Assembly (NCBI GenBank): GCA_021774735.1
Contig: JAJFIS010000046.1
Span: 62,001-126,000 of the forward strand
DNA: 64,000 bases
Direction: 5' to 3'
Source: Alphaproteobacteria bacterium
Lineage (GTDB): Bacteria; Pseudomonadota; Alphaproteobacteria; Sphingomonadales; Kordiimonadaceae
Positions 1-64,000 of this stretch are shown here, piece by piece (the stretch's first letter is position 1; every line of letters starts with the position of its first letter). The notes below the pieces were generated by a model. It saw only the letters and a program-made list of their open reading frames with translations, did not search any database and had not been told where the DNA came from. A program made the position numbers and the translations under genes.

Positions 1-96
1 TATCAAAATTGTGTTCATCTGTTCGGATGGGATCAAACTAATCATGTGTCATGAATTTCCTCTGGAATAAACCCTTCGGGCCTCATTTTGTAGCCA

Positions 97-2352
97 TCAT
101 TGAGCCTCGGCCAACCTTGTGTTGCGGCGTCGTTCTTCCTTCATCAAGGCACTGAGTGACACCAGCTGTACGCCGCTTCCATCGAGTGATTTTGTCCATT
201 CATCGAGCACTTGCAGTGTTTCAGGGTATGGATGGCCGATGGCTATGGCCGCGCCGGTGCGCATGGCAATATTTTCAGCTAATCGCAACTGTGCCCATAT
301 CAAAGCAGGATCGCGTTCATTATCCAGGAACACATCTCGTTTTAAGGCCGGAACTTGGTTATTCACAGCAGCATCATAGGCCCTGCTTTGCGGCGTGGTT
401 AAGCTATCGAGGAAAAGCAGTCCTCGCTTTTGCAGGACCTCCATAACCAGTTCCATCGCCACTTTATTCTCTGTCAGCGAGCTGCCCATATGGTTATTGA
501 TGCCAACGAAGCCATCAAAGCGCGATAGGTTCCAGTCTAACCTCGCGGTAAAGTCCTCAACGCTGAGCTGGGAAACAAGAGCATTATAGCCGGGGTCGCC
601 ATTACCGTGGGGTTCCATCGGCATATGCACCATTAGCTCATGCCCGGCTGTGCGCAGCTTGCTTGTTTGCTCCACCAGCCTGTTGGCATAGGGCAGAAAG
701 GCCAGCGACAGTGGCCCTTGGATGGTTTCCAGCCGCTTTGACGCCCGCATCGACAGGCCCAAATCATCAATGACAATGACAAGCTTCGGCGCATCAGAGA
801 TTTCATTGCTAGGAATTGCTGCATATAATTGCCATGCGGGTAGATTATTGGGCTCGGTTGGTTCAATAGCTGTTGGATCAGGAATGCGACGGTCTATCGA
901 CACATTTGGTGCAATAATGGCTTCGGATTTAATTGTTGCAGGAATATCTGGAATTGGCTGAGACGGCGTTAGTAATCTGCGTTCTTTATCTGCCTGAGCC
1001 GCACTCTCCGTATAGCTATCATATTGTATTTCAACCTCTGTCTCTGCGCTCATATCAGCTGTGGGTTCCTTATTTATCATCGTTGATGCAATGATAGTTG
1101 CCAGCGAAACCACCATCAATGCATAGGCAGTTCGAACAACAGGCACCCGAGCCATAATATGGCGAATATACCGCCGAACCAGTTTCATATGCTCATTTGC
1201 GCTCCGTAGCAGCCATATGATGGCTTCACCCAATAGGCGCACAAGAATGAGAAGAAAAACCATTAATGTTCGGCTTATGGCAACAGCTATTGAGGCTATA
1301 AAATAAAGCAATCGTCCAATTTGACGCGCCACACGAACGGGGGCGAGCAATATGAAGACTATTTGACGGATGACATATTTAAAGGAGGTAAGGGTGATGC
1401 GCGTAATTTTAGCTAATTGCTGGTAGATAGCAGAAGCAAATTTTGCGCTGCTCGTCATGCCTTGCGCCGCTAAATCACTACTGTTTTTTAAGCCGTGCGC
1501 GGCAATGTCGGCACTGCTTTTACTAACAGCAGACGTTTTTAATTTAATAGACTTTCCGGCTCTAGTTACAAAAGATAGTGCGGCTACAATTAAGCTGGCA
1601 AGTTTTCGAATTGCTGACCATATCAGACTTGCTATTGAATTTATGCCAGACCAAATGAAGGCATTGTTTTTAGCCACTGCTTTAGCGGTAAAATTTGAAA
1701 TCAGTTGGATGCTTTTGTTTATGGCCAATATGCTGCGCTTAAACAGGCCCCATAGTGTTTTTATAAAACTACTTAGACCACTGAATATTATAGCTGTAAG
1801 CCCCTGCCCGCCGCGCCAGACAAATTTAATCGCCAATAATAAAATTACGCCTACTGCATCATTAAACCACCATATGGCTGAAGCTATCCGGCTGGGTATA
1901 ATGGCGATTATACGGGCTATGGAGCTGATAACGCGCCACAGCCCACGGCCAGCAACGCTAAGAATATGCAAAAGGTTGCTAGCAATTAATTTGAATTTAG
2001 TGAAGGCGGTCGCATTCGTTGCAGACAATGCCCTGCCTGTTGCCTGCGTAACAGTGCCGACGGACTTAATGCTATTTTGAAACCCAAAGCTGACCTTTTT
2101 AAAGGCTGAGATTATTCTTCGATAATTTAATTGAATAGCCCTGCCAGTCCAAAGAAAGGCTGCCTGAATATTTCTGCCAATATGACGGGAAAAAGCTATA
2201 AAGGCGGTGATTTTACGAGCGGCAAGGCGTTTATTCCAGCGCCAGGTAATATCAATACGGTTGGAAATTTCTTCACCGCGCGTCGGCTCTGGCGGCTTGG
2301 CGTCCGGTATCAGCGCTTTTCTACGCGCAGAAACTTTATAATGAACCGCCAT
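97..2352 (-). CDS. Divergent polysaccharide deacetylase (YibQ/DUF610) with long N-terminal extension
   Basis: The C-terminal third, about residues 522-740, is a divergent polysaccharide deacetylase domain. It has an IDDLG metal-site strand near 527-531, HMPMEP near 576-581, NNHMGS near 619-624 and IGHPYP near 705-710. Family members are periplasmic proteins thought to act on peptidoglycan or other glycans; the substrate is unknown. A hydrophobic segment at about 407-426 should anchor the protein, followed by a Pro/Glu-rich linker at about 427-521. The first 400 residues are unusual: serial cationic, aromatic and Ser/Ile-rich amphipathic or hydrophobic helices and a short SSxDLAAQG-like repeat near 278-303. 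Family members are usually only 250-400 residues, so the 751-residue length is exceptional. The start is an ATG with the divergent trpG promoter region behind it. The catalytic domain is certain; the role of the N-terminus is unknown. Confidence 0.85.
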   Translation of the reverse strand: MAVHYKVSARRKALIPDAKPPEPTRGEEISNRIDITWRWNKRLAARKITAFIAFSRHIGRNIQAAFLWTGRAIQLNYRRIISAFKKVSFGFQNSIKSVGTVTQATGRALSATNATAFTKFKLIASNLLHILSVAGRGLWRVISSIARIIAIIPSRIASAIWWFNDAVGVILLLAIKFVWRGGQGLTAIIFSGLSSFIKTLWGLFKRSILAINKSIQLISNFTAKAVAKNNAFIWSGINSIASLIWSAIRKLASLIVAALSFVTRAGKSIKLKTSAVSKSSADIAAHGLKNSSDLAAQGMTSSAKFASAIYQQLAKITRITLTSFKYVIRQIVFILLAPVRVARQIGRLLYFIASIAVAISRTLMVFLLILVRLLGEAIIWLLRSANEHMKLVRRYIRHIMARVPVVRTAYALMVVSLATIIASTMINKEPTADMSAETEVEIQYDSYTESAAQADKERRLLTPSQPIPDIPATIKSEAIIAPNVSIDRRIPDPTAIEPTEPNNLPAWQLYAAIPSNEISDAPKLVIVIDDLGLSMRASKRLETIQGPLSLAFLPYANRLVEQTSKLRTAGHELMVHMPMEPHGNGDPGYNALVSQLSVEDFTARLDWNLSRFDGFVGINNHMGSSLTENKVAMELVMEVLQKRGLLFLDSLTTPQSRAYDAAVNNQVPALKRDVFLDNERDPALIWAQLRLAENIAMRTGAAIAIGHPYPETLQVLDEWTKSLDGSGVQLVSLSALMKEERRRNTRLAEAQ

Positions 2353-2525
2353 TGATTATCCTAGATGTCTAAATTTACTCTATTATGTCAGCTTTTCAGC
2401 CCATGGGGTTATAAAATCAAAATTAATTGATCTTTTCTAGGCTTTATTCGACCATTCAACATTGACATGCTTGCAGAAAGACGCATTCTCCCCTTTCACA
2501 TCAACCCTTTTATAAAGCTATTTCG

Positions 2526-3092
2526 ATGTTTTTACTGATCGATAACTATGACAGTTTCACCTATAATCTGTACCATTATTTTCTAGAGCTTGGTGCCGAT
2601 GTCTCGGTTGTGCGTAATGATGAAATATCAGCGCAGGAAGCCTTGGACCAAAAAGCTGAGGGCATTATTCTATCCCCGGGACCCTGCACACCGGATAGCG
2701 CCGGTATTTGTCTCGAACTGATCGAAAAAGCTGCGGGGCAAGTGCCCATTATGGGGGTCTGTCTTGGTCACCAAGCTATTGGCCAGCATTACGGCGGAAA
2801 AATCATTGGTGCCCCTAAGGTAATGCACGGTAAAGTCAGCGCCATTACCCATACTGCAAAAGGTGTTTTCAAAGAGTTACCAAGCCCCTATGATGCAACG
2901 CGATACCATTCATTGGTGGTGGATCGCAAAACTTTCCCTGATTGCTTGGAAATTACGGCGGAAAGCGCAGATGGTGTTATTATGGGATTGCAACATAGAA
3001 GCGCCCCTGTTTACGGGGTTCAATTTCACCCTGAAAGCATTGCCAGCGACCACGGACATGCGCTTTTGAAGAACTTTATGGATTTATGTTAA
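2526..3092 (+). CDS. trpG: Anthranilate synthase component II (glutamine amidotransferase)
   Basis: This 188-residue class I glutamine amidotransferase supplies ammonia from glutamine to TrpE for anthranilate synthesis, and may also serve PabB. The catalytic triad is visible: C79 in GVCLGHQ, and H168 and E170 in FHPES. The oxyanion strand PGP is at 51-53 and the N-terminus begins with the typical LLIDNYDSFTYN. It is full length. It heads a plus-strand run with trpD 9 bp downstream and trpC next, but trpE is not in the window, so the large subunit lies elsewhere or further upstream. A TTGACA hexamer at 2462-2467 could be a -35 element, but no good -10 follows it. Confidence 0.96.
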   Translation: MFLLIDNYDSFTYNLYHYFLELGADVSVVRNDEISAQEALDQKAEGIILSPGPCTPDSAGICLELIEKAAGQVPIMGVCLGHQAIGQHYGGKIIGAPKVMHGKVSAITHTAKGVFKELPSPYDATRYHSLVVDRKTFPDCLEITAESADGVIMGLQHRSAPVYGVQFHPESIASDHGHALLKNFMDLC

Positions 3093-3101
3093 GCTATATT
3101 T

Positions 3102-4133
3102 ATGAATGATTTACACGCCATATTAAACCTTTTAGCTGACGGGAAAACCTTAAGCGAAGAACAGGCTGAAGAAGCTTTTGCGCTTATCATGGCGGGGCGT
3201 GTTGACCTGCCGCAAATGGCGGCTTTTATTATGGCGCTGCGGGTGCGCGGTGAAACGGTTGATGAAATCGTTGGTGGGGCCAAGGTGCTACGCGCTAAAG
3301 CAAATATTTTGCAGGCCCCCAAAGACTGTGTCGATACTTGCGGCACGGGTGGTGATGGAACCGGCACTTATAATATATCAACTGCAGCGGCGATAGTAGC
3401 GGCAGCCTGCGGCGTTCCCATTGCCAAACACGGTAATCGTTCAGTCTCCAGCAAATCGGGGTCCGCTGATGTGCTGATGGCCCTTGGCGCTGAGTTAAAC
3501 ATTCCGATGTCGGCCAACGAGCAAAGCTTGCGGGAAAATTCAATTGCCTTTATGTTTGCGCCGTCCCACCACCAAGCTATGCGCCATGTGGCCCCTGTTC
3601 GGGCTTCCCTTGGCCTGCGGTCAATATTCAACCTGCTCGGCCCCCTTGCTAACCCAGCGCTGGCTAAACGACAGGTTCTTGGGGTTTTTGACCGTAAGTG
3701 GTTGCGGCCAATGGCTGAGGTTCTTGACCGATTAGGCTCAAAGCATGTGTGGGTGGTTCACGGCGCTGATGGCTTGGACGAACTAACGACGACGGGCACC
3801 AGCTATGTTGTTGAACTGAAGGACGGCGCCTTCTCAGAGTTTGAAATAACCCCAGAGGACGCCGGGTTGTCCCGCTCAACATTAGAGGAGCTTAAAGGCG
3901 GCGATGCGGCCTATAATGCTGATGCGATGATTGCGGTTTTTGAAGGCCAAATGGGACCGTACCGGGATATTGTTCTGCTGAACACAGCGGCGACCCTTGT
4001 CGTAGCAGGCAAAGTGGAAACTTTAAAAGAAGGTGTTGCGCTTGCCGCTGATGCCTTGGATCGTCGTTCCGTGTTGAAAACTCTACTCAAATGGGCCGCT
4101 TTCACCCGTGACCATACGAGCGCAAGCAGTTGA
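3102..4133 (+). CDS. trpD: Anthranilate phosphoribosyltransferase
   Basis: This enzyme transfers phosphoribose from PRPP to anthranilate, the second step of tryptophan synthesis in the cytoplasm. The glycine-rich PRPP loop GTGGDG is at residues 81-86. KHGNRSVSSKSGSAD, at about 109-123, is the second diagnostic active-site motif. At 343 residues it has the usual family length, with an N-terminal helical dimerisation region. It lies 9 bp after trpG and 6 bp before trpC, which implies one transcript. Nothing is missing. Confidence 0.97.
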   Translation: MNDLHAILNLLADGKTLSEEQAEEAFALIMAGRVDLPQMAAFIMALRVRGETVDEIVGGAKVLRAKANILQAPKDCVDTCGTGGDGTGTYNISTAAAIVAAACGVPIAKHGNRSVSSKSGSADVLMALGAELNIPMSANEQSLRENSIAFMFAPSHHQAMRHVAPVRASLGLRSIFNLLGPLANPALAKRQVLGVFDRKWLRPMAEVLDRLGSKHVWVVHGADGLDELTTTGTSYVVELKDGAFSEFEITPEDAGLSRSTLEELKGGDAAYNADAMIAVFEGQMGPYRDIVLLNTAATLVVAGKVETLKEGVALAADALDRRSVLKTLLKWAAFTRDHTSASS

Positions 4134-4139
4134 TATTAC

Positions 4140-4931
4140 ATGACTAATGCCCTTAACACCATTTGCGACCGCAAACGTGAGCATCTGTTGCTGCAAAAGC
4201 AAAAAATGCCGTTACATGAACTTGAGCTTATGGCCAAAGCAACTGAACCAACCCGTGGATTTGCTGCAAGCTTAAGTGAAAAAGCTGAGGGCTCTTTCGG
4301 CTTGATCTGCGAAATAAAGAAAGCTAGTCCGTCAAAAGGCTTAATTCGTGATGACTTTGACCCGCCCTCCTTGGCTAAGGCCTATGCAAAAGGTGGGGCG
4401 GCTTGCCTGTCTGTATTAACCGATGAGCCTTATTTTATGGGCGCGGATGCTTACCTGAAGCTCGCACGCGATGAAGTGGATATCCCGGTTTTGCGCAAGG
4501 ACTTCATGGTTGATCCATATCAAATGGTCGAATCACGGGCGCTCGGCGCTGACTGCATATTGCTGATTATGGCCTGCCTTGATGATAACCTAGCTGCCGA
4601 AATGGAAGCACAGGCCTTTGAGCTTGGCATGGATGTGCTAATTGAAGTGCATGACGCTGATGAATTGCACCGAGCAGTGAAATATTTATCTAGTCCCTTG
4701 ATCGGGATCAATAATCGCAACCTCAAAACCATGGAAGTTAGCCTGGAAACAACGATCAATTTGGCACCATTGGTGCCAAGCGACCGTGTTATAGTGGGCG
4801 AATCAGGTCTTGCGGGCCGAGCGGACCTTGAAACGCTGGAAAATTTTGGTGTGCGGCGATTTTTAATCGGCGAGTCTTTAATGCGGCAGGCCGATGTTTG
4901 TGCGGCCACAGAGCAACTTTTAAAAGGGTGA
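4140..4931 (+). CDS. trpC: Indole-3-glycerol phosphate synthase
   Basis: This TIM-barrel enzyme closes the ring of CdRP to indole-3-glycerol phosphate. Visible active-site elements are [10 protein letters not shown] at about 58-67 (catalytic E58 and K60), LRKDF with K120, the INNRNL strand near 195-200 and GESGL near 220. It is a stand-alone enzyme of 263 residues, not fused to TrpF. It follows trpD by 6 bp and precedes moaC by 6 bp. The trpG-trpD-trpC-moaC-moeA-lexA order is common in alphaproteobacteria and suggests co-transcription of tryptophan and molybdopterin genes. Confidence 0.97.
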
Positions 4932-4937
4932 AGCTAA

Positions 4938-5423
4938 ATGACCGATAAACTTAGCCATATTGATGCAAGCGGTGCGGCAACTATGGTTGATGTGGCAGAG
5001 AAAGCCAACACGAAGCGTTCTGCTACGGCTGAAGCTTTCGTCACGATGCGCCCTGAAACCCGCGCGCTGATACTCGCTGGTGGCCTGCCCAAAGGCGATG
5101 TTATTGCAGTGGCAAGGGTTGCTGGCATCATGGCAGCAAAGAAAACACCCGATCTTATCCCCCTTTGCCATCCCCTGCCCCTAAGTAAGGTATGCGTTGA
5201 TTTTACGCCTGAGAATGATAATCAGATCCGCATTGAAGCGACTGCCAGCTTAACTGGTCAGACGGGTGTTGAGATGGAAGCACTAATGGCGGTCTCTGTT
5301 GCGGCACTCACCCTTTATGATATGGCGAAGGCTGTGGATAAGGGCATGACCATTGATGGTATTCGTTTGCTAGAGAAAACTGGCGGCAAAAGTGGCACTT
5401 TCCGGGCGGACACTACGTCATGA
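4938..5423 (+). CDS. moaC: Cyclic pyranopterin monophosphate synthase
   Basis: MoaC converts the MoaA product (3',8-cyclo-GTP) to cyclic pyranopterin monophosphate in molybdenum cofactor synthesis. The 161-residue protein carries the conserved LCHPL at 76-80, the [13 protein letters not shown] helix, and the catalytic pair D128 and K131 in YDMAK, as in the E. coli enzyme. The start is ATG at 4938 with AAGGG upstream. Its last four bases overlap the moeA start (ATGA), so translation is probably coupled. Confidence 0.97.
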
Positions 5424-6616
5424 TAAAGCCTGAAGAAGCCTTTGATCGCATCATATCAGCTATCAAGCCTCTACCCACTGTAAATGCCCCAATTTCTGCC
5501 TGTAACGGCTTGACCTTAGCGCAAGATATAACCGCAAGGCGCAATCAGCCACCGGCAGATATAAGTGCTATGGACGGTTTTGCCCTTAAATACCAAACTG
5601 GTGCCCGTGATTATACCGTTATTGGTACGTCAGCGGCAGGGGATGCTTATGGGGATGTGGTTGGTGAAGGTGAAGCCCTGCGCATTTATACGGGTGCGGA
5701 GGTTCCTGCGGGTGCCGATAGTGTCATCATCCAAGAAAATACAAACTGGCCAGCCTCTGGAACATCAGTGACGCTTAGCAAGGACGCCGTAAAAGGCGCA
5801 AATATAAGGCATGGTGGGGCAGACTTTACAAATGGTGCCCCTCTACTGAACATGGGCACAAGCCTGCGAGCGCGGCATTTGGGATTAGCCACCGTTGCGG
5901 GTTATGACAGCCTTGATGTTATCAAACGGCCCGTTATTGCGCTGCTTTCTAATGGCGATGAACTGGCGGAAGGAAGTGCCTGCACGGGCACATCACGCTT
6001 AATACCAAATTCCAACGCCCCTATGATAGCGGCGATGATAATGGCCATTGGTGCAGACTGCATTCAGTTAGGTCCTGCCAAGGATGACCCGGATGATATT
6101 CGCCGCTGCATAACAGAAAGCCCAGACTTTGACGCTCTGATAACCATTGGCGGTGCTAGTGTTGGCGACAGGGACTATATTCAATCTGCTCTGGCAGAGT
6201 TGGGCCTTAATGTAGATTTTTGGAAAATCGCCATGAAGCCCGGCAAACCACTGATTTATGGTAAATTGGGCGATAAGCCCTTCATGGGCTTGCCCGGTAA
6301 CCCAGTTTCAGCCTTTGTAGGTGCCTTTATGTTCGCTTTGCCCATGGTGAAAGCCATGATGGGTGGCAATCCGCAATTCCAGCAAGGTTCACCCACAATT
6401 TTAGCAGCTCCAATGGCCGCCAATGGGCCGCGCACCAATTTTCTACGCGCTACGATCCGCGTATCTGACGGGGCGATTGTACCAAGCAGCAGCCAAGACA
6501 GCAGTTTACTGAACACCCTTGCTCATGCAGATGGTCTCATCATTCAAGACGGTAATTGTGCGGGCAAACTGGCTGGAGACGCGGTCCCTTTTATCACCTT
6601 TGACCCTGCATTTTGA
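5420..6616 (+). CDS. moeA: Molybdopterin molybdenumtransferase
   Basis: MoeA inserts molybdate into adenylated molybdopterin. Features in order: MoeA N-terminal domain with [13 protein letters not shown] near residues 43-55; the [10 protein letters not shown] loop near 91-100; the MoCF-binding domain with LLSNGDEL and [10 protein letters not shown], which has Ala where many homologues have Val; then KPGKPL and LPGNPVSAF; and a C-terminal beta domain. At 398 residues it is full length. It overlaps moaC by 4 bp and ends 83 bp before lexA, with the lexA promoter in between. Confidence 0.96.
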
Positions 6617-6635
6617 TATATGATGAAGAATAGAC

Positions 6636-6664
6636 TTGTGCTTGATCAAAAAGTGAACTAAAAG
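6636..6664 (+). promoter_or_regulatory. Predicted sigma-70 promoter of lexA
   Basis: A -35-like TTGTGC at 6636-6641 and a -10-like TAAAAG at 6659-6664 are separated by exactly 17 bp. The element lies just upstream of lexA, and the SOS operator covers the -10. The assignment rests on spacing and operator position only. Confidence 0.45.
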
Positions 6665-6669
6665 AGAAC
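6655..6669 (-). promoter_or_regulatory. SOS box (LexA operator), GTTC-N7-GTTC
   Basis: On the minus strand 6655-6669 reads GTTCTCTTTTAGTTC, a perfect match to the alphaproteobacterial LexA operator GTTC-N7-GTTC. It ends about 30 bp before the lexA start codon and overlaps the predicted -10 element, as expected for LexA autorepression. It was the only perfect copy noticed by eye in the intergenic regions. Confidence 0.85.
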
Positions 6670-6699
6670 AAAGATAAAACACACTTAGAGGTATATCTC

Positions 6700-7407
6700 A
6701 TGTTAACTGCTAAACAACAGCAATTGCTCATGTTTATTAATTCACGTTTGAAGCAGGATGGTATCTCCCCCTCCTTTGATGAAATGAAAGATGCCCTTGG
6801 TCTCAAATCCAAGTCTGGTATTCACCGGCTTGTTGGGGCGCTGGAAGAACGTGGCTTTATCCGCCGTATGACCAACCGCGCAAGAGCCTTGGAAGTGATC
6901 AAACTGCCTGAAGGCATTGGATCGACGGATAGTGATACGGATGTGGATCCTGGCAATATTGTCCGGCCCGACTTTTCCAAAACGCAAGTCAAGCCCTCAC
7001 TGGCCTCTGTAGCAATGGATAGCGGTGTTGAAATCCCCCTTCATGGCCGCATTGCAGCCGGTACACCCATTGATGCCATAGAGAATGCTGATAGTTATAT
7101 TACCGTTCCACCAAATTTACTTGGCCGTGGTGATTGTTTCGCGCTTGAGGTATCTGGTGATTCTATGATCGAGCTTGGTATTATGGACGGGGACACTGTT
7201 GTGATTGAAAACTGCGATACGGCTCGTGACGGTGAAATTGTTGTTGCTTTAGTGGACGGTGAGGAAGCAACTTTAAAGACCTTAAAGCGTCAAGGTGGTC
7301 ATGTAGCATTGGTGCCTGCTAACCGCGATTTTGATACACAAATATTAGAAGCAAAGCGAGTTAGAGTTCAAGGGCGCCTTGTTGGGTTGCTTAGAAACTA
7401 TCATTAG
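6700..7407 (+). CDS. lexA: SOS response repressor / autoprotease LexA
   Basis: LexA represses DNA-damage genes until RecA filaments trigger its self-cleavage. The N-terminal winged helix (about 1-65) reads the operator. A longer than usual Asp/Ser-rich linker follows (about 72-105). The cleavage site A120-G121 lies in the IAAGTP motif. The catalytic dyad is S155 (GDSM) and K193 (ATLK). It is 235 residues long. The start is ATG at 6700 with GAGG 9 bp upstream. A perfect SOS box sits at its promoter. It is convergent with comEC, 22 bp apart; a lexA-comEC-gltX-gltA arrangement is common in alphaproteobacteria. Confidence 0.97.
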   Translation: MLTAKQQQLLMFINSRLKQDGISPSFDEMKDALGLKSKSGIHRLVGALEERGFIRRMTNRARALEVIKLPEGIGSTDSDTDVDPGNIVRPDFSKTQVKPSLASVAMDSGVEIPLHGRIAAGTPIDAIENADSYITVPPNLLGRGDCFALEVSGDSMIELGIMDGDTVVIENCDTARDGEIVVALVDGEEATLKTLKRQGGHVALVPANRDFDTQILEAKRVRVQGRLVGLLRNYH

Positions 7408-7429
7408 ATAGTTGCTACAGCCTCATGAT

Positions 7430-9583
7430 TTAATTGACTTTTCTGCTTGCACGCTTGATTTTATTGCTGCGATAACTTGACCATGGCCGATACCCTTGAA
7501 TCTCGGCGGCGGATATTATTTGCCAGTGTCCACCTCGTGCAGGAAAGAGCGCCAAAGGCCCCTGCCCGCTCAATTGCGTTCGATCAAGTATAAAGCTTTT
7601 ACCATTTGCACATACCCGTCCCCAATAATTATCGGTTATAATGATGTCCACTCTGCCGCAGTCCTGACGGAAAGCAAATAGCGAACTGGGCTTGGCAATG
7701 GTCAGACCAGATGGCGTGATATATATGCAGCCTGATAGATCACATTTTGCCGATAGTAACTTTCTTGGCCCAGATATTGGCCCCCCGTATATAGCTCGCC
7801 ATTTCTCTTGGGCATATTTGCCGTAATATTTTTGGTTAAATAACAATTGGTCGTTGTCGTCAATTTGCTCATTAACGGTGAAGAGGCGTCCACCTTCATC
7901 AATGACAATATGTGGTAAAATATCGCTGCGCCATACTATCATCAGGGCTGTAAGGCCAATAAATGTCGGCAGTGCGGCAACTCGGCCTCTAACGATGACA
8001 GCGCATAATAACCCCAGCAGGAGTACTGCCATTCCAATGTCTGGAATACGGGGTAAATGCAAAGTAGCCCCTGGCACTGCGCTGATATCTCGCGCTACAT
8101 AAATAACAATATTTAATGCAGGTTCTAATAATGGTGCCGCCATATGCTCAAGGCCAAAGGGCATAAGAATAAGCATCACTAGAGCTGCAGGCATGATCCA
8201 AAAGCTCATGAGGGGGATAACGATCATATTGGCGGCTATGCCGTAGAGAGCCACGGTGTTAAAATGATAAATGGCAAAGGGTGCAATGGCGATTTCTGCA
8301 ATTAATGTTGTGACCATAGACCCTATGATGAATGTCCCAATACGAGGCCATAAACCGCGCCTTTGTCTCATAAGGCTTATAAGCCGATTACCAAATCGCT
8401 CATAAATCACGATCAGTGCAGCAACAGCCGCGAAGGACATTTGAAAACCAACAGTCATCAAGGATTCTGGTTGGGTAATCAAAACAGCAAATGCCGCAAG
8501 AATAACGCTACGCAAGGATAGTACTTTGCGGTCGGCTAGCACCGCTATAATACCAATGGAGACCATGACGAAGGCTCTCTGCGTTGGTAGGCTAAAACCC
8601 GAAAGAGCTAAATAGCCCAATGCACCAAGTAAGGCGATTATTGCCGCAGGTTTGCGCGCAGGATATCTGCCCACCAAAGCAGGGAAAAGCGATAGTATTT
8701 TTTGGACACAGAAGAAAATAACGGTGGTCATCAAACCTAAATGAAGGCCTGATATGGCAAGGACATGGGCAAGGCCCGCATCCCGCATCTGATCTTGGAA
8801 TTTTTCACTCAGGCGGCCACGGCTGCCAGCCAATAAGGCTCCGGCTAAAGCCCCTGCTTCACCTTCTATTGCATTTTGGGCCTTGTTTGCGACAGTATCG
8901 CGCACATGCTGAACGCGCGTCATGAATGTTTTATTGGCCTGCCCGCTGCGTTCCACAGGTGCGAGCGCTATACCAATGCCGCCAATACCCCTAAACCAAC
9001 TAAGGCGGGCAAAATCAAATGCACCGGGCATCACAGGACCAGAAGGTGGGCCCAAACGAGCAAATGTTCTAACGCCTTCCCCAGGCTGTAGGTTTGCTGC
9101 TATCTGGGTTCGGACCGTTAGCCGAAGCCCTAAATTAGAGGGTATGCTTATATTAGCCCTCGTAAGCACAACATTCTGTAGGGTCAAAACAGTATGTCCG
9201 GCAGCTCTTTTTTCTAGGGACACTACAGTGCCAGATAAACCACTGGCAAATTCACGGTCCAAAATAGGAGCTGCAATAATTTGGCTGCGTATTTGTGCGA
9301 GCGTCAAGCCAAGCAGGATCAGCATAATTGCAATAAGCACATTCCGCAGTATGGGCGTTGATTTTTTGAATGTTAAAACTAACCCCGTGCTTAATGTAGC
9401 TAATGAGATAATAACAGATAAGGGAGGTTCAAATGAAAGAGCAAAATATACCCCAATACCAATAGAAAAACATAAGAGAGCAGCCAACATACGCCATTCA
9501 TCATGCATTTTTATATGAGGCCTAACCCAGCTAAATGTAGCTCGGTAGATATAGTTTTTGGCACTATGCAGTCCGTTACCCAT
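7430..9583 (-). CDS. comEC: ComEC/Rec2 family DNA-uptake channel protein
   Basis: This polytopic inner-membrane protein of 717 residues resembles the channel that moves single-stranded DNA into the cytoplasm during transformation. It has an N-terminal DUF4131 region (about 25-190). The Competence domain (about 225-500) contains the diagnostic LAHVLAISGLHLGLM and several membrane helices. The C-terminal region (about 560-700) lacks the HxHxDH metal motif of the nuclease-like domain found in Bacillus-type ComEC. It shows instead a CDLSGC...RVDIII...ILDR pattern that I recall from other alphaproteobacterial homologues. No pilus or other competence gene is nearby, so function in DNA uptake is inferred from family only. 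Confidence 0.9.
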   Translation of the reverse strand: MGNGLHSAKNYIYRATFSWVRPHIKMHDEWRMLAALLCFSIGIGVYFALSFEPPLSVIISLATLSTGLVLTFKKSTPILRNVLIAIMLILLGLTLAQIRSQIIAAPILDREFASGLSGTVVSLEKRAAGHTVLTLQNVVLTRANISIPSNLGLRLTVRTQIAANLQPGEGVRTFARLGPPSGPVMPGAFDFARLSWFRGIGGIGIALAPVERSGQANKTFMTRVQHVRDTVANKAQNAIEGEAGALAGALLAGSRGRLSEKFQDQMRDAGLAHVLAISGLHLGLMTTVIFFCVQKILSLFPALVGRYPARKPAAIIALLGALGYLALSGFSLPTQRAFVMVSIGIIAVLADRKVLSLRSVILAAFAVLITQPESLMTVGFQMSFAAVAALIVIYERFGNRLISLMRQRRGLWPRIGTFIIGSMVTTLIAEIAIAPFAIYHFNTVALYGIAANMIVIPLMSFWIMPAALVMLILMPFGLEHMAAPLLEPALNIVIYVARDISAVPGATLHLPRIPDIGMAVLLLGLLCAVIVRGRVAALPTFIGLTALMIVWRSDILPHIVIDEGGRLFTVNEQIDDNDQLLFNQKYYGKYAQEKWRAIYGGPISGPRKLLSAKCDLSGCIYITPSGLTIAKPSSLFAFRQDCGRVDIIITDNYWGRVCANGKSFILDRTQLSGQGPLALFPARGGHWQIISAAEIQGYRPWSSYRSNKIKRASRKVN

Positions 9584-9819
9584 CTACCCCAACCCAAAAA
9601 ATTACAGCTTAAGATCGCACATGCGACAGAAAAGGTCACTGAATAAGTAATTTGACAAATTTTAGGACTTACAAGGGATATATCAAGTTATGGTAATTGT
9701 TTATTGCGGTGCAGTATGATACAAAGCGAGCAATTGTTGTTAAGGCATTGCTTTTAGTGCCTTTATGATACCTTCCGCATCACAGCAAACCTCTTATTGG
9801 GCAGGAATATTACATTCTT

Positions 9820-11238
9820 ATGAGTTCTGTATCGTCAACTGTTGTTACGCGCTTTGCGCCATCACCCACTGGCTTTTTGCATATCGGCGGGGCGCGCACT
9901 GCCCTGTTTAATTGGTTATATGCTCGCAAGCATGGTGGCAAATTTTATCTGCGCATCGAAGATACAGACCGAGCAAGGTCAACAGACGCCGCCATTGATG
10001 CCATTATGGATGGTATGGCATGGTTGGGCCTTGACCATGACGGTGAAGCCATTAGCCAATTTGCCCGCGCTGATCGTCACCGCGAAGTGGCTGAGGTTTT
10101 ATTAGCTGCGGGTAATGCATATCATTGCTATGCCAGTAGTGCAGAACTGCAAGTTAGCCGTGATGCTGCCCGTATAGCAGGAAAGAGTTTCAAGGGGGAC
10201 CTTTGGCGTGACCGTGACCCCGGGGATGCTCCTGACGGTGTGTCACCAACTGTGCGCATCAAAATGCCCCGCCAAGGTAGCACAACGATCTATGATCAAG
10301 TGCAGGGGGATGTAACGGTCAATAATGATACTCTAGATGATATGATATTGCTGCGCTCTGACGGCACACCTACCTATATGCTTTCTGTGGTCGTGGATGA
10401 CCACGACATGGGCGTGACCCACATAATCAGAGGTGATGATCACCTGAATAATGCTTTCCGCCAAAATCAAATATATCAATTGATGGGATGGGACGCACCG
10501 GCAATGGCACATATACCGCTAATCCATGGTCCTGATGGCAAAAAGCTCTCTAAACGCCACGGCGCACTTGGTGTGGAAGCCTACAGGGATATGGGTTACT
10601 TGCCTGATGCCATGCGGAATTATCTGTTGCGCCTTGGATGGAGCCACGGTGACGACGAAATAATTTGCACTAAGCAGGCATTAGAATGGTTTAACCTGGA
10701 AAATATTGGCCGTGGTCCTGCCCGTTTCGATTTTGCAAAATTGGACAGTATCAATAGCCATTATATGAATGAAGCGTCCGCAGATCAGCTGATACATCTA
10801 ATTTTACCACAGTTAGAACAGCTTGCAGGGCATAAAATATCAGCAAATGAGCTGGAAAAACTGCATGCATCATTGCCTTCTTTGCGTGAACGTGCGAAAA
10901 AGCTACCTGAGTTAAGGGACAGCGCCTTCATTTTCTGTGATGTGCGCCCTATAGAGCCGACAGATAAAGCGGCCAATCAACTAAACGGTGATATACCGTC
11001 CATGTTGGCTAAACTTGCCGAAGGTCTCGCGCTTGTCAAATCCTGGAAAGGAGACGACATAAAGGGCGTAATTTCAGCATTTTGTACAGAAGAAAACTTG
11101 AAGATGGGCAAAGTAATGCAGCCCCTTCGAGCTGCTTTAACGGGCGGGCGACCTTCTGGCGATTTGATGGAGATTATGGAGATTCTAGGCTTGGATGAAT
11201 GTCTCGCACGTGTAGACGACGTAACATCCATAACGTAA
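9820..11238 (+). CDS. gltX: Glutamyl-tRNA synthetase
   Basis: This class I aminoacyl-tRNA synthetase charges tRNA-Glu. In organisms using GatCAB it may also misacylate tRNA-Gln. The HIGH-type signature is PSPTGFLHIGGARTAL with HIGG at 21-24, and the KMSKS-type loop is KKLSKR at 241-246. The catalytic domain is followed by a helical anticodon-binding domain. Length is 472 residues, normal for the family. Alphaproteobacteria often carry two GltX paralogues; this is the one next to gltA and comEC. gltA follows after 53 bp. Confidence 0.96.
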   Translation: MSSVSSTVVTRFAPSPTGFLHIGGARTALFNWLYARKHGGKFYLRIEDTDRARSTDAAIDAIMDGMAWLGLDHDGEAISQFARADRHREVAEVLLAAGNAYHCYASSAELQVSRDAARIAGKSFKGDLWRDRDPGDAPDGVSPTVRIKMPRQGSTTIYDQVQGDVTVNNDTLDDMILLRSDGTPTYMLSVVVDDHDMGVTHIIRGDDHLNNAFRQNQIYQLMGWDAPAMAHIPLIHGPDGKKLSKRHGALGVEAYRDMGYLPDAMRNYLLRLGWSHGDDEIICTKQALEWFNLENIGRGPARFDFAKLDSINSHYMNEASADQLIHLILPQLEQLAGHKISANELEKLHASLPSLRERAKKLPELRDSAFIFCDVRPIEPTDKAANQLNGDIPSMLAKLAEGLALVKSWKGDDIKGVISAFCTEENLKMGKVMQPLRAALTGGRPSGDLMEIMEILGLDECLARVDDVTSIT

Positions 11239-11291
11239 TTATGACCTCAGTATTTGGTCAGTAAATAATTTAATGAGAGGAGACGAGGATT

Positions 11292-12584
11292 ATGTCAAAT
11301 GATCCCATGAATCTGACGGGCAACGGAAAAGATTTTGAATATGCTGTTTATGATGGCACTGTTGGGCCTCAAGTTATTGATATCCGCTCGCTTTATGCTC
11401 AAACAGGCATGTTTACATTTGATCCAGGCTTCACATCTACGGCTAGCTGTGAGTCTAAAATCACTTTCATTGATGGCGATAAAGGTGAGCTGCTTTATCG
11501 TGGCTATCCGATTGAGCAACTTGCAGAGCAAAGTGACTATATGGAAGTTTGCTATTTGTTATTGTTTGGCGAACTACCTAATGCAGCTGAAAAAGAACAG
11601 TTCACCACGCGCATCACCTATCACACCATGCTGCATGAGCAATTATTCCGCCTAGTGCATGGTTTCCGGCGTGACGCGCACCCTATGGCCATTATGGTTG
11701 GTGTTGTGGGGGCTCTAAGTGCTTTTTATCATGACAGCACAGACATCACCGATGAACACCAGCGCATGGTAGCCAGCATTCGCCTGATCGCTAAAATTCC
11801 TACTATTGCCGCTATGGCTTATAAATATTCAATTGGTCAGCCTTTTGTTTACCCCAAGAATGATATGACCTACGCAGGTAACTTCTTAAATATGATGTTT
11901 TCGGTACCCGCAGAGGATTATGTGGTTAGCCCAACACTGGAAAATGCCATGGATTTAATTTTCATGTTGCATGCGGACCATGAACAGAATGCCTCTACGT
12001 CTACAGTGCGTTTGGCCGGTTCATCAGGGGCAAATCCATTTGCCTGTATCGCGGCGGGTATTGCATGCCTTTGGGGCCCCGCCCACGGCGGCGCTAATGA
12101 AGCATGCCTGAAGATGCTGGGTGAAATAGGCACAGTAGACCGCATTCCTGAATTCATTGAAAAGGCGAAGGACAAAAGTGATCCTTTCCGTCTTATGGGC
12201 TTTGGTCATCGGGTTTATAAAAACCATGACCCCCGTGCACAGGTATTGCGCAAGGCAGCTCATGCAGTTCTGCAAGAGTTAGGTGTTTCTGACCCGCTGT
12301 TCGATGTTGCAATGGAGCTAGAGCGCATCGCCCTTGAAGATGAATATTTCATCGCGAAGAAACTTTATCCGAATGTTGACTTTTATTCAGGTATTATCCT
12401 TAAAGCTATGGGCTTTCCTGTGGAGATGTTCACGGTTTTATTTGCCCTTGCACGAACCAGTGGTTGGATATCACAGTGGAAAGAAATGATCGAGGATCCA
12501 AAACAGAAAATTGGCCGTCCCCGTCAACTTTATACGGGCACACCCATGCGGGACTTTGTACCACTGGATGAACGCGGCGAATAA
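11292..12584 (+). CDS. gltA: Citrate synthase (type II)
   Basis: Citrate synthase condenses oxaloacetate with acetyl-CoA at the entry of the TCA cycle. The 430-residue length and sequence match the hexameric, NADH-sensitive type of Gram-negative bacteria. Active-site segments are [23 protein letters not shown] and [13 protein letters not shown]. The C-terminus has [11 protein letters not shown] clear GAGGAG ribosome-binding site precedes the ATG. A bidirectional terminator follows, shared with convergent fabZ. In many alphaproteobacteria the convergent neighbour is lpxB; here it is fabZ. Confidence 0.97.
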
Positions 12585-12601
12585 GTCTTAGCTATATATT
12601 T

Positions 12602-12637
12602 AAAAAGCCAGCTTTGAAATATAGGCTGGTTTTTTTA
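12602..12637. terminator. Bidirectional terminator between gltA and fabZ
   Basis: An 8-bp stem (AAGCCAGC with GCTGGTTT, one G-U pair) is flanked by A residues on the left and seven T residues on the right. It can stop gltA (+) and the fabZ-side transcript (-). Confidence 0.8.
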
Positions 12638-12669
12638 TTGGCATAAAAAGTTGTGTATTTATGAATAGC

Positions 12670-13104
12670 TTAGCTTGTTATCATTGCTGTTAGCTGTGCT
12701 TCACAGGCTAATTCGTCGTCCACATATGCTTTACCATCAAAGCGCCAAACAGCGCCGCGACCTCGGGTCTTTGTCAGGTGCATTTGAATTTGGTCCCCGG
12801 GTTCCACGGGTCGGCGAAATTTCGCCCCATCAATCGCCATAAAATAGACGATTTTACCCTCAGCTTCTTCGCCGAGATAGTCAACCGCGATGCAGCCAGC
12901 TGTTTGTGCCATTGCTTCCAGTATTAATACCCCAGGCATAACAGGTTTTTGCGGGAAATGACCTGGGAAGAAAGGTTCGTTCACCGTGACATTTTTGATG
13001 CCAATAGCGGTCTCCCCGCTAACCACGTCCCTAAGCTTATCAACAAGCAGGAAAGGATAGCGATGTGGGATCAAACTTTTAATTTTCTCAATATCAAAGT
13101 CCAT
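12670..13104 (-). CDS. fabZ: 3-hydroxyacyl-[ACP] dehydratase FabZ
   Basis: FabZ dehydrates 3-hydroxyacyl-ACP in type II fatty acid synthesis. It is a 144-residue hot-dog fold enzyme. Catalytic H49 lies in FFPGHFP and E63 in LEAMAQ. The ribosome-binding site AGGAGA sits 6 bp before the ATG. In most alphaproteobacteria fabZ lies between lpxD and lpxA. Here it is the last gene of the bamA-ompH cluster, with neither neighbour present, and a terminator-like hairpin separates it from ompH. It may therefore need its own promoter or read-through. Confidence 0.96.
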   Translation of the reverse strand: MDFDIEKIKSLIPHRYPFLLVDKLRDVVSGETAIGIKNVTVNEPFFPGHFPQKPVMPGVLILEAMAQTAGCIAVDYLGEEAEGKIVYFMAIDGAKFRRPVEPGDQIQMHLTKTRGRGAVWRFDGKAYVDDELACEAQLTAMITS

Positions 13105-13140
13105 AAGATTTCTCCTATCTAACTATAGGTTTTAGCATAG

Positions 13141-13168
13141 AAAAAGACGGGGCTATAATGCTGCCCCG
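13141..13168 (-). terminator. Terminator/attenuator between ompH and fabZ
   Basis: On the minus strand CGGGGC pairs with GCCCCG (13148-13168), followed by a T-rich run (TCTTTTT). It lies after the ompH stop and before fabZ, inside what would otherwise be one operon, so it may reduce read-through into fabZ. Confidence 0.65.
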
Positions 13169-13205
13169 CCTTGATATAAACTATACTGCTTAAAACCTAA
13201 ACCAA

Positions 13206-13793
13206 TTATTCCTTGGCGGGCGCAGCTGCTGGTGTTGCAGGGCTAAAATCTGGCAAATTTGTAAGCTTCACAGCAGGCAAGCCAGCGTCTAATTGTTCGA
13301 TAAATTCTGTTGTCACGTCAAGACCAGAGCCATGGCTAAGTACCAAACGCTTATACATAATAACCTGAGCATTACGTGCGGCTAGAATACTACGCAATAC
13401 AGGCAAGCGCGCACGTTCAATTTGCGTGCTCGCATCACCGCGCAGACGATCAAAAATTATTTGAAGCTGGTTTAAGTTCTGTACGGCCACTTGATATTGC
13501 TGTGTAATTTTTTGCCGTTCAGCTTCGTATGCCGCAGGGCCTATCACTGTTTTTCTTTCTTCAAGGTCAGCCAATTGCTTTTCCGCAATACCGCCTTGAG
13601 CGACAAATTGCTGAAGGGCGCTAAAATTTTTGCGCAGCTCAGCGGTTTGTAAGTTGAAATCTTTATGTGCAGCGGCTTCACGCTCAACGCGTTGCTCATC
13701 GATAATAAGGATCTGTGCAGACGCAGGCACAGTCACCGCCAGCAATGTCAGTGCGGATATCGCCACAGCCCATATTTTTCCTAATTTTATCAT
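13206..13793 (-). CDS. skp: Periplasmic chaperone Skp/OmpH family
   Basis: Skp-type proteins hold unfolded outer-membrane proteins in the periplasm and deliver them to BamA. The 195-residue product starts with a signal peptide (hydrophobic about 7-24, cleavage after ASA at 26/27). A long coiled-coil-forming stretch rich in Gln, Glu and Arg follows (about 40-140), typical of the tentacles of Skp. The C-terminus is Ala/Pro-rich. It lies 24 bp downstream of bamA, the conserved neighbour. Family assignment is firm. Confidence 0.92.
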   Translation of the reverse strand: MIKLGKIWAVAISALTLLAVTVPASAQILIIDEQRVEREAAAHKDFNLQTAELRKNFSALQQFVAQGGIAEKQLADLEERKTVIGPAAYEAERQKITQQYQVAVQNLNQLQIIFDRLRGDASTQIERARLPVLRSILAARNAQVIMYKRLVLSHGSGLDVTTEFIEQLDAGLPAVKLTNLPDFSPATPAAAPAKE

Positions 13794-13817
13794 TTTGTTT
13801 CTCTCTCTTTTGCGGTC

Positions 13818-16322
13818 TTAAAAGACCGTCCCTACATTAAATTGAAGTGATTGTGTATCATCCACAGGATGTTTCTTGATTGTTTTAGCCAAATCGATCC
13901 GGAAAGGGCCAAATGGTGAAAGCCATGAAAAACCGATCCCAACTGACACTCGTGGTACCTTACTGTCACCCCGGACGCAACCAAAGCGGAGATCTGGATT
14001 ACATTTAGTGCCTTCTTCATTGATCCAAAGCGCACCAGCATCAATGAAGGCGCTGGCACGAATACCGCTTTCAAGTGCGGCGTCGCCCAGTGGAATGAAT
14101 AATTCGGTTCGTGCTACATAATAGGCATTACCACCCAAGGCCCGGCCCCCAGCACCTGTATCGCGTGGGCCCACGCCTGATGTGGTGAAACCGCGCATTG
14201 TTGGCCCACCTAAGAAGAAGCGGTCATTCACGCGAATATCTTGGCCTATACCAAGAATATAGCCCCCCTCAGCGGCTAAACGCAGGGTCCAGCCTGTAAA
14301 GGGCGTATAATATTGGTCGAAATTAAATCGGTTCTTTAAATACCGCACATTGCCGCCAACACCCGCGAAGGCTTGTGAAAACCTAAAGCCACGCCCGCGT
14401 GTTGGGGTGATAAAGCTATTGCGAGTTTCGTAAGATAGTTCATAGCCAATGATCGATTGGGTAAAATCACCCGAGCGGCGGGCGAAGTCAGGGCTAAAGG
14501 CAAGAACTTTTTCTGCCTTTGTTAAAATGCCATCACCGTCAGTATCAATATTCACTGCGAGGACATCATAATTGTCTGATCTGGAAAATTCATTATCTTG
14601 TTGGCGAAAATCACCATTTAAATCAGTCCATACTGATAGGCCTAAGCTGGTGTCAATAAAGTTTTCATCCAAACTGATATTATCAAACCGCAAAGTATAA
14701 TTATTTCTAAGCGACCAATATTCTGATAGTGCCAAGCCTGTCCGCAAAGAAAAACCCTTGGAATCAGACGTGAAAAAGGATGTACGATTACCATTATTAT
14801 CAGTTCGGACGTAAAACACATCCGCACCAGCGGCAACATTGCGCCCCATAAAATAGGGTTCTGTGAAGCTAAGGCTAATTTGTTGCTGCAACGCTGATGT
14901 CTTCAGTCCTAAGCGAGCAGTTTGCCCCTTACCCATAAAGTTACGTTCAGCCAGCGATAGATCGAGAATGAAATTTTCGATGCTAGAAAAACCTAAACCC
15001 AGATTAAATTCACCGGTTGCTTGTTCTTCAACCTGAACATCCAGCACGATACGGTCAGGTGTGGAACCTTCTGCACGGGTTACCTCAACTTCCCGGAAGA
15101 AGCTCAATTGTTCAATACGCTGCTTGGAACGCGCTTCTAAGGCGGAACTGAAAGAATCCCCTTCGTGCAATCTGAACTCCCGCCGGACAACGCGGTCAAG
15201 CGTGCGAACATTTCCGCGTATATTAATCCGCTCAACATAGGCCCTTGGCGCTTCAAGAACCCTGAAAATAATATCAATAGTGCGCGTTTCACGGTTACGG
15301 GACAGTTGCGGGGCGACTTCAGCAAAAGCATAACCAAGTAGGCCAGCTGCATTCACCAATGCTTCTTTGGAATTATCGATAGCCTCTGCGGAATAGATGA
15401 AGCCTTCGCGTATGCGCACAAATCCCCGGAACATTTCAGGTGTAATATCACGGATCTCACTTTCGACAGTCACTTCACCGAAAGTATATTGTTCGCCCTC
15501 TTCCACCGAATAAGTCAGAATAAATTGATTGCGGTCCGGTGTTAGCTCAGCAACGGCGGATATAATCCGAAAATCTGCATAACCTTCATTAAGATAGAAA
15601 TTGCGCAGTTCCTGTTGGTCAAAGGCCATGCGGTCAGGATCAAAAGTGTCATTGGAGGCAAAAAGGCGCCACCAACGGCTTTCGTTTGTTGCCATAGTAT
15701 CGCGGATATCACCGTCTGAGAAAATATGGTTACCAATGACATTAATCTTGCCAACTTTTGTCTTTGGACCTTCTTCAATTTCAAAGATCAAATCAACACG
15801 GTTTTGTTCGCGCTGAACGGCCTTTGGTTCAATGATAGCTGCAAAGCGCCCTTTATTACGGTATAGCTCCATAATACGCTGTACATCTGCCCGAACCTTT
15901 GAGCGCGTGTAAAATTGCCGTGGGCGCAGTCTTACCTCTTCACCTAAGTCTTCATTATCAAGTTTTTTATTACCTTCAAAAATGATCCTATTTATAATGG
16001 GATTTTCAATGACCTGAACAACCAAATCATTACCATCCTGGTAAAGCCGCACATCGGAGAAAATCCCGGTGGCGATCATTGTTTTGAGGCTTTCATCCAT
16101 TTTGGCAAGGTCAAATGGCTCACCACGGCGAAGGCGAAGATAAGCAGCAATTGTGCTTGGTTCAATCCGCACATTACCGCGAACAACAATTTGATTTATG
16201 AGCGGCACTTGCTGGCTAGTCGCCACCTGTGCGACTGCAACATTTGAACCCAAAATAACAGGTCCAAGCCCACCAAGGCAAACCATTAGGCCTATGGCCA
16301 ATTTACGCAACTTCAAACCCAA
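13818..16322 (-). CDS. bamA: Outer membrane protein assembly factor BamA
   Basis: BamA folds and inserts beta-barrel proteins into the outer membrane. Five POTRA repeats occupy about residues 43-410, followed by the 16-strand barrel. The lid-loop region has the family-typical FLGGPTMRGF, and the protein ends in an aromatic residue (VGTVF). I place the start at TTG 16322: a GAAGG lies upstream, and it gives a normal 31-residue signal peptide (LKLRKLAIGL core, cut AVA|Q). An in-frame TTG at 16358 would add 12 residues. The protein is 834 residues, longer than usual. An insertion in the barrel, predicted to be surface exposed, carries two EF-hand-like loops: DLNGDFRQQDNE (567-578) and DTDGDGILTKAE (593-604). 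rseP lies upstream after a 233-bp spacer that may hold a promoter. skp lies downstream. Confidence 0.95.
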   Translation of the reverse strand: MGLKLRKLAIGLMVCLGGLGPVILGSNVAVAQVATSQQVPLINQIVVRGNVRIEPSTIAAYLRLRRGEPFDLAKMDESLKTMIATGIFSDVRLYQDGNDLVVQVIENPIINRIIFEGNKKLDNEDLGEEVRLRPRQFYTRSKVRADVQRIMELYRNKGRFAAIIEPKAVQREQNRVDLIFEIEEGPKTKVGKINVIGNHIFSDGDIRDTMATNESRWWRLFASNDTFDPDRMAFDQQELRNFYLNEGYADFRIISAVAELTPDRNQFILTYSVEEGEQYTFGEVTVESEIRDITPEMFRGFVRIREGFIYSAEAIDNSKEALVNAAGLLGYAFAEVAPQLSRNRETRTIDIIFRVLEAPRAYVERINIRGNVRTLDRVVRREFRLHEGDSFSSALEARSKQRIEQLSFFREVEVTRAEGSTPDRIVLDVQVEEQATGEFNLGLGFSSIENFILDLSLAERNFMGKGQTARLGLKTSALQQQISLSFTEPYFMGRNVAAGADVFYVRTDNNGNRTSFFTSDSKGFSLRTGLALSEYWSLRNNYTLRFDNISLDENFIDTSLGLSVWTDLNGDFRQQDNEFSRSDNYDVLAVNIDTDGDGILTKAEKVLAFSPDFARRSGDFTQSIIGYELSYETRNSFITPTRGRGFRFSQAFAGVGGNVRYLKNRFNFDQYYTPFTGWTLRLAAEGGYILGIGQDIRVNDRFFLGGPTMRGFTTSGVGPRDTGAGGRALGGNAYYVARTELFIPLGDAALESGIRASAFIDAGALWINEEGTKCNPDLRFGCVRGDSKVPRVSVGIGFSWLSPFGPFRIDLAKTIKKHPVDDTQSLQFNVGTVF

Positions 16323-16555
16323 TGTACAAATGCCTTCATAATAAATCAAATCGGCCAAATTATTGGCGGTGAAAGTGGCCTAGAGCGGCATGAAATTCAA
16401 GAGCTAATCGACAAGATGAGGTTACTTTTTCCATATTTCTTACAACAAAGTCCTATTCAGTCATGAAAGTTAGCTTATTTAGCAAGTTTATGACCCATTA
16501 ACCATTCATTACAATTGTATCTAACCATGAAATAAGCAGCGCAAACGTGGCAGAT

Positions 16556-17683
16556 TTATGGCTGCAATAACTGATTGCCCGTAAGTTTAAAGATGTCATT
16601 GACGATTAAAAATGCCATTAGAGACATCACAAAAAGCGCCCCAGCCATAAAAACATACTCCGTTGCCCGTTGATTTAATGGGCTGCCTTTAATCGCCTCA
16701 ACGCCATAAAGCATCAAATGTCCGCCATCAAGCGCCGGGATAGGTAGCAAATTCACGAACCCTAAATTCACAGAAATAATAGCAAGGAAGGTTAGGAAGG
16801 TAACAAAACCGGCTTGCGCCACCTGCCCTAATATTGCCGCTAAACTAACCGGGCCACCCAAATCGCCAATGGACCGCATGCCTAAAATTAATTGCTTTAT
16901 GGTGGTATACATCATTTGGATGTCACCCACTATCTTGCGTCCACCAGCACCGATTGACCCCCAAAAGCCAGGATATTCAGATTCTAATGTACTTGCCCCA
17001 ACTCCTAATTGACCATATGCATAAAGATTACCATAGCGGTCTTTTTGGAGCATAGTGCCAATTTCTATAGGTTTTGCCATTTGCTCTCCGTTACGAACAA
17101 AAACAAAATCTAATGTTCTACCCGCTTCAAGAACAACAATATTACGCATTTCAGTAAAACGATTAACTTCCTGCCCGTCAATTTCAGTAATACGGTCTCC
17201 TACTAACAAGCCACTTTTCTCTGCGGCACTTTCTTCCACAATAGTGCCAATGACGGATGGAGCATAATGATCGCCGTATGTCAGGAAAAGACCGCTGTAG
17301 ATAACCAAGGCTAGCGCAAAATTAGCTAGTGGGCCCGCAATAGAGATCAATGCCCGCTGATAAACAGGCTTACAGTGATAGCTAACCGAGCGTTCCTCAG
17401 CATTGTAACCAGCCACTTCGGCTGAAGGGTTGGAGGCTGAACTTGCGTCCCCAAAAAATTTAACATAACCGCCAAGGGGAATGGAGGCTATTTGCCAGCG
17501 GGTGCCGTGCTTATCTTTGCGGCTCCATAGAGCTTTACCGAAACCAATAGAGAATACATCTACTTTGACACCAAAATAACGCGCGACAGAAAAGTGACCT
17601 AACTCATGGATAAACACCAAAAGGGTCAATGAGGGCAAAAATACTGCCAGCGTATATAAAAAACCTGGTCCTTCAGCACCCAT
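16556..17683 (-). CDS. rseP: RIP metalloprotease RseP
   Basis: This inner-membrane site-2 protease family enzyme cuts membrane-embedded anti-sigma factors and remnant signal peptides. The zinc motif HELGH is at 26-30 in the first membrane helix. One PDZ domain spans about 125-210, with the core GLLVGDRITEIDG. The second active-site motif NLLPIPALDGGHL lies at 311-323 with D319. At 375 residues it has a single PDZ, as is common in alphaproteobacteria. GGAGA precedes the ATG. It lies between dxr and bamA, the standard order. Confidence 0.95.
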   Translation of the reverse strand: MGAEGPGFLYTLAVFLPSLTLLVFIHELGHFSVARYFGVKVDVFSIGFGKALWSRKDKHGTRWQIASIPLGGYVKFFGDASSASNPSAEVAGYNAEERSVSYHCKPVYQRALISIAGPLANFALALVIYSGLFLTYGDHYAPSVIGTIVEESAAEKSGLLVGDRITEIDGQEVNRFTEMRNIVVLEAGRTLDFVFVRNGEQMAKPIEIGTMLQKDRYGNLYAYGQLGVGASTLESEYPGFWGSIGAGGRKIVGDIQMMYTTIKQLILGMRSIGDLGGPVSLAAILGQVAQAGFVTFLTFLAIISVNLGFVNLLPIPALDGGHLMLYGVEAIKGSPLNQRATEYVFMAGALFVMSLMAFLIVNDIFKLTGNQLLQP

Positions 17684-17719
17684 GAATATTCTCCAACATA
17701 GTTTGTCTCCTTTAACCCT

Positions 17720-18886
17720 TTAGCGGGTTTTTAATCTGTCTAATGCCCAATCGCGGGCAGTTATATCTATATTGGTTACATCATCGATTGACGTTGGTGC
17801 TTTCAGAACAATTTTTTCAAGCGCAAGACCAACCAACCGACTTATATCCATGAAGCCTATCGCTTTGTCTAGAAATGCTGCAACTGACACTTCGTTTACG
17901 GCGTTTAAAATGATGGGAGCAGCGCCACCAGATAGCATAGCTGCTCGCGCTTGTCCCAGTGATGGAAAGCGATTGTAATCGGGGTTCTCAAAAGTCAGCT
18001 TAGCAATATTGGCAAGATTTAAGCGCTCGCTAGGGCATTCCATGCGTTCCGGCCAGGCAAGTGTATAAGCAATGGGGGTCCGCATATCCGGGCTGCCAAG
18101 CTGTGCCAATACAGAACGATCTTTATACTCCACCATCGAATGGATCACGGATTGAGGATGCACAATGATATCAATCTGATCAGGCCGAACGGGAAATAAA
18201 TGATAGGCCTCGATCATCTCTAAGCCTTTATTCATCATTGTGGCAGAATCAACCGATATTTTAGCCCCCATATCCCAATTTGGATGATCAACCGCTTGTT
18301 CTGGCGTAACATGCTCTAACACTTCAATGGGGGTTTGGCGAAATGGCCCCCCCGATGCAGTTAAGATGATGCGGTCGATATTAGCCGGGTGATCAAAATC
18401 AAAAACTTGATAGATGGCGTTATGTTCTGAATCCACCGGTAATAATGTCGCGCCGTGTTTTGCTACTTCCTGCATCATCAGGTCGCCCGCACAAACAAGG
18501 CATTCTTTATTGGCCAGTGCCACCGTCACCCCGCGTCTAATCGCCTCAAGCGTTGGCTGAAGGCCTGCGGCACCTACAATTGCGGACATAACCCAATTTG
18601 CATCCCGCCTTGCGGCCTCGCGTATAGCATCTTCCCCAGCGGCAACTTCAATATTGGTGCCAGAAAGCGCGGATTTTAGCTCATTATAATGTTGAGGATA
18701 AGCAATAGCGGCAAATTCAACTTTAAATTCTTTGGCCAACTTCGCTAAGTCAGCAACCTTTGTGGCTGCTGTCAAGGCTTTGACATTATAGGCATCAGGG
18801 TTGCGGCGAATAAGATCAAGCGTACTAGTGCCCACAGACCCTGTGGCTCCTAAAATAGTGATTGATTTTGGTACTAAAGCCGACAT
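17720..18886 (-). CDS. dxr: 1-deoxy-D-xylulose 5-phosphate reductoisomerase
   Basis: Dxr forms MEP, the first committed intermediate of the non-mevalonate isoprenoid pathway, using NADPH. The nucleotide-binding motif GATGSVG is at 13-19. Metal and substrate residues sit in DSEHNAIYQ, TASGGPF and VDSATMMNKGLE. The 388-residue length is normal. It sits between cdsA (11 bp before) and rseP (36 bp after) in the classic cluster with uppS, which uses the downstream isoprenoid. Confidence 0.97.
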   Translation of the reverse strand: MSALVPKSITILGATGSVGTSTLDLIRRNPDAYNVKALTAATKVADLAKLAKEFKVEFAAIAYPQHYNELKSALSGTNIEVAAGEDAIREAARRDANWVMSAIVGAAGLQPTLEAIRRGVTVALANKECLVCAGDLMMQEVAKHGATLLPVDSEHNAIYQVFDFDHPANIDRIILTASGGPFRQTPIEVLEHVTPEQAVDHPNWDMGAKISVDSATMMNKGLEMIEAYHLFPVRPDQIDIIVHPQSVIHSMVEYKDRSVLAQLGSPDMRTPIAYTLAWPERMECPSERLNLANIAKLTFENPDYNRFPSLGQARAAMLSGGAAPIILNAVNEVSVAAFLDKAIGFMDISRLVGLALEKIVLKAPTSIDDVTNIDITARDWALDRLKTR

Positions 18887-18897
18887 TAAATACTCTT

Positions 18898-19707
18898 TTA
18901 AGCGAAGCTATAAACATTGAAGGACAAAAGAAGCGCGATAAGCGAAACTACAAAAATTAAGCCGTCAATACGATCTAGAATACCACCATGTCCGGGAATA
19001 AGGCCACCCGAATCCTTCTTGTTAAAGCTACGCTTTATATGGCTCTCGAACAAATCACCAATCTGTGCCCATACCGCAAGCAACATACCGGATACTATGA
19101 TTAGCGGTAAGCTCCAGAAATCAAAGATATAATACATGCTTGAAGCAGCGAGGCCAGCAAGTAACACACCGCCAAACAGCCCTGCCCATGTTTTATTGGG
19201 ACTTATTGTGGGGGCAAGCTTAGGCCCGCCAATGCCTTTACCGGCAAAATAACCACCAACATCGGTTCCCCAAACCAGCAAGAAGCAGCCAATAACTATT
19301 GGTAAGCCTTCAGGCTGATTGCGCAACCATTCAAGGCTGATAATAGGCATTGTCACATAAGCATAACCTAGAATGGCCCAAACCACGGGCTTTCTTGAAA
19401 ATTGCTGAGCAACAGTACTGGCAATAAATATCAACGCTAAAGCTGCCAATAAGTTAGTGGGCGACCAACTGCTGTCATATTGCAATAAGCCAAGAGGAAA
19501 CAATACCGAGGCAGTAAAAATAATCCGCCCAATTCGATTGTTTAATCCGGTCAGGGCACACCATTCATACGCCATGAAGATCGCACCAATGATTAGTAAA
19601 ATATCATACCATATACCGCCATATACCACAGCGGCTATCGCAGGCGGTGCCATTAGGAGAGCTGCTAAAATGCGTTTGACCAAATTATTACTAAAAAGGC
19701 GTTTCAT
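18898..19707 (-). CDS. cdsA: Phosphatidate cytidylyltransferase
   Basis: CdsA makes CDP-diacylglycerol from phosphatidate and CTP for phospholipid synthesis. It is a polytopic membrane protein. The family signature near residues 215-245 is complete: SHIKRSFNKKD, then IPGHGG and DRIDG. I chose ATG 19707 (sequence beginning MKRLFSNNLVKR), 25 bp after the uppS stop. The frame stays open to a TTG at 19776 inside uppS, but the extra residues look non-native. Product 269 residues. Confidence 0.93.
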   Translation of the reverse strand: MKRLFSNNLVKRILAALLMAPPAIAAVVYGGIWYDILLIIGAIFMAYEWCALTGLNNRIGRIIFTASVLFPLGLLQYDSSWSPTNLLAALALIFIASTVAQQFSRKPVVWAILGYAYVTMPIISLEWLRNQPEGLPIVIGCFLLVWGTDVGGYFAGKGIGGPKLAPTISPNKTWAGLFGGVLLAGLAASSMYYIFDFWSLPLIIVSGMLLAVWAQIGDLFESHIKRSFNKKDSGGLIPGHGGILDRIDGLIFVVSLIALLLSFNVYSFA

Positions 19708-19732
19708 ATCTGTAGAGGTCCCAGCATAATCA

Positions 19733-20470
19733 TTATCGCCCACCATAGCGGCGCTCGCGCCCGTGATAGGCTTCAATGGCTTGTGTTATGGTCGCCTCGG
19801 TTACATCAGGCCAAAGAATATCTAAGAATAAAAATTCGCTATAAGCAATTTGCCATAGCAAAAAATTAGATAGTCTATGCTCCCCGCTAGTGCGGATGAT
19901 AAGATCAGGGTCTGGAATATCATGCGTGAAAAGACGATCCGAGATCATATTTTCTTCAATATCATCCACAGATATTTTACCCGCCACAGCATCAGCGGCT
20001 ATGCTTTTTGCCGCCGCTACCAGCTCCGCTCTGGCACCGTAATTTAAAGCAATGATCAATGTCATTTTGCTATTATTTTGGGTGGTGGCTTCCGCTTTGG
20101 CCAGATCCTGAACGATATCATCTGCTAAGCGGTCACGCTCACCAATGATACGCAAGCGAACGCCACGTTTGGTTAATTCTTCTAGCTCATCGCGTAAATA
20201 ATTGCGTAAAAGCCCCATAAGGTCATTAATTTCTTCTTCAGACCGTTTCCAATTTTCAGAAGAAAAAGCATATAGGGTCAAATAAGACACCCCAGATTCG
20301 CCGCAGCCTTTAACCGCACGGCGAACAGCATCCGCTCCTTTACGATGACCAACCTTGCGCGGCAGCATGCGTTTTTTCGCCCAACGGCCATTGCCGTCCA
20401 TTATAATGGCAATATGCTTTGGGGGTAACATACCGCTACCATTTTCTGGGTTATGAAGCGCGTTAGCCAT
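19733..20470 (-). CDS. uppS: Undecaprenyl diphosphate synthase
   Basis: This cis-prenyltransferase extends FPP with IPP to C55-PP, the lipid carrier for peptidoglycan and other glycans. The N-terminal signature AIIMDGNGRWAKKR includes catalytic D25. RKVGHRKGAD and, near the C-terminus, the SGEHRLSNFLLWQ substrate motif are present. Length is 245 residues. Its ATG overlaps the frr stop (TAATG), which suggests translational coupling. Confidence 0.97.
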   Translation of the reverse strand: MANALHNPENGSGMLPPKHIAIIMDGNGRWAKKRMLPRKVGHRKGADAVRRAVKGCGESGVSYLTLYAFSSENWKRSEEEINDLMGLLRNYLRDELEELTKRGVRLRIIGERDRLADDIVQDLAKAEATTQNNSKMTLIIALNYGARAELVAAAKSIAADAVAGKISVDDIEENMISDRLFTHDIPDPDLIIRTSGEHRLSNFLLWQIAYSEFLFLDILWPDVTEATITQAIEAYHGRERRYGGR

Positions 20471-21030
20471 TAGATTTGCATTATTTCCGCTTCTTTGGCC
20501 TTTTGGGTCACATCCACTTCACCAACAAACTTGTCTGTCAGCGACTGCACCTCATCAGAATACATTTTATGATCATCCTCAGAGATATCTTTATTCTTTT
20601 CCATATTTTTGAGCGTATCCATACCATCACGGCGTACATTACGAATGGCGATACGGCTTTGCTCAGCATATTTTGCTGAAACGCGCGCAAGCTCTGTACG
20701 CCGCTCCTCATTCAGTTCAGGAATAGGTATGCGAACGGTTTGGCCGTCTAACATTGGGTTCAAGCCAAGGCCAGAATTGCGAATGGCCTTTTCAACGGCG
20801 GCGCCATTGCCTTTATCCCAAACCTGCACGGTCAGCATGCGGGCTTCCGGCACGGAAACTGTACCAACCTGATTAAGCGGCATAGACGCCCCGTAAACAT
20901 CGACCATTACGGGGTCTAACATACTGGTGCTTGCACGCCCAGTTCGCAGACCAGCATATTCGCTGCGCAATGATTCAATGGCACCTTTCATTCGGCGTTC
21001 AATATCATCAAGATCAATTTCTTCACTCAT
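20470..21030 (-). CDS. frr: Ribosome recycling factor
   Basis: RRF, with EF-G, splits post-termination ribosomes. The 186-residue protein has the two-domain layout: a three-helix bundle, including ELRTGRAS-like [12 protein letters not shown] near 19-30, and a beta domain near 30-105. Helical C-terminal segments carry the [13 protein letters not shown] region. It overlaps pyrH by 4 bp (ATGA) and touches uppS, forming a tight pyrH-frr-uppS unit. Confidence 0.97.
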
Positions 21031-21755
21031 TCATTGTCTCCACCAACAATCGTACAAACACTCTGACCATTCAGAACTTGTCTCAATTGATTATCACCAT
21101 GTATTGAAAAAACAATAATGGGAATATTATTCTCACGCGCTAACGATATGGCCGCAGCATCCATAACTTTCAGATCTTGCCGCAACACATCCATATAGCT
21201 TAAATGGTCATAGCGTACAGCATCAGGATCAGTTTTAGGGTCTGCATTGTAAACACCATCAACCTGCGTAGCTTTTAACAGAGCATTACAGTTCATTTCA
21301 GCAGCTCTAAGCGCTGCCGCTGTATCTGTCGTGAAAAATGGGTTGCCCGTACCTGCTGCAAATATCACGACCCTACGGCGTTCTATATGGCGAATAGCGC
21401 GCCTTCGAATATAGGGTTCTGACACACTATCCATGGGGATAGCTGATAATACTCGGGTGTCAATATCATGTGTTTCAAGTGCATTTTGTAGCGAAAGTGC
21501 ATTCATCACCGTGGCGAGCATTCCCATATAGTCTGCTGTGGCTCGCTCCATGCCTTGGGCAGCACCCGAGAGCCCTCTGAAAATATTTCCGCCGCCAACT
21601 ACAACACATATTTCCACACCCGCTGCATGTGCAGTGGCAATTTCACCGGCAATGCGCGAAACAGTGTCTTGGTCAATGCCATATTGACCGTCGCCCATCA
21701 GGGCTTCCCCAGAAAGTTTAAGCAATATTCGTTTATACTTCGATGTGCTAGACAT
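21027..21755 (-). CDS. pyrH: Uridylate kinase
   Basis: PyrH phosphorylates UMP to UDP and is the bacterial amino-acid-kinase-fold UMP kinase. [12 protein letters not shown] lies near the N-terminus and [10 protein letters not shown] at about residues 52-61. [14 protein letters not shown] and DPKTDP mark nucleotide binding. At 242 residues it is full length. A strong GAGAGG lies upstream of the ATG. About 240 bp separates it from tsf, with the tsf terminator in that gap, so pyrH is likely the first gene of the pyrH-frr-uppS-cdsA-dxr-rseP transcript. Confidence 0.97.
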
Positions 21756-21935
21756 TGCGGTCTACCTCTCCCCTGAGTAATGCGGTGCCGACGAACTTTC
21801 TCATCTGTTCACAGTCAGCATTCATATTATGTCTTTTATCCGTCATTAGTACGACGATTTATAGCCACTATACAAGCAGTGAAATGATGTTGGTCGTTGT
21901 TGGCTTATTGTGAAATTATAAAGATGCAGGTCTGA

Positions 21936-21972
21936 TATAAAAAAACCCGGGAGCGTAACCCCCGAGTTTAAA
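21936..21972 (-). terminator. Rho-independent terminator of rpsB-tsf
   Basis: On the minus strand, AAACTCGGG pairs with CCCGGGTTT (one G-U pair) around a short loop and is followed by seven T residues. It lies just after the tsf stop and separates the rpsB-tsf unit from pyrH. Confidence 0.85.
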
Positions 21973-21994
21973 TAACATCAATTATTTTTTGCAA

Positions 21995-22918
21995 TTATGC
22001 GTTCGTCATCGCGGCGACTTCAGCGGCAAAGTCATCTTCTTTTTTCTCAATACCAGCACCGAGTTCTAGCAATAGATACCCAGAGATTTCAATCGCAGTA
22101 CCCGCTTCTTTGGAAGCTGCAGCTAAAACCTTATTGATGGTTGTTTCACCGTCAATAACAAAGGTCTGTTCCAGTAAAACAACTTCCTGATAATATTTGC
22201 GCATCCGGCCAACAATCATTCTTTCAATGATGTTCATTGGCTTGCCAGATTCTTTTGCTTTTTCGATTTGAACTTGCTTTTCACGCTCAATCAATTCTGG
22301 GTCTAACGATTCTACATCAAGTGCCACAGGCTTAACCGCCGCAACATGCATGGCGAGCTGTTTGCCAAGTGGCGCAAGGATATCAGCGCTTGCATTAGAC
22401 TTTAGGGCAACAAGGGCTGCAATTTTACCCATGCCCGGCGCCACAGCGCCATGAACATAATTGGCAACAATGCCCTCGTCTACTTCAAGGGTTGCAGCAC
22501 GGCGCAAATTCATATGCTCACCAATGGTGGCAATATTAGCGGTCAAAACTTCCTGAACAGTCTTGTCCGACCCCGGATAAGAAGCAGCTGCAAGTGCTGA
22601 CATATCATCGCCGATTGTTGGCACTAATGATACAAGATCACCAACAAATTTCTGGAACTTCTCATTACGAGCAACAAAGTCGGTCTCAGAATTTACTTCT
22701 AAAACGGCGCCTTTATTACCGTCTACCTGTGCCGCAACCAAGCCTTCGGCAGCAACGCGGCCAGATTTTTTTGCAGCGGCTGCTAAGCCTTTCGTGCGTA
22801 GCCAATCCATGGCGGTTTCAATGTTGCCATCGGTTTCAGACAGTGCTTTTTTGCAGTCCATCATTCCAGCGCCACTTTTGTCGCGCAATTCTTTAACTAG
22901 TGCAGCAGTAATCGCCAT
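21995..22918 (-). CDS. tsf: Elongation factor Ts
   Basis: EF-Ts is the guanine-nucleotide exchange factor of EF-Tu. The UBA-like N-terminus (ITAALVKELRDKSGAGMMDC) and the TDFVARN segment in the core domain are typical. I use the second ATG (22918, giving MAITAALV), which matches the family start and leaves AGG at a proper distance. The first ATG, at 22924, sits too close to it. Product 307 residues. It follows rpsB, the universal partner, with a hairpin in the spacer and a terminator downstream. Confidence 0.96.
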   Translation of the reverse strand: MAITAALVKELRDKSGAGMMDCKKALSETDGNIETAMDWLRTKGLAAAAKKSGRVAAEGLVAAQVDGNKGAVLEVNSETDFVARNEKFQKFVGDLVSLVPTIGDDMSALAAASYPGSDKTVQEVLTANIATIGEHMNLRRAATLEVDEGIVANYVHGAVAPGMGKIAALVALKSNASADILAPLGKQLAMHVAAVKPVALDVESLDPELIEREKQVQIEKAKESGKPMNIIERMIVGRMRKYYQEVVLLEQTFVIDGETTINKVLAAASKEAGTAIEISGYLLLELGAGIEKKEDDFAAEVAAMTNA

Positions 22919-22964
22919 GACCATGCCTTTCAGAGTAAATATTATTTAGTTGGTACAGAACGTT

Positions 22965-22994
22965 GGCCCAAATACATTCAATATGCTTTGGGCC
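22965..22994 (-). promoter_or_regulatory. Intercistronic hairpin between rpsB and tsf
   Basis: GGCCCAAA (22965-22972) and TTTGGGCC (22987-22994) form a perfect 8-bp stem with a 14-nt loop in the 86-bp gap after the rpsB stop. No T-run follows, so it looks like an attenuating or RNA-processing element rather than a full terminator. The role is inferred. Confidence 0.55.
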
Positions 22995-23004
22995 TTGCCG
23001 CTCG

Positions 23005-24102
23005 CTATTCTTTGTCAGCTGCAGCTGCTTTCTTAGCCGCAGGTTTTTTCGCCGGAGCTTTCTTGGCTGCTGGCTTCTTCGCTGCTGTAGCTTTCTTAGC
23101 TGCAGGTTTCTTAGCCGCTGCTTTTTTAGCAGCAGGCTTTTTCGCCGCTGGTTTTTTCTCTGCCGGTGTTTCCTCAGCAACCTTCTCATCAGCTTTTTTA
23201 GCTGCTGGCTTCTTGGCTGCTGGCTTTTTGGCTGCAGCCTTCTTCGCCGCTGGTTTCTTTTTCACTGGGGCTTCAACCACCGCTTCAACAGTTTTTTCTT
23301 CTGCTGGAGCCACATCAACTGCAACTTCTGGCGTGGCGTCTGGTGTAGTTTCTGGCGCTACAACATCTTCAGTTGGGGCATCAGCTGCACCCAAGTCAAC
23401 GCCTTGGGCGCTTAACTCTTCTTGAATACCGTCAAGGATAGCAGCAACCATCAAGTCACAATAAAGGCGGATAGCGCGTGTTGCATCATCATTACCTGGA
23501 ATTGGGTAATCAATGTCATCTGGCGTACAGTTGCTGTCGATAACCGCGACGATAGGAATATTCAAACGACGCGCTTCTAAAAGTGCCGTTATTTCACGGT
23601 TGGTATCGATGACAAAAATAATGTCCGGCAAGCCACCCATATCGCGAATGCCACCAAGTGACATATCCAATTTATCCCGCTGGCGGGTTAATTGAAGAGT
23701 TTCTTTCTTGGTGAGGCCAGATTCAACACGGCCAAGAATTTCATCATGCTCTTTCAGGCGTTTGATAGACTTTGAAATGGTTTGCCAGTTGGTAAGCATG
23801 CCACCGAGCCAGCGATGGTTCACATAATATTGGCCGCAACGCTTGGCTGATTCAGCAATTACGCTAGATGCTTGACGCTTGGTACCAACGAAAAGTACGC
23901 GCCCACCTCCAGCAACAGTTTCGCGAACAGCTTGCAAAGCGCGCTGCATCATCGGAACAGTTTGGGATAGATCAAGAATGTGGACTTTATTGCGGTCGCC
24001 AAAAATGTACGGGGCCATTTTCGGGTTCCAGCGATGTTTTTGGTGTCCAAAATGTACGCCTGCTTCAAGCAGCGCACGCATATCTACGGTTGGCAGTGCC
24101 AT
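23005..24102 (-). CDS. rpsB: 30S ribosomal protein S2 with Lys/Ala/Pro-rich C-terminal tail
   Basis: Residues 1 to about 234 are a normal S2: [14 protein letters not shown] near 8-21, FVGTKRQA, and VDTNREI-type and DNATRAIRL-like segments. S2 binds late to the 30S head-platform region and helps recruit S1. Beyond it there are 131 extra residues. An acidic Pro/Glu/Val linker (about 235-278) leads into a strongly basic tail (279-365) of repeated KKPAAKK and KKAAAKK units like histone H1. Typical S2 is about 250 residues. AGGA precedes the ATG at good spacing. The reading frame is intact through the tail. A similar tail occurs on trigger factor in this window. Confidence 0.96.
23008..23268 (-). 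repeat. Degenerate coding repeat: [10 protein letters not shown] units in the rpsB tail
   Basis: About 87 codons at the 3' end of rpsB are built from tandem 5-6 codon units encoding Lys-Lys-Pro/Ala-Ala-Ala. The third bases vary between units, which suggests maintenance at the protein level rather than recent slippage. Confidence 0.8.
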
Positions 24103-24199
24103 GATAAAATCCTTTACCGGTTATACCTAACATGGGGAGCATCGCTAGGAACCATTTCCCTTTAACACCGGATGGCGGTCCCTAATATGTAGAGGGTCA

Positions 24200-24223
24200 G
24201 CCGTCCCCACGCGTGGAGTCGGC
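24200..24223 (-). promoter_or_regulatory. Possible structured leader or hairpin upstream of rpsB
   Basis: Within the 178-bp gap before rpsB, a perfect 10-bp palindrome CCACGCGTGG (24207-24216) is flanked by GCCG and CGGC arms that can extend the stem across a 3-nt internal bulge. It lacks a T-run, so it is unlikely to be a terminator for the upstream Nudix gene. It may be part of an S2 autoregulatory leader; this is speculative. Confidence 0.35.
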
Positions 24224-24280
24224 GCTTGAAATAGCTGTGAACCAGCCAATTAGCAAGGGATTTCTGCTGTATTTGCGGAT

Positions 24281-25099
24281 TTATTTTTTTCCGCGAGCGA
24301 TCTTTTCAGATTTTGGCAAAATACGGATGATCTTTGCCATATCAAACGCTGGGTAGCCAGCTGCTTTCAATATGTTCAAATGAAGCGGATTAGCACGATC
24401 CTTAACATTTGGCTCTATAGTGATATTGGGGTAAGAGGCTGCATCAATAAGTGCTGATTTAACGGTGGTTGAACGCGCTAATTTCATCAGATTCATTCTT
24501 GTTGGAAACATTAATGAAATATTTTGGGCTTCAGCATCTGCTAGCAACTGCGAAGGACGGCACCACAAAAGGCGGGTTGCCTCACCTAATTTAAAATTCA
24601 TAAATTGGCGATATGGCATTTCAGCAATATAGAAACGTGTATCGAAACGCCGGGGTATGCCTTCTGGTGTTATCCAATGGGCGAAAGGCACGAGCGAAGC
24701 AGGCATTAATTTAATTTTGTGCCGATCAAGCGCTCTACGAACTGTGTTAGGCGCACTGGTATATTTGTGAATGATATGGCGGATTTTTGGGCCATAAGCT
24801 GGCTTTTTATTGCTTTGACTCGCCAGCAAAATTCCAGTTTCCTCGGCTAATTCTCTAATTGCAGCCATGCGATAAGCAAAGTCGCTGAAACGGCAAGTAT
24901 CATGTATTCTTCGTGACCAGAAGCCATAATCGCTATCGGATGGGTCTAATTTTCCGCCTGGAAAAACAAAGGCCCCAGCCGCAAAGGACAAGTGATTAGC
25001 CCGTTCCATCATCAAAACTTCAAGACCATCATTGCCGTCGCGAACGAGCAAAACAGAGGCAGATGGAATGATAGGAACTACATGGTTCACAGCATCCAT
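24281..25099 (-). CDS. Nudix hydrolase, NUDT19-like
   Basis: This 272-residue Nudix protein hydrolyses some nucleoside diphosphate linked to another moiety. The FPGGKLDPSD segment (near 46-55) and the RELAEETG core (near 82-89) form the Nudix box, with an insertion between them. That insertion is typical of the NUDT19/acyl-CoA diphosphatase-like branch. The substrate cannot be read from sequence. ATG 25099 lies 3 bp after the dnaE stop, with an in-frame GTG just before it, so it is probably translated from the dnaE message. Confidence 0.85.
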   Translation of the reverse strand: MDAVNHVVPIIPSASVLLVRDGNDGLEVLMMERANHLSFAAGAFVFPGGKLDPSDSDYGFWSRRIHDTCRFSDFAYRMAAIRELAEETGILLASQSNKKPAYGPKIRHIIHKYTSAPNTVRRALDRHKIKLMPASLVPFAHWITPEGIPRRFDTRFYIAEMPYRQFMNFKLGEATRLLWCRPSQLLADAEAQNISLMFPTRMNLMKLARSTTVKSALIDAASYPNITIEPNVKDRANPLHLNILKAAGYPAFDMAKIIRILPKSEKIARGKK

Positions 25100-25102
25100 C
25101 AC

Positions 25103-28100
25103 TTAATTTTCCTCCACATACAAAACACCGATCTCTGCCTCAATAGCTTGCTGCAATTGTGGGGTCACTTTATGGCCACCCTTTAACACAATTTCTGCTC
25201 TTTTTGTCGTTTCGCCTAACGGCACGCGGAAGGTTATTTTGCCTTTACCGCCTTTGGCATAATCAAGGGCGGCTTTTATGCCCGCTAGTGCTTTTTCATT
25301 TTTCAGCTCAATCAATAAGCCCGCCCCAGACTGTGAAGCGACCGTTTCTAGCGATTCCATACCCTTGCAAGAAAGCCTAACACCATCATCATCAGGGCGT
25401 TTGCGCACTTGCACCTGCACCACAACCGGCGCGCCTTCTGCGACCAAAGCCCTTGTACGTTCCAGATCATCTTCAAATAATAACAATTCAAAACCGCCGC
25501 TTGCATCGGAGAGTGTCATGGCACCAAAACGCTTACCATTTTTCTTTGATGTACCTTCGCGGTAATTGTCTATGGCCCCTGCCATGCGTACCGTTTGCCC
25601 AATTAATCCCGGATCATGCATTACTTCATGAGCTGGTAAAATCCGCTCACGAGCTAAAATACTGCCGTAGCTATCCAACGGATGGGCAGAAAGATAATAT
25701 CCAATAGCTTTCAACTCATGGGCCAGTAGTTCGCTTTCTGTCCACGCTTTAATTTGCGGCAATGTGGGCTGGTCCACTACCTCTGCCATATCACCGCCAA
25801 ACAAGCTTACCTGATCTGATTCGCGCTCTTTCTGGGCCATTTGTGCTGTCCGCATCAAAACCTCTGCGGCGCTAAATACCTGTGCTCGGTTTTCATTAAT
25901 GCAGTCAAAGGCACCAGCAGCAGTTAGTTGTTCCATCTGGCGGCGATTTAACAGGCGCGCATCAACGCGTTCTGAAAATTCAATCATATCTTTGAAGAGA
26001 CCATTTTTGCGGCGCTCCTCAACGATGGCTTCAATGGCTTTTTCGCCCACCCCTTTAATGCCAGCAAGGGCATAGCTCACCGCAAGGTTCTGCCGGGGGT
26101 CATCAGCTCCCTCGCAGTAATCTTCACTGGCATTTTGAACTGTGAAGACAGCCTCTGATGTATTGATATTGGGCAATAACAGCGGAATATCCATTTGAGT
26201 GAGCTCTTTTTTAAAGGCCCCAAGTTTATCTGTATTGCCCATATCAAGGGTCATAATAGCAGCCATAAATTCGACAGGGTAATTAGCTTTCAAATAAGCT
26301 GTATGGTAGGCCACCAGCGCATAAGCGGCTGCGTGAGACTTATTGAAACCATATTCGGCAAATTTCGCTACGAGATCGAAAATATAGCTGGCTTTTTCTG
26401 GCGTAACACCATTTTCAACCGCGCCTTCGACAAAACCTGTGCGCTGTTCTTCCATTTCAGAGGCAATTTTCTTGCCCATCGCCCGGCGTAGTAAATCAGC
26501 CCGCCCTAAGCTATAGCCTGACATCACCTGGGCAATTTGCATCACCTGCTCTTGGTAGATGATGACCCCGTATGTTTCGCCGAGGATATCTTCTAGCATC
26601 TCATGCGGAAGCTCGACCTTTTCCCGGCCATGTTTGCGGTCAACATAGGTTGGAATATTCGCCATGGGCCCTGGCCGATAGAGCGCCACAATAGCTATAA
26701 TATCTTCAAATGTATCGGGCCTGAGCCCTTTGAGCACCGAGCGCATGCCGGTACTTTCAAGTTGGAAAACACCCGCCGCATCACCCAGCGACAGCATTTC
26801 ATAAGTAGCAGCATCATCAAGGGGGATTTTGGAAAGGTCGATATGAATGTCGCGCTGCTTGATATAGTCCACAGCGCGGTCAAGTACTGTTAACGTCTTA
26901 AGCCCCAAGAAATCGAACTTAACAAGTCCCGCCTTCTCGACCCATTTCATATTAAATTGGGTGACCGGCATGTCAGACTTTGGGTCGCGGTAGAGCGGCA
27001 CCAATTGGTCAAGTGGTCGGTCGCCAATAACAACGCCCGCCGCATGGGTTGAGCTATGGCTATAAAGGCCTTCTAACTTTAAAGCTCGGTCCATAACCTG
27101 CGCCGTTAATTCGTCCGACTTAACTTCTGCGGCCAATCTTGGTTCGGCTTTTAAGGCTTCTGATAGGGTCATGGCATTCCCGGGTTCACTGGGAATTAGT
27201 TTAGCAAGACGGTCAGTGACTGGATAGGGCTGCTGCATAACCCGTCCACAAGCTTTCAGTACTGCCCTCGCCTGCAATTTACCAAAAGTGATAATTTGAG
27301 CAACTTGATCATGGCCGTATTTATCCTGAACATACTTGATCACAAGCTCACGTTTATCTTGGCAGAAATCAATGTCAAAATCGGGCATGGATATGCGCTC
27401 AGGATTTAAGAAACGCTCAAATAGCAGCGAAAATCGCAGCGGGTCCAAGTCGGTAATGCTAAGAGCCCAAGCAACAACAGAACCAGCACCCGAGCCACGC
27501 CCGGGACCCACTGGAATATTGTGAGCTTTTGCCCAGTGAATGAAGTCAGAAACGATAAGAAAATATCCAGGGAAGCCCATTTGATTAATGATTTTCAATT
27601 CAAAATCAAGACGGTCCCAATATGGCTTTTCGCTTTCACTACCGTTAGTTAAGTAGCTATTATCATCTTGTTGAATGAAAGCAAGTCGCGCCTTAAGCCC
27701 TTCTTTGGCATCATCGCGGAGCATGTCGGTTTCTGAAACATCTAACCCTTGAGCAAAATTGGGCAGGATCGGGTCAACCTTCTCAACCTTATAGGCACAG
27801 CGCTTGGCGATTGTGATGGTATTTTCTATGGCCTCAGGCAAATCACTGAATAACTCGACCATTTCATCGCTGGAGCGAAAATAATGTGACGGCGTTAGTC
27901 TGCGGCGCTCACTTTCTGCCACATAAGTACTATCGGCAATACAAAGCAGCGTGTCATGGGCTTCATACATTGACCGTTTGGTGAAATAGGCTTCATTGGT
28001 AGCCACAAGTGGAATTTCGCACCTGTATGCCAGATCAAGAAAAGCTTCTTCGGTGTTTGCTTCTGCATCAAGCCCGTGGCGCTGTAACTCCATATATAAG

Positions 28101-28618
28101 CGGTTAGGGAATAAACTTTGAAGCTGTTTAAGGCAGCTTTCAGCTTTATCCGCTTGGCCCATCAATAATAACTGTCCCACAAGGCCACTCACAGCGCCGG
28201 TTAAGGCAATGATGCCGGCACTCAAGCCATCCAAATCATCCAAACGTATTTGCGGCTCTTCCCCTTCTGGTGCTTCCAGATGAGCTTTGGATACTAGCTT
28301 CATCAAATTTTGGTAGCCCTGCTCGCTCTGCGCTAGTAATATCAGCTTATTGGGTTTGGGTGCCCGAACAGAACGAAGGTCTCTGGTAATGAAGGGATTG
28401 GTAACACTCAGGCTGACCCCAACGATCGGCTGGACACCCGCATCTTTACCGGCTTCAGAAAACTCCAGCCCCGCGAACATATTATTAGTGTCCGTCATGG
28501 CGACAGCGGGCATAGCATGGCCTTGGCACTGCTTCATCAGATCCTTAATATGGATAGCACCCTCAGCCAGTGAACAGGCCGTGTGAACACGCAGATGAAC
28601 AAAGCTAGCTTTCGACAT
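25103..28618 (-). CDS. dnaE: DNA polymerase III subunit alpha
   Basis: This is the replicative polymerase subunit, 1171 residues. The order is an N-terminal PHP domain (HLRVHTACSLAEGAI at 7-21), then the polymerase core. The catalytic aspartates lie in MPDFDIDF and the finger region has IIYQEQVMQIAQ. A tandem HhH region (IKGVGEKAIEAI), an OB-fold (near 990-1080) and a C-terminal tail follow. The typical E. coli-like DnaE1 length indicates the main replicative copy rather than ImuC/DnaE2. It lies between the DUF1761 gene and the Nudix gene, after proS-lolCD, a common alphaproteobacterial order. Confidence 0.97.
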   Translation of the reverse strand: MSKASFVHLRVHTACSLAEGAIHIKDLMKQCQGHAMPAVAMTDTNNMFAGLEFSEAGKDAGVQPIVGVSLSVTNPFITRDLRSVRAPKPNKLILLAQSEQGYQNLMKLVSKAHLEAPEGEEPQIRLDDLDGLSAGIIALTGAVSGLVGQLLLMGQADKAESCLKQLQSLFPNRLYMELQRHGLDAEANTEEAFLDLAYRCEIPLVATNEAYFTKRSMYEAHDTLLCIADSTYVAESERRRLTPSHYFRSSDEMVELFSDLPEAIENTITIAKRCAYKVEKVDPILPNFAQGLDVSETDMLRDDAKEGLKARLAFIQQDDNSYLTNGSESEKPYWDRLDFELKIINQMGFPGYFLIVSDFIHWAKAHNIPVGPGRGSGAGSVVAWALSITDLDPLRFSLLFERFLNPERISMPDFDIDFCQDKRELVIKYVQDKYGHDQVAQIITFGKLQARAVLKACGRVMQQPYPVTDRLAKLIPSEPGNAMTLSEALKAEPRLAAEVKSDELTAQVMDRALKLEGLYSHSSTHAAGVVIGDRPLDQLVPLYRDPKSDMPVTQFNMKWVEKAGLVKFDFLGLKTLTVLDRAVDYIKQRDIHIDLSKIPLDDAATYEMLSLGDAAGVFQLESTGMRSVLKGLRPDTFEDIIAIVALYRPGPMANIPTYVDRKHGREKVELPHEMLEDILGETYGVIIYQEQVMQIAQVMSGYSLGRADLLRRAMGKKIASEMEEQRTGFVEGAVENGVTPEKASYIFDLVAKFAEYGFNKSHAAAYALVAYHTAYLKANYPVEFMAAIMTLDMGNTDKLGAFKKELTQMDIPLLLPNINTSEAVFTVQNASEDYCEGADDPRQNLAVSYALAGIKGVGEKAIEAIVEERRKNGLFKDMIEFSERVDARLLNRRQMEQLTAAGAFDCINENRAQVFSAAEVLMRTAQMAQKERESDQVSLFGGDMAEVVDQPTLPQIKAWTESELLAHELKAIGYYLSAHPLDSYGSILARERILPAHEVMHDPGLIGQTVRMAGAIDNYREGTSKKNGKRFGAMTLSDASGGFELLLFEDDLERTRALVAEGAPVVVQVQVRKRPDDDGVRLSCKGMESLETVASQSGAGLLIELKNEKALAGIKAALDYAKGGKGKITFRVPLGETTKRAEIVLKGGHKVTPQLQQAIEAEIGVLYVEEN

Positions 28619-28644
28619 ATAAGTTTACTCAAAAAGTGGTGTGT

Positions 28645-29061
28645 TTATACCAGAACCAAAATGGTCCCCATTGAAGTCATGGTGATAATTTGGTTGCCGC
28701 TATGGATAGCAAAATGCTTGAAGCTTTTATTTTCAAAAGCATAATTTTGCCATGTGCCAGCACCGACCAGTAAAATAGCGACGGCCAGCCCCATATGAGC
28801 ACCACTCAGCCAGTCACCAGGCGCAATGCCCGCTAGACCAATAACAAGTGATAGCCCAATGGCGAATATCATGTTGGCAATGAAAGTGGTTCCAATGGCA
28901 AATTTCGGATCTGCAGCATCTTCTTCAACAAAGCCCGTTTCGACCATCCATACTTTACCCATAACAGCAGGACCATAATAGATACCGCCAATAATAACAC
29001 TAACGACGCCTGAAACGACAACGCCTATCCAATTAATCATCTCTAAATGAAAGTCCATCAT
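28645..29061 (-). CDS. DUF1761 family small membrane protein
   Basis: The product is a 138-residue integral membrane protein with about four hydrophobic segments. The sequence shows DUF1761 hallmarks: an N-terminal NWIGVVVSGVVS helix, a YGPAVMGKVWM loop near 28-38, and a C-terminal YAFENKSFKHF motif. The function of the family is unknown. GGGAGA lies before the tandem ATGs. It sits 26 bp before dnaE and 78 bp after lolD, in the same direction. Confidence 0.75.
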   Translation of the reverse strand: MMDFHLEMINWIGVVVSGVVSVIIGGIYYGPAVMGKVWMVETGFVEEDAADPKFAIGTTFIANMIFAIGLSLVIGLAGIAPGDWLSGAHMGLAVAILLVGAGTWQNYAFENKSFKHFAIHSGNQIITMTSMGTILVLV

Positions 29062-29139
29062 ACTTCTCCCCTAAGTTTTAGATGAATATAAGTCTAACGT
29101 TTATTGGCATCTGCTACAATGGGGACAACTGCAAAAGTG

Positions 29140-29814
29140 CTAAATTTGCTCGACCATGCCCTCATGCAGGGTGACGGTCCTATCCATACGGGCAGCAAGG
29201 TCCCGGTCATGGGTAACGATAACAGCGGAAAGGCCGCGCTTGCTAACCTCGGCGAGCAACATATCCATCACCCGGTCGGCAGTTTCCCAGTCAAGATTGC
29301 CCGTGGGCTCATCGGCTAATAATAATTTGGGGGTGCCGATAAGAGCCCGCGCAATCGCTACCCTTTGCTGCTCACCACCAGAAAGCGCTGACGGAAAATG
29401 ATCCATGCGCTCGCTAAGGCCAAGTTCCTCTAGCATATCAGTGGCAGTTGCTGTTGCTTCAGATTGTGTTGCGCCGGCTATTCTGAGCGGCATTGCTACA
29501 TTTTCCAGGGCAGTAAAGTCTGGCAGTAAATGATGAAATTGATAAATAAAGCCAATTTTATTTTGCCGGATGGCGGATCGCTTTTGGTCGGTCAGGCCTT
29601 TTACTTTTTCACCGTCGATGATGATTGATCCACTGGTGGCTTGATCGAGTAGCCCTGCAATTTGCAGCATGGTGGATTTACCTGAACCCGATGCCCCAAC
29701 GAGGGCGACAACTTCACCTTTATCAACTTTTAAATTAACCCCGCGCAGAATTTCAAGCACTTTGCTGCCTGTAGTAAAATTGCGGTGAATATCACTGAGT
29801 TCTAAAATGGACAT
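29140..29814 (-). CDS. lolD: Lipoprotein-releasing ABC transporter ATPase LolD
   Basis: LolD powers release of outer-membrane lipoproteins from the inner membrane to LolA. It is a 224-residue ABC ATPase. Walker A is GASGSGKST (40-48), the signature is LSGGEQQRVAIARAL (about 143-157) and Walker B is LLLADEPTGNLD. Its partner LolC lies 4 bp upstream. Only one permease gene is present, as in many alphaproteobacteria that use one LolC/E-type protein, likely as a homodimer. Confidence 0.95.
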   Translation of the reverse strand: MSILELSDIHRNFTTGSKVLEILRGVNLKVDKGEVVALVGASGSGKSTMLQIAGLLDQATSGSIIIDGEKVKGLTDQKRSAIRQNKIGFIYQFHHLLPDFTALENVAMPLRIAGATQSEATATATDMLEELGLSERMDHFPSALSGGEQQRVAIARALIGTPKLLLADEPTGNLDWETADRVMDMLLAEVSKRGLSAVIVTHDRDLAARMDRTVTLHEGMVEQI

Positions 29815-29818
29815 AAAC

Positions 29819-31069
29819 TTATTCTGACCTCAAAACCTGAACAGGGTCGGTTCTTGCCGCCCGCATTGCCGGGAAGATTGTTGCCATAAAGGTCAAAAAT
29901 AAAGCCAGCAAAATAGTTATGATAACCTCGCCGGTATCTACCACTACCGTAAGCTCAGTAATGATCCTAACAGAGGGATCCCACACGTTAATACCAAGCA
30001 CTAATTGAATGAAATTCTTGATTGGTTCGATGAAATATAAAATCAGGCCAGAGAGGATCATACCACTGATAACCCCCATTAAGCCAATCGACATGCCAGT
30101 TATGAGGAAAATACGCCGGATTGAGCGCTCCGTCGCACCCATGGTGCGCATAATGGCGATATCCCCAGCTCGGTCCTTCACCAGCATGATCAAACTGGTG
30201 GTTATATTAAAAGCGGCAACAATGATGATAAGCGACATCACCATGAACATCATGATGCGCTCAACATCCAATGACCCGACCAAAGCCCGGTTGAAGCGCT
30301 TCCAATGGGTGACAATACCAAAACCTTTTGTAGCCGAAATGAAGGTGGCTTCCATTTCATCAACCATTTCGGGGTTTTCGAGAAAAACCTCAACCGTTGT
30401 TACAGTGTCTTTCATCTGGAAAAAAATTTGCGCGTCGCTGAGCGGCATACCAATGAAGCTTTCATCAAATTGGTAAACACCAATTTCTACGATGGCACTG
30501 ACCGGGTAATTGACATAGCGAAAGGTTGAGCCAAAGGGCGTGGCAATCATTTTTGACGACAATAACGTTATTTCATCGCCCGGACGGACACCCAATCGCC
30601 GGGCAAGTTGGTAGCCCAATATGACGCCACCGACATCCACCGCGTCTTCTAGCTTGCCACTGCGAACATCCTTAATGCCCAAGGATTCTTGGGTAAAGCG
30701 GTCGTCAGGCAAGCCGCGAACGATTGCCCCCACAGCATTATTGCCGTTGGTTGCCATGGCAAAATTTTCAACGAAAGGCAGGGTGCGAACAACACCGTCT
30801 ATTGCACTTAGTCGGGTTTCAAGAGTGCGGTAATTGTCAATTTCCCGGTCATGGTCTTGCACAATGATATGGCCGTGGTAGCCAAGAACAGTTTCCAGCA
30901 ATTGAGCGCGGAAGCCATTCATGATCGACATAACAACAATTAGAGCCGTTACTCCAAGGGCGATGGTAATTATAGAAATGATGGTAGTGAAGGATATGAA
31001 GCCATCCCGCCGACCAGAGGTCATGTAGCGCCTTGCGACCCCAAATTCAAAACTAGAAAAAACTGCCAT
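29819..31069 (-). CDS. lolC: Lipoprotein-releasing ABC transporter permease LolC/LolE
   Basis: This is the membrane subunit of the Lol exporter, 416 residues. The layout is a first membrane helix at about 27-49, a large periplasmic domain at about 50-268, then three helices near 270-295, 316-343 and 372-397. The N-terminal FEFGVARRYM and the C-terminal MRAARTDPVQVLRSE are typical of the LolC/E family. It is co-transcribed with lolD (4-bp gap) and follows proS by 28 bp. Confidence 0.94.
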   Translation of the reverse strand: MAVFSSFEFGVARRYMTSGRRDGFISFTTIISIITIALGVTALIVVMSIMNGFRAQLLETVLGYHGHIIVQDHDREIDNYRTLETRLSAIDGVVRTLPFVENFAMATNGNNAVGAIVRGLPDDRFTQESLGIKDVRSGKLEDAVDVGGVILGYQLARRLGVRPGDEITLLSSKMIATPFGSTFRYVNYPVSAIVEIGVYQFDESFIGMPLSDAQIFFQMKDTVTTVEVFLENPEMVDEMEATFISATKGFGIVTHWKRFNRALVGSLDVERIMMFMVMSLIIIVAAFNITTSLIMLVKDRAGDIAIMRTMGATERSIRRIFLITGMSIGLMGVISGMILSGLILYFIEPIKNFIQLVLGINVWDPSVRIITELTVVVDTGEVIITILLALFLTFMATIFPAMRAARTDPVQVLRSE

Positions 31070-31097
31070 AACATCCCTACTGTCAGCCCTAAATGGA

Positions 31098-32402
31098 CTA
31101 AGCCGTTAATTTTGCAACAGCAGCTTCCACTGTCATTTCAATACGATCGCCAGAAGCTCGGTTTTTAAGCTCTACCACACCGTTCTTAAGTCCGCGAGGC
31201 CCAACAACCAATTGCCAAGGCAGGCCAATAAGGTCCATTTTAGCAAACTTACCGCCCGCGCGCTCATTAGTGTCCTCATAAAGTACATCAACACCTGCGG
31301 CTTCGAGCTGAGAGTATATATCCTCGCATACAGTTGAGCATGCTTCATCATCGACGCGCATGTTAATCAGGCCGACCTTAAATGGGGCAACTGATTCTGG
31401 CCAAATGATACCATTTTCATCATGAGACGCTTCGATGATGGCACCAAGAAGGCGGGAAACCCCAACCCCGTAAGACCCCATTTGCACAAAAGTATTTTCG
31501 CCGTCAGACCTTTGAACGCTTGCCCCCAACGCTTTGGAATATTTATCACCAAAGAAAAAGATATGCCCTACTTCGATACCCCGGCCTTCGTTCAGGTCTG
31601 CGGGGCAATTTTCTGGGTCGTGCATTTCATCGGTCGCGGCATATTTGCTGGTCCAATGGTCAACAATGGGCTGAAGGTCAGCACCAAATTCGGCTTTCTC
31701 TGCCATGGGGTCAAAGCCATCAAAGGCTTTATCAAAAAAGACTTCACTCTCGCCCGTATCGGCCAGCACAATAAATTCATGGCTCAAGTCACCGCCAATA
31801 GGGCCGGTATCCGCGCGCATTGGTATTGCCTTCAACCCCATGCGGGCAAAAGTGCGCAGATAAGCCACAAACATCCGATTATAGGATTTAACGCCTTCTT
31901 CCTTAGAGACATCAAAGCTATAGGCATCTTTCATCAAAAATTCACGCCCGCGCATAACACCAAAACGCGGTCTGATCTCATCGCGGAATTTCCATTGAAT
32001 ATGATACATATTCAGCGGCAAGCTTTTATAAGAGCGCACTTCACGGCGGAAAATATCGGTAATTAATTCTTCATTGGTTGGGCCATACAACATATCCCGC
32101 TGATGGCGATCAGTAATACGCAGCATTTCTGCGCCGTAATCATCATAGCGCCCACTTTCCTTCCACAGGTCAGCCGACTGAATTGTTGGCATCAGCATCT
32201 CAATAGCACCAGCGGCATTTTGCTCCTCGCGTACAATAGCCTCAACCTTTTTCAATGCCTTCAACCCAAGTGGAAGCCAGCTGTAAATTCCTGAAGAGCT
32301 TTGGCGTATCATGCCTGCGCGCAGCATTAGTCGGTGAGACACAATCTGCGCTTCAGAAGGTGTTTCTTTTATGATCGGTAAAAAATAGCGGCTTAAACGC
32401 AT
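31098..32402 (-). CDS. proS: Prolyl-tRNA synthetase (short alphaproteobacterial type)
   Basis: This class II synthetase charges tRNA-Pro. Motif 1 and 2 regions are visible ([38 protein letters not shown]). At 434 residues it lacks the editing INS domain between motifs 2 and 3, as is usual in alphaproteobacteria. The start is ATG 32402 (MRLSRYFLP); an upstream in-frame TTG at 32435 would add 11 non-conserved residues. It heads proS-lolC-lolD. Confidence 0.96.
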
Positions 32403-32747
32403 GAAGTAATCCAAAAATATAATAGGGCCAAGCAAAAGTGCTACCCAAAAAGATAGAGGTCTCTTTTGCCAAGGCTAGTAGCTGAGGGCAAGCCTTATCA
32501 GTGAAAAATACTCATAATACTGAAATATGGAGATATGCAATAATCTATATTTACTTGTATTAACGTAACACAAGCGCGTAAATGTTGTAATTTGGCAACA
32601 AGCGTCAGTTTGTTCGGCTTCTAGTATTGAATTTTCGTAAAACTGTCGTGACAGGTTGGTGGTTAGCACATTAAATTGCCCATGCGTAAAGGGAAATGAC
32701 GTGTAAATCACGCGGCCCAGGCTCAGGGAGAGCTTAAGCATCAATTT
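32403..32747. other. Long intergenic region between proS and the DUF1467 gene
   Basis: No convincing gene is seen. It must hold the proS promoter on the minus strand; a possible pair TTGTGT ... TATAGA lies around 32546-32575. On the plus strand, small stems such as CGTG-TAAAT-CACG and GCTC-AGGGA-GAGC lie just before a strong terminator, so a plus-strand small RNA is conceivable. An 89-codon minus-strand reading frame here looks spurious. Confidence 0.4.
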
Positions 32748-32775
32748 AAAAGCAAGGCTAATGCCTTGCTTTTTT
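32748..32775. terminator. Strong terminator hairpin after the DUF1467 gene
   Basis: AAAAGCAAGGC (32748-32758) and GCCTTGCTTTT (32763-32773) form a perfect 11-bp stem with a 4-nt loop. Six T residues follow on the plus strand and four on the minus strand. On the minus strand it closes the unit that includes rnj, mce and DUF1467. The longer T-run on the plus strand is noted as a separate finding. Confidence 0.85.
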
Positions 32776-32789
32776 CATGGCAAAAGCTA

Positions 32790-33041
32790 TTACCCTTGAC
32801 CTCTTAAGCTTATAAGGTCACTTGCTTCCAAAAAATAAAAGCCCACAGTTAACACCAGTGCTATCATTGTAGTTATCAATGCTTTGCGTTTCAAATTTGG
32901 TTTAACAGGTGCTCCACCTTCGGAACCTTCCACAATTTTTTCACCGCTCTCTTCATGGTTTTTCACCCCGATGGGCAGCATAGTAAAAAAAATCATCCAC
33001 CAAATGATTACAAAAACCAATATCAAAGTCACGAATTGCAT
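32790..33041 (-). CDS. DUF1467 family small membrane protein
   Basis: The product is 83 residues with two membrane helices: about 2-21, with an aromatic IIWWMIFF, and about 54-71. A short acidic loop containing PIGVKNHEESGE lies between them. This pattern and the position after mce are typical of the alphaproteobacterial DUF1467 family. Function unknown. It is the last gene of the nuo-birA-coaX-rnj-mce run, 9 bp after mce. Confidence 0.85.
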   Translation of the reverse strand: MQFVTLILVFVIIWWMIFFTMLPIGVKNHEESGEKIVEGSEGGAPVKPNLKRKALITTMIALVLTVGFYFLEASDLISLRGQG

Positions 33042-33050
33042 AGTAATTTC

Positions 33051-33461
33051 CTAGATTTGTTCAATCTCAATTAATGTTCCGCAAAAATCTTTGGGGTGCA
33101 GGAACAAAACTGGCTTACCATGCGCACCAATAGAAGGCGCACCATTACCCAATACCCTAGCACCTTTGCTGATAAGTGTATCACGCGCACACGCGATATC
33201 ATCCACTTCATAGCATATATGATGCATGCCGCCTGATGGATTACTCACTAAGAATTTTGCGATAGAGGAGCCCTCTCCCAAGGGGTGCAAAAGCTCTATT
33301 TTAGTGTTTGGCAGTTCAACGAAAACCGTTGTAACACCTTGACCCGGCAAGTCTTTAGGCTCTGACACCATGGCACCAAGCGTGTCCCGGTATATGGCGG
33401 CAGCAGCGTTTAAGTCCGGCACAACAATTGCTATGTGATTAACCCGTCCGATCATTGGCAT
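33051..33461 (-). CDS. mce: Methylmalonyl-CoA epimerase
   Basis: This vicinal-oxygen-chelate enzyme interconverts (2R)- and (2S)-methylmalonyl-CoA in propionyl-CoA metabolism. The two-module fold begins RVNHIAIVVPDL, with metal ligand H9. The second module has GGMHHICYEVDD, and the C-terminus GTLIEIEQ carries the last metal ligand Glu. Length is 136 residues. It is 6 bp after rnj and 9 bp before DUF1467. The mutase and carboxylase genes are not in the window. Confidence 0.94.
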   Translation of the reverse strand: MPMIGRVNHIAIVVPDLNAAAAIYRDTLGAMVSEPKDLPGQGVTTVFVELPNTKIELLHPLGEGSSIAKFLVSNPSGGMHHICYEVDDIACARDTLISKGARVLGNGAPSIGAHGKPVLFLHPKDFCGTLIEIEQI

Positions 33462-33467
33462 AACCCC

Positions 33468-35144
33468 TTAAAAGTTTATATCTTCATCGCGAAAAATTAA
33501 AACATCCACAACCGGATTAAAACCGAGCTCGTTGCGGCTGCAACGGCGTACGGCTATTCGCGCGGCTTCCTCAACATGGCCATCATCCATCTTGCGGCTA
33601 GTTGATACATGATCAAAGAAGCGCTCAACAGCATCGATGAACATATCTTCAATAGTTTCATTATCAGCCCGTGGCAGACCACGGACCATAACAGCAGGTT
33701 CGGCTGCTAGACGACCTTTTTTGCCGAGTACAAGAGCCACACTAACATGACCGTTATCGCGCAAACGTCGACGCTCAACAATTGAGATGCCATTTGACGG
33801 TACAATCTGACTGCCATCTTTAATAAGCCGACCACTTGGGGCTTGGTCAATAACCTCAGCGCCGTCAGAGCTGATAGCGATAATATCCCCATTTTTGGGT
33901 GCGAGAGCGTGTTTTACCCCCATTTCAAGGGCAAATTCCTTGTGGCGCCTCAAATGCCTAGCTTCGCCGTGGACCGGTATCGCCACCTTTGGGCGAACCC
34001 AATCATACATGCGTGCCAGGTCCGCTCTACCGGGATGGCCAGACACATGAATGACCGCATCTTTTTCCGTGATGATATTAATGTCAGCGAGCGCAAGGTC
34101 GTTCATCAAATAGCCTAGCGATACTTCATTGCCTGGGATCATTTTAGAGGAGAAGATAACCGTATCACCCTTGCTGAGATACAGGCTTTTATGATCACCC
34201 TTAGCGATGCGGGAAAGCGCGGCCCTTGGTTCCCCTTGGCAGCCGGTGCAGAGATAAATCACCTTGTCTTTTGGCAGACTATCTGCATCCTTTTCGCTGA
34301 CAATACTTGGAAAATTCTTCAGATATCCCGTGGCCCGGGCTGCCTCAACAACCCGGTGCATCGAGCGGCCCAATAACACCACATGGCGACCACATTCATT
34401 GGCGATATGACCAACGGTTTCTAGCCGCGCTACGTTAGAGGCAAAGGTAGTAATAACAACACGTTGCTTAAGTTTCTTAACGATGCCCAGCATAGTGTCT
34501 CTGACTGTTGTCTCAGAACCAGAAGCCTCTGCGTTAAAAACATTTGTGCTATCGCCAACCATGGCAAGAACACCTTTGTCCCCAAGCGCTTTTAAATGTG
34601 TTGACGGACAATCAGGACCGATAAGCGGGCCATCATCCAATTTCCAGTCACCGGTGTGGAAAATGCGGCCAGCCTTGGTTTCAATCTCCAACCCGTGCCC
34701 TTCCGCAATGGAATGGGCGAGCGGGATATAGGTAACCTTAAAGGGGCCTAGGTCGATCACTTGGTGGGGTTTTACAATCGTTAACGGCACTATATCCAGT
34801 AAGCCAGCCTCAGCCAATTTTCCTCGCACCAGTTCGGCGGTAAAGGCCGTGGCATAAAGGGGCACTTTAAAGCGCTCCCACAGATAAGGCACGGCACCAA
34901 TGTGATCTTCATGACCGTGGGTGAGCACGATGGCCAGAAGATCATCCGCTTCTTCTTCCATAAAGCCCACATCGGGAAAGACCAAATCGGCACCCGGGTA
35001 TCGGTCATCACCAAAGGTCATGCCCAGATCAACCATGATCCATTTGCCTTTGGTACCGTACATATTCAGGTTCATGCCTATCTCGCCAGAACCACCAAGT
35101 GGCAGAAATAAAAGGCGGTCATCATGGGCAGCAAGATAAGACAT
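33468..35144 (-). CDS. rnj: Ribonuclease J
   Basis: This metallo-beta-lactamase/beta-CASP ribonuclease has 5'-to-3' exo- and endonuclease activity in RNA processing and decay. GGSGEIGMN is at 17-25, the metal motif HGHEDH at 76-81, a further metal His lies in AHSIAEG, and the beta-CASP motif PVHGEARH lies near 375. The 558-residue length is normal. The place between coaX and mce, downstream of nuo and birA, is strongly conserved in alphaproteobacteria. Confidence 0.96.
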   Translation of the reverse strand: MSYLAAHDDRLLFLPLGGSGEIGMNLNMYGTKGKWIMVDLGMTFGDDRYPGADLVFPDVGFMEEEADDLLAIVLTHGHEDHIGAVPYLWERFKVPLYATAFTAELVRGKLAEAGLLDIVPLTIVKPHQVIDLGPFKVTYIPLAHSIAEGHGLEIETKAGRIFHTGDWKLDDGPLIGPDCPSTHLKALGDKGVLAMVGDSTNVFNAEASGSETTVRDTMLGIVKKLKQRVVITTFASNVARLETVGHIANECGRHVVLLGRSMHRVVEAARATGYLKNFPSIVSEKDADSLPKDKVIYLCTGCQGEPRAALSRIAKGDHKSLYLSKGDTVIFSSKMIPGNEVSLGYLMNDLALADINIITEKDAVIHVSGHPGRADLARMYDWVRPKVAIPVHGEARHLRRHKEFALEMGVKHALAPKNGDIIAISSDGAEVIDQAPSGRLIKDGSQIVPSNGISIVERRRLRDNGHVSVALVLGKKGRLAAEPAVMVRGLPRADNETIEDMFIDAVERFFDHVSTSRKMDDGHVEEAARIAVRRCSRNELGFNPVVDVLIFRDEDINF

Positions 35145-35158
35145 AAACTTAAGGGCCT

Positions 35159-35932
35159 TTATTGGTTTCGCTCAAAAATTAAACGCAGGCCTTGAAGGGT
35201 CAGATCCCCAACCACCGCATCTATGGACTGTGTGTGTGAGGCGAATATCTTCGCAAGCCCCCCAGTTGCAAGAATTTTCATATCTGCGGAATGTTCATCC
35301 TTTAAGCGGACAACCAAGCCTTCAATCATGCCAATATAACCCCAAAAAATACCCGATTGCATGGCTTCAAGAGTGGTTTTTCCCGTAACGCGCTTGGAGG
35401 TAGGCGCTTCCACTGCAATACGAGGTAATTTGGCCGCCGCTTGGTGCAGGGCACTCAAGGACAGGTTAATACCCGGGCAAATAACACCGCCCAGATAGGC
35501 CCCATTCGCGCCGACCACATCAAAAGTGGTAGCGGTACCAAAATCAACAATGACCAGAGGCCCACCATAAAGCGTTTGGCCTGCAACCGCATTCACCAAG
35601 CGGTCAGCGCCTACTTCTTGTGGGTTATCAATTTTAACTTCAACGCCCAGATCAACGCCCTTTGAGCCTATGATTAAAGGTTTCAGGCCAAATAGTTTTT
35701 TGCATAATTGCTCTAATGGCCATGTGACCTGCGGCACTACCGTGGCAATGATAGCACCTGTGACCCTGTCGCTGTTGATGCTGTTCAGAGCGAGTAACTG
35801 ACTAAGCCATACAATATATTCGTCGCAAGTGCGTTGGTCGCCGGTTGATATGCGGAATTCAGCCACCATATTGTCGCCGTCTAGCAAGGCGAATACCGTA
35901 TTAGTGTTACCTGCGTCGATTGTTAGCAGCAT
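35159..35932 (-). CDS. coaX: Type III pantothenate kinase
   Basis: CoaX phosphorylates pantothenate in the first step of CoA synthesis; type III enzymes are not feedback-inhibited by CoA. LLTIDAGNTNTVFAL at the N-terminus (D6), GADRLVNAVAG and VDFGTATTFDVV are the diagnostic actin-like fold motifs. The protein is 257 residues. It overlaps the birA stop by one base (TGATG). Confidence 0.96.
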   Translation of the reverse strand: MLLTIDAGNTNTVFALLDGDNMVAEFRISTGDQRTCDEYIVWLSQLLALNSINSDRVTGAIIATVVPQVTWPLEQLCKKLFGLKPLIIGSKGVDLGVEVKIDNPQEVGADRLVNAVAGQTLYGGPLVIVDFGTATTFDVVGANGAYLGGVICPGINLSLSALHQAAAKLPRIAVEAPTSKRVTGKTTLEAMQSGIFWGYIGMIEGLVVRLKDEHSADMKILATGGLAKIFASHTQSIDAVVGDLTLQGLRLIFERNQ

Positions 35933-36753
35933 CAGCTCTCTCCTTGCATATTAAGGTCCGCAGCTAGTTGCGGGAATATATCGCCTGCATATAGGCGCTT
36001 TTCACCACCGCCGTCCAGTCCCAGAATGAAAGCACCATCATCTGCCACGCCGTTAAAGGTTCCAGTGAGCAACTTTTCTTCGGAATTCACTGTGACGGGC
36101 TGACCTACTCCATAGGCCGAAGCAAGCCATTCTGTACGAACAGGGGCAAAACCTTCCTGCTCCAGTAATGTGCTAAAATGGCTGAATTGCGCAGCTAATA
36201 GCGGTAAAAAGTCTATCGGATCAAACATGATATCCATTGCTCCAGCGACCGATGTAGCGGGATATGGCGTGTCCTTTGGAGCTTTGGCAAGATTAATACC
36301 CACGCCGATGATGATATAATCAGTGGCCGCATTCTTCACACTATTTTGATCTATGCTCGCCTCTATTAAAGTTCCTGCGACCTTTGCACCATCTAACAAT
36401 ATGTCATTAGGCCACTTACAAGCCAGCTGTGATGTGGGGACACCTATTTGCATAAGGGCTTCACGGATAGAAAGGGCAACAACAAAAGGCAAACCAGCCA
36501 TGTCAGCCGCAGATATTTGCGGCGACCATAGCAAACTTGCAAAAAAATTACCCGTTAGACCAATCCATTCGCGACCTCGTCTGCCTCGGCCTAATGTTTG
36601 TTCCCGAGTAATGATCCATAGCGGCGATTTTTCAGCACCGTTAGAAGCAAAACCACGGGCCTTATCATTGGTACTGCCTAGTGTCTCATATAGATAAGCC
36701 CCAACACCATATGGCATTGAGGCTGATATATCTGTGTACGCTTCTTTGGTCAT
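35932..36753 (-). CDS. birA: Biotin--[acetyl-CoA-carboxylase] ligase
   Basis: BirA attaches biotin to the carrier domain of acetyl-CoA carboxylase. GRGRRGREWIGLTGNF near 54-69 is the biotin/ATP loop, KWPNDILLDGAKVAGTLIE the catalytic segment, and a small C-terminal SH3-like domain follows. It starts directly with the catalytic fold and has no helix-turn-helix, so it is a group I ligase that cannot act as the biotin repressor. It follows nuoN by 15 bp. Confidence 0.95.
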   Translation of the reverse strand: MTKEAYTDISASMPYGVGAYLYETLGSTNDKARGFASNGAEKSPLWIITREQTLGRGRRGREWIGLTGNFFASLLWSPQISAADMAGLPFVVALSIREALMQIGVPTSQLACKWPNDILLDGAKVAGTLIEASIDQNSVKNAATDYIIIGVGINLAKAPKDTPYPATSVAGAMDIMFDPIDFLPLLAAQFSHFSTLLEQEGFAPVRTEWLASAYGVGQPVTVNSEEKLLTGTFNGVADDGAFILGLDGGGEKRLYAGDIFPQLAADLNMQGES

Positions 36754-36768
36754 ATGACCTGCTTTTGA

Positions 36769-38220
36769 CTATCCAGCAAAGCTGAGCGCGGCCCAAGCGG
36801 CCATCGCTGCGACCGGTGCAATTAAAAAGACCGAAGCAGGTGAATTTATAAGCGCGGTGACACCTATCACCCAATTTAGTGAACGGCTTTCCATTTTCTC
36901 AAAGGACACCGCAGCATCATCAAAAAACATAATTTTAATGATCCGCAGGTAATAAAAAGCACCGACAACACTGGTTACCACGCCGATTACAGCAAGCGGC
37001 ACAAAGCCTGCTTCTACCACAGCCAAGAAGACATAATATTTACCGAAGAACCCCGCGAGAAGCGGAATGCCCGCAAGCGAGAACATGAATATTGCGATGG
37101 ATATCGCCAGTGGTAAATTATTTGTCGATAGTCCAGCAAGGTCATTAATATCTTCGACCATACCATCAGAATGCCGCATGGAAAGAATAGCGCCGAAGGT
37201 GCCAATGGTCATGGTAAGATAGAAAACAAGATAGACCATCAAAGCTTCAACACCTGCCGATGTGCCGATCACAATAGCCATTAGAGCGTATCCCACATGA
37301 CCGATCGAGCTGTAAGCCATCAAGCGCTTGATGTTAGTTTGCATCAGGGCAACAAAAGCACCGACCAGCATGCTGGCAACCGATAAGAATATAACCACTT
37401 GCTGCCATTCACCGATCATATCCGCAAATGGACCCATCATAACCCGCACGAACAAGGCGAGAGCGGCAATCTTAGGTGCCGTGGCAAAGAAGGATGTTAC
37501 CGGCGTTGGTGCCCCTTCATATACGTCTGGGGCCCACATATGAAACGGTACGGCAGAAACCTTAAAGGCAAGACCAGCGAGAATAAACACCAAACCTAGG
37601 GTTAAGCCGAGATGGCCTGAGCCCGCTTTTTCAAGTGTTAGCGCCAAAACATCAAAGTCTACACTGCCAGTAAAGCCATAAATTAGCGATATACCATAAA
37701 GCAGCATGCCCGATGACAAGGCCCCAAGTACAAAATATTTCAAGCCAGATTCGGTTGAACGATTTCGGTCTCGGTTAAAGGCCGCAAGCACATAAAGAGA
37801 GAGACTTTGTAGCTCTAGCCCCACATATAGGCTCATTAAGCTATTGGCGGAAACCATGGCAAACATGCCAAGCGTCGCCAAAATAATTAAAACCGGAAAC
37901 TCGAAACGATCGATCATATGGTCTTTCAAGTATGGTCCAGCCATAACTATTGATAAGAAAGAGCCTATCAAAATAAGAACTTTGGTATAAACGGCAAAGC
38001 TATCGCTGATAAACATGCCGCCGAAAGTTATTTGGGTCTCACCGCCCACATAAAAATATAAAACGCCGCCGGTGATAACCAGCAAGAGTAGAGAAAGGGT
38101 TGAGACTTCGCTGAATGCTTTTGTAGGGCGAAAAACACCAACCATCAAAAGCAGCATCGCGCCCACCGCCAGGATTATCTCTGGCATAACCGGCATTAAA
38201 TTTGGAACCATATTAGTCAT
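36769..38220 (-). CDS. nuoN: NADH-quinone oxidoreductase subunit N
   Basis: This antiporter-like membrane subunit of complex I forms one of the proton channels. It is 483 residues with about 13-14 membrane helices. Conserved features include a channel Glu in LYVGLELQSLSLYVLAA, FKVSAVPFHMWAPDVYEG and the PLLAGFFGKYYVF discontinuous helix. It is the last nuo gene, 7 bp after nuoM and 15 bp before birA. Confidence 0.97.
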   Translation of the reverse strand: MTNMVPNLMPVMPEIILAVGAMLLLMVGVFRPTKAFSEVSTLSLLLLVITGGVLYFYVGGETQITFGGMFISDSFAVYTKVLILIGSFLSIVMAGPYLKDHMIDRFEFPVLIILATLGMFAMVSANSLMSLYVGLELQSLSLYVLAAFNRDRNRSTESGLKYFVLGALSSGMLLYGISLIYGFTGSVDFDVLALTLEKAGSGHLGLTLGLVFILAGLAFKVSAVPFHMWAPDVYEGAPTPVTSFFATAPKIAALALFVRVMMGPFADMIGEWQQVVIFLSVASMLVGAFVALMQTNIKRLMAYSSIGHVGYALMAIVIGTSAGVEALMVYLVFYLTMTIGTFGAILSMRHSDGMVEDINDLAGLSTNNLPLAISIAIFMFSLAGIPLLAGFFGKYYVFLAVVEAGFVPLAVIGVVTSVVGAFYYLRIIKIMFFDDAAVSFEKMESRSLNWVIGVTALINSPASVFLIAPVAAMAAWAALSFAG

Positions 38221-38227
38221 CGGTCAT

Positions 38228-39775
38228 TCACTCCTGATGGGCAGCTATTTGCTCAGCTGCGTCCGCGTCTCTGTTTTCTGCACGTTCCAGAGCTGGGTCC
38301 AAATGGGTTACAATAAGATTATCAACACTGACCCGAATGGGGTCCAAGAAGCTAGCTGGGTAAATTCCCATCCAGAAAACCACCGCAGCTAAGGGCAGAA
38401 GAATAGTATATTCCCGTAAGCTAAGGTCTTTCATCTCGCGCGTTTCTTCATGGGTTAAATCACCAAAAATAAGCCGTCGGGTGAGATAAAGCATATAAGC
38501 TGCACCCAAAATTACGCCAAAGGCAGCACCAAAGGCGAGCCAACTGCTAAATTGATAGGCACCGAATAGAACCAAAACTTCACCAACAAAACCCGAAGTG
38601 CCCGGCAGGCCCACGCTGGCCATAGTGAAGATCATCCATAATATGGCATATTTCTTCATATTGGTGGCTAAGCCCCCAAAGCGGCTAATTTCCCGCGTGT
38701 GCAGGCGGTCATACACGACACCGACGCATAAGAAGAGTGCCCCAGAAACGACACCGTGGCTTAACATTTGGAATATGGAGCCTTCAATGCCATTTGTGTT
38801 CAATACAAAAATACCAATGGTGACAAAGCCCATATGTGCGACAGAGCTGTAGGCAATAAGCTTTTTCATATCTTCCTGAACCAATGCCACCAGTGATGTG
38901 TAAATAATGGCGATAACGCTTAGCCCAAAGATGAGCCAAGTGAACTCGACCGTAGCATCGGGGAACATGGGCAGGCTGAACCGCAGGAAGCCATAACCAC
39001 CCATTTTAAGCAAAACCCCAGCAAGGATAACCGAGCCAGCTGTTGGTGCCTGCACATGGGCATCCGGCAGCCAGGTATGCACCGGCCACATCGGCATCTT
39101 CACGGCAAAGGAGGCGAAGAAAGCTAACCAAAGCAGTTTTTGGACACCTGGGTCAAATTGATACTCCATCAATAGCGGAATGTCTGTCGTGCCAGCTTCA
39201 CCAATCATGTAAAGCATCGCCACCAGCATCAGAACCGAGCCCAAAAGCGTATAGAGGAAGAATTTGTAAGAAGCATATATTCGCTCTGCACCGCCCCAAA
39301 CCCCAATAATGAGGAACATAGGGATTAGGCCGCCTTCAAAGAAGAGATAGAAAAGGAATATATCAAGCGAAGAAAATACGCCGATCATCAGGGTTTCTAG
39401 CACCAAAAAAGCGATCATATATTCTTTGAGGCGTTTTTGAATGGTCTCCCAACTGGCTAAAATACAGATGGGCATCAAAAAGGCTGAAAGAACAATGAAG
39501 AGCACCGAAATACCGTCTACGCCGACATAATAGCTAATGCCATCGCCGAACCATTTGTATTTTTCTACAAACTGAAAGTCTGCGGTAGATCCGTCAAACC
39601 CAGCCCATAACAATAAGGACAGAATGAAGGTCACCATGGTTACCAGCAAAGACACATGGCGTACATTACGGTTTACCAGCGCTTGATCAGGGTGGTTCAC
39701 AAGCATGATGAAGAAAACACCAATAAGCGGTGTTAGCATCATAATGGTCAGTAAGTGTGACTGAATGAAATCCAT
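38228..39775 (-). CDS. nuoM: NADH-quinone oxidoreductase subunit M
   Basis: This is the second antiporter-like proton-pumping subunit, 515 residues. The region LFYLFFEGGLIPMFLIIGVWGG contains the channel Glu. KMPMWPVHTWLPDAHVQAPT and GTSGFVGEVLVLFG are further canyon-lining segments. It lies between nuoL (15-bp gap) and nuoN (7-bp gap). Confidence 0.97.
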   Translation of the reverse strand: MDFIQSHLLTIMMLTPLIGVFFIMLVNHPDQALVNRNVRHVSLLVTMVTFILSLLLWAGFDGSTADFQFVEKYKWFGDGISYYVGVDGISVLFIVLSAFLMPICILASWETIQKRLKEYMIAFLVLETLMIGVFSSLDIFLFYLFFEGGLIPMFLIIGVWGGAERIYASYKFFLYTLLGSVLMLVAMLYMIGEAGTTDIPLLMEYQFDPGVQKLLWLAFFASFAVKMPMWPVHTWLPDAHVQAPTAGSVILAGVLLKMGGYGFLRFSLPMFPDATVEFTWLIFGLSVIAIIYTSLVALVQEDMKKLIAYSSVAHMGFVTIGIFVLNTNGIEGSIFQMLSHGVVSGALFLCVGVVYDRLHTREISRFGGLATNMKKYAILWMIFTMASVGLPGTSGFVGEVLVLFGAYQFSSWLAFGAAFGVILGAAYMLYLTRRLIFGDLTHEETREMKDLSLREYTILLPLAAVVFWMGIYPASFLDPIRVSVDNLIVTHLDPALERAENRDADAAEQIAAHQE

Positions 39776-39790
39776 TTTCTGTTCCCCGCC

Positions 39791-41725
39791 CTAATGGCCA
39801 CTGCCAGTTACCATGAACCAAGTCACGGCAACGGCGACGCCAACAAGCATCGCAAAGGCGTAATGATAAAGAAGTCCGGTCTGAAGTGTCCGCATCCGTG
39901 CAGCAATATTGCGAACGAGCGATGAAACGCCGTCAGGGCCTAGACCATCAATTGTTTGACCGTCGCCGCGCTTCCACAGGAAACGGCCAATGGCAAAGGC
40001 AGGCCGCACAAACAGGAAGTCATAAAGCTCATCGAAGTACCATTTGTTGAGCAAGAATTGATACAGCCCGTCGAATGTCTCCGCGAGCTTTTGCGGAAGA
40101 TCCGTTTTACGGCCATACATCCACCAAGCTAATACAAACCCGAGCACCATCATAAAGGTTGGTGCCCATTTAGCTGCCCCGTGAACATGGTGCGCTTCGT
40201 CGATTATATCACCGGGGCTGGTCACAACGGCACCGTTCCAGAACTCAAAGCGCAGCTCACCGATGAAGTAAGGGGCAAAAACATAGCCAGCGAAGACCGC
40301 ACCAACTGCCAGTAACACTAGTGGTATCAACATAGCTGAACCACTTTCATGGGCATGGTCTTGCACATGCTTATCAGCGCGGCATTCCCCAAAGAAGGTC
40401 ATGAAGGTTAAGCGCCAGCTATAAAAACTGGTCATCAAAGCGGCGATAACCGCAAAAATATAGGCGTAATTACTGCCGTAAGCATGGGAGGCATAAGCCG
40501 CTTCAATGATGGCGTCTTTGGAATAAAAGCCCGCCATGAACGGAAAGCCAGTTAGCGCCAAGTTACCAATGATCATTAAAACCGCGGTGACCTTAGCATA
40601 TTTCCAAACACCGCCCATCTTGCGCATGTCTTGCTCATTAGACATGGCGTGGATGACACTGCCTGCGCCTAGGAACAACAGGGCTTTAAAGAAAGCGTGC
40701 GTGAAGAGGTGGAAAATACCAGCGCCAAAAGCACCAACGCCGAGCGCGAAGAACATATAGCCAAGCTGCGAGCAAGTCGAATAGGCTATAACGCGTTTGA
40801 TATCATTTTGCACAAGGCCAACGGACGCCGCAAAAAAGGCTGTTGTCGCCCCGACAATGGTAACCAAGACCATAGCATCGGGCGCGAATTGGAATACAGG
40901 GCTGAAACGCGCCACAAGGAACACACCCGCCGTTACCATGGTTGCTGCATGAATAAGCGCCGATACAGGCGTCGGGCCTTCCATGGCGTCCGGCAACCAA
41001 GTATGCAGGCCAAATTGGGCTGATTTACCCATAGCGCCAATGAAGAGAAGTATACAAATTATGGTCAGGGCATGCCATTCCGTGCCCAAGAACATGATCG
41101 TCATGTCTTTCATGCCCTCGGCATTGGCGAATATAGCATCAAGCTCGACCGTGCCGAACAGAACGAAGCAGGCAAATATACCAAGCCCAAAGCCAAAGTC
41201 CCCTACTCTGTTGACCACAAAAGCTTTAATGGCAGCAGCGTTGGCGCTTGGTTTTTTATACCAGAAGCCGATAAGCAAGTATGACGCGAGGCCAACACCT
41301 TCCCAGCCAAAGAACATTTGGATCAGGTTATCGGCAGTTACCAGCATCAACATTGCGAAGGTGAAGAGCGATAGATAGGCGAAGAAACGCGGGTTATCCG
41401 GATCATGGCTCATATAACCAACCGAATACCAATGCACGAGCGCGGAAACTGAATTCACCACCACCAGCATGACCGCCGTTAGCGTATCAATTTTAAAGGC
41501 CCAGTTAAACTCTAGCGCGCCGGACCTTACCCACTCTAACACCGCAACGCTGCTATTTGTGCCGCCGCCCATGATAACATCAACGAAAACCATCCAGGAT
41601 AATATGGCTGAAACAGTCACGAGGCCGCTGGTTATAATCTGGCTAGCTCTATCACCGAGCGAGCGGCCAAACATGCCAACCACTAAAAAGCCAATAAGCG
41701 GCATAAATACAATTGCGTGAAACAT
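39791..41725 (-). CDS. nuoL: NADH-quinone oxidoreductase subunit L
   Basis: This is the distal antiporter-like subunit, 644 residues, with the long lateral helix at the C-terminus that spans the membrane arm. MFFGWEGVGLASYLLIGFW, KSAQFGLHTWLPDAMEGPTP and GFPFMAGFYSKDAIIE are diagnostic. Short spacing to nuoK (3 bp) and nuoM (15 bp) supports one operon. Confidence 0.97.
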   Translation of the reverse strand: MFHAIVFMPLIGFLVVGMFGRSLGDRASQIITSGLVTVSAILSWMVFVDVIMGGGTNSSVAVLEWVRSGALEFNWAFKIDTLTAVMLVVVNSVSALVHWYSVGYMSHDPDNPRFFAYLSLFTFAMLMLVTADNLIQMFFGWEGVGLASYLLIGFWYKKPSANAAAIKAFVVNRVGDFGFGLGIFACFVLFGTVELDAIFANAEGMKDMTIMFLGTEWHALTIICILLFIGAMGKSAQFGLHTWLPDAMEGPTPVSALIHAATMVTAGVFLVARFSPVFQFAPDAMVLVTIVGATTAFFAASVGLVQNDIKRVIAYSTCSQLGYMFFALGVGAFGAGIFHLFTHAFFKALLFLGAGSVIHAMSNEQDMRKMGGVWKYAKVTAVLMIIGNLALTGFPFMAGFYSKDAIIEAAYASHAYGSNYAYIFAVIAALMTSFYSWRLTFMTFFGECRADKHVQDHAHESGSAMLIPLVLLAVGAVFAGYVFAPYFIGELRFEFWNGAVVTSPGDIIDEAHHVHGAAKWAPTFMMVLGFVLAWWMYGRKTDLPQKLAETFDGLYQFLLNKWYFDELYDFLFVRPAFAIGRFLWKRGDGQTIDGLGPDGVSSLVRNIAARMRTLQTGLLYHYAFAMLVGVAVAVTWFMVTGSGH

Positions 41726-41728
41726 GCC

Positions 41729-42037
41729 TTAGCCTTTCATCTGGTTGATATCTTCCACGGCAATAGTGCCGCGGTTACGGAAATAAATTACTAGAATAGC
41801 GAGACCAATGGCCGCTTCAGCGGCAGCTACGGTCAATACGAACATGGCAAAAACTTGGCCCACCATGTCATTCAAGTGGGTAGAGAAAGCGACAAAGTTG
41901 ATGTTAACTGCAAGCAGCATCAGCTCGACCGACATTAATATAATGATGACATTCTTTCGATTGACAAAAATGCCGAAGACGCCAAGCACAAAAAGTGCGG
42001 CCCCAACTATTAGATAATGTCCTAGCCCTATATCCAT
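41729..42037 (-). CDS. nuoK: NADH-quinone oxidoreductase subunit K
   Basis: This small membrane subunit has three helices and 102 residues. The acidic residue in the second helix ([17 protein letters not shown]) and a third acidic site ([11 protein letters not shown]) belong to the central proton path of complex I. It is followed 3 bp later by nuoL. Confidence 0.97.
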
Positions 42038-42051
42038 GGCTGTACTGTCCC

Positions 42052-42690
42052 CTAACCTTTATTCTGTGTACGCTGAGTGATACCTTCACCCACGGCCACA
42101 TCAACAAGTTCAAATGCGTCTTCAGGCCGGCGCGCCACCTGGTCATTAACCACTTGACGCTTGACCCCAGGGCGTTTGCGATGGGTAAGCACAATGGCAC
42201 CTATCATTGCCACCAGCAAAATCATGCCCGCACCCTGGAAGATATAAATATAATCAGTGTAAATAATTTGACCCAGCGCTGCCGTGTTGGAAATGTCGCC
42301 AACTGCCGGTGAAGGTGCCGCAGCATTTGCAGCCACATCAGGGCCTAATTGCCATGTAGCAACCACCATACCCATCTCAATGAATAAGATCAGTGTAATG
42401 GTTGCCCCAATCGGTAAATATTGCAGAAAGCCTTGGCGCAGTTCGACAAAGTTGATGTCCAACATCATAACAACGAACAAAAATAACACTGCGACCGCGC
42501 CGACATAAACAATGATCAGCAACATAGCTATAAATTCTGCCCCCATGAGGACAAATAGGCCTGCAGCACTAAAGAAAGTCAAAATTAACCAAAGCACTGA
42601 ATGCACGGGGTTTTTCGCGCTGATAACCAGCACCCCAGAGACCACAGCAATGGTGGCGAAAAGATAAAAAGAAAAAGCGATCAATTCCAT
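42052..42690 (-). CDS. nuoJ: NADH-quinone oxidoreductase subunit J
   Basis: This membrane subunit has five helices and 212 residues. The third helix [19 protein letters not shown] is the pi-bulge helix linked to coupling in complex I. The C-terminal cytoplasmic stretch (about 170-212) is polar and less conserved. It lies 14 bp before nuoK. Confidence 0.96.
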
Positions 42691-42711
42691 AATGTAATTC
42701 CCACCCTATCC

Positions 42712-43206
42712 TTACCGGTACGGCGCGTCAGCGGCCAAATTGGCTGCGATTTCGCGCTCCCAACGATCACCATTTTCCAACAGTTTCGTTTTGTCATAAT
42801 AAAGTTCTTCGCGGGTTTCCGCCGCATATTCAAAGTTCGGCCCTTCAACAATTGCGTCTACCGGGCATGCCTCTTGGCAATAGCCGCAGTAAATACATTT
42901 GATCATATCAATGTCATAGCGTGTTGTGCGCCGTGAACCGTCGTCACGGGGCTCCGCTTCAATCGTAATGGCTTGGGCCGGGCAGATAGCTTCACATAAT
43001 TTGCAAGCTATGCAGCGCTCTTCCCCGTTAGGATAGCGGCGCAGGGCATGTTCGCCGCGAAAACGTGGGCTAAGCGGCCCCTTTTCAAACGGGTAGTTGA
43101 TTGTGTGCTTTGGCCGGAAGAAATATTTGGTCGCCAGCCATAATGCTTTGAGAAACTCAAGCAAGAAAAAGCTTTTAAACACTTGTAATAACGTTTTCAT
43201 TTTCAT
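42712..43206 (-). CDS. nuoI: NADH-quinone oxidoreductase subunit I
   Basis: This subunit of the peripheral arm carries clusters N6a and N6b. Two 4Fe-4S motifs are seen: C65, C68, C71 with C75 ([12 protein letters not shown]), and C104, C107, C110 with C114 ([12 protein letters not shown]). An amphipathic N-terminus contacts the membrane. Length 164. The start could be either of the two ATGs 6 bp apart. Confidence 0.97.
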
Positions 43207-43221
43207 AATCGTCCGTCCCCT

Positions 43222-44274
43222 CTATCCGCCGTTTGGTAGCATATCGAATGCCACCAAGACGCCAGAGTAAAGAACCACAAAAAACAGAGAAAGCGGCAGA
43301 AAGACTTTCCAACCAAGCCGCATCAATTGGTCATACCGGTAACGAGGTACAATAACGCTTGCCATCATGAACATTACAAAACCTGCAAAGATTTTTATAA
43401 TCAACCAGATAGGGCCCGGAATGAAGTCCAGGAATTCAAAAGGTGACTGCCATCCTCCAAAAAACAAGATCGCCATCAAAGCTGACATCAATAGAATGTT
43501 TGCATATTCACCGAGGAAGAAGAGCGCAAAAGCCATTGAGCTATATTCAACCTGATAACCAGCCACCAATTCAGCTTCGGCTTCTGGCAAATCAAATGGT
43601 GGCCGGTTGGTTTCAGCCAGAGCCGAGATAAAGAAAATAACCAAAAGCGGTAAAAATGCCCACATGTGCCAATGCATTATGCCACCCGACTGTGCGATAA
43701 CAACATCGCTAAGATCTAAGCTGCCGACTTTGACCAACACGGTTACCAACACAAAGCCAATGGACACTTCATAAGATACCATTTGGGCGGCTGACCGCAG
43801 CGCACCAAGGAAGGCATAGCGGCTGTTTGAGGCCCAACCGGACATGATGATGCCGTAAACCCCAAGCGAGCTAATTGCCAGAACATACAGAATGCCGACG
43901 TTAATGTTGGCAATGGCTGACTGTGCTTCCCACGGAATAACCGCCCAGCCAACGAGCGCCAGCGTGAAGGTGATCATCGGCGCTATCAGGAATATGACCT
44001 TATTGGCGCCTGCCGGAATGATAGTTTCTTTCAAGAACAATTTAATGCCATCCGCGAAGGACTGCAATATACCCCATGGACCCACCACATTTGGACCCCG
44101 GCGCAGATGCACAGCCGCCCATATTTTACGGTGGGCATAAACGACAATGGCCACGCCCAAAAGCAATGGTAACACCACCGCTAATATTGAGGTGAAAATC
44201 GCAGCAATATACCAAATGCCGCCCTCAAAACCGAGCAGGTCAATGAATAGCGCGTTATAGATTGCTTCAACCAT
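43222..44274 (-). CDS. nuoH: NADH-quinone oxidoreductase subunit H
   Basis: This membrane subunit forms much of the quinone chamber at the arm junction. It has about eight helices and 350 residues. The acidic loop [20 protein letters not shown] is diagnostic. I use ATG 44274 ([10 protein letters not shown]), which overlaps the nuoG end by 8 bp. The frame runs open 33 bp further upstream, but those residues do not fit the family. Confidence 0.96.
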
Positions 44275-46318
44275 TGGTGCCTGTGGCCCCCTCAACCTCA
44301 GTTTCACGGGCTGCTATACAGTCCGCCATGGTGTTTGATACCCGTGCAATAGGGTTGGTCGCATAAAAATTATCAATGGCCGGGGCAATGCCGCCGGATG
44401 TGATCTTACCTTTTGTGCCAAAGTCGCCCCAAGCTTCATCAGGCTTTTGATCTAATTGAGCTGAGCTCGGCGCTACAATAGCCATCTGTTCACGCAAGGC
44501 TTCAAGACTGTCATACGGCAGTCGGTGCCCCATAACATCAGATAGCGCCCGCAGGATAGTCCAATCCTCACGCGCTTCACCGGGGGCGAAAACAGCTTTT
44601 TCACTGTGTTGAACCCTGCCTTCTGTATTCACATAAGTCGCTGATTTTTCGCTGTAAGCCGCAGCGGGCAAAATAACGTCAGCATGGCGAACGCCTTCGT
44701 CGCCGTGGCTGCCAATATAAACCGTGAAGGTGTCTTTCAGCGCACTTGTATCGATCTCATCAGCGCCGAGCAAGAAGACAGCCTTCAACTTACCAGCTGC
44801 TGCATCGTCCATGATGCCATCAGCGCCGCCATCAGTTGTTAAGCCTAAATCTAGACCGCCAACCCGGGATGCAGCGGTGTGCAGAACGTTAAAGCCATTC
44901 CAACCATCAGCCATGCAATATTTATCAGCGATATCACGGGCGGCTTTCAGTATTGCACCACCATCCGTGCGGGCAAGTGCGCCCTGCCCGACAATAATCA
45001 TTGGCTTAGCAGCATCTTTCAACGCTTTTGCTGTAGCATGTTTGCCTGATAGAATTTTGTCTAAAATAGATGCATCATCACCTAACTCATCGGTGCGGTA
45101 GGTTAAATCTTCGGCTGAGCCGATATTTGCAACTGTAACGCCGCGCCCTTTAACAGCTGCCAAAATACGGCTGTTCAGCACAGGTGCTTCACTGCGTGGG
45201 TTGGAACCCACAAGTAATATATAATCCGCCTCATCAATGCCAGCGATGCCGCTGTTCATGACATAACCCGCACGGCAAGACGCATCAAGCGCAGCACCGT
45301 CTTGGCGACAATCAATGCGGTCACTGCTCATCGAAGCAAGCAAACCTTTGAGCGCGAACATGCTTTCCATATCCGCCATATCGCCAGTGATAGCCGCAAC
45401 ATCACTGCCATTGGCACCCTTTAGCGCATCAGCCACAGCATTAAAGGCTTCCGCCCAATTTGCCGGCGTTAGTTTGCCGTCAAGCTTCACATAAGGCTGG
45501 TCAAGGCGAGCCTTGGATAGTCCATCACAGGCATAGCGCGTTTTGTCAGAAATCCATTCTTCGTTCACATCATCGTTTAGGCGCGGTAATATACGCATAA
45601 CCGCTTTACCCCGAGTATCGATGCGAATGTTGGAGCCAAGAGCATCCATTACGTCAATAGATTCGGTTTTCTTCAACTCCCATGAGCGAGCTGTGAAAGC
45701 ATAGGGCCGGGATGTCAATGCACCAACAGGGCAAAGATCAATCACGTTACCAGACATTTCACTGTCTAATATCTGGCCCAAATAGGTCGTAATTTGGGTG
45801 TTTTCACCGCGCCACAGGGCACCAAGCTCATCAACACCAGCGACTTCCTCGGCAAAACGCACACAGCGCAAGCAGTGGATACAGCGGGTCATTTCAGTTT
45901 TAACCAGCGGCCCCATGTTTTTTTCAGCGACCGCGCGCTTGCCTTCTTCAAAGCGGTCACTACCACGGCCAAAGGCTACAGCTTGGTCCTGCAAATCACA
46001 TTCACCGCCTTGGTCACATATTGGGCAATCCAGCGGGTGGTTGATCAGGAGAAATTCCATCACGCCTTCACGGGCTTTCTTAACTGTCTCGCTATTGGTT
46101 GTGATGACCATGCCATCACCCACAGGCATTGCACAGCTTGCAATAGGCTTAGGTGCCCGTTCCATTTCCACCAGACACATCCGGCAGTTACCGGCGATGC
46201 TTAATCTCTCATGATAACAAAAGCGCGGGATTTCAGCCCCAGCCTCTTCACAGGCCTGCAGGACGGTCAAACCGTTATCTACTGTTATCTCTTTACCATC
46301 AATGGTTAGCGTGGGCAT
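44267..46318 (-). CDS. nuoG: NADH-quinone oxidoreductase subunit G
   Basis: This is the largest peripheral-arm subunit, 683 residues, carrying a chain of iron-sulfur clusters. The N-terminus is a 2Fe-2S ferredoxin fold (C34, C45, C48, C62). The [17 protein letters not shown] segment and [10 protein letters not shown] bind 4Fe-4S clusters. A molybdopterin-oxidoreductase-like domain without the cofactor follows. Spacing to nuoF is 20 bp. Confidence 0.97.
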
Positions 46319-46338
46319 TATTGTCTCCTAGCCTCCGC

Positions 46339-47628
46339 CTACTCAGCCGCCACAGCATTACTGCTGCGGTAGGCGTCAATGCGTGCTTCAACTGTTGGGC
46401 GGAAATGCCGCATTAAGCCCTGAATAGGCCAAGCTGCAGCGTCTCCAAGAGCACAAATCGTGTGCCCCTCTATCTGCTTGGATACCTCCAGCAGCATATC
46501 TATTTCTGATTTATCGGCTTCACCTGTGACCAAGCGCTCCATAATGCGCCACATCCAGCCGGTGCCTTCCCTGCACGGTGTACACTGTCCGCAGCTTTCA
46601 TGCTTATAAAATTCAGCAAGTCGGGCGATCGCTTTAATTATATCTGTGGATTTGTCCATAACGATGACCGCAGCAGTGCCAAGGCCAGATTGAACGTCTT
46701 TCAAGCTATCGAAATCCATCAAAACCGTATCGCATATATCTTTGGGCAAAACCGGAACCGAAGACCCGCCGGGGATGACCGCCAGCAGGTTATCCCAGCC
46801 ACCACGAACACCGCCTGCGTGGGTTTCAATAAGCTCCTTTAAAGGGATGCCCATCTCTTCTTCCACATTACAGGGGTTGTTCACATGACCAGATATGCAG
46901 AAAACCTTAGTGCCGACATTGTTCGGGCGCCCTAACCCGGCGAACCAAGCAGCGCCTCTGCGTAAAATCGTCGGTGCTACAGCAATAGATTCGACATTAT
47001 TAACCGTTGTGGGACGGCCCCAAGCCCCAACATTGGCCGGAAATGGAGGTTTAAGTCTCGGTTGGCCCTTTTTGCCTTCCAAGCTTTCAATGAGCGCGGT
47101 TTCTTCCCCGCAAATATAAGCCCCAGCCCCACGGTGGACAAAAACGTCAAAGTCATAGCCCGAACCACAGGCATTTTTGCCAAGAAAGCCTTTTGCCCGG
47201 GCTTCCTCAATGGCTGCATTTAAAACTTCAGCTTCGCGGTAAAATTCTCCGCGAATATATATATAAGCCGCGCTTGCATTCATCGCGAAACCGGCCAGCA
47301 AGCAACCTTCGATCAACTTATGGGGATCATGACGCATCAAATCGCGGTCTTTACAAGTGCCCGGCTCGCCTTCATCAGCGTTCACAACCAAATAGCTTGG
47401 GCCGCTAGAGACATCCTTGGGCATGAAGGACCATTTTAGGCCGGTTGGGAAACCAGCACCTCCACGACCACGCAAACCAGATTCTTTCATCTCTGAAATG
47501 ATCCAGTCTTGACCCTTCGCCAGAATATCCTTGGTACCATCCCAGTCACCACGCTTCATGGCGGCATCAAGGCCCCAGGACTGCGCCCCGTATAGGTTGG
47601 TAAAAATGCGGTCTTTATCTTGCAACAT
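46339..47628 (-). CDS. nuoF: NADH-quinone oxidoreductase subunit F
   Basis: This is the NADH-oxidising subunit that binds FMN and cluster N3. [16 protein letters not shown] (about 53-68) is the NADH/FMN glycine-rich loop and [12 protein letters not shown] with HTICALGDA binds the 4Fe-4S cluster. Length 429. It lies 13 bp after nuoE. Confidence 0.97.
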
Positions 47629-47641
47629 TATGCACCCCTAC

Positions 47642-48238
47642 CTATGTTTCTTTGCCGACAAAATCAGTCAGCGATGTCGCTTTGCCAATTGGCGCTGATG
47701 TTTGACGATCTATCTGCGGCCCAGCCTGAACGGCTTCACCATTTTTAAGTTTGTTCAAAAGCTCGATCATGCTCTCTGGTGATAGGTCTTCGAAATAATC
47801 ATCGCCGATCGCCACTACCGGCGCGTTAACGCAGGCACCGGCGCATTCAACTTCGCTAAGGGTGAACAGGCCGTCAGCGGTGGTTTCACCCTTTTCAATG
47901 CCGAGGTGCTTCTTGCAGGCATTCATGATGTCATCAGAACCACGCAACCAACAGGGTGTGGTGCCGCAAACTTGAACGTGATGTTTACCGACAGGCTTAT
48001 GATTATACATGGTGTAGAAGGTCGCGACCTCCAGAACCTTCATCGGCGCCATGCCAAGATAGTCAGCGATATACTCAATGATTTCCTGAGTGAGCCAACC
48101 GCTATTTTGTCGCTGTGCTAAATCAAGAATGGGCATAACCGCACTCTGCTGTTTGCCCGCCGGGTATTTGGCCACATGCATTTCAGCACTTGCGGCTGTT
48201 TCGCTTGAAAACTCAAATTTCTCTGCGTTGCCGCTCAT
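47642..48238 (-). CDS. nuoE: NADH-quinone oxidoreductase subunit E
   Basis: This thioredoxin-like subunit carries 2Fe-2S cluster N1a. The four ligands lie in [11 protein letters not shown] and [10 protein letters not shown]. It has 198 residues, with a Gln/Ala-rich C-terminal stretch typical of alphaproteobacteria. Its ATG overlaps the nuoD stop by 4 bp (ATGA). Confidence 0.96.
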
Positions 48239-49413
48239 CGGTCTACCTCACCAAAAACAATATCCATTGCACCAAGCACCGCCGGGGCATCCGCGAGCAT
48301 ATGACCGCGACATAAATGATCCATCGCAGACAAATGCACAAAGCCCGGGGCTTTGATCTTACAGCGATATGGCCGGTTGCTGCCGTCTGACACTAAATAG
48401 ACGCCAAACTCACCCTTTGGCGCTTCCACAGCTGCGTAAACTTCGCCTTCAGGCACTTTGAAGCCTTCTGTGTATAGTTTAAAGTGGTGGATTAGCGCTT
48501 CCATTGAGCGTTTCATCTCTGCCCTTGGCGGCGGGGTAACTTTTCGGTCAATACTTGCGACCGGTCCCGCTTTCATATCATTGATACACTGGCGAATGAT
48601 TTTCAGTGATTCGCGCACCTCGGCTAGTCGCAGCATAAAGCGGTCATAACAGTCACCGTGCTTGCCAACAGCTACCTTGAAATCCATTTTTGCGTATACG
48701 TCATAAGGCTGCGATTTACGCAGGTCCCATGCAATGCCGGTTGAACGCAACATTGGCCCAGACATGCCCCATTCCAAAGCTTCGTCTTGACCAAAGACGC
48801 CAATATCAACATTGCGCTGCTTGAAGATACGGTTATCAATCAGCAGGGTTTCCATATCTTCCAAGGTTGGGATGAATGTTTCCGTCCAATTCATGATTTT
48901 TTCATCTAAGCCAGCTGGCATATCTTGGTGAACGCCGCCGGGCCGGAAATAGTTTGCGTGCATCCGCGCACCGCAGACAGCCTCGTAAAAACCCATTAAT
49001 ATTTCGCGCTCTTCGAAACCCCATAAAATAGGTGTCATGGCGCCCACATCCATGCCGTGGGTCGTCAGGTTCAATATATGGTTAAGCACTCGGCCAATTT
49101 CGCTGAATAACACACGGATATACTGTCCGCGCTCAGGCACTTCCAGCCCCATCAGCTTTTCAATCGCCATAACAAAGGCATGTTCTTGGTTCATAGGCGC
49201 TACATAATCAAGCCGGTCGAAATACGGCGTTGCTTGCAAATATTGCTTCTGCTCAATCAGCTTTTCCGTGCCCCGGTGCAGCAGGCCAATATGGGGGTCA
49301 ACGCGCTCGATAACCTCACCGTCCAGCTCCATCACCATACGCAGAACACCGTGGGCCGCCGGGTGTTGGGGTCCAAAGTTAAGGTTATAGTTTTTAATAT
49401 TAACCTCAGCCAT
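48235..49413 (-). CDS. nuoD: NADH-quinone oxidoreductase subunit D
   Basis: This subunit is related to the hydrogenase large subunit and forms the quinone-binding pocket with NuoB. The N-terminal [13 protein letters not shown] carries the conserved His, and [12 protein letters not shown] follows. It is 392 residues, separate from nuoC (no CD fusion). Its start overlaps the nuoC stop by one base (TAATG). Confidence 0.97.
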
Positions 49414-50042
49414 TATTTCGCCCCCGCATTCTTACTGTCATCATCCGCTTTCTCATCACCGGGCAGAATATAATTCGCACCCTCCCATGGGCTCATGAAA
49501 TCAAAGTTGCGGTTCTCTTGGGTTAATTTAACAGGCTCATACACCACCCGCTTATCTTCTTCGCTATAGCGCACCTCAACATAGCCGGTAACGGGGAAAT
49601 CTTTTCGCAGTGGGTGGCCTTCAAAGCCATAATCAGTCAGCATACGGCGCAGGTCTGGGTGACCGGAGAAAAAGATGCCATACATATCCCATGCTTCACG
49701 CTCACACCAATTGGCCGATTTGAAAATGGATGTTACACTAGGCACTGGCGTCTCTTCATCGCATTCCACTTTAACACGGATGCGCTGATTAAGGTGTAGA
49801 CTTAGCATATGGTAAACAACATCAAAGCGCTTTAAGCGCTCAGGGTAATCAGCACCGCAAATATCAACCAGCTGCTTGAACATACATTCAGGATCATCAC
49901 GCAAGAAGGTAAGCACTTTAACAATTTGGTCAGCCCGCGCCTTTAAAGTCAGCTCGCCGTGCAAAACATCAGCAGAGACAATGTCATTGGCGAGATTTTC
50001 GACAATATACTCACCTAAATTTTTTAAAGCCCTGTCAGTCAT
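49413..50042 (-). CDS. nuoC: NADH-quinone oxidoreductase subunit C
   Basis: This is the 30 kDa subunit of the peripheral arm, 209 residues. [24 protein letters not shown]-type sequence, here starting near residue 110, and [13 protein letters not shown] are the family signatures. Its gap from nuoB is 92 bp, longer than elsewhere in the operon, and no clear feature was found in it. Confidence 0.96.
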
Positions 50043-50134
50043 GCGCTACACATGCTCCCTTAGAAATTCACTGGCTTCATTTCAGCCTTACTAATCAGAC
50101 GTTCCCATCCCCGGGCTCATCTTATGTATCGATT

Positions 50135-50686
50135 TTACCGCTCGATAGTAGAAGTGCGGCGAATCTTCCGCTGCAACTGCAAAATACCGTATAATAATGC
50201 TTCGGCGGTTGGCGGACAGCCTGGAACATAAATATCAACAGGCACAATCCGGTCGCAACCACGCACAACGCTGTAGCTATAGTGATAATAACCACCGCCA
50301 TTAGCACAACTACCCATGGAAATAACATAGCGGGGCTCTGACATTTGATCATAAACCTTACGCATGGCCGGAGCCATTTTATTGGTCAGCGTACCCGCAA
50401 CGATCATCACATCACTTTGGCGCGGTGAACCCCGTGGTACAAAGCCAAAGCGCTCCACATCATAGCGCGGCATGGAACTATGCATCATTTCAACCGCGCA
50501 GCACGCTAGACCAAAGGTCATCCACCAAAGGGAACCTGTGCGTGCCCAAGCGATCAGGTCTTCAAGGTTTGTAACAACGAAGCCTTTTTCTTGCAGCTCT
50601 TCATTAAGCCCATGCTCAAATGGATCAGCAGCATCGATAAGCTGACCTTCGGTGGCCGCAAGCTGGTTTGGTCTTACTACTCCCAT
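50135..50686 (-). CDS. nuoB: NADH-quinone oxidoreductase subunit B
   Basis: This subunit carries terminal cluster N2. The tandem cysteines in LACCAVEMM, plus MGSCANGGG and VPGCPPTAE, supply the four ligands. I place the start at ATG 50686 (MGVVRPNQ), with AAGGAG 8 bp upstream, giving 183 residues. The gene overlaps the nuoA end by 10 bp. An upstream ATG at 50707 would add seven residues but has no such site. Confidence 0.96.
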
Positions 50687-51042
50687 TCCAGAGCTCCTTT
50701 TTTCCATTCGTAAATGAAACCGATGGTCAAAATACCGAGGAAGATCATCATCGACCAGAATCCATATATGCCGATATCACCAAGTGAAACGGCCCATGGG
50801 AAAAGAAAGGCTACTTCCAGATCAAAAATTATGAAAAGGATAGCGACCAGATAAAAGCGCACATCAAAGGGATGGCGGCTTTCTTCAAAAGCTTCAAAGC
50901 CACACTCATAAGCGGAAAGTTTTTCATCATCAGGGTTTTGCTTTGCGACCAACATTGCCGCACCAACGAAGATAAGAGAAAAAGCCACAGCAACACCAAG
51001 AAAGATCAAGATCGGCAGATACTCTATTAGTAACGACCCCAT
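50677..51042 (-). CDS. nuoA: NADH-quinone oxidoreductase subunit A
   Basis: This three-helix membrane subunit with [20 protein letters not shown], the conserved loop near the quinone site, opens the nuo operon. The start at ATG 51042 ([10 protein letters not shown]) gives 121 residues, the usual length, with GGGGA upstream. ATGs at 51057 and 51102 are less likely. The promoter must lie between here and the tRNA-Asp terminator near 51246. Confidence 0.95.
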
Positions 51043-51245
51043 AGGAGTGTTCCCCATATTTATTGGTATATTTGACTGAATCTTTTTTATCGCTAGCAGC
51101 AAGAAAGGTAAAGGTATTTATGGTGTTAATTGACGACATTTTCAGAAAAGGCTCAAACTGCCAGCTTAGATCTTGCCGAAGTCATACTTCTGTCTCTCAA
51201 AACATGAGAAAGATCAAAAAAAGAAAATAAATCTTTGAACTAAAC

Positions 51246-51283
51246 CCATAAAAAAACGCCGGATATAAAATCCAGCGTTTTTG
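51246..51283 (-). terminator. Terminator of tRNA-Asp
   Basis: On the minus strand, AAAACGCTGGAT pairs with ATCCGGCGTTTT (one G-U pair) and is followed by seven T residues. It begins a few bases beyond the tRNA 3' end. Confidence 0.85.
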
Positions 51284-51291
51284 GCAAATGA

Positions 51292-51368
51292 TGGCGCGAG
51301 TGACGGGACTTGAACCCGCGACCTCCGGCGTGACAGGCCGGCACTCTAACCAACTGAGCTACACCCGC
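51292..51368 (-). tRNA. tRNA-Asp (GTC)
   Basis: A 77-nt cloverleaf with acceptor GCGGGTG/CACTCGC, discriminator G and encoded CCA. D-arm AGCTCAGTTGGTTAGAGT, anticodon stem-loop with GTC, and T-loop GGTTCAAGTCC. Outside the anticodon arm and neighbouring variable base it is identical to the tRNA-His at 61.2 kb. Confidence 0.97.
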
Positions 51369-51592
51369 ACATCGTTTGCGGAGCCGTGTTTAGGGCTTGC
51401 GAGTGAGAGTGTCAACATTGTTTTTTTCATTTTTTACTCATGGCTTAAAAGATAGGGAAATCAGGCAGTTTCTGGCGCTAATGTAATTGGCCATTATTTA
51501 CTTTTAAATATGAGCGCAATTGTGCCTAGAAGTGTTCATGAAATATAACAGGTGTTATGGAAGCACGTTGCATTTATTCAGCCTGTACATAT

Positions 51593-51617
51593 AAAAAAGG
51601 CCGGCAAAGCCAGCCTT
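51593..51617 (-). terminator. Terminator of cspA
   Basis: AAAAGGCTGGC and GCCGGCCTTTT on the minus strand form an 11-bp stem (one G-U pair) with a 3-nt loop, followed by six T residues, just after the cspA stop. Confidence 0.85.
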
Positions 51618-51641
51618 TTCAAATGATTTTAGTAAGCTAGT

Positions 51642-51851
51642 TTAGTCAAGCAACTGAAGGCTGCCAGCTGAAGAGCGACCACGGCGGTCTTCTTCCATTT
51701 CATAAGAAATTTTCTGGTTGTCTTTCAGGCCACTAAGACCCGCAGCTTCAACAGCAGAAATATGTACGAACACATCATTGCCGCCTTCATCAGGCTGGAT
51801 GAAGCCAAAACCTTTTGTCGCGTTAAACCATTTAACGGTACCGTTTGCCAT
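51642..51851 (-). CDS. Cold shock protein (CspA family)
   Basis: This 69-residue single-stranded RNA/DNA-binding OB-fold protein, thought to melt RNA structure, has RNP1 KGFGFIQ (about 13-19) and RNP2 VFVHIS (27-32). GTVKWFNATKGFGF is the family signature. It forms its own unit between two tRNA genes and has a leader of up to 250 nt, as usual for cold-shock genes. It may be constitutive or cold-induced; the sequence does not decide. Confidence 0.95.
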   Translation of the reverse strand: MANGTVKWFNATKGFGFIQPDEGGNDVFVHISAVEAAGLSGLKDNQKISYEMEEDRRGRSSAGSLQLLD

Positions 51852-52106
51852 AGTATTAAATCCTCTTACGCGTGTTGATATATAGCCAGAAAAGTCGCGT
51901 AAGTGTGTATCTAGTCAGGCATTGCGTTTGCTGTTTTAAAAGAAACAACGCATCTTCTTTATCCCCAAGTTGCTGGTATGTAAAGAGGAATTTACTTTTG
52001 CCATGGCCTAGAGGGCCTAAGATATAACGCATATTCACTTCAAATTGCACAAAAAAGCCTACGTGCAATGAACAATTTATAATGATCTATAAGGGAAAAG
52101 GAAGCG
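51852..52106 (-). promoter_or_regulatory. Long leader/promoter region of cspA, with a short reading frame
   Basis: The region between tRNA-Val and cspA holds the cspA promoter and probably a long 5' leader. A minus-strand frame of up to 70 codons (52068-51856; inner ATG giving MRYILGPLGHGK) ends just before cspA. It lacks a convincing ribosome-binding site, so I do not call it a gene. GAGG lies upstream of the cspA ATG. Confidence 0.35.
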
Positions 52107-52182
52107 TGGTGGGCGATGACAGGCTCGAACTGCCGACCCTCTCGGTGTAAACGAGATGCTCTACCAACTGAGCTAATCGCCC
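52107..52182 (-). tRNA. tRNA-Val (TAC)
   Basis: A 76-nt cloverleaf with acceptor GGGCGAT/ATCGCCC, discriminator A and encoded CCA. The anticodon loop TTTACAC gives anticodon TAC, which reads GTA and related valine codons. T-loop GTTCGAGCC. It lies downstream of hupB. Confidence 0.97.
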
Positions 52183-52266
52183 ACGCTTCGAACGTCGCGG
52201 TTTGTAGGATGAATGACGTGGTGTGTAAAGCAAAAAATGTGCTTTATTATACTTTATCTTCAAAAG

Positions 52267-52303
52267 AAAAAAGCGACCGCAGTTTTATACTGCGACCGCT
52301 TTT
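52267..52303 (-). terminator. Terminator of hupB
   Basis: AAAAGCG/CGCTTTT and inner CGCAG/CTGCG helices with a 2x2 internal loop form a long hairpin. Six T residues follow on the minus strand, 16 bp beyond the hupB stop. Confidence 0.85.
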
Positions 52304-52318
52304 CCAAAAAAGACTGAA

Positions 52319-52594
52319 TTAGCTGTTAACAGCGTCTTTCAATGCTTTACCAGCCTTAAATTTAGGCTGCTTAGATGCCGGAATAGCAATTGGCTCACCT
52401 GTGCGTGGGTTACGGCCAGTTGATGCCGCACGGTTAGCAACAGAATATGTGCCAAAGCCAACAAGACGCACTTCACCACCACCAGATAGCTCTCCGGTAA
52501 TAGCAGAAAATACGGCGTCAACAGCTGAACCAGCGTCAGCTTTTGAAAGACCAGCGGATTCAGCAACACTTGCAATCAGATCGTTTTTATTCAA
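52319..52594 (-). CDS. hupB: DNA-binding protein HU
   Basis: This small histone-like protein bends and compacts DNA as a dimer. The 91 residues begin [20 protein letters not shown] and include the DNA-binding arm [20 protein letters not shown] (about 61-80). The start codon is TTG at 52594, supported by the invariant MNKxDL start of the family and a GAGGGGG ribosome-binding site. It follows lon and precedes tRNA-Val, a common alphaproteobacterial order. Confidence 0.97.
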
Positions 52595-52685
52595 GGTATC
52601 CCCCTCTAAGTTGTTGGGTTTGTTTGTAACATTATTATTAAAATGCGAAAGCAGTCTAATGCCAGAAAAATTGATCTGTCAAAGC

Positions 52686-52710
52686 AAAAAACCGCAGAAA
52701 GCTGCGGTTT
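52686..52710 (-). terminator. Terminator of lon
   Basis: AAACCGCAG and CTGCGGTTT form a perfect 9-bp stem with a 4-nt loop. Six T residues follow on the minus strand. It lies 45 bp after the lon stop. Confidence 0.85.
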
Positions 52711-52754
52711 AAGTGATTATTTTACTTGCTTTTTTCTTGAAGTTATAAAAGCGC

Positions 52755-55175
52755 CTAATGAGTCGTTAGTTTAGAGCCATTTTTATCGGCATCTGCAGCC
52801 ACCACCTGCACCTCAGGTTCTTCTTCCCATTCAATGGCTTCGGTTGATTCTGTAAGGGCATGCCTGAGCACTTCACGGGCATCACTGACCGGAATGATCG
52901 TCAATTCTTTTTTTACATTAACCGGTATCTCCGCGAGATCTTTTTCGTTCTCCTGCGGTATTAATACTGTTTTTATTCCGCCTCGAACTGCTGCAAGGAG
53001 CTTTTCTTTCAATCCGCCTATGGGTAAGACTCGGCCACGGAGGGTTACTTCTCCCGTCATTGCCAAATCTTTTCGCACTGGAATCCCTGTTAAAATAGAC
53101 ACAATTGAGGTAACCATCGCCACACCAGCAGACGGTCCGTCCTTGGGTGTTGCTCCTTCTGGTACGTGAATATGAATATCCCGTTTTTCAAAAATTGTCG
53201 GTTTAATACCAAACTCCGTGCAACGGCTATGTACAAAACTGCGGGCAGCTTGAATGGATTCTTTCATCACATCACCAAGCGTACCGGTTTGCTTAATCAA
53301 CCCTTTACCAGGGACAGTAACAGCCTCAATAGCCAGTAATTCACCACCAACTTCGGTCCAAGCTAATCCTGTGGTTAAACCTATTTGGTCTTCTTCTTCA
53401 ATTTCACCATAACGGAAACGCTTAACCCCCGCATAATTGCCAAGATTACGGGTTGTGACCTGAATTTTAGCTTTCGAGCCTTCTACAATCTCCTTAACGG
53501 CCTTGCGCAACAATTTTGCGAGAGCTCGCTCCAAGCTACGCACACCAGCTTCCCGGGTGTAATAGCGAATAAGGTCTCTTATCGCAGAATCAGAAATGGA
53601 CCATTCACCCTTGCGTAAACCGTGGTCTTTTTGCAGTTTATCGATCAAATGGCGCTTGGCAATTTCAAGCTTTTCGTCCTCAGTATAGCCCGATAATTGG
53701 ATAATCTCCATCCGATCTAAAAGCGGTTGCGGCATACGAAGCGTATTGGCTGTTGTCACGAACATCACGTCAGACAAGTCGTAATCAATTTCCAAATAAT
53801 GGTCGTTAAATTTACTGTTTTGTTCAGGGTCTAATACTTCCAGCAGCGCTGACGCTGGGTCGCCACGAAAATCCTGACCCATTTTGTCGATCTCATCTAA
53901 TAAAAATAAAGGATTAACCGACTTGGCTTTTTTCATATTTTGCATGATTTTGCCAGGCATGGAGCCAATATAAGTCCGTCGGTGGCCACGAATTTCAGCC
54001 TCATCGCGAACACCGCCCAATGAAAAACGAATGAAGTTACGGCCCGTCGCCCTAGCAATAGAACGGCCAAGGGATGTTTTACCAACACCCGGAGGGCCAA
54101 CAAGACATAGAATGGGCCCCTTCAGCTTCTTAGTACGCTGTTGAACAGCTAAATATTCAATGATGCGCTCTTTTACTTTCTCAAGGCCATAATGGTCCAT
54201 GTCTAAAACCAGCTCGGCTTCGCGGATATCCTTTTTCACACGGCTACGCTTGCCCCATGGAACCGACAGCATCCAATCAAGAAAATTACGTACAACAGTG
54301 GCCTCAGCGGACATTGGGCTCATGGACTTAAGCTTTTTCAGCTCAGTCATGCATTTCTCTTTTGCTTCTTTCGAAAGGCGCGTTTCCTTGATTTTATCTT
54401 CAAGCTCTTGGGTTTCTTCCCGGCTATCATCGCCCTCACCTAATTCTTTTTGGATCGCCTTCATCTGCTCATTGAGATAATATTCCCGTTGAGTTTTCTC
54501 CATCTGACGCTTAACCCGGCCACGCAGTTTTTTCTCCACTTGCAAGACACCAATTTCGCCCTCCATATAGGAATATACTTGCTCTAAGCGTTTGCTAACA
54601 GATGTGACTTCTAGCAATTCCTGCTTGTCACCTACTTTAAGCGCTAGATGTGAAGCCACTGTATCGACCAAAGTTTCTACATCTTCAATTTGATTGATGG
54701 TCACCAGCACTTCGGCTGGAATTTTCTTGTTCAACTTAATATAGGCCTCAAATTGCGCAATTACAGTGCGTGATAATGCTTCAAGCTCTGTTGCATCGCA
54801 GTCCTCATCCATCAAAGGGATGGCGCTGGCTTCAAAATAATCATCGGTGCGGGTGAATTCCAACACCTCTGCCCTGTAACCACCCTCAACCAATACCTTG
54901 ACAGTACCGTCCGGCAATTTCAAAAGCTGCATCACGGTGGCAACAGTGCCTATTGTATATACATCATCAGTATCCGGATCATCAATCGATGCATCCTGCT
55001 GGGCTATGAGCAAAATTTGTTTGTCTTTAGACATCACTTCTTCAAGTGCGCGGACAGATTTTTCGCGACCAACAAACAGAGGCACTATCATATGTGGGAA
55101 AACAACAATATCCCGCAGTGGTAACACTGGCATAATCTGATTGTCGAGAAGGTTTTCGTTACTAATGTCAGACAT
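52755..55175 (-). CDS. lon: ATP-dependent protease Lon
   Basis: Lon degrades damaged and regulatory proteins. It is 806 residues: the N-terminal substrate-binding domain (about 14-210), a coiled helical region, then the AAA+ module. Walker A is GPPGVGKTS near 361-369 and Walker B FLLDEIDKM. The C-terminal protease domain has the catalytic dyad S682 (PKDGPSAG) and K725. It lies downstream of clpX with its own terminator, and upstream of hupB. The tig-clpP-clpX-lon-hupB order is the standard quality-control block. Confidence 0.97.
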   Translation of the reverse strand: MSDISNENLLDNQIMPVLPLRDIVVFPHMIVPLFVGREKSVRALEEVMSKDKQILLIAQQDASIDDPDTDDVYTIGTVATVMQLLKLPDGTVKVLVEGGYRAEVLEFTRTDDYFEASAIPLMDEDCDATELEALSRTVIAQFEAYIKLNKKIPAEVLVTINQIEDVETLVDTVASHLALKVGDKQELLEVTSVSKRLEQVYSYMEGEIGVLQVEKKLRGRVKRQMEKTQREYYLNEQMKAIQKELGEGDDSREETQELEDKIKETRLSKEAKEKCMTELKKLKSMSPMSAEATVVRNFLDWMLSVPWGKRSRVKKDIREAELVLDMDHYGLEKVKERIIEYLAVQQRTKKLKGPILCLVGPPGVGKTSLGRSIARATGRNFIRFSLGGVRDEAEIRGHRRTYIGSMPGKIMQNMKKAKSVNPLFLLDEIDKMGQDFRGDPASALLEVLDPEQNSKFNDHYLEIDYDLSDVMFVTTANTLRMPQPLLDRMEIIQLSGYTEDEKLEIAKRHLIDKLQKDHGLRKGEWSISDSAIRDLIRYYTREAGVRSLERALAKLLRKAVKEIVEGSKAKIQVTTRNLGNYAGVKRFRYGEIEEEDQIGLTTGLAWTEVGGELLAIEAVTVPGKGLIKQTGTLGDVMKESIQAARSFVHSRCTEFGIKPTIFEKRDIHIHVPEGATPKDGPSAGVAMVTSIVSILTGIPVRKDLAMTGEVTLRGRVLPIGGLKEKLLAAVRGGIKTVLIPQENEKDLAEIPVNVKKELTIIPVSDAREVLRHALTESTEAIEWEEEPEVQVVAADADKNGSKLTTH

Positions 55176-55256
55176 GATACTCTACCCTAAATATGGGAAC
55201 TAATGACAATTGCCGTAAAACAATCTGTTACAGCATGCGCAGAACGCTTGCCTATG

Positions 55257-55281
55257 ATAAAAATGGGGGCCCGCCGCCCCC
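55257..55281 (-). terminator. Terminator of clpX
   Basis: GGGGGC (55265-55270) and GCCCCC (55276-55281) form a GC-only 6-bp stem with a 5-nt loop. The minus-strand sequence after it is a five-T run. It lies 25 bp after the clpX stop. Confidence 0.85.
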
Positions 55282-55305
55282 AACTTCAAGCGTTATCATA
55301 AAAGC

Positions 55306-56565
55306 CTAAGCAGGCTGATCAACCTGCTCAGCACTTTCAGCATAGATAAGAAGCGGCGTTGCATCACCATCAACAACTTCAGCACTAATAACAACCTCGG
55401 CCACACCTTCATTAGTTGGCAGGTCGAACATGGTGTCAAGCAAGGCGGTTTCCATAATAGACCGAAGACCACGTGCACCAGTTTTGCGTCTAATGGCTTT
55501 TCGCGCCACCGCTATCAAAGCCTCATCGCTAAAGGTAAGTTTGACATCTTCCATGTCGAACAAACAACGATATTGCTTCATTAAAGCATTTTTGGGCTCA
55601 GTTAAAATTTCAACCAAGGCATCTTCATCCAAGTCCTCAAGTGTTGCCAAAACTGGCAAGCGTCCAACAAATTCAGGTATCAAACCAAATTTAAGCAGAT
55701 CTTCAGGCTCAGAATCTTTAAACAAATCACCGGTACTGCGATCATCCGGCCCAATAACTTCTGCGCCGAAGCCGATGGACTTGCCCTGCAGGCGATTAGA
55801 GATGATTTTATCTAGCCCCGCAAAAGCCCCACCACAGATGAAAAGTATATTTGTGGTATCAACTTGCAAAAACTCTTGCTGAGGATGCTTGCGTCCACCT
55901 TGGGGCGGCACACTAGCGACCGTACCCTCCATAATTTTCAAAAGCGCCTGCTGAACGCCTTCGCCTGATACATCCCGAGTAATGGAAGGGTTATCAGCCT
56001 TGCGACTTATTTTATCAACTTCATCAATATAGACAATGCCGCGCTGCGCACGTTCAACGTTATAATCAGCCGACTGCAGAAGCTTCAAAATAATATTTTC
56101 AACATCTTCACCAACATAGCCCGCTTCGGTAAGCGTTGTGGCATCGGCCATGGTGAAGGGGACATCCAAAATACGAGCCAAGGTCTGCGCAAGCAATGTT
56201 TTACCGCAGCCGGTTGGGCCTGCCAGCAATATATTAGATTTGGCTAGTTCGACATCCGTATTACCAGAACTGGCATGGTTCAGGCGCTTATAATGGTTAT
56301 GTACGGCAACCGACAGAACCTTTTTCGCTTGCGCTTGGCCAATGACATAATCATTCAGCACTTCAAGAATTTCAAGTGGTGCAGGGACACCATCACCGCC
56401 TTTAGAAACGGCTGACTTATTTTCTTCTTTAATGATGTCATTGCATAGCTCCACGCATTCATCGCAAATAAAGACCGTGGGGCCGGCGATAAGCTTCCGC
56501 ACCTCATGCTGGCTTTTGCCGCAAAAGGAACAGTAAAGCGTGTTCTTATTCTCTTTGTCGCTCAA
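55306..56565 (-). CDS. clpX: ATP-dependent Clp protease ATP-binding subunit ClpX
   Basis: This AAA+ unfoldase feeds ClpP. The N-terminal zinc domain has C12, C15, C34 and C37 ([16 protein letters not shown]). Walker A is GPTGCGKT (116-123), Walker [10 protein letters not shown], and the pore loop is GYVGEDVE. The IGF-type ClpP-docking loop lies in the large AAA region. Length 419. The start is TTG at 56565, giving [10 protein letters not shown], the family start; no nearby ATG fits. Confidence 0.96.
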
Positions 56566-56790
56566 TTCAAATCAACCTTAATTCTTTTCATCTACCATCG
56601 TAGACCGCTTAATTGGGCCTAGACAACATATAATCTACAGGAGAGCCTATTTTTGCTGCATTTGCGACAAAAAAGTACGCCCACGATGGGTAAATATAGC
56701 CACAGACCCTCAATAGAAGATGAACAAAAGCATAAAAATTCACTTTTTTGCCCAAAATCGCTAACTTACTACATTATTTCGGCTAATTAC

Positions 56791-57417
56791 CTATATTTCT
56801 TCAGGAACAGCGCGCTTTTCAAAAATCTCATCGACCAAACCAAAGGCTAAAGCCTCGTCAGGTGACATGAAATTATCCCTGTCCATGGCTTTTTCCACAT
56901 TCGCTAGCTTTTGCCCTGTATGAGATACATAAATTTGGTTCAGACGTTCACGGAGCTTTAAAATTTCACGGGCTTGGATTTCAATATCTGAAGCCTGACC
57001 CTGCGCCCCGCCGGATGGCTGATGGATCATAATGCGGCTATTTGGTAAGCTATAGCGCATGCCTTTTTCCCCAGCGGTGAGCAATAATGACCCCATTGAA
57101 CATGCCTGCCCCACACAAATGGTAGCAATCTTTGGCCGAATATATTGCATGGTATCATAAATCGACAGACCTGAGGTTACGACACCACCAGGCGAGTTGA
57201 TGTAAAAGCTAATCTCTTTCTTAGGGTTTTCAGCTTCCAAAAACAAAAGCTGCGCCACAATCAGACTGGCGACTTGGTCATTAACCTGACCCGTTAGAAA
57301 GATGATGCGTTCTTTCAATAAACGAGAAAAAATATCATAAGAGCGTTCACCCCGGTTGGTTTGTTCAACCACCATCGGCACCAGAGTATTTGCGTATGTA
57401 TCAAAAATATCAGTCAT
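56791..57417 (-). CDS. clpP: ATP-dependent Clp protease proteolytic subunit ClpP
   Basis: This serine protease forms the two-ring chamber that works with ClpX. With start ATG 57417 ([20 protein letters not shown] upstream) the triad is S107 (GQACSMGS), H132 (MIHQPSGG) and D181. The product is 208 residues. The frame continues 30 bp upstream, but the extra residues do not fit. A 225-bp gap to clpX suggests clpX also has its own promoter. Confidence 0.97.
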
Positions 57418-57583
57418 AATTGTCGCCTTAAATATTTTGCCGGCCAAAACTTTTGCCCATCCATATAATGATAGTTAGCAAAGCTTAGGAGTTTGGGGAA
57501 GCAAAGAAATGATTAATAATAGAACCAGACTATAATTAGCTCAGATTATACAAGTTTCAAGAGTTGCAGAAGCTTTTACGAAC

Positions 57584-57610
57584 AAAAAAGGAGCTCATTT
57601 GAGCCCCTTT
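57584..57610 (-). terminator. Terminator of tig
   Basis: On the minus strand AAAGG-GCTC pairs with GAGC-CCTTT around a 4-nt loop (one internal mismatch) and is followed by six T residues. It lies 45 bp beyond the tig stop and isolates tig from clpP. Confidence 0.8.
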
Positions 57611-57654
57611 GTCTGATTAAGTCTGAACTAATATAAATTAAACAGGAAAGTCGA

Positions 57655-59190
57655 TTAAGCTTTTTTAGCTGCAGCTTTCTTAGGTGCCGCCTTTTTTGCT
57701 GGAGCCTTTTTCGCAGCAGGCTTTTTCGCAGCAGGCTTTTTTGCTGGAGCTTTTTTAGCTTCAATTTTCTTCGGTGCAGCTTTTTTGGTCGTTTTCTTTG
57801 GCGCGGCCTTCTTTGCTACTTTTTTCTTCGGCTTAACCTCTTCTTCTTCGTCCAGTTCTTGTACTGCTTTTTCAAGCATATCACGGCTAACGGTTTTATC
57901 GGTCAGGTCAGCCATTTCAAGGATGAAGTCCACGACCTTTTCTTCAAAGACAGGTGCGCGTAATTGCGCCTTAGCTTGGTCGTTGTTCTGGAAATATTCG
58001 AAGACCTGCTGTTCTTGGCCTGGGAAACGGCGAGCTTCTTCAAAGATTTTGCGGTTCACTTCTTCTTCGCTAACTTGCACATTATTAACCACACCAAGTT
58101 CACTTAGCAGCAAGCCAAGGCGTACACGGCGTTCAGCGATTGAACGGAATTCAGCCGCTTCATCTTCATCGGATGGTCCAGCTTGGTCCGCAACTTCTTC
58201 TTCTGTTACTTCACCAGCTTGGATGGCATCGCGCTTAATCTGTTGCCAAATAGCGTTAAATTCCATGTCCACCATGCTAGCCGGCACATCGAAGCTATAT
58301 TCATCAGCAAGCGCATCTAAAAGCGAGCGCTTCAACTTCGCACGGGTTAAGCCGCTATTTGCCGTTTCCAACTGCGTTTTGACCGTGTCTTTTAGACCTG
58401 CTAGGTCTTCTAGGCCAAAATTTTTCGCTAGTTCATCGTTAACTTTAGCCTCTGATGCTTTACGAACTTCATGCACTTTAACTTTAAAGACGGCTTCTTT
58501 GCCCGACAGGTCTTCTGATTGGTAATCTTCGGGGAAGGTCACCGTTACGTCTAATTCATCGTCCGCTTTAACACCGATAAGCTGCTCTTCGAAGCCTGGG
58601 ATGAACTGACCAGAGCCCAATACAAGCTCGAACTCATCAGCTTTGCCACCATCAAAGGGAACCCCGCCTACGCTCCCTTCAAAGTCGATCAAAACCGCAT
58701 GGTCTATTTTTGCCTTAGTGGTCTTAGCTGCTTTGGTGAAAGTCTTTTGGTTAGAAGCCATATCCTTCAAGGCGACATCAATATCTTTGTCCGCAACTTC
58801 AGCGATCCAGCGTTCCATCTTCGGTGCTTTAAAACTAGACACATCAATTGTTGGTAAAATCTCTAACGAAACCGTGAAACTTAAATCTTTGCCGTCTTCA
58901 TAATCACCAACACTAACATCGGGGCGAGTGGCAGGGCGCATGTCTTTATCAGCGAAAAGCTTCTCGGTGCTCTCGTTAACGGCTTCTTGCAAAACTTGGC
59001 CCATGGCACGATCACCGTGCATACGCTTCAACAGCGAAAGAGGTGCTTTGCCAGGGCGGAAGCCCTTAATGCTGGCACTAGAGCGGAATTCTATCAGTAC
59101 TTTTTCAAGACGGTCATCAAGCTCTGAAGCCTCCACAACTACCTTATATTCGCGCTTCAAGCCTTCGCTTAACAATTCTTCACTTTGCAT
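57655..59190 (-). CDS. tig: Trigger factor with Lys/Ala/Pro-rich C-terminal tail
   Basis: Trigger factor is the ribosome-bound chaperone at the nascent-chain exit. The order is a ribosome-binding domain with the signature GFRPGKAP (about 44-51), an FKBP-like PPIase domain (near 160-245) and helical arms. Residues 452-511 add 60 residues of KKAAPKK and KKPAAKK repeats ending in KKA, like histone H1; trigger factors usually end near 430-450. The frame is open and ends cleanly before the terminator. The same kind of tail occurs on S2 here. tRNA-Leu lies upstream. Confidence 0.95.
   Translation of the reverse strand: MQSEELLSEGLKREYKVVVEASELDDRLEKVLIEFRSSASIKGFRPGKAPLSLLKRMHGDRAMGQVLQEAVNESTEKLFADKDMRPATRPDVSVGDYEDGKDLSFTVSLEILPTIDVSSFKAPKMERWIAEVADKDIDVALKDMASNQKTFTKAAKTTKAKIDHAVLIDFEGSVGGVPFDGGKADEFELVLGSGQFIPGFEEQLIGVKADDELDVTVTFPEDYQSEDLSGKEAVFKVKVHEVRKASEAKVNDELAKNFGLEDLAGLKDTVKTQLETANSGLTRAKLKRSLLDALADEYSFDVPASMVDMEFNAIWQQIKRDAIQAGEVTEEEVADQAGPSDEDEAAEFRSIAERRVRLGLLLSELGVVNNVQVSEEEVNRKIFEEARRFPGQEQQVFEYFQNNDQAKAQLRAPVFEEKVVDFILEMADLTDKTVSRDMLEKAVQELDEEEEVKPKKKVAKKAAPKKTTKKAAPKKIEAKKAPAKKPAAKKPAAKKAPAKKAAPKKAAAKKA
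57658..57837 (-). repeat. Degenerate coding repeat: KKAAP/KKPAA units in the tig tail
   Basis: Sixty codons encode tandem Lys-Lys-Ala/Pro-Ala units at the trigger factor C-terminus. Codons vary between units, as in the rpsB tail. Confidence 0.8.
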
Positions 59191-59249
59191 TTGCCGTGCC
59201 TATCCAAAAATATATTTCAACGATTTGGTCGCGCTTCTTAACTTGTTTG

Positions 59250-59334
59250 TGGTGCGGGCGAAGGGACTTGAACCCCCACATCCGAAGATACCAGAACCTA
59301 AATCTGGCGCGTCTACCAATTTCGCCACGCCCGC
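59250..59334 (-). tRNA. tRNA-Leu (TAG)
   Basis: An 85-nt class II cloverleaf with a long variable arm, as expected for leucine. Acceptor GCGGGCG/CGCCCGC, discriminator A and encoded CCA. The anticodon loop TTTAGGT gives TAG. T-loop GGTTCAAGTCC. Confidence 0.97.
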
Positions 59335-59584
59335 ACACAAGAGGTGAAAGTCACCCAAGACAAACAAGTCAATGATTGAGGCCTGCTTTGCCGATCATAT
59401 CATACATTCGGTGATCACACCTAGATAGATAAGAAAGCCTGAGCGCTCAAGCACGTCAAATTTCGACGCCGCTTATAACAGCACGGTGCGCCAGTACAAG
59501 ATTTTTTTACGCATAATGCCGCAGAATATTAAAAATATGTTCGAAAGCGTTCAAATTAGCACAAAAACCACCAAATATCATCGC

Positions 59585-61123
59585 TCAACTATCCATTAAG
59601 CTAGAAAAGCAATTCTGCAAACTAGCTGGAATGGCATCTAACAAATCAGAGGCAATCATCCCCGGAGAATAATAGCTCGCAGCTTGACCATGCAGCCATC
59701 CCCCCCGAGCCGCAGCTTCAAACGCCGGCATCCCCATTGTCAGCCCTGCTAAAATTAAACCGCTCAATATATCACCGGTTCCGGCAACATTTAGCCAATG
59801 TGGTGCCGAGCTAGCTATCGCCGCTCTACCATCTACGGAGGCGATTATAGTGTCAGGTCCTTTTAGAACCACCACTGCCCCAAGTGATTTAGCGGCTTCG
59901 CGGGCCGCGCCTATTCTATCCGCTTTATAATCAATATCAGAAAACAACCCGCAGAACTCACCCTCATGAGGGGTTATAACCGTTTCAGCCTTTATAGCGG
60001 CCACCATACTGTGCCTTGCGCCATAAAATGCATAAAGCGCATCAGCGTCTAGAACAGAGGGGCGTCCAAGCTTTAAAAGCGATAAAATAGTTTCGGCTTG
60101 CTCACCGCCCCGCCCCAACCCCGGCCCAATGGCAATAGCCCGGTAGCGCGGCTCAGCCTCGACCATCCCAACCAAGGCACTATTAGATATTACATCTTGG
60201 ACCAAAATATCACTCAAGGAACTAGCTTGAACAGCATAGGTATCACTAGATGCCATCAGACTAACAAGCCCGGCCCCTGCCCTGAGTGCAGCCATAGCTG
60301 TTAGCCTGCTAGCCCCAAGCGTGGGTTTTTGCCCGCCTATAACTACTGCATGACCACGGTCATATTTATGGGCTTCCTCTTGCCAGAGCGGTAAAGCCGT
60401 TTCATCCCACATTTGGGGACAGCACACGAATATAGAAGATTGAATATCAGCTAGTTTGTCTAAATTTATGCCAATATCCTCAACATGTAAGTGCCCACAT
60501 TTATGTTTCCCGGGACGTAAATAATGCCCCGGTTTAGCGCGGCAAAAAGTTACTGTTTCGGCAGCCTCAAAACATATTCCCATGACCTGCCCGTTATTAC
60601 CGTTCACCCCAGAAGGCAAATCAACCGCCAAACGCAGAGCATTGCTTTGGTTTGCCGCCGCTAAAATTTCGGCCACTATGCCTGTTACATTTCGGCTAAG
60701 GCCAGCGCCAAATATGGCATCTATTATAACGGCACTGCCATCAATAATAACCGGATCAAATGGAATGAGGTCGCCGCTCCACCGCTCATATGCTATTGCA
60801 GCATCGCCTTTCAACGCGCTAGGTTTGCCAGCCAAGGCAACACGCACCGGTATATTTCGCCTAGATAAAAGTCGGGCCGCAATGAAACCATCACCGCCAT
60901 TGTTACCGGGACCACATAGGATAAGAATGTCTGCACCCTTTGAAAGGATTTGCTCAGCGTCTGATTCCAGCCCAAGCCATAACCTGCCAGCATGATCTGC
61001 CACATGGGCACCAGCGCGTTCCATAAGGTCAATTCCAGCTGTTCCACCTTTAATGGTTAGCGCATCCGCCTTAGACATTTCACATGGGGTCAATAATTGG
61101 TGTAAATCCGCTGATATAGGCAT
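59585..61123 (-). CDS. nnr: Bifunctional NAD(P)H-hydrate epimerase / ADP-dependent NAD(P)H-hydrate dehydratase
   Basis: This enzyme repairs hydrated NADH and NADPH. The N-terminal YjeF_N domain (about 1-210) is the epimerase, with GPGNNGGDGFIAARLL. The C-terminal ribokinase-like domain (about 225-505) is the dehydratase, with GPGLGRGG, PSVLDADALYAF, TPHEGEF and the catalytic-loop AGTGDILSGLI. I choose ATG 61123 (MPISADLHQL) with AGGAGA 8-9 bp upstream; the frame is open to 61174. Product 512 residues. In many alphaproteobacteria it also neighbours glnB. Confidence 0.95.
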   Translation of the reverse strand: MPISADLHQLLTPCEMSKADALTIKGGTAGIDLMERAGAHVADHAGRLWLGLESDAEQILSKGADILILCGPGNNGGDGFIAARLLSRRNIPVRVALAGKPSALKGDAAIAYERWSGDLIPFDPVIIDGSAVIIDAIFGAGLSRNVTGIVAEILAAANQSNALRLAVDLPSGVNGNNGQVMGICFEAAETVTFCRAKPGHYLRPGKHKCGHLHVEDIGINLDKLADIQSSIFVCCPQMWDETALPLWQEEAHKYDRGHAVVIGGQKPTLGASRLTAMAALRAGAGLVSLMASSDTYAVQASSLSDILVQDVISNSALVGMVEAEPRYRAIAIGPGLGRGGEQAETILSLLKLGRPSVLDADALYAFYGARHSMVAAIKAETVITPHEGEFCGLFSDIDYKADRIGAAREAAKSLGAVVVLKGPDTIIASVDGRAAIASSAPHWLNVAGTGDILSGLILAGLTMGMPAFEAAARGGWLHGQAASYYSPGMIASDLLDAIPASLQNCFSSLMDS

Positions 61124-61201
61124 AAACTGCTCTCCTGCAACCATCATCATAGCTGGGTGCATTTGCGTCAACAAAATATACGAATATTACATGTGAAGAA
61201 A

Positions 61202-61279
61202 TGGGGCGAGTGACGGGACTTGAACCCGCGACATCCAGAATCACAATCTGGCACTCTAACCAACTGAGCTACACCCGCC
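61202..61279 (-). tRNA. tRNA-His (GTG) with encoded G-1
   Basis: A 78-nt cloverleaf. Acceptor GCGGGTG/CACTCGC is preceded by G-1 (61279) and faces discriminator C73 (61205), with encoded CCA. The anticodon loop TTGTGAT gives GTG. G-1:C73 is the canonical bacterial histidine identity pair; most Rhizobiales/Rhodobacterales/Caulobacterales lack it. Confidence 0.97.
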
Positions 61280-61412
61280 ATTTCCAAAAGGCGGCTCTGT
61301 TTATGCCCGCTTGCTTAAAAGGTCAAGTATCTAAATTATTTCTGGCTAAAAATATCTACTTTATCACTAATTAATATCACCAATTACGCAGTTTGCCCAT
61401 TCAGTAATCACT

Positions 61413-61429
61413 TGCCTATTTTTTGGGCA
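61413..61429 (+). promoter_or_regulatory. NtrC-like site 1 upstream of glnB
   Basis: TGCCTATTTTTTGGGCA is a 17-bp imperfect palindrome close to the NtrC consensus TGCACC-N5-GGTGCA: the outer TGC/GCA match and both central arms are near matches. It lies about 86 bp upstream of the sigma-54 promoter. Confidence 0.5.
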
Positions 61430-61445
61430 TTAGCTTTGCCCCATA

Positions 61446-61462
61446 TGCCTATTTTTTGAGCT
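61446..61462 (+). promoter_or_regulatory. NtrC-like site 2 upstream of glnB
   Basis: TGCCTATTTTTTGAGCT repeats the first 13 bases of site 1 exactly. The spacing from site 1 is 33 bp, close to three helical turns, as expected for cooperative activator binding. Weaker match at the right arm. Confidence 0.45.
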
Positions 61463-61513
61463 CTCGGCAATCATTCTTCGTACTTTAAGCAGGGTTTTTG
61501 CGCAGTGTTAAGT

Positions 61514-61529
61514 TGGCATATACTGTGCA
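61514..61529 (+). promoter_or_regulatory. Predicted sigma-54 promoter of glnB-glnA
   Basis: TGGCA ... TGCA with GG at 61515-61516 and GC at 61527-61528 separated by exactly 10 bp, matching the -24/-12 sigma-54 consensus. It lies about 45 bp before the glnB start codon. Together with the NtrC-like sites this supports nitrogen-limited control of glnBA. Confidence 0.7.
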
Positions 61530-61538
61530 TATAAATAG

Positions 61539-61910
<372 letters not shown>

Positions 61911-61981
61911 AGAAGACTGTTATTACTTTGAAAAGATAATCAAGCACCACCTAAAATTACCCTTAAAGAGAGATCATTATT

Positions 61982-63406
61982 ATGGCCAAATACGAAAATA
62001 TGACCCCACCAGAATTCCTGAAGCTCGTGAAAGATTTAGACGCTGATTGGATCGACTTGCGCTTCACTGATGTTAAAGGAAAATGGCAAAATTTGACCAT
62101 GGACGCGGAAGTGGTGGATGAAGACATGCTGGCTGACGGCATCATGTTTGATGGGTCCTCCATTGAAGGTTGGAAAGCCATTAACGAATCAGACATGGTT
62201 TTATCACCTGATCTATCGTCTGTTACATTTGATCCCTTTACCGCTGACACGACATTGATCGTGAACTGTGATATTTTGGAGCCCGGCACTGGTCAACCCT
62301 ATAACCGTGACCCTCGCTCCACTGCCAAAAAAGCTGAGGAATACCTTAAATTCACCGGTGTAGGCGACACCGCCTATTTTGGCCCTGAGCCTGAATTTTT
62401 TCTCTTTGACGATGTGCGATTCCGCGTTGGCTACGATGGTGCTTCTTATAAAATTGACGATATAGAAGGTCCCTATAATAGTAATCGCCGCTATGAGCAG
62501 GGCAACACCGGCCACCGGCCTATGGCTAAAGGGGGCTATTTCCCAGTTGCACCGGTGGATAGCTGCCAAGATATTCGCGGTGAAATGGTCAAGACAATGA
62601 AATCTATGGGCTTGACAATGGACAAGCATCACCATGAGGTTGCTGCCTCCCAGCATGAGCTCGGCATGACTTACGCGACCCTTACCGAGACCGCAGACCG
62701 GGTACAGGTCTATAAATATGTCACGGCGATGGTTGCCCATACATACGGTAAAACAGCGACCTTCATGCCGAAGCCCGTGGCCGATGATAATGGCTCAGGC
62801 ATGCATGTTCATATGTCAATATGGAGGGAAGGCAGCCCGCTATTTGCAGGAGCGGGATACGCCGACCTTAGTGATACGGCGCTATATTATATTGGCGGCA
62901 TTATAAAACATGCCAAAGCCCTGAATGCTTTCACTAACCCAACCACCAACAGTTATAAACGTTTGGTGCCGGGCTTTGAGGCCCCTGTGTTGCTTGCTTA
63001 CTCAAGCCGTAACAGGTCTGCATCTTGCCGCATACCTTATGGCAGCAGTCCCAATGCCAAACGGGTCGAAGTCCGCTTTCCTGATGCTACGGCGAACCCT
63101 TATTATGCTTTTGCAGCAATGCTGATGGCTGGCCTCGACGGCATTGAAAATAAAATTCACCCAGGTGACGCAATGGACAAAGACCTATATGCCCTTCCAC
63201 CAGAAGAATTAGCCGGTGTACCAACTGTCGCGGGGTCACTGAAAGAAGCTCTTGATGCGCTGGACGGTGATCGTGATTTCTTGAAAAAAGGTGATGTATT
63301 TAATGATGACCAGATCAATGCCTATATCAATTTAAAACGTGCTGATGTTTCACGCTTGGACATGACACCCCATCCTGTAGAATTTGAAATGTATTACAGT
63401 TCATAA
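61982..63406 (+). CDS. glnA: Glutamine synthetase type I
   Basis: Glutamine synthetase joins ammonia to glutamate using ATP. The 474-residue GSI-beta has [10 protein letters not shown], the metal and substrate motif [10 protein letters not shown], the catalytic [16 protein letters not shown] near 265-280, and [17 protein letters not shown]. The adenylylation site is Y403 in [10 protein letters not shown], so activity is probably controlled by GlnE. It is about five residues longer than most. The start is ATG 61982; a purine-rich AAAGAGAGA lies upstream. Confidence 0.97.
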
Positions 63407-63431
63407 TAGATTATAAAACAACTATTAGCTA

Positions 63432-63461
63432 CAAAAAGGCTTCATTCTGGTGGAGTCTTTT
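63432..63461 (+). terminator. Terminator of glnA
   Basis: AAAAAGGCT and AGTCTTTTT pair (one G-U) around a 12-nt loop and end in a six-T run, 27 bp after the glnA stop. Confidence 0.7.
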
Positions 63462-63519
63462 TTGTGCAATCAAAAGATAATACTGTTAAGTAGCTTGAAT
63501 CATCAGTGATGAAAACACG

Positions 63520-63640
63520 AAAAAAGGTCGGAAGTCAAAGACTTCCGACCTAAAGTCGAGATCCATTGGGTAGGACTGCCTCATAGTGAGGCAAGACCAA
63601 CTTGCCTAAGTTGGCGTAATAAATCAACAATAAAATACTA
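63520..63640 (-). ncRNA. Candidate structured small RNA downstream of glnA
   Basis: On the minus strand three hairpins follow one another. The first is CCAACTT/AAGTTGG (63597-63614), a 7-bp stem. The second is TGCCTC/GAGGCA (63577-63593). The third is a perfect 12-bp stem, AGGTCGGAAGTC with GACTTCCGACCT (63525-63551), followed by six T residues, a textbook terminator. An unpaired stretch with CCTACCC lies between the second and third. A TATAAT hexamer on the minus strand at 63646-63651 could be its -10 (weak -35), giving an RNA near 120 nt. No open reading frame lies here. It does not match a family I can name; the family assignment is open. Confidence 0.6.
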
Positions 63641-63842
63641 TTTTTATTATAAAAAATTTCTGTATGCACTATATTAAGCGCAATTATATTTCAATAAGAT
63701 AGGATAAGTCTGTGTAATTCAGAATTTATCCACTGATTTGATTAACTTTCATCTTCATGTAATTATATTTCACAATGTTAAAAGCAAAGCCAAGAGAGGA
63801 ATGTTTATCATCCATTAATATTATCATGTTAAATCCTTTTAT

Positions 63843-64000
63843 ATGACACAAATAGCTCTCGATGAAATTCAATTATCCATTCAGCCATTGCTGGCGCCTG
63901 CCAACATTAACCCGTCTAGTTTTCTAGCGACTGATTACCTGAACCATTTTAATGAGATCGTCATGATGCTTGAAATGGTGCCGGACATGCCAGATATGAT
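63843..64000 (+). CDS. Partial hypothetical protein (N-terminus only)
   Basis: An ATG at 63843 opens a frame that runs past the window end, with at least 52 residues. It begins MTQIALDEIQL and contains ATDYLNHFNEIVMMLEM and the PDMPDM tail. I recall similar FLATDYLNHFNE proteins as conserved hypotheticals in alphaproteobacteria, function unknown. Codon use resembles the neighbours. The partial length prevents domain assignment. Confidence 0.7.
   Translation, partial: MTQIALDEIQLSIQPLLAPANINPSSFLATDYLNHFNEIVMMLEMVPDMPDM

Follow-up and report, generated by a model that had tools for sequence, protein, structure and literature searches.

The window analysed here is a 64,000-nt stretch of a contig from the family Kordiimonadaceae. 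Near its end, a 436-nt gap separates glnA from the gene of a conserved 193-aa protein with no Pfam match. On the minus strand of this gap, between glnA and parE and reading towards glnA, lies a series of hairpins closed by an intrinsic terminator (Table 1), within which no noteworthy open frame was seen. This terminator is not that of glnA, because glnA has its own, and no minus-strand gene that it could end lies just upstream. This agrees with the first-pass annotation, which saw no convergent gene in need of it. The 193-aa protein (L062:2844-3425, from window position 63844) has the C-terminus SQADIDALFD / SQEDIDKLFD, which resembles the tail by which CheZ or FliM binds CheY. Upstream of its gene, relatives have a conserved TTTAC..TTTTTGGCAA or TTTAAC stretch.

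Table 1 Features at the glnA end of the window (RNA letters for hairpins; positions are those of the window)
Feature	Position	Strand	Description
glnA	61982..63406	+	Convergent neighbour of the sRNA; Pfam PF00120/PF03951
Terminator of glnA	63433..63462	+	Separate from the sRNA
U run of the sRNA terminator	63519..63524	-	TTTTTT in DNA, six U
Intrinsic terminator stem-loop	63525..63551	-	12 bp, perfect
Small hairpin GUCC-UACCCAAU-GGAU	63561..63576	-	Weak, 4 bp; putative anti-Shine-Dalgarno loop
Hairpin H2, UGCCUCA-CUA-UGAGGCA	63577..63593	-	7 bp; equivalent of the family 5' hairpin GCC..GGC
Hairpin H1, GCCAACUU-AGGC-AAGUUGGU	63596..63615	-	8 bp including one G-U, loop AGGC
sRNA body (span of model R1)	63519..63618	-	Fold z score, R1 homologues at the same locus, window-free profile; 5' end putative
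TATAAT, possible -10 box	63646..63651	-	No recognisable -35; candidate promoter element
Gene of conserved 193-aa protein (start)	63844..64000	+	Divergent neighbour of the sRNA; parE next, beyond the window

The 171-nt fold of this region reached -53.4 kcal/mol compared to a mean of -31.9 kcal/mol for shuffled sequences (z = -6.2, 0 of 200 shuffles), and its terminator is the strongest within positions 60000-64000. Stacked minus-strand hairpins and a perfect terminator after glnA had been noted from the letters alone, and this description holds: all three stems could be located, although the list had left out the weak 4-bp loop hairpin. An H1/H2 switch, in which AGGCAAG pairs with CUUGCCU, could form but would be less stable (-9.8 versus -16.2 kcal/mol). 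The TATAAT taken for a promoter is present, but there is no -35 box 16-18 nt upstream, and it was missing from the output of the promoter scan.

BLASTN of the sRNA against relatives and 296 genomes of the order recovered only the query itself and no second copy; homologues came instead from a structure model. A covariance model with the window sequence as its sole input (R1) was run on 42 named loci surrounding the gene of the 193-aa protein (213 kb) and gave three matches at E ≤ 5, with actual E values of 5e-6 to 1e-5. These were from Iodidimonas muriae, strain Q-1 and the MAG J084, all located after glnA on the opposite strand. R1 matches elsewhere in the family or class were ordinary gene terminators and were rejected. 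Two members, from G040 and G039, were added through a shared motif, and a second model from six sequences including the window (R2) matched 75 of the 296 order genomes at E ≤ 0.01, many of them weakly. Members were confirmed by reading the R2 matches and the exact pattern GCNATCCTCCCCAARG in context, giving 16 besides the window copy, in 15 of the 296 order genomes.

Of the 296 order genomes, 25 contained the exact core pattern; confirmed members came from 15 of these, and a reversed control pattern had zero matches. Nine pattern matches in the order (for example, in G044, G117 and G025) lacked both promoter and terminator and were set aside as chance. A scan of 385 genomes from across the class yielded two matches to the pattern, one inside the order and one outside it (G399), in both cases with neither promoter nor terminator; the outside match was likewise attributed to chance. 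No confirmed member was found among approximately 380 other alphaproteobacteria. Based on these searches, the glnA-parE sRNA family appears to extend across a single GTDB order, the one comprising the Kordiimonadales and Sphingomonadales groups, and would be so far unlisted.

Family members share a layout in which a hairpin GCC..GGC is followed by a small hairpin RUCCUCCCCAARGAU, a short spacer, often ACU or ACUU, and the terminator. The same order is present in the window copy. Across the 17 members, 93% of pair cells were standard compared to 29-55% when the alignment was slid, and double changes occurred in 12 of 19 pairs, values for pairing and double changes that no shuffle reached, although fitting the alignment to the model inflates the pairing counts. 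The compensatory changes that had been proposed as a check are found across relatives. They include all ten modelled pairs of the terminator helix and support the 5' hairpin and the terminator, not the small loop hairpin. A profile HMM (nhmmer) built from the 16 other members, with the window left out, matched the window copy at 63594-63519 (E = 6.1e-10), the next best match in the window having an E value of 3.3. By this profile, the window copy carries the C-rich core in an inexact form (GUCCUACCCAAUGGAU), with one change inside the C-rich stretch: the small hairpin is AUCCUCCCCAARGGAU in the family, and its CCUCCCC is CCUACCC here. The loop hairpin still closes by G-U, and H2 is longer than the relatives' 5' hairpin.

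What homologues conserve is H2, the small loop hairpin and the terminator. H1 and the TATAAT, which had been treated as defining parts, are not conserved; H1 was seen in the window genome only, where it occupies the site of the homologues' -10 region. The proposal of a real sRNA gene at this locus is well supported by comparison: other families have homologues in the same position, stems show compensatory changes, and the loop is conserved.

Seven of the 17 members, the window copy included, closely face glnA, and an eighth (G261b) is placed within the glnA-parE interval. A further six adjoin parE in divergent orientation, and amtB flanks three of those six on the opposite side. The remaining three are elsewhere (G033, G070 and G261a). 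The G033 member (L188), away from glnA and parE, has intact promoter dyads. In G105, the amtB 3' UTR after glnK-amtB carries TTCCTCCCCAAGGAA and a terminator (L197:1501-1572), and is perhaps a 3'-UTR-derived version of this sRNA.

Loss of the stems in relatives had been named as evidence against the element, and the outcome was mixed. No RNA like that of the window was found at the glnA loci of 25 other Kordiimonadaceae, yet the element is kept in more distant relatives. At these 25 loci, the glnA terminator is present and the gap to the 193-aa gene is mostly 140-215 nt; the few with larger gaps were also without the sRNA. The RNA is therefore dispensable there. One of the genomes without the element is G004, the partner of the window in a GlnA tree, so that several losses, or a gene tree departing from the species tree, must be assumed.

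The location next to glnA had been taken as a hint at nitrogen control, a link of position only; the homologues' promoters point instead to PhaR, the repressor of carbon storage as PHB. In most homologues, two repeats spaced 20 nt apart create a -35/-10-like arrangement, TTGCAA-N17-CAATAT, directly ahead of the 5' hairpin. Both repeats are YGCRNYGCR dyads matching the PhaR (AniA) site of Sinorhizobium meliloti, where PhaR bound the mmgR promoter in EMSA, mutation of the palindromes abolished the shifts, and mmgR is PhaR-repressed (PMC12542648). With a weight matrix made solely from 17 sites in promoters efficiently bound by S. meliloti PhaR in EMSA, 15 of the 16 homologue promoters scored 9.6-24.1 at the fixed positions of these repeats. 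The dyads are typical of the family, not defining, as member G261a is also without them. It looks from these promoter sequences as if PhaR controls the sRNA genes of most relatives.

Neither the family promoter nor a PhaR dyad was found at the window copy, where the best score across the whole gap was 4.2. The best PhaR-like dyad of the window lies at 9699-9719, upstream of gltX and gltA; its score of 13.8, just under that of the weakest EMSA site, is a weak hint that PhaR may work in this genome. By sequence comparison, the window copy appears to be the odd one out, with another promoter, an extra hairpin and a changed loop. Given the promoter loss and the one loop change, its control and targets probably differ from those of its relatives, or the copy is decaying.

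We consider it likely that the locus holds the gene of a trans-acting sRNA, a diverged member of an order-wide family usually found in the glnA-parE interval. By analogy, the RNA most likely acts in trans, depends on Hfq and occludes ribosome-binding sites: hfq is encoded in the window genome, the RNA would bind Hfq like SuhB and MmgR, and its C-rich loop would pair with the Shine-Dalgarno regions of mRNAs encoded elsewhere, reducing their translation. No target of the window sRNA was found. The glnA start region was rejected as a candidate (duplex energy rank 21 of 54 start regions), and the best duplex in the window, at the start of comEC (-25.7), is a prediction only. In most homologues, the transcript would begin with the 5' hairpin, and PhaR, bound to the dyads that overlap the promoter, would block transcription until PHB granules titrate the repressor away. 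In the window copy, with the family promoter gone, transcription, if any, would come from further upstream and add H1. More tentatively, the family may be suhB-related yet distinct, repressed by PhaR and released when PHB accumulates, and may relay the status of the carbon store, from its position in the glnA-parE interval, to the translation of selected mRNAs, with promoter and pairing sequence rewired in the window's genus; we regard this fuller account as a possibility somewhat short of even.

Three other readings were weighed against a working sRNA gene. The least probable, which we would be surprised to see borne out, is that the element is a mere set of terminators stopping antisense transcription into glnA from the divergent region. 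Its placement between convergent transcription units and the strong terminator at its end would suit such a role, but a terminator needs neither the conserved RUCCUCCCCAARGAU loop nor the 5' hairpin nor a promoter, and members also occur beside parE, away from glnA. A larger share of belief, while still a minor one, goes to a decaying relic of a real family, a gene that has lost its promoter and pairing site and is disappearing like its counterparts in the rest of the Kordiimonadaceae. The missing ancestral dyads, the CCUACCC in place of CCUCCCC and the absence of the element beside glnA in 25 other Kordiimonadaceae agree with decay. The perfect 12-bp terminator, a 7-bp 5' hairpin exceeding that of relatives, a loop hairpin that still closes with G-U and a whole fold far from random argue against it.

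The element could also be a true suhB/MmgR (RF00519) orthologue, or a recent copy, that has drifted under the Rfam threshold. As the first-pass annotation had proposed, an Rfam covariance search was made, and it returned no match for the window sRNA at threshold. The best sub-threshold match was RF00519, full-length at 63599-63511 with 24.8 bits against a cut-off of 41, which favours orthology. Among 12 Sphingomonadaceae genomes checked, an above-cut-off suhB and the glnA/parE type never occurred together, which also speaks for this reading. Six of the weaker R2 matches in Sphingomonadaceae are RF00519 above the cut-off (46.7-54 bits); most of these copies adjoin a cdc48-like ATPase gene, and five of the six have a PhaR-like dyad similar to those of the present family. 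However, a canonical suhB (47.1 bits) is encoded at another site of the window genome, and the two types likewise coexist in six further genomes (G030, G033, G039, G040, G050 and G054). Differences from the canonical form extend to core motif, promoter and locus: where RF00519 has the core UUUCCUCCCU adjoining its 5' hairpin, the window copy has AGUCCUACCCA. This pattern of coexistence and exclusion suggests two related types, and we judge orthology or recent copying unlikely, less so than a terminator set and more so than decay.

Two side observations concern these searches. The Sphingomonadaceae suhB copies L199, L200, L202, L203, L204 and L207 begin GCCUUUCAGGC-AUCCUCUCC and mostly have PhaR-like dyads; suhB in Kordiimonadales-type families differs from them in form and promoter. 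Sub-threshold Rfam matches to BjrC68 (cut-off 39) were seen at L196:181-253 (38.1 bits), at the 3' end of glnA, and at L223:1456-1505 (23.6 bits).

Read as a working sRNA gene, the locus adds a conserved sRNA family overlooked by current Rfam models. This family has a usual locus and a regulator that can be predicted, and it belongs to sphingomonads and Kordiimonadales, a group with few sRNAs studied. It also opens direct tests, of PhaR binding to the family promoters and of mutual replacement of the two SuhB-like types.

Three known systems resemble the family in part. NfeR1 (alpha-r14) is an anti-Shine-Dalgarno sRNA that S. meliloti links to nitrogen and NtrC (PMC10746234), with three hairpins that each have an anti-Shine-Dalgarno loop (PMC7143759). 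The window sRNA would be of this general type but has only one C-rich loop. SorX of Rhodobacter (RF02784) had no match in the window; the best homologue, in G039, matches the full model with hairpin, CCUCCC and terminator at 37.7 bits, under the cut-off of 46.6. SorX is cut from the ompR-1 3' UTR (PMC8625941), whereas the present homologues are transcribed from a putative promoter of their own and typify the glnA-parE locus. Closest is SuhB/MmgR (RF00519, alpha-r8), whose known members are Hfq-dependent trans sRNAs (PMC7143759, PMC6563040, PMC12542648); in Sphingopyxis, the 61-nt SuhB is Hfq-dependent and binds the thnR 5' UTR (PMC6563040). Shared features are the small 5' hairpin, the C-rich anti-Shine-Dalgarno stretch, the ACUU spacer and the terminator, together with a PhaR dyad in the S. 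meliloti mmgR promoter as in most members of the present family. The present family differs in that its core forms a small hairpin in place of the RF00519 core and in that its locus is separate.
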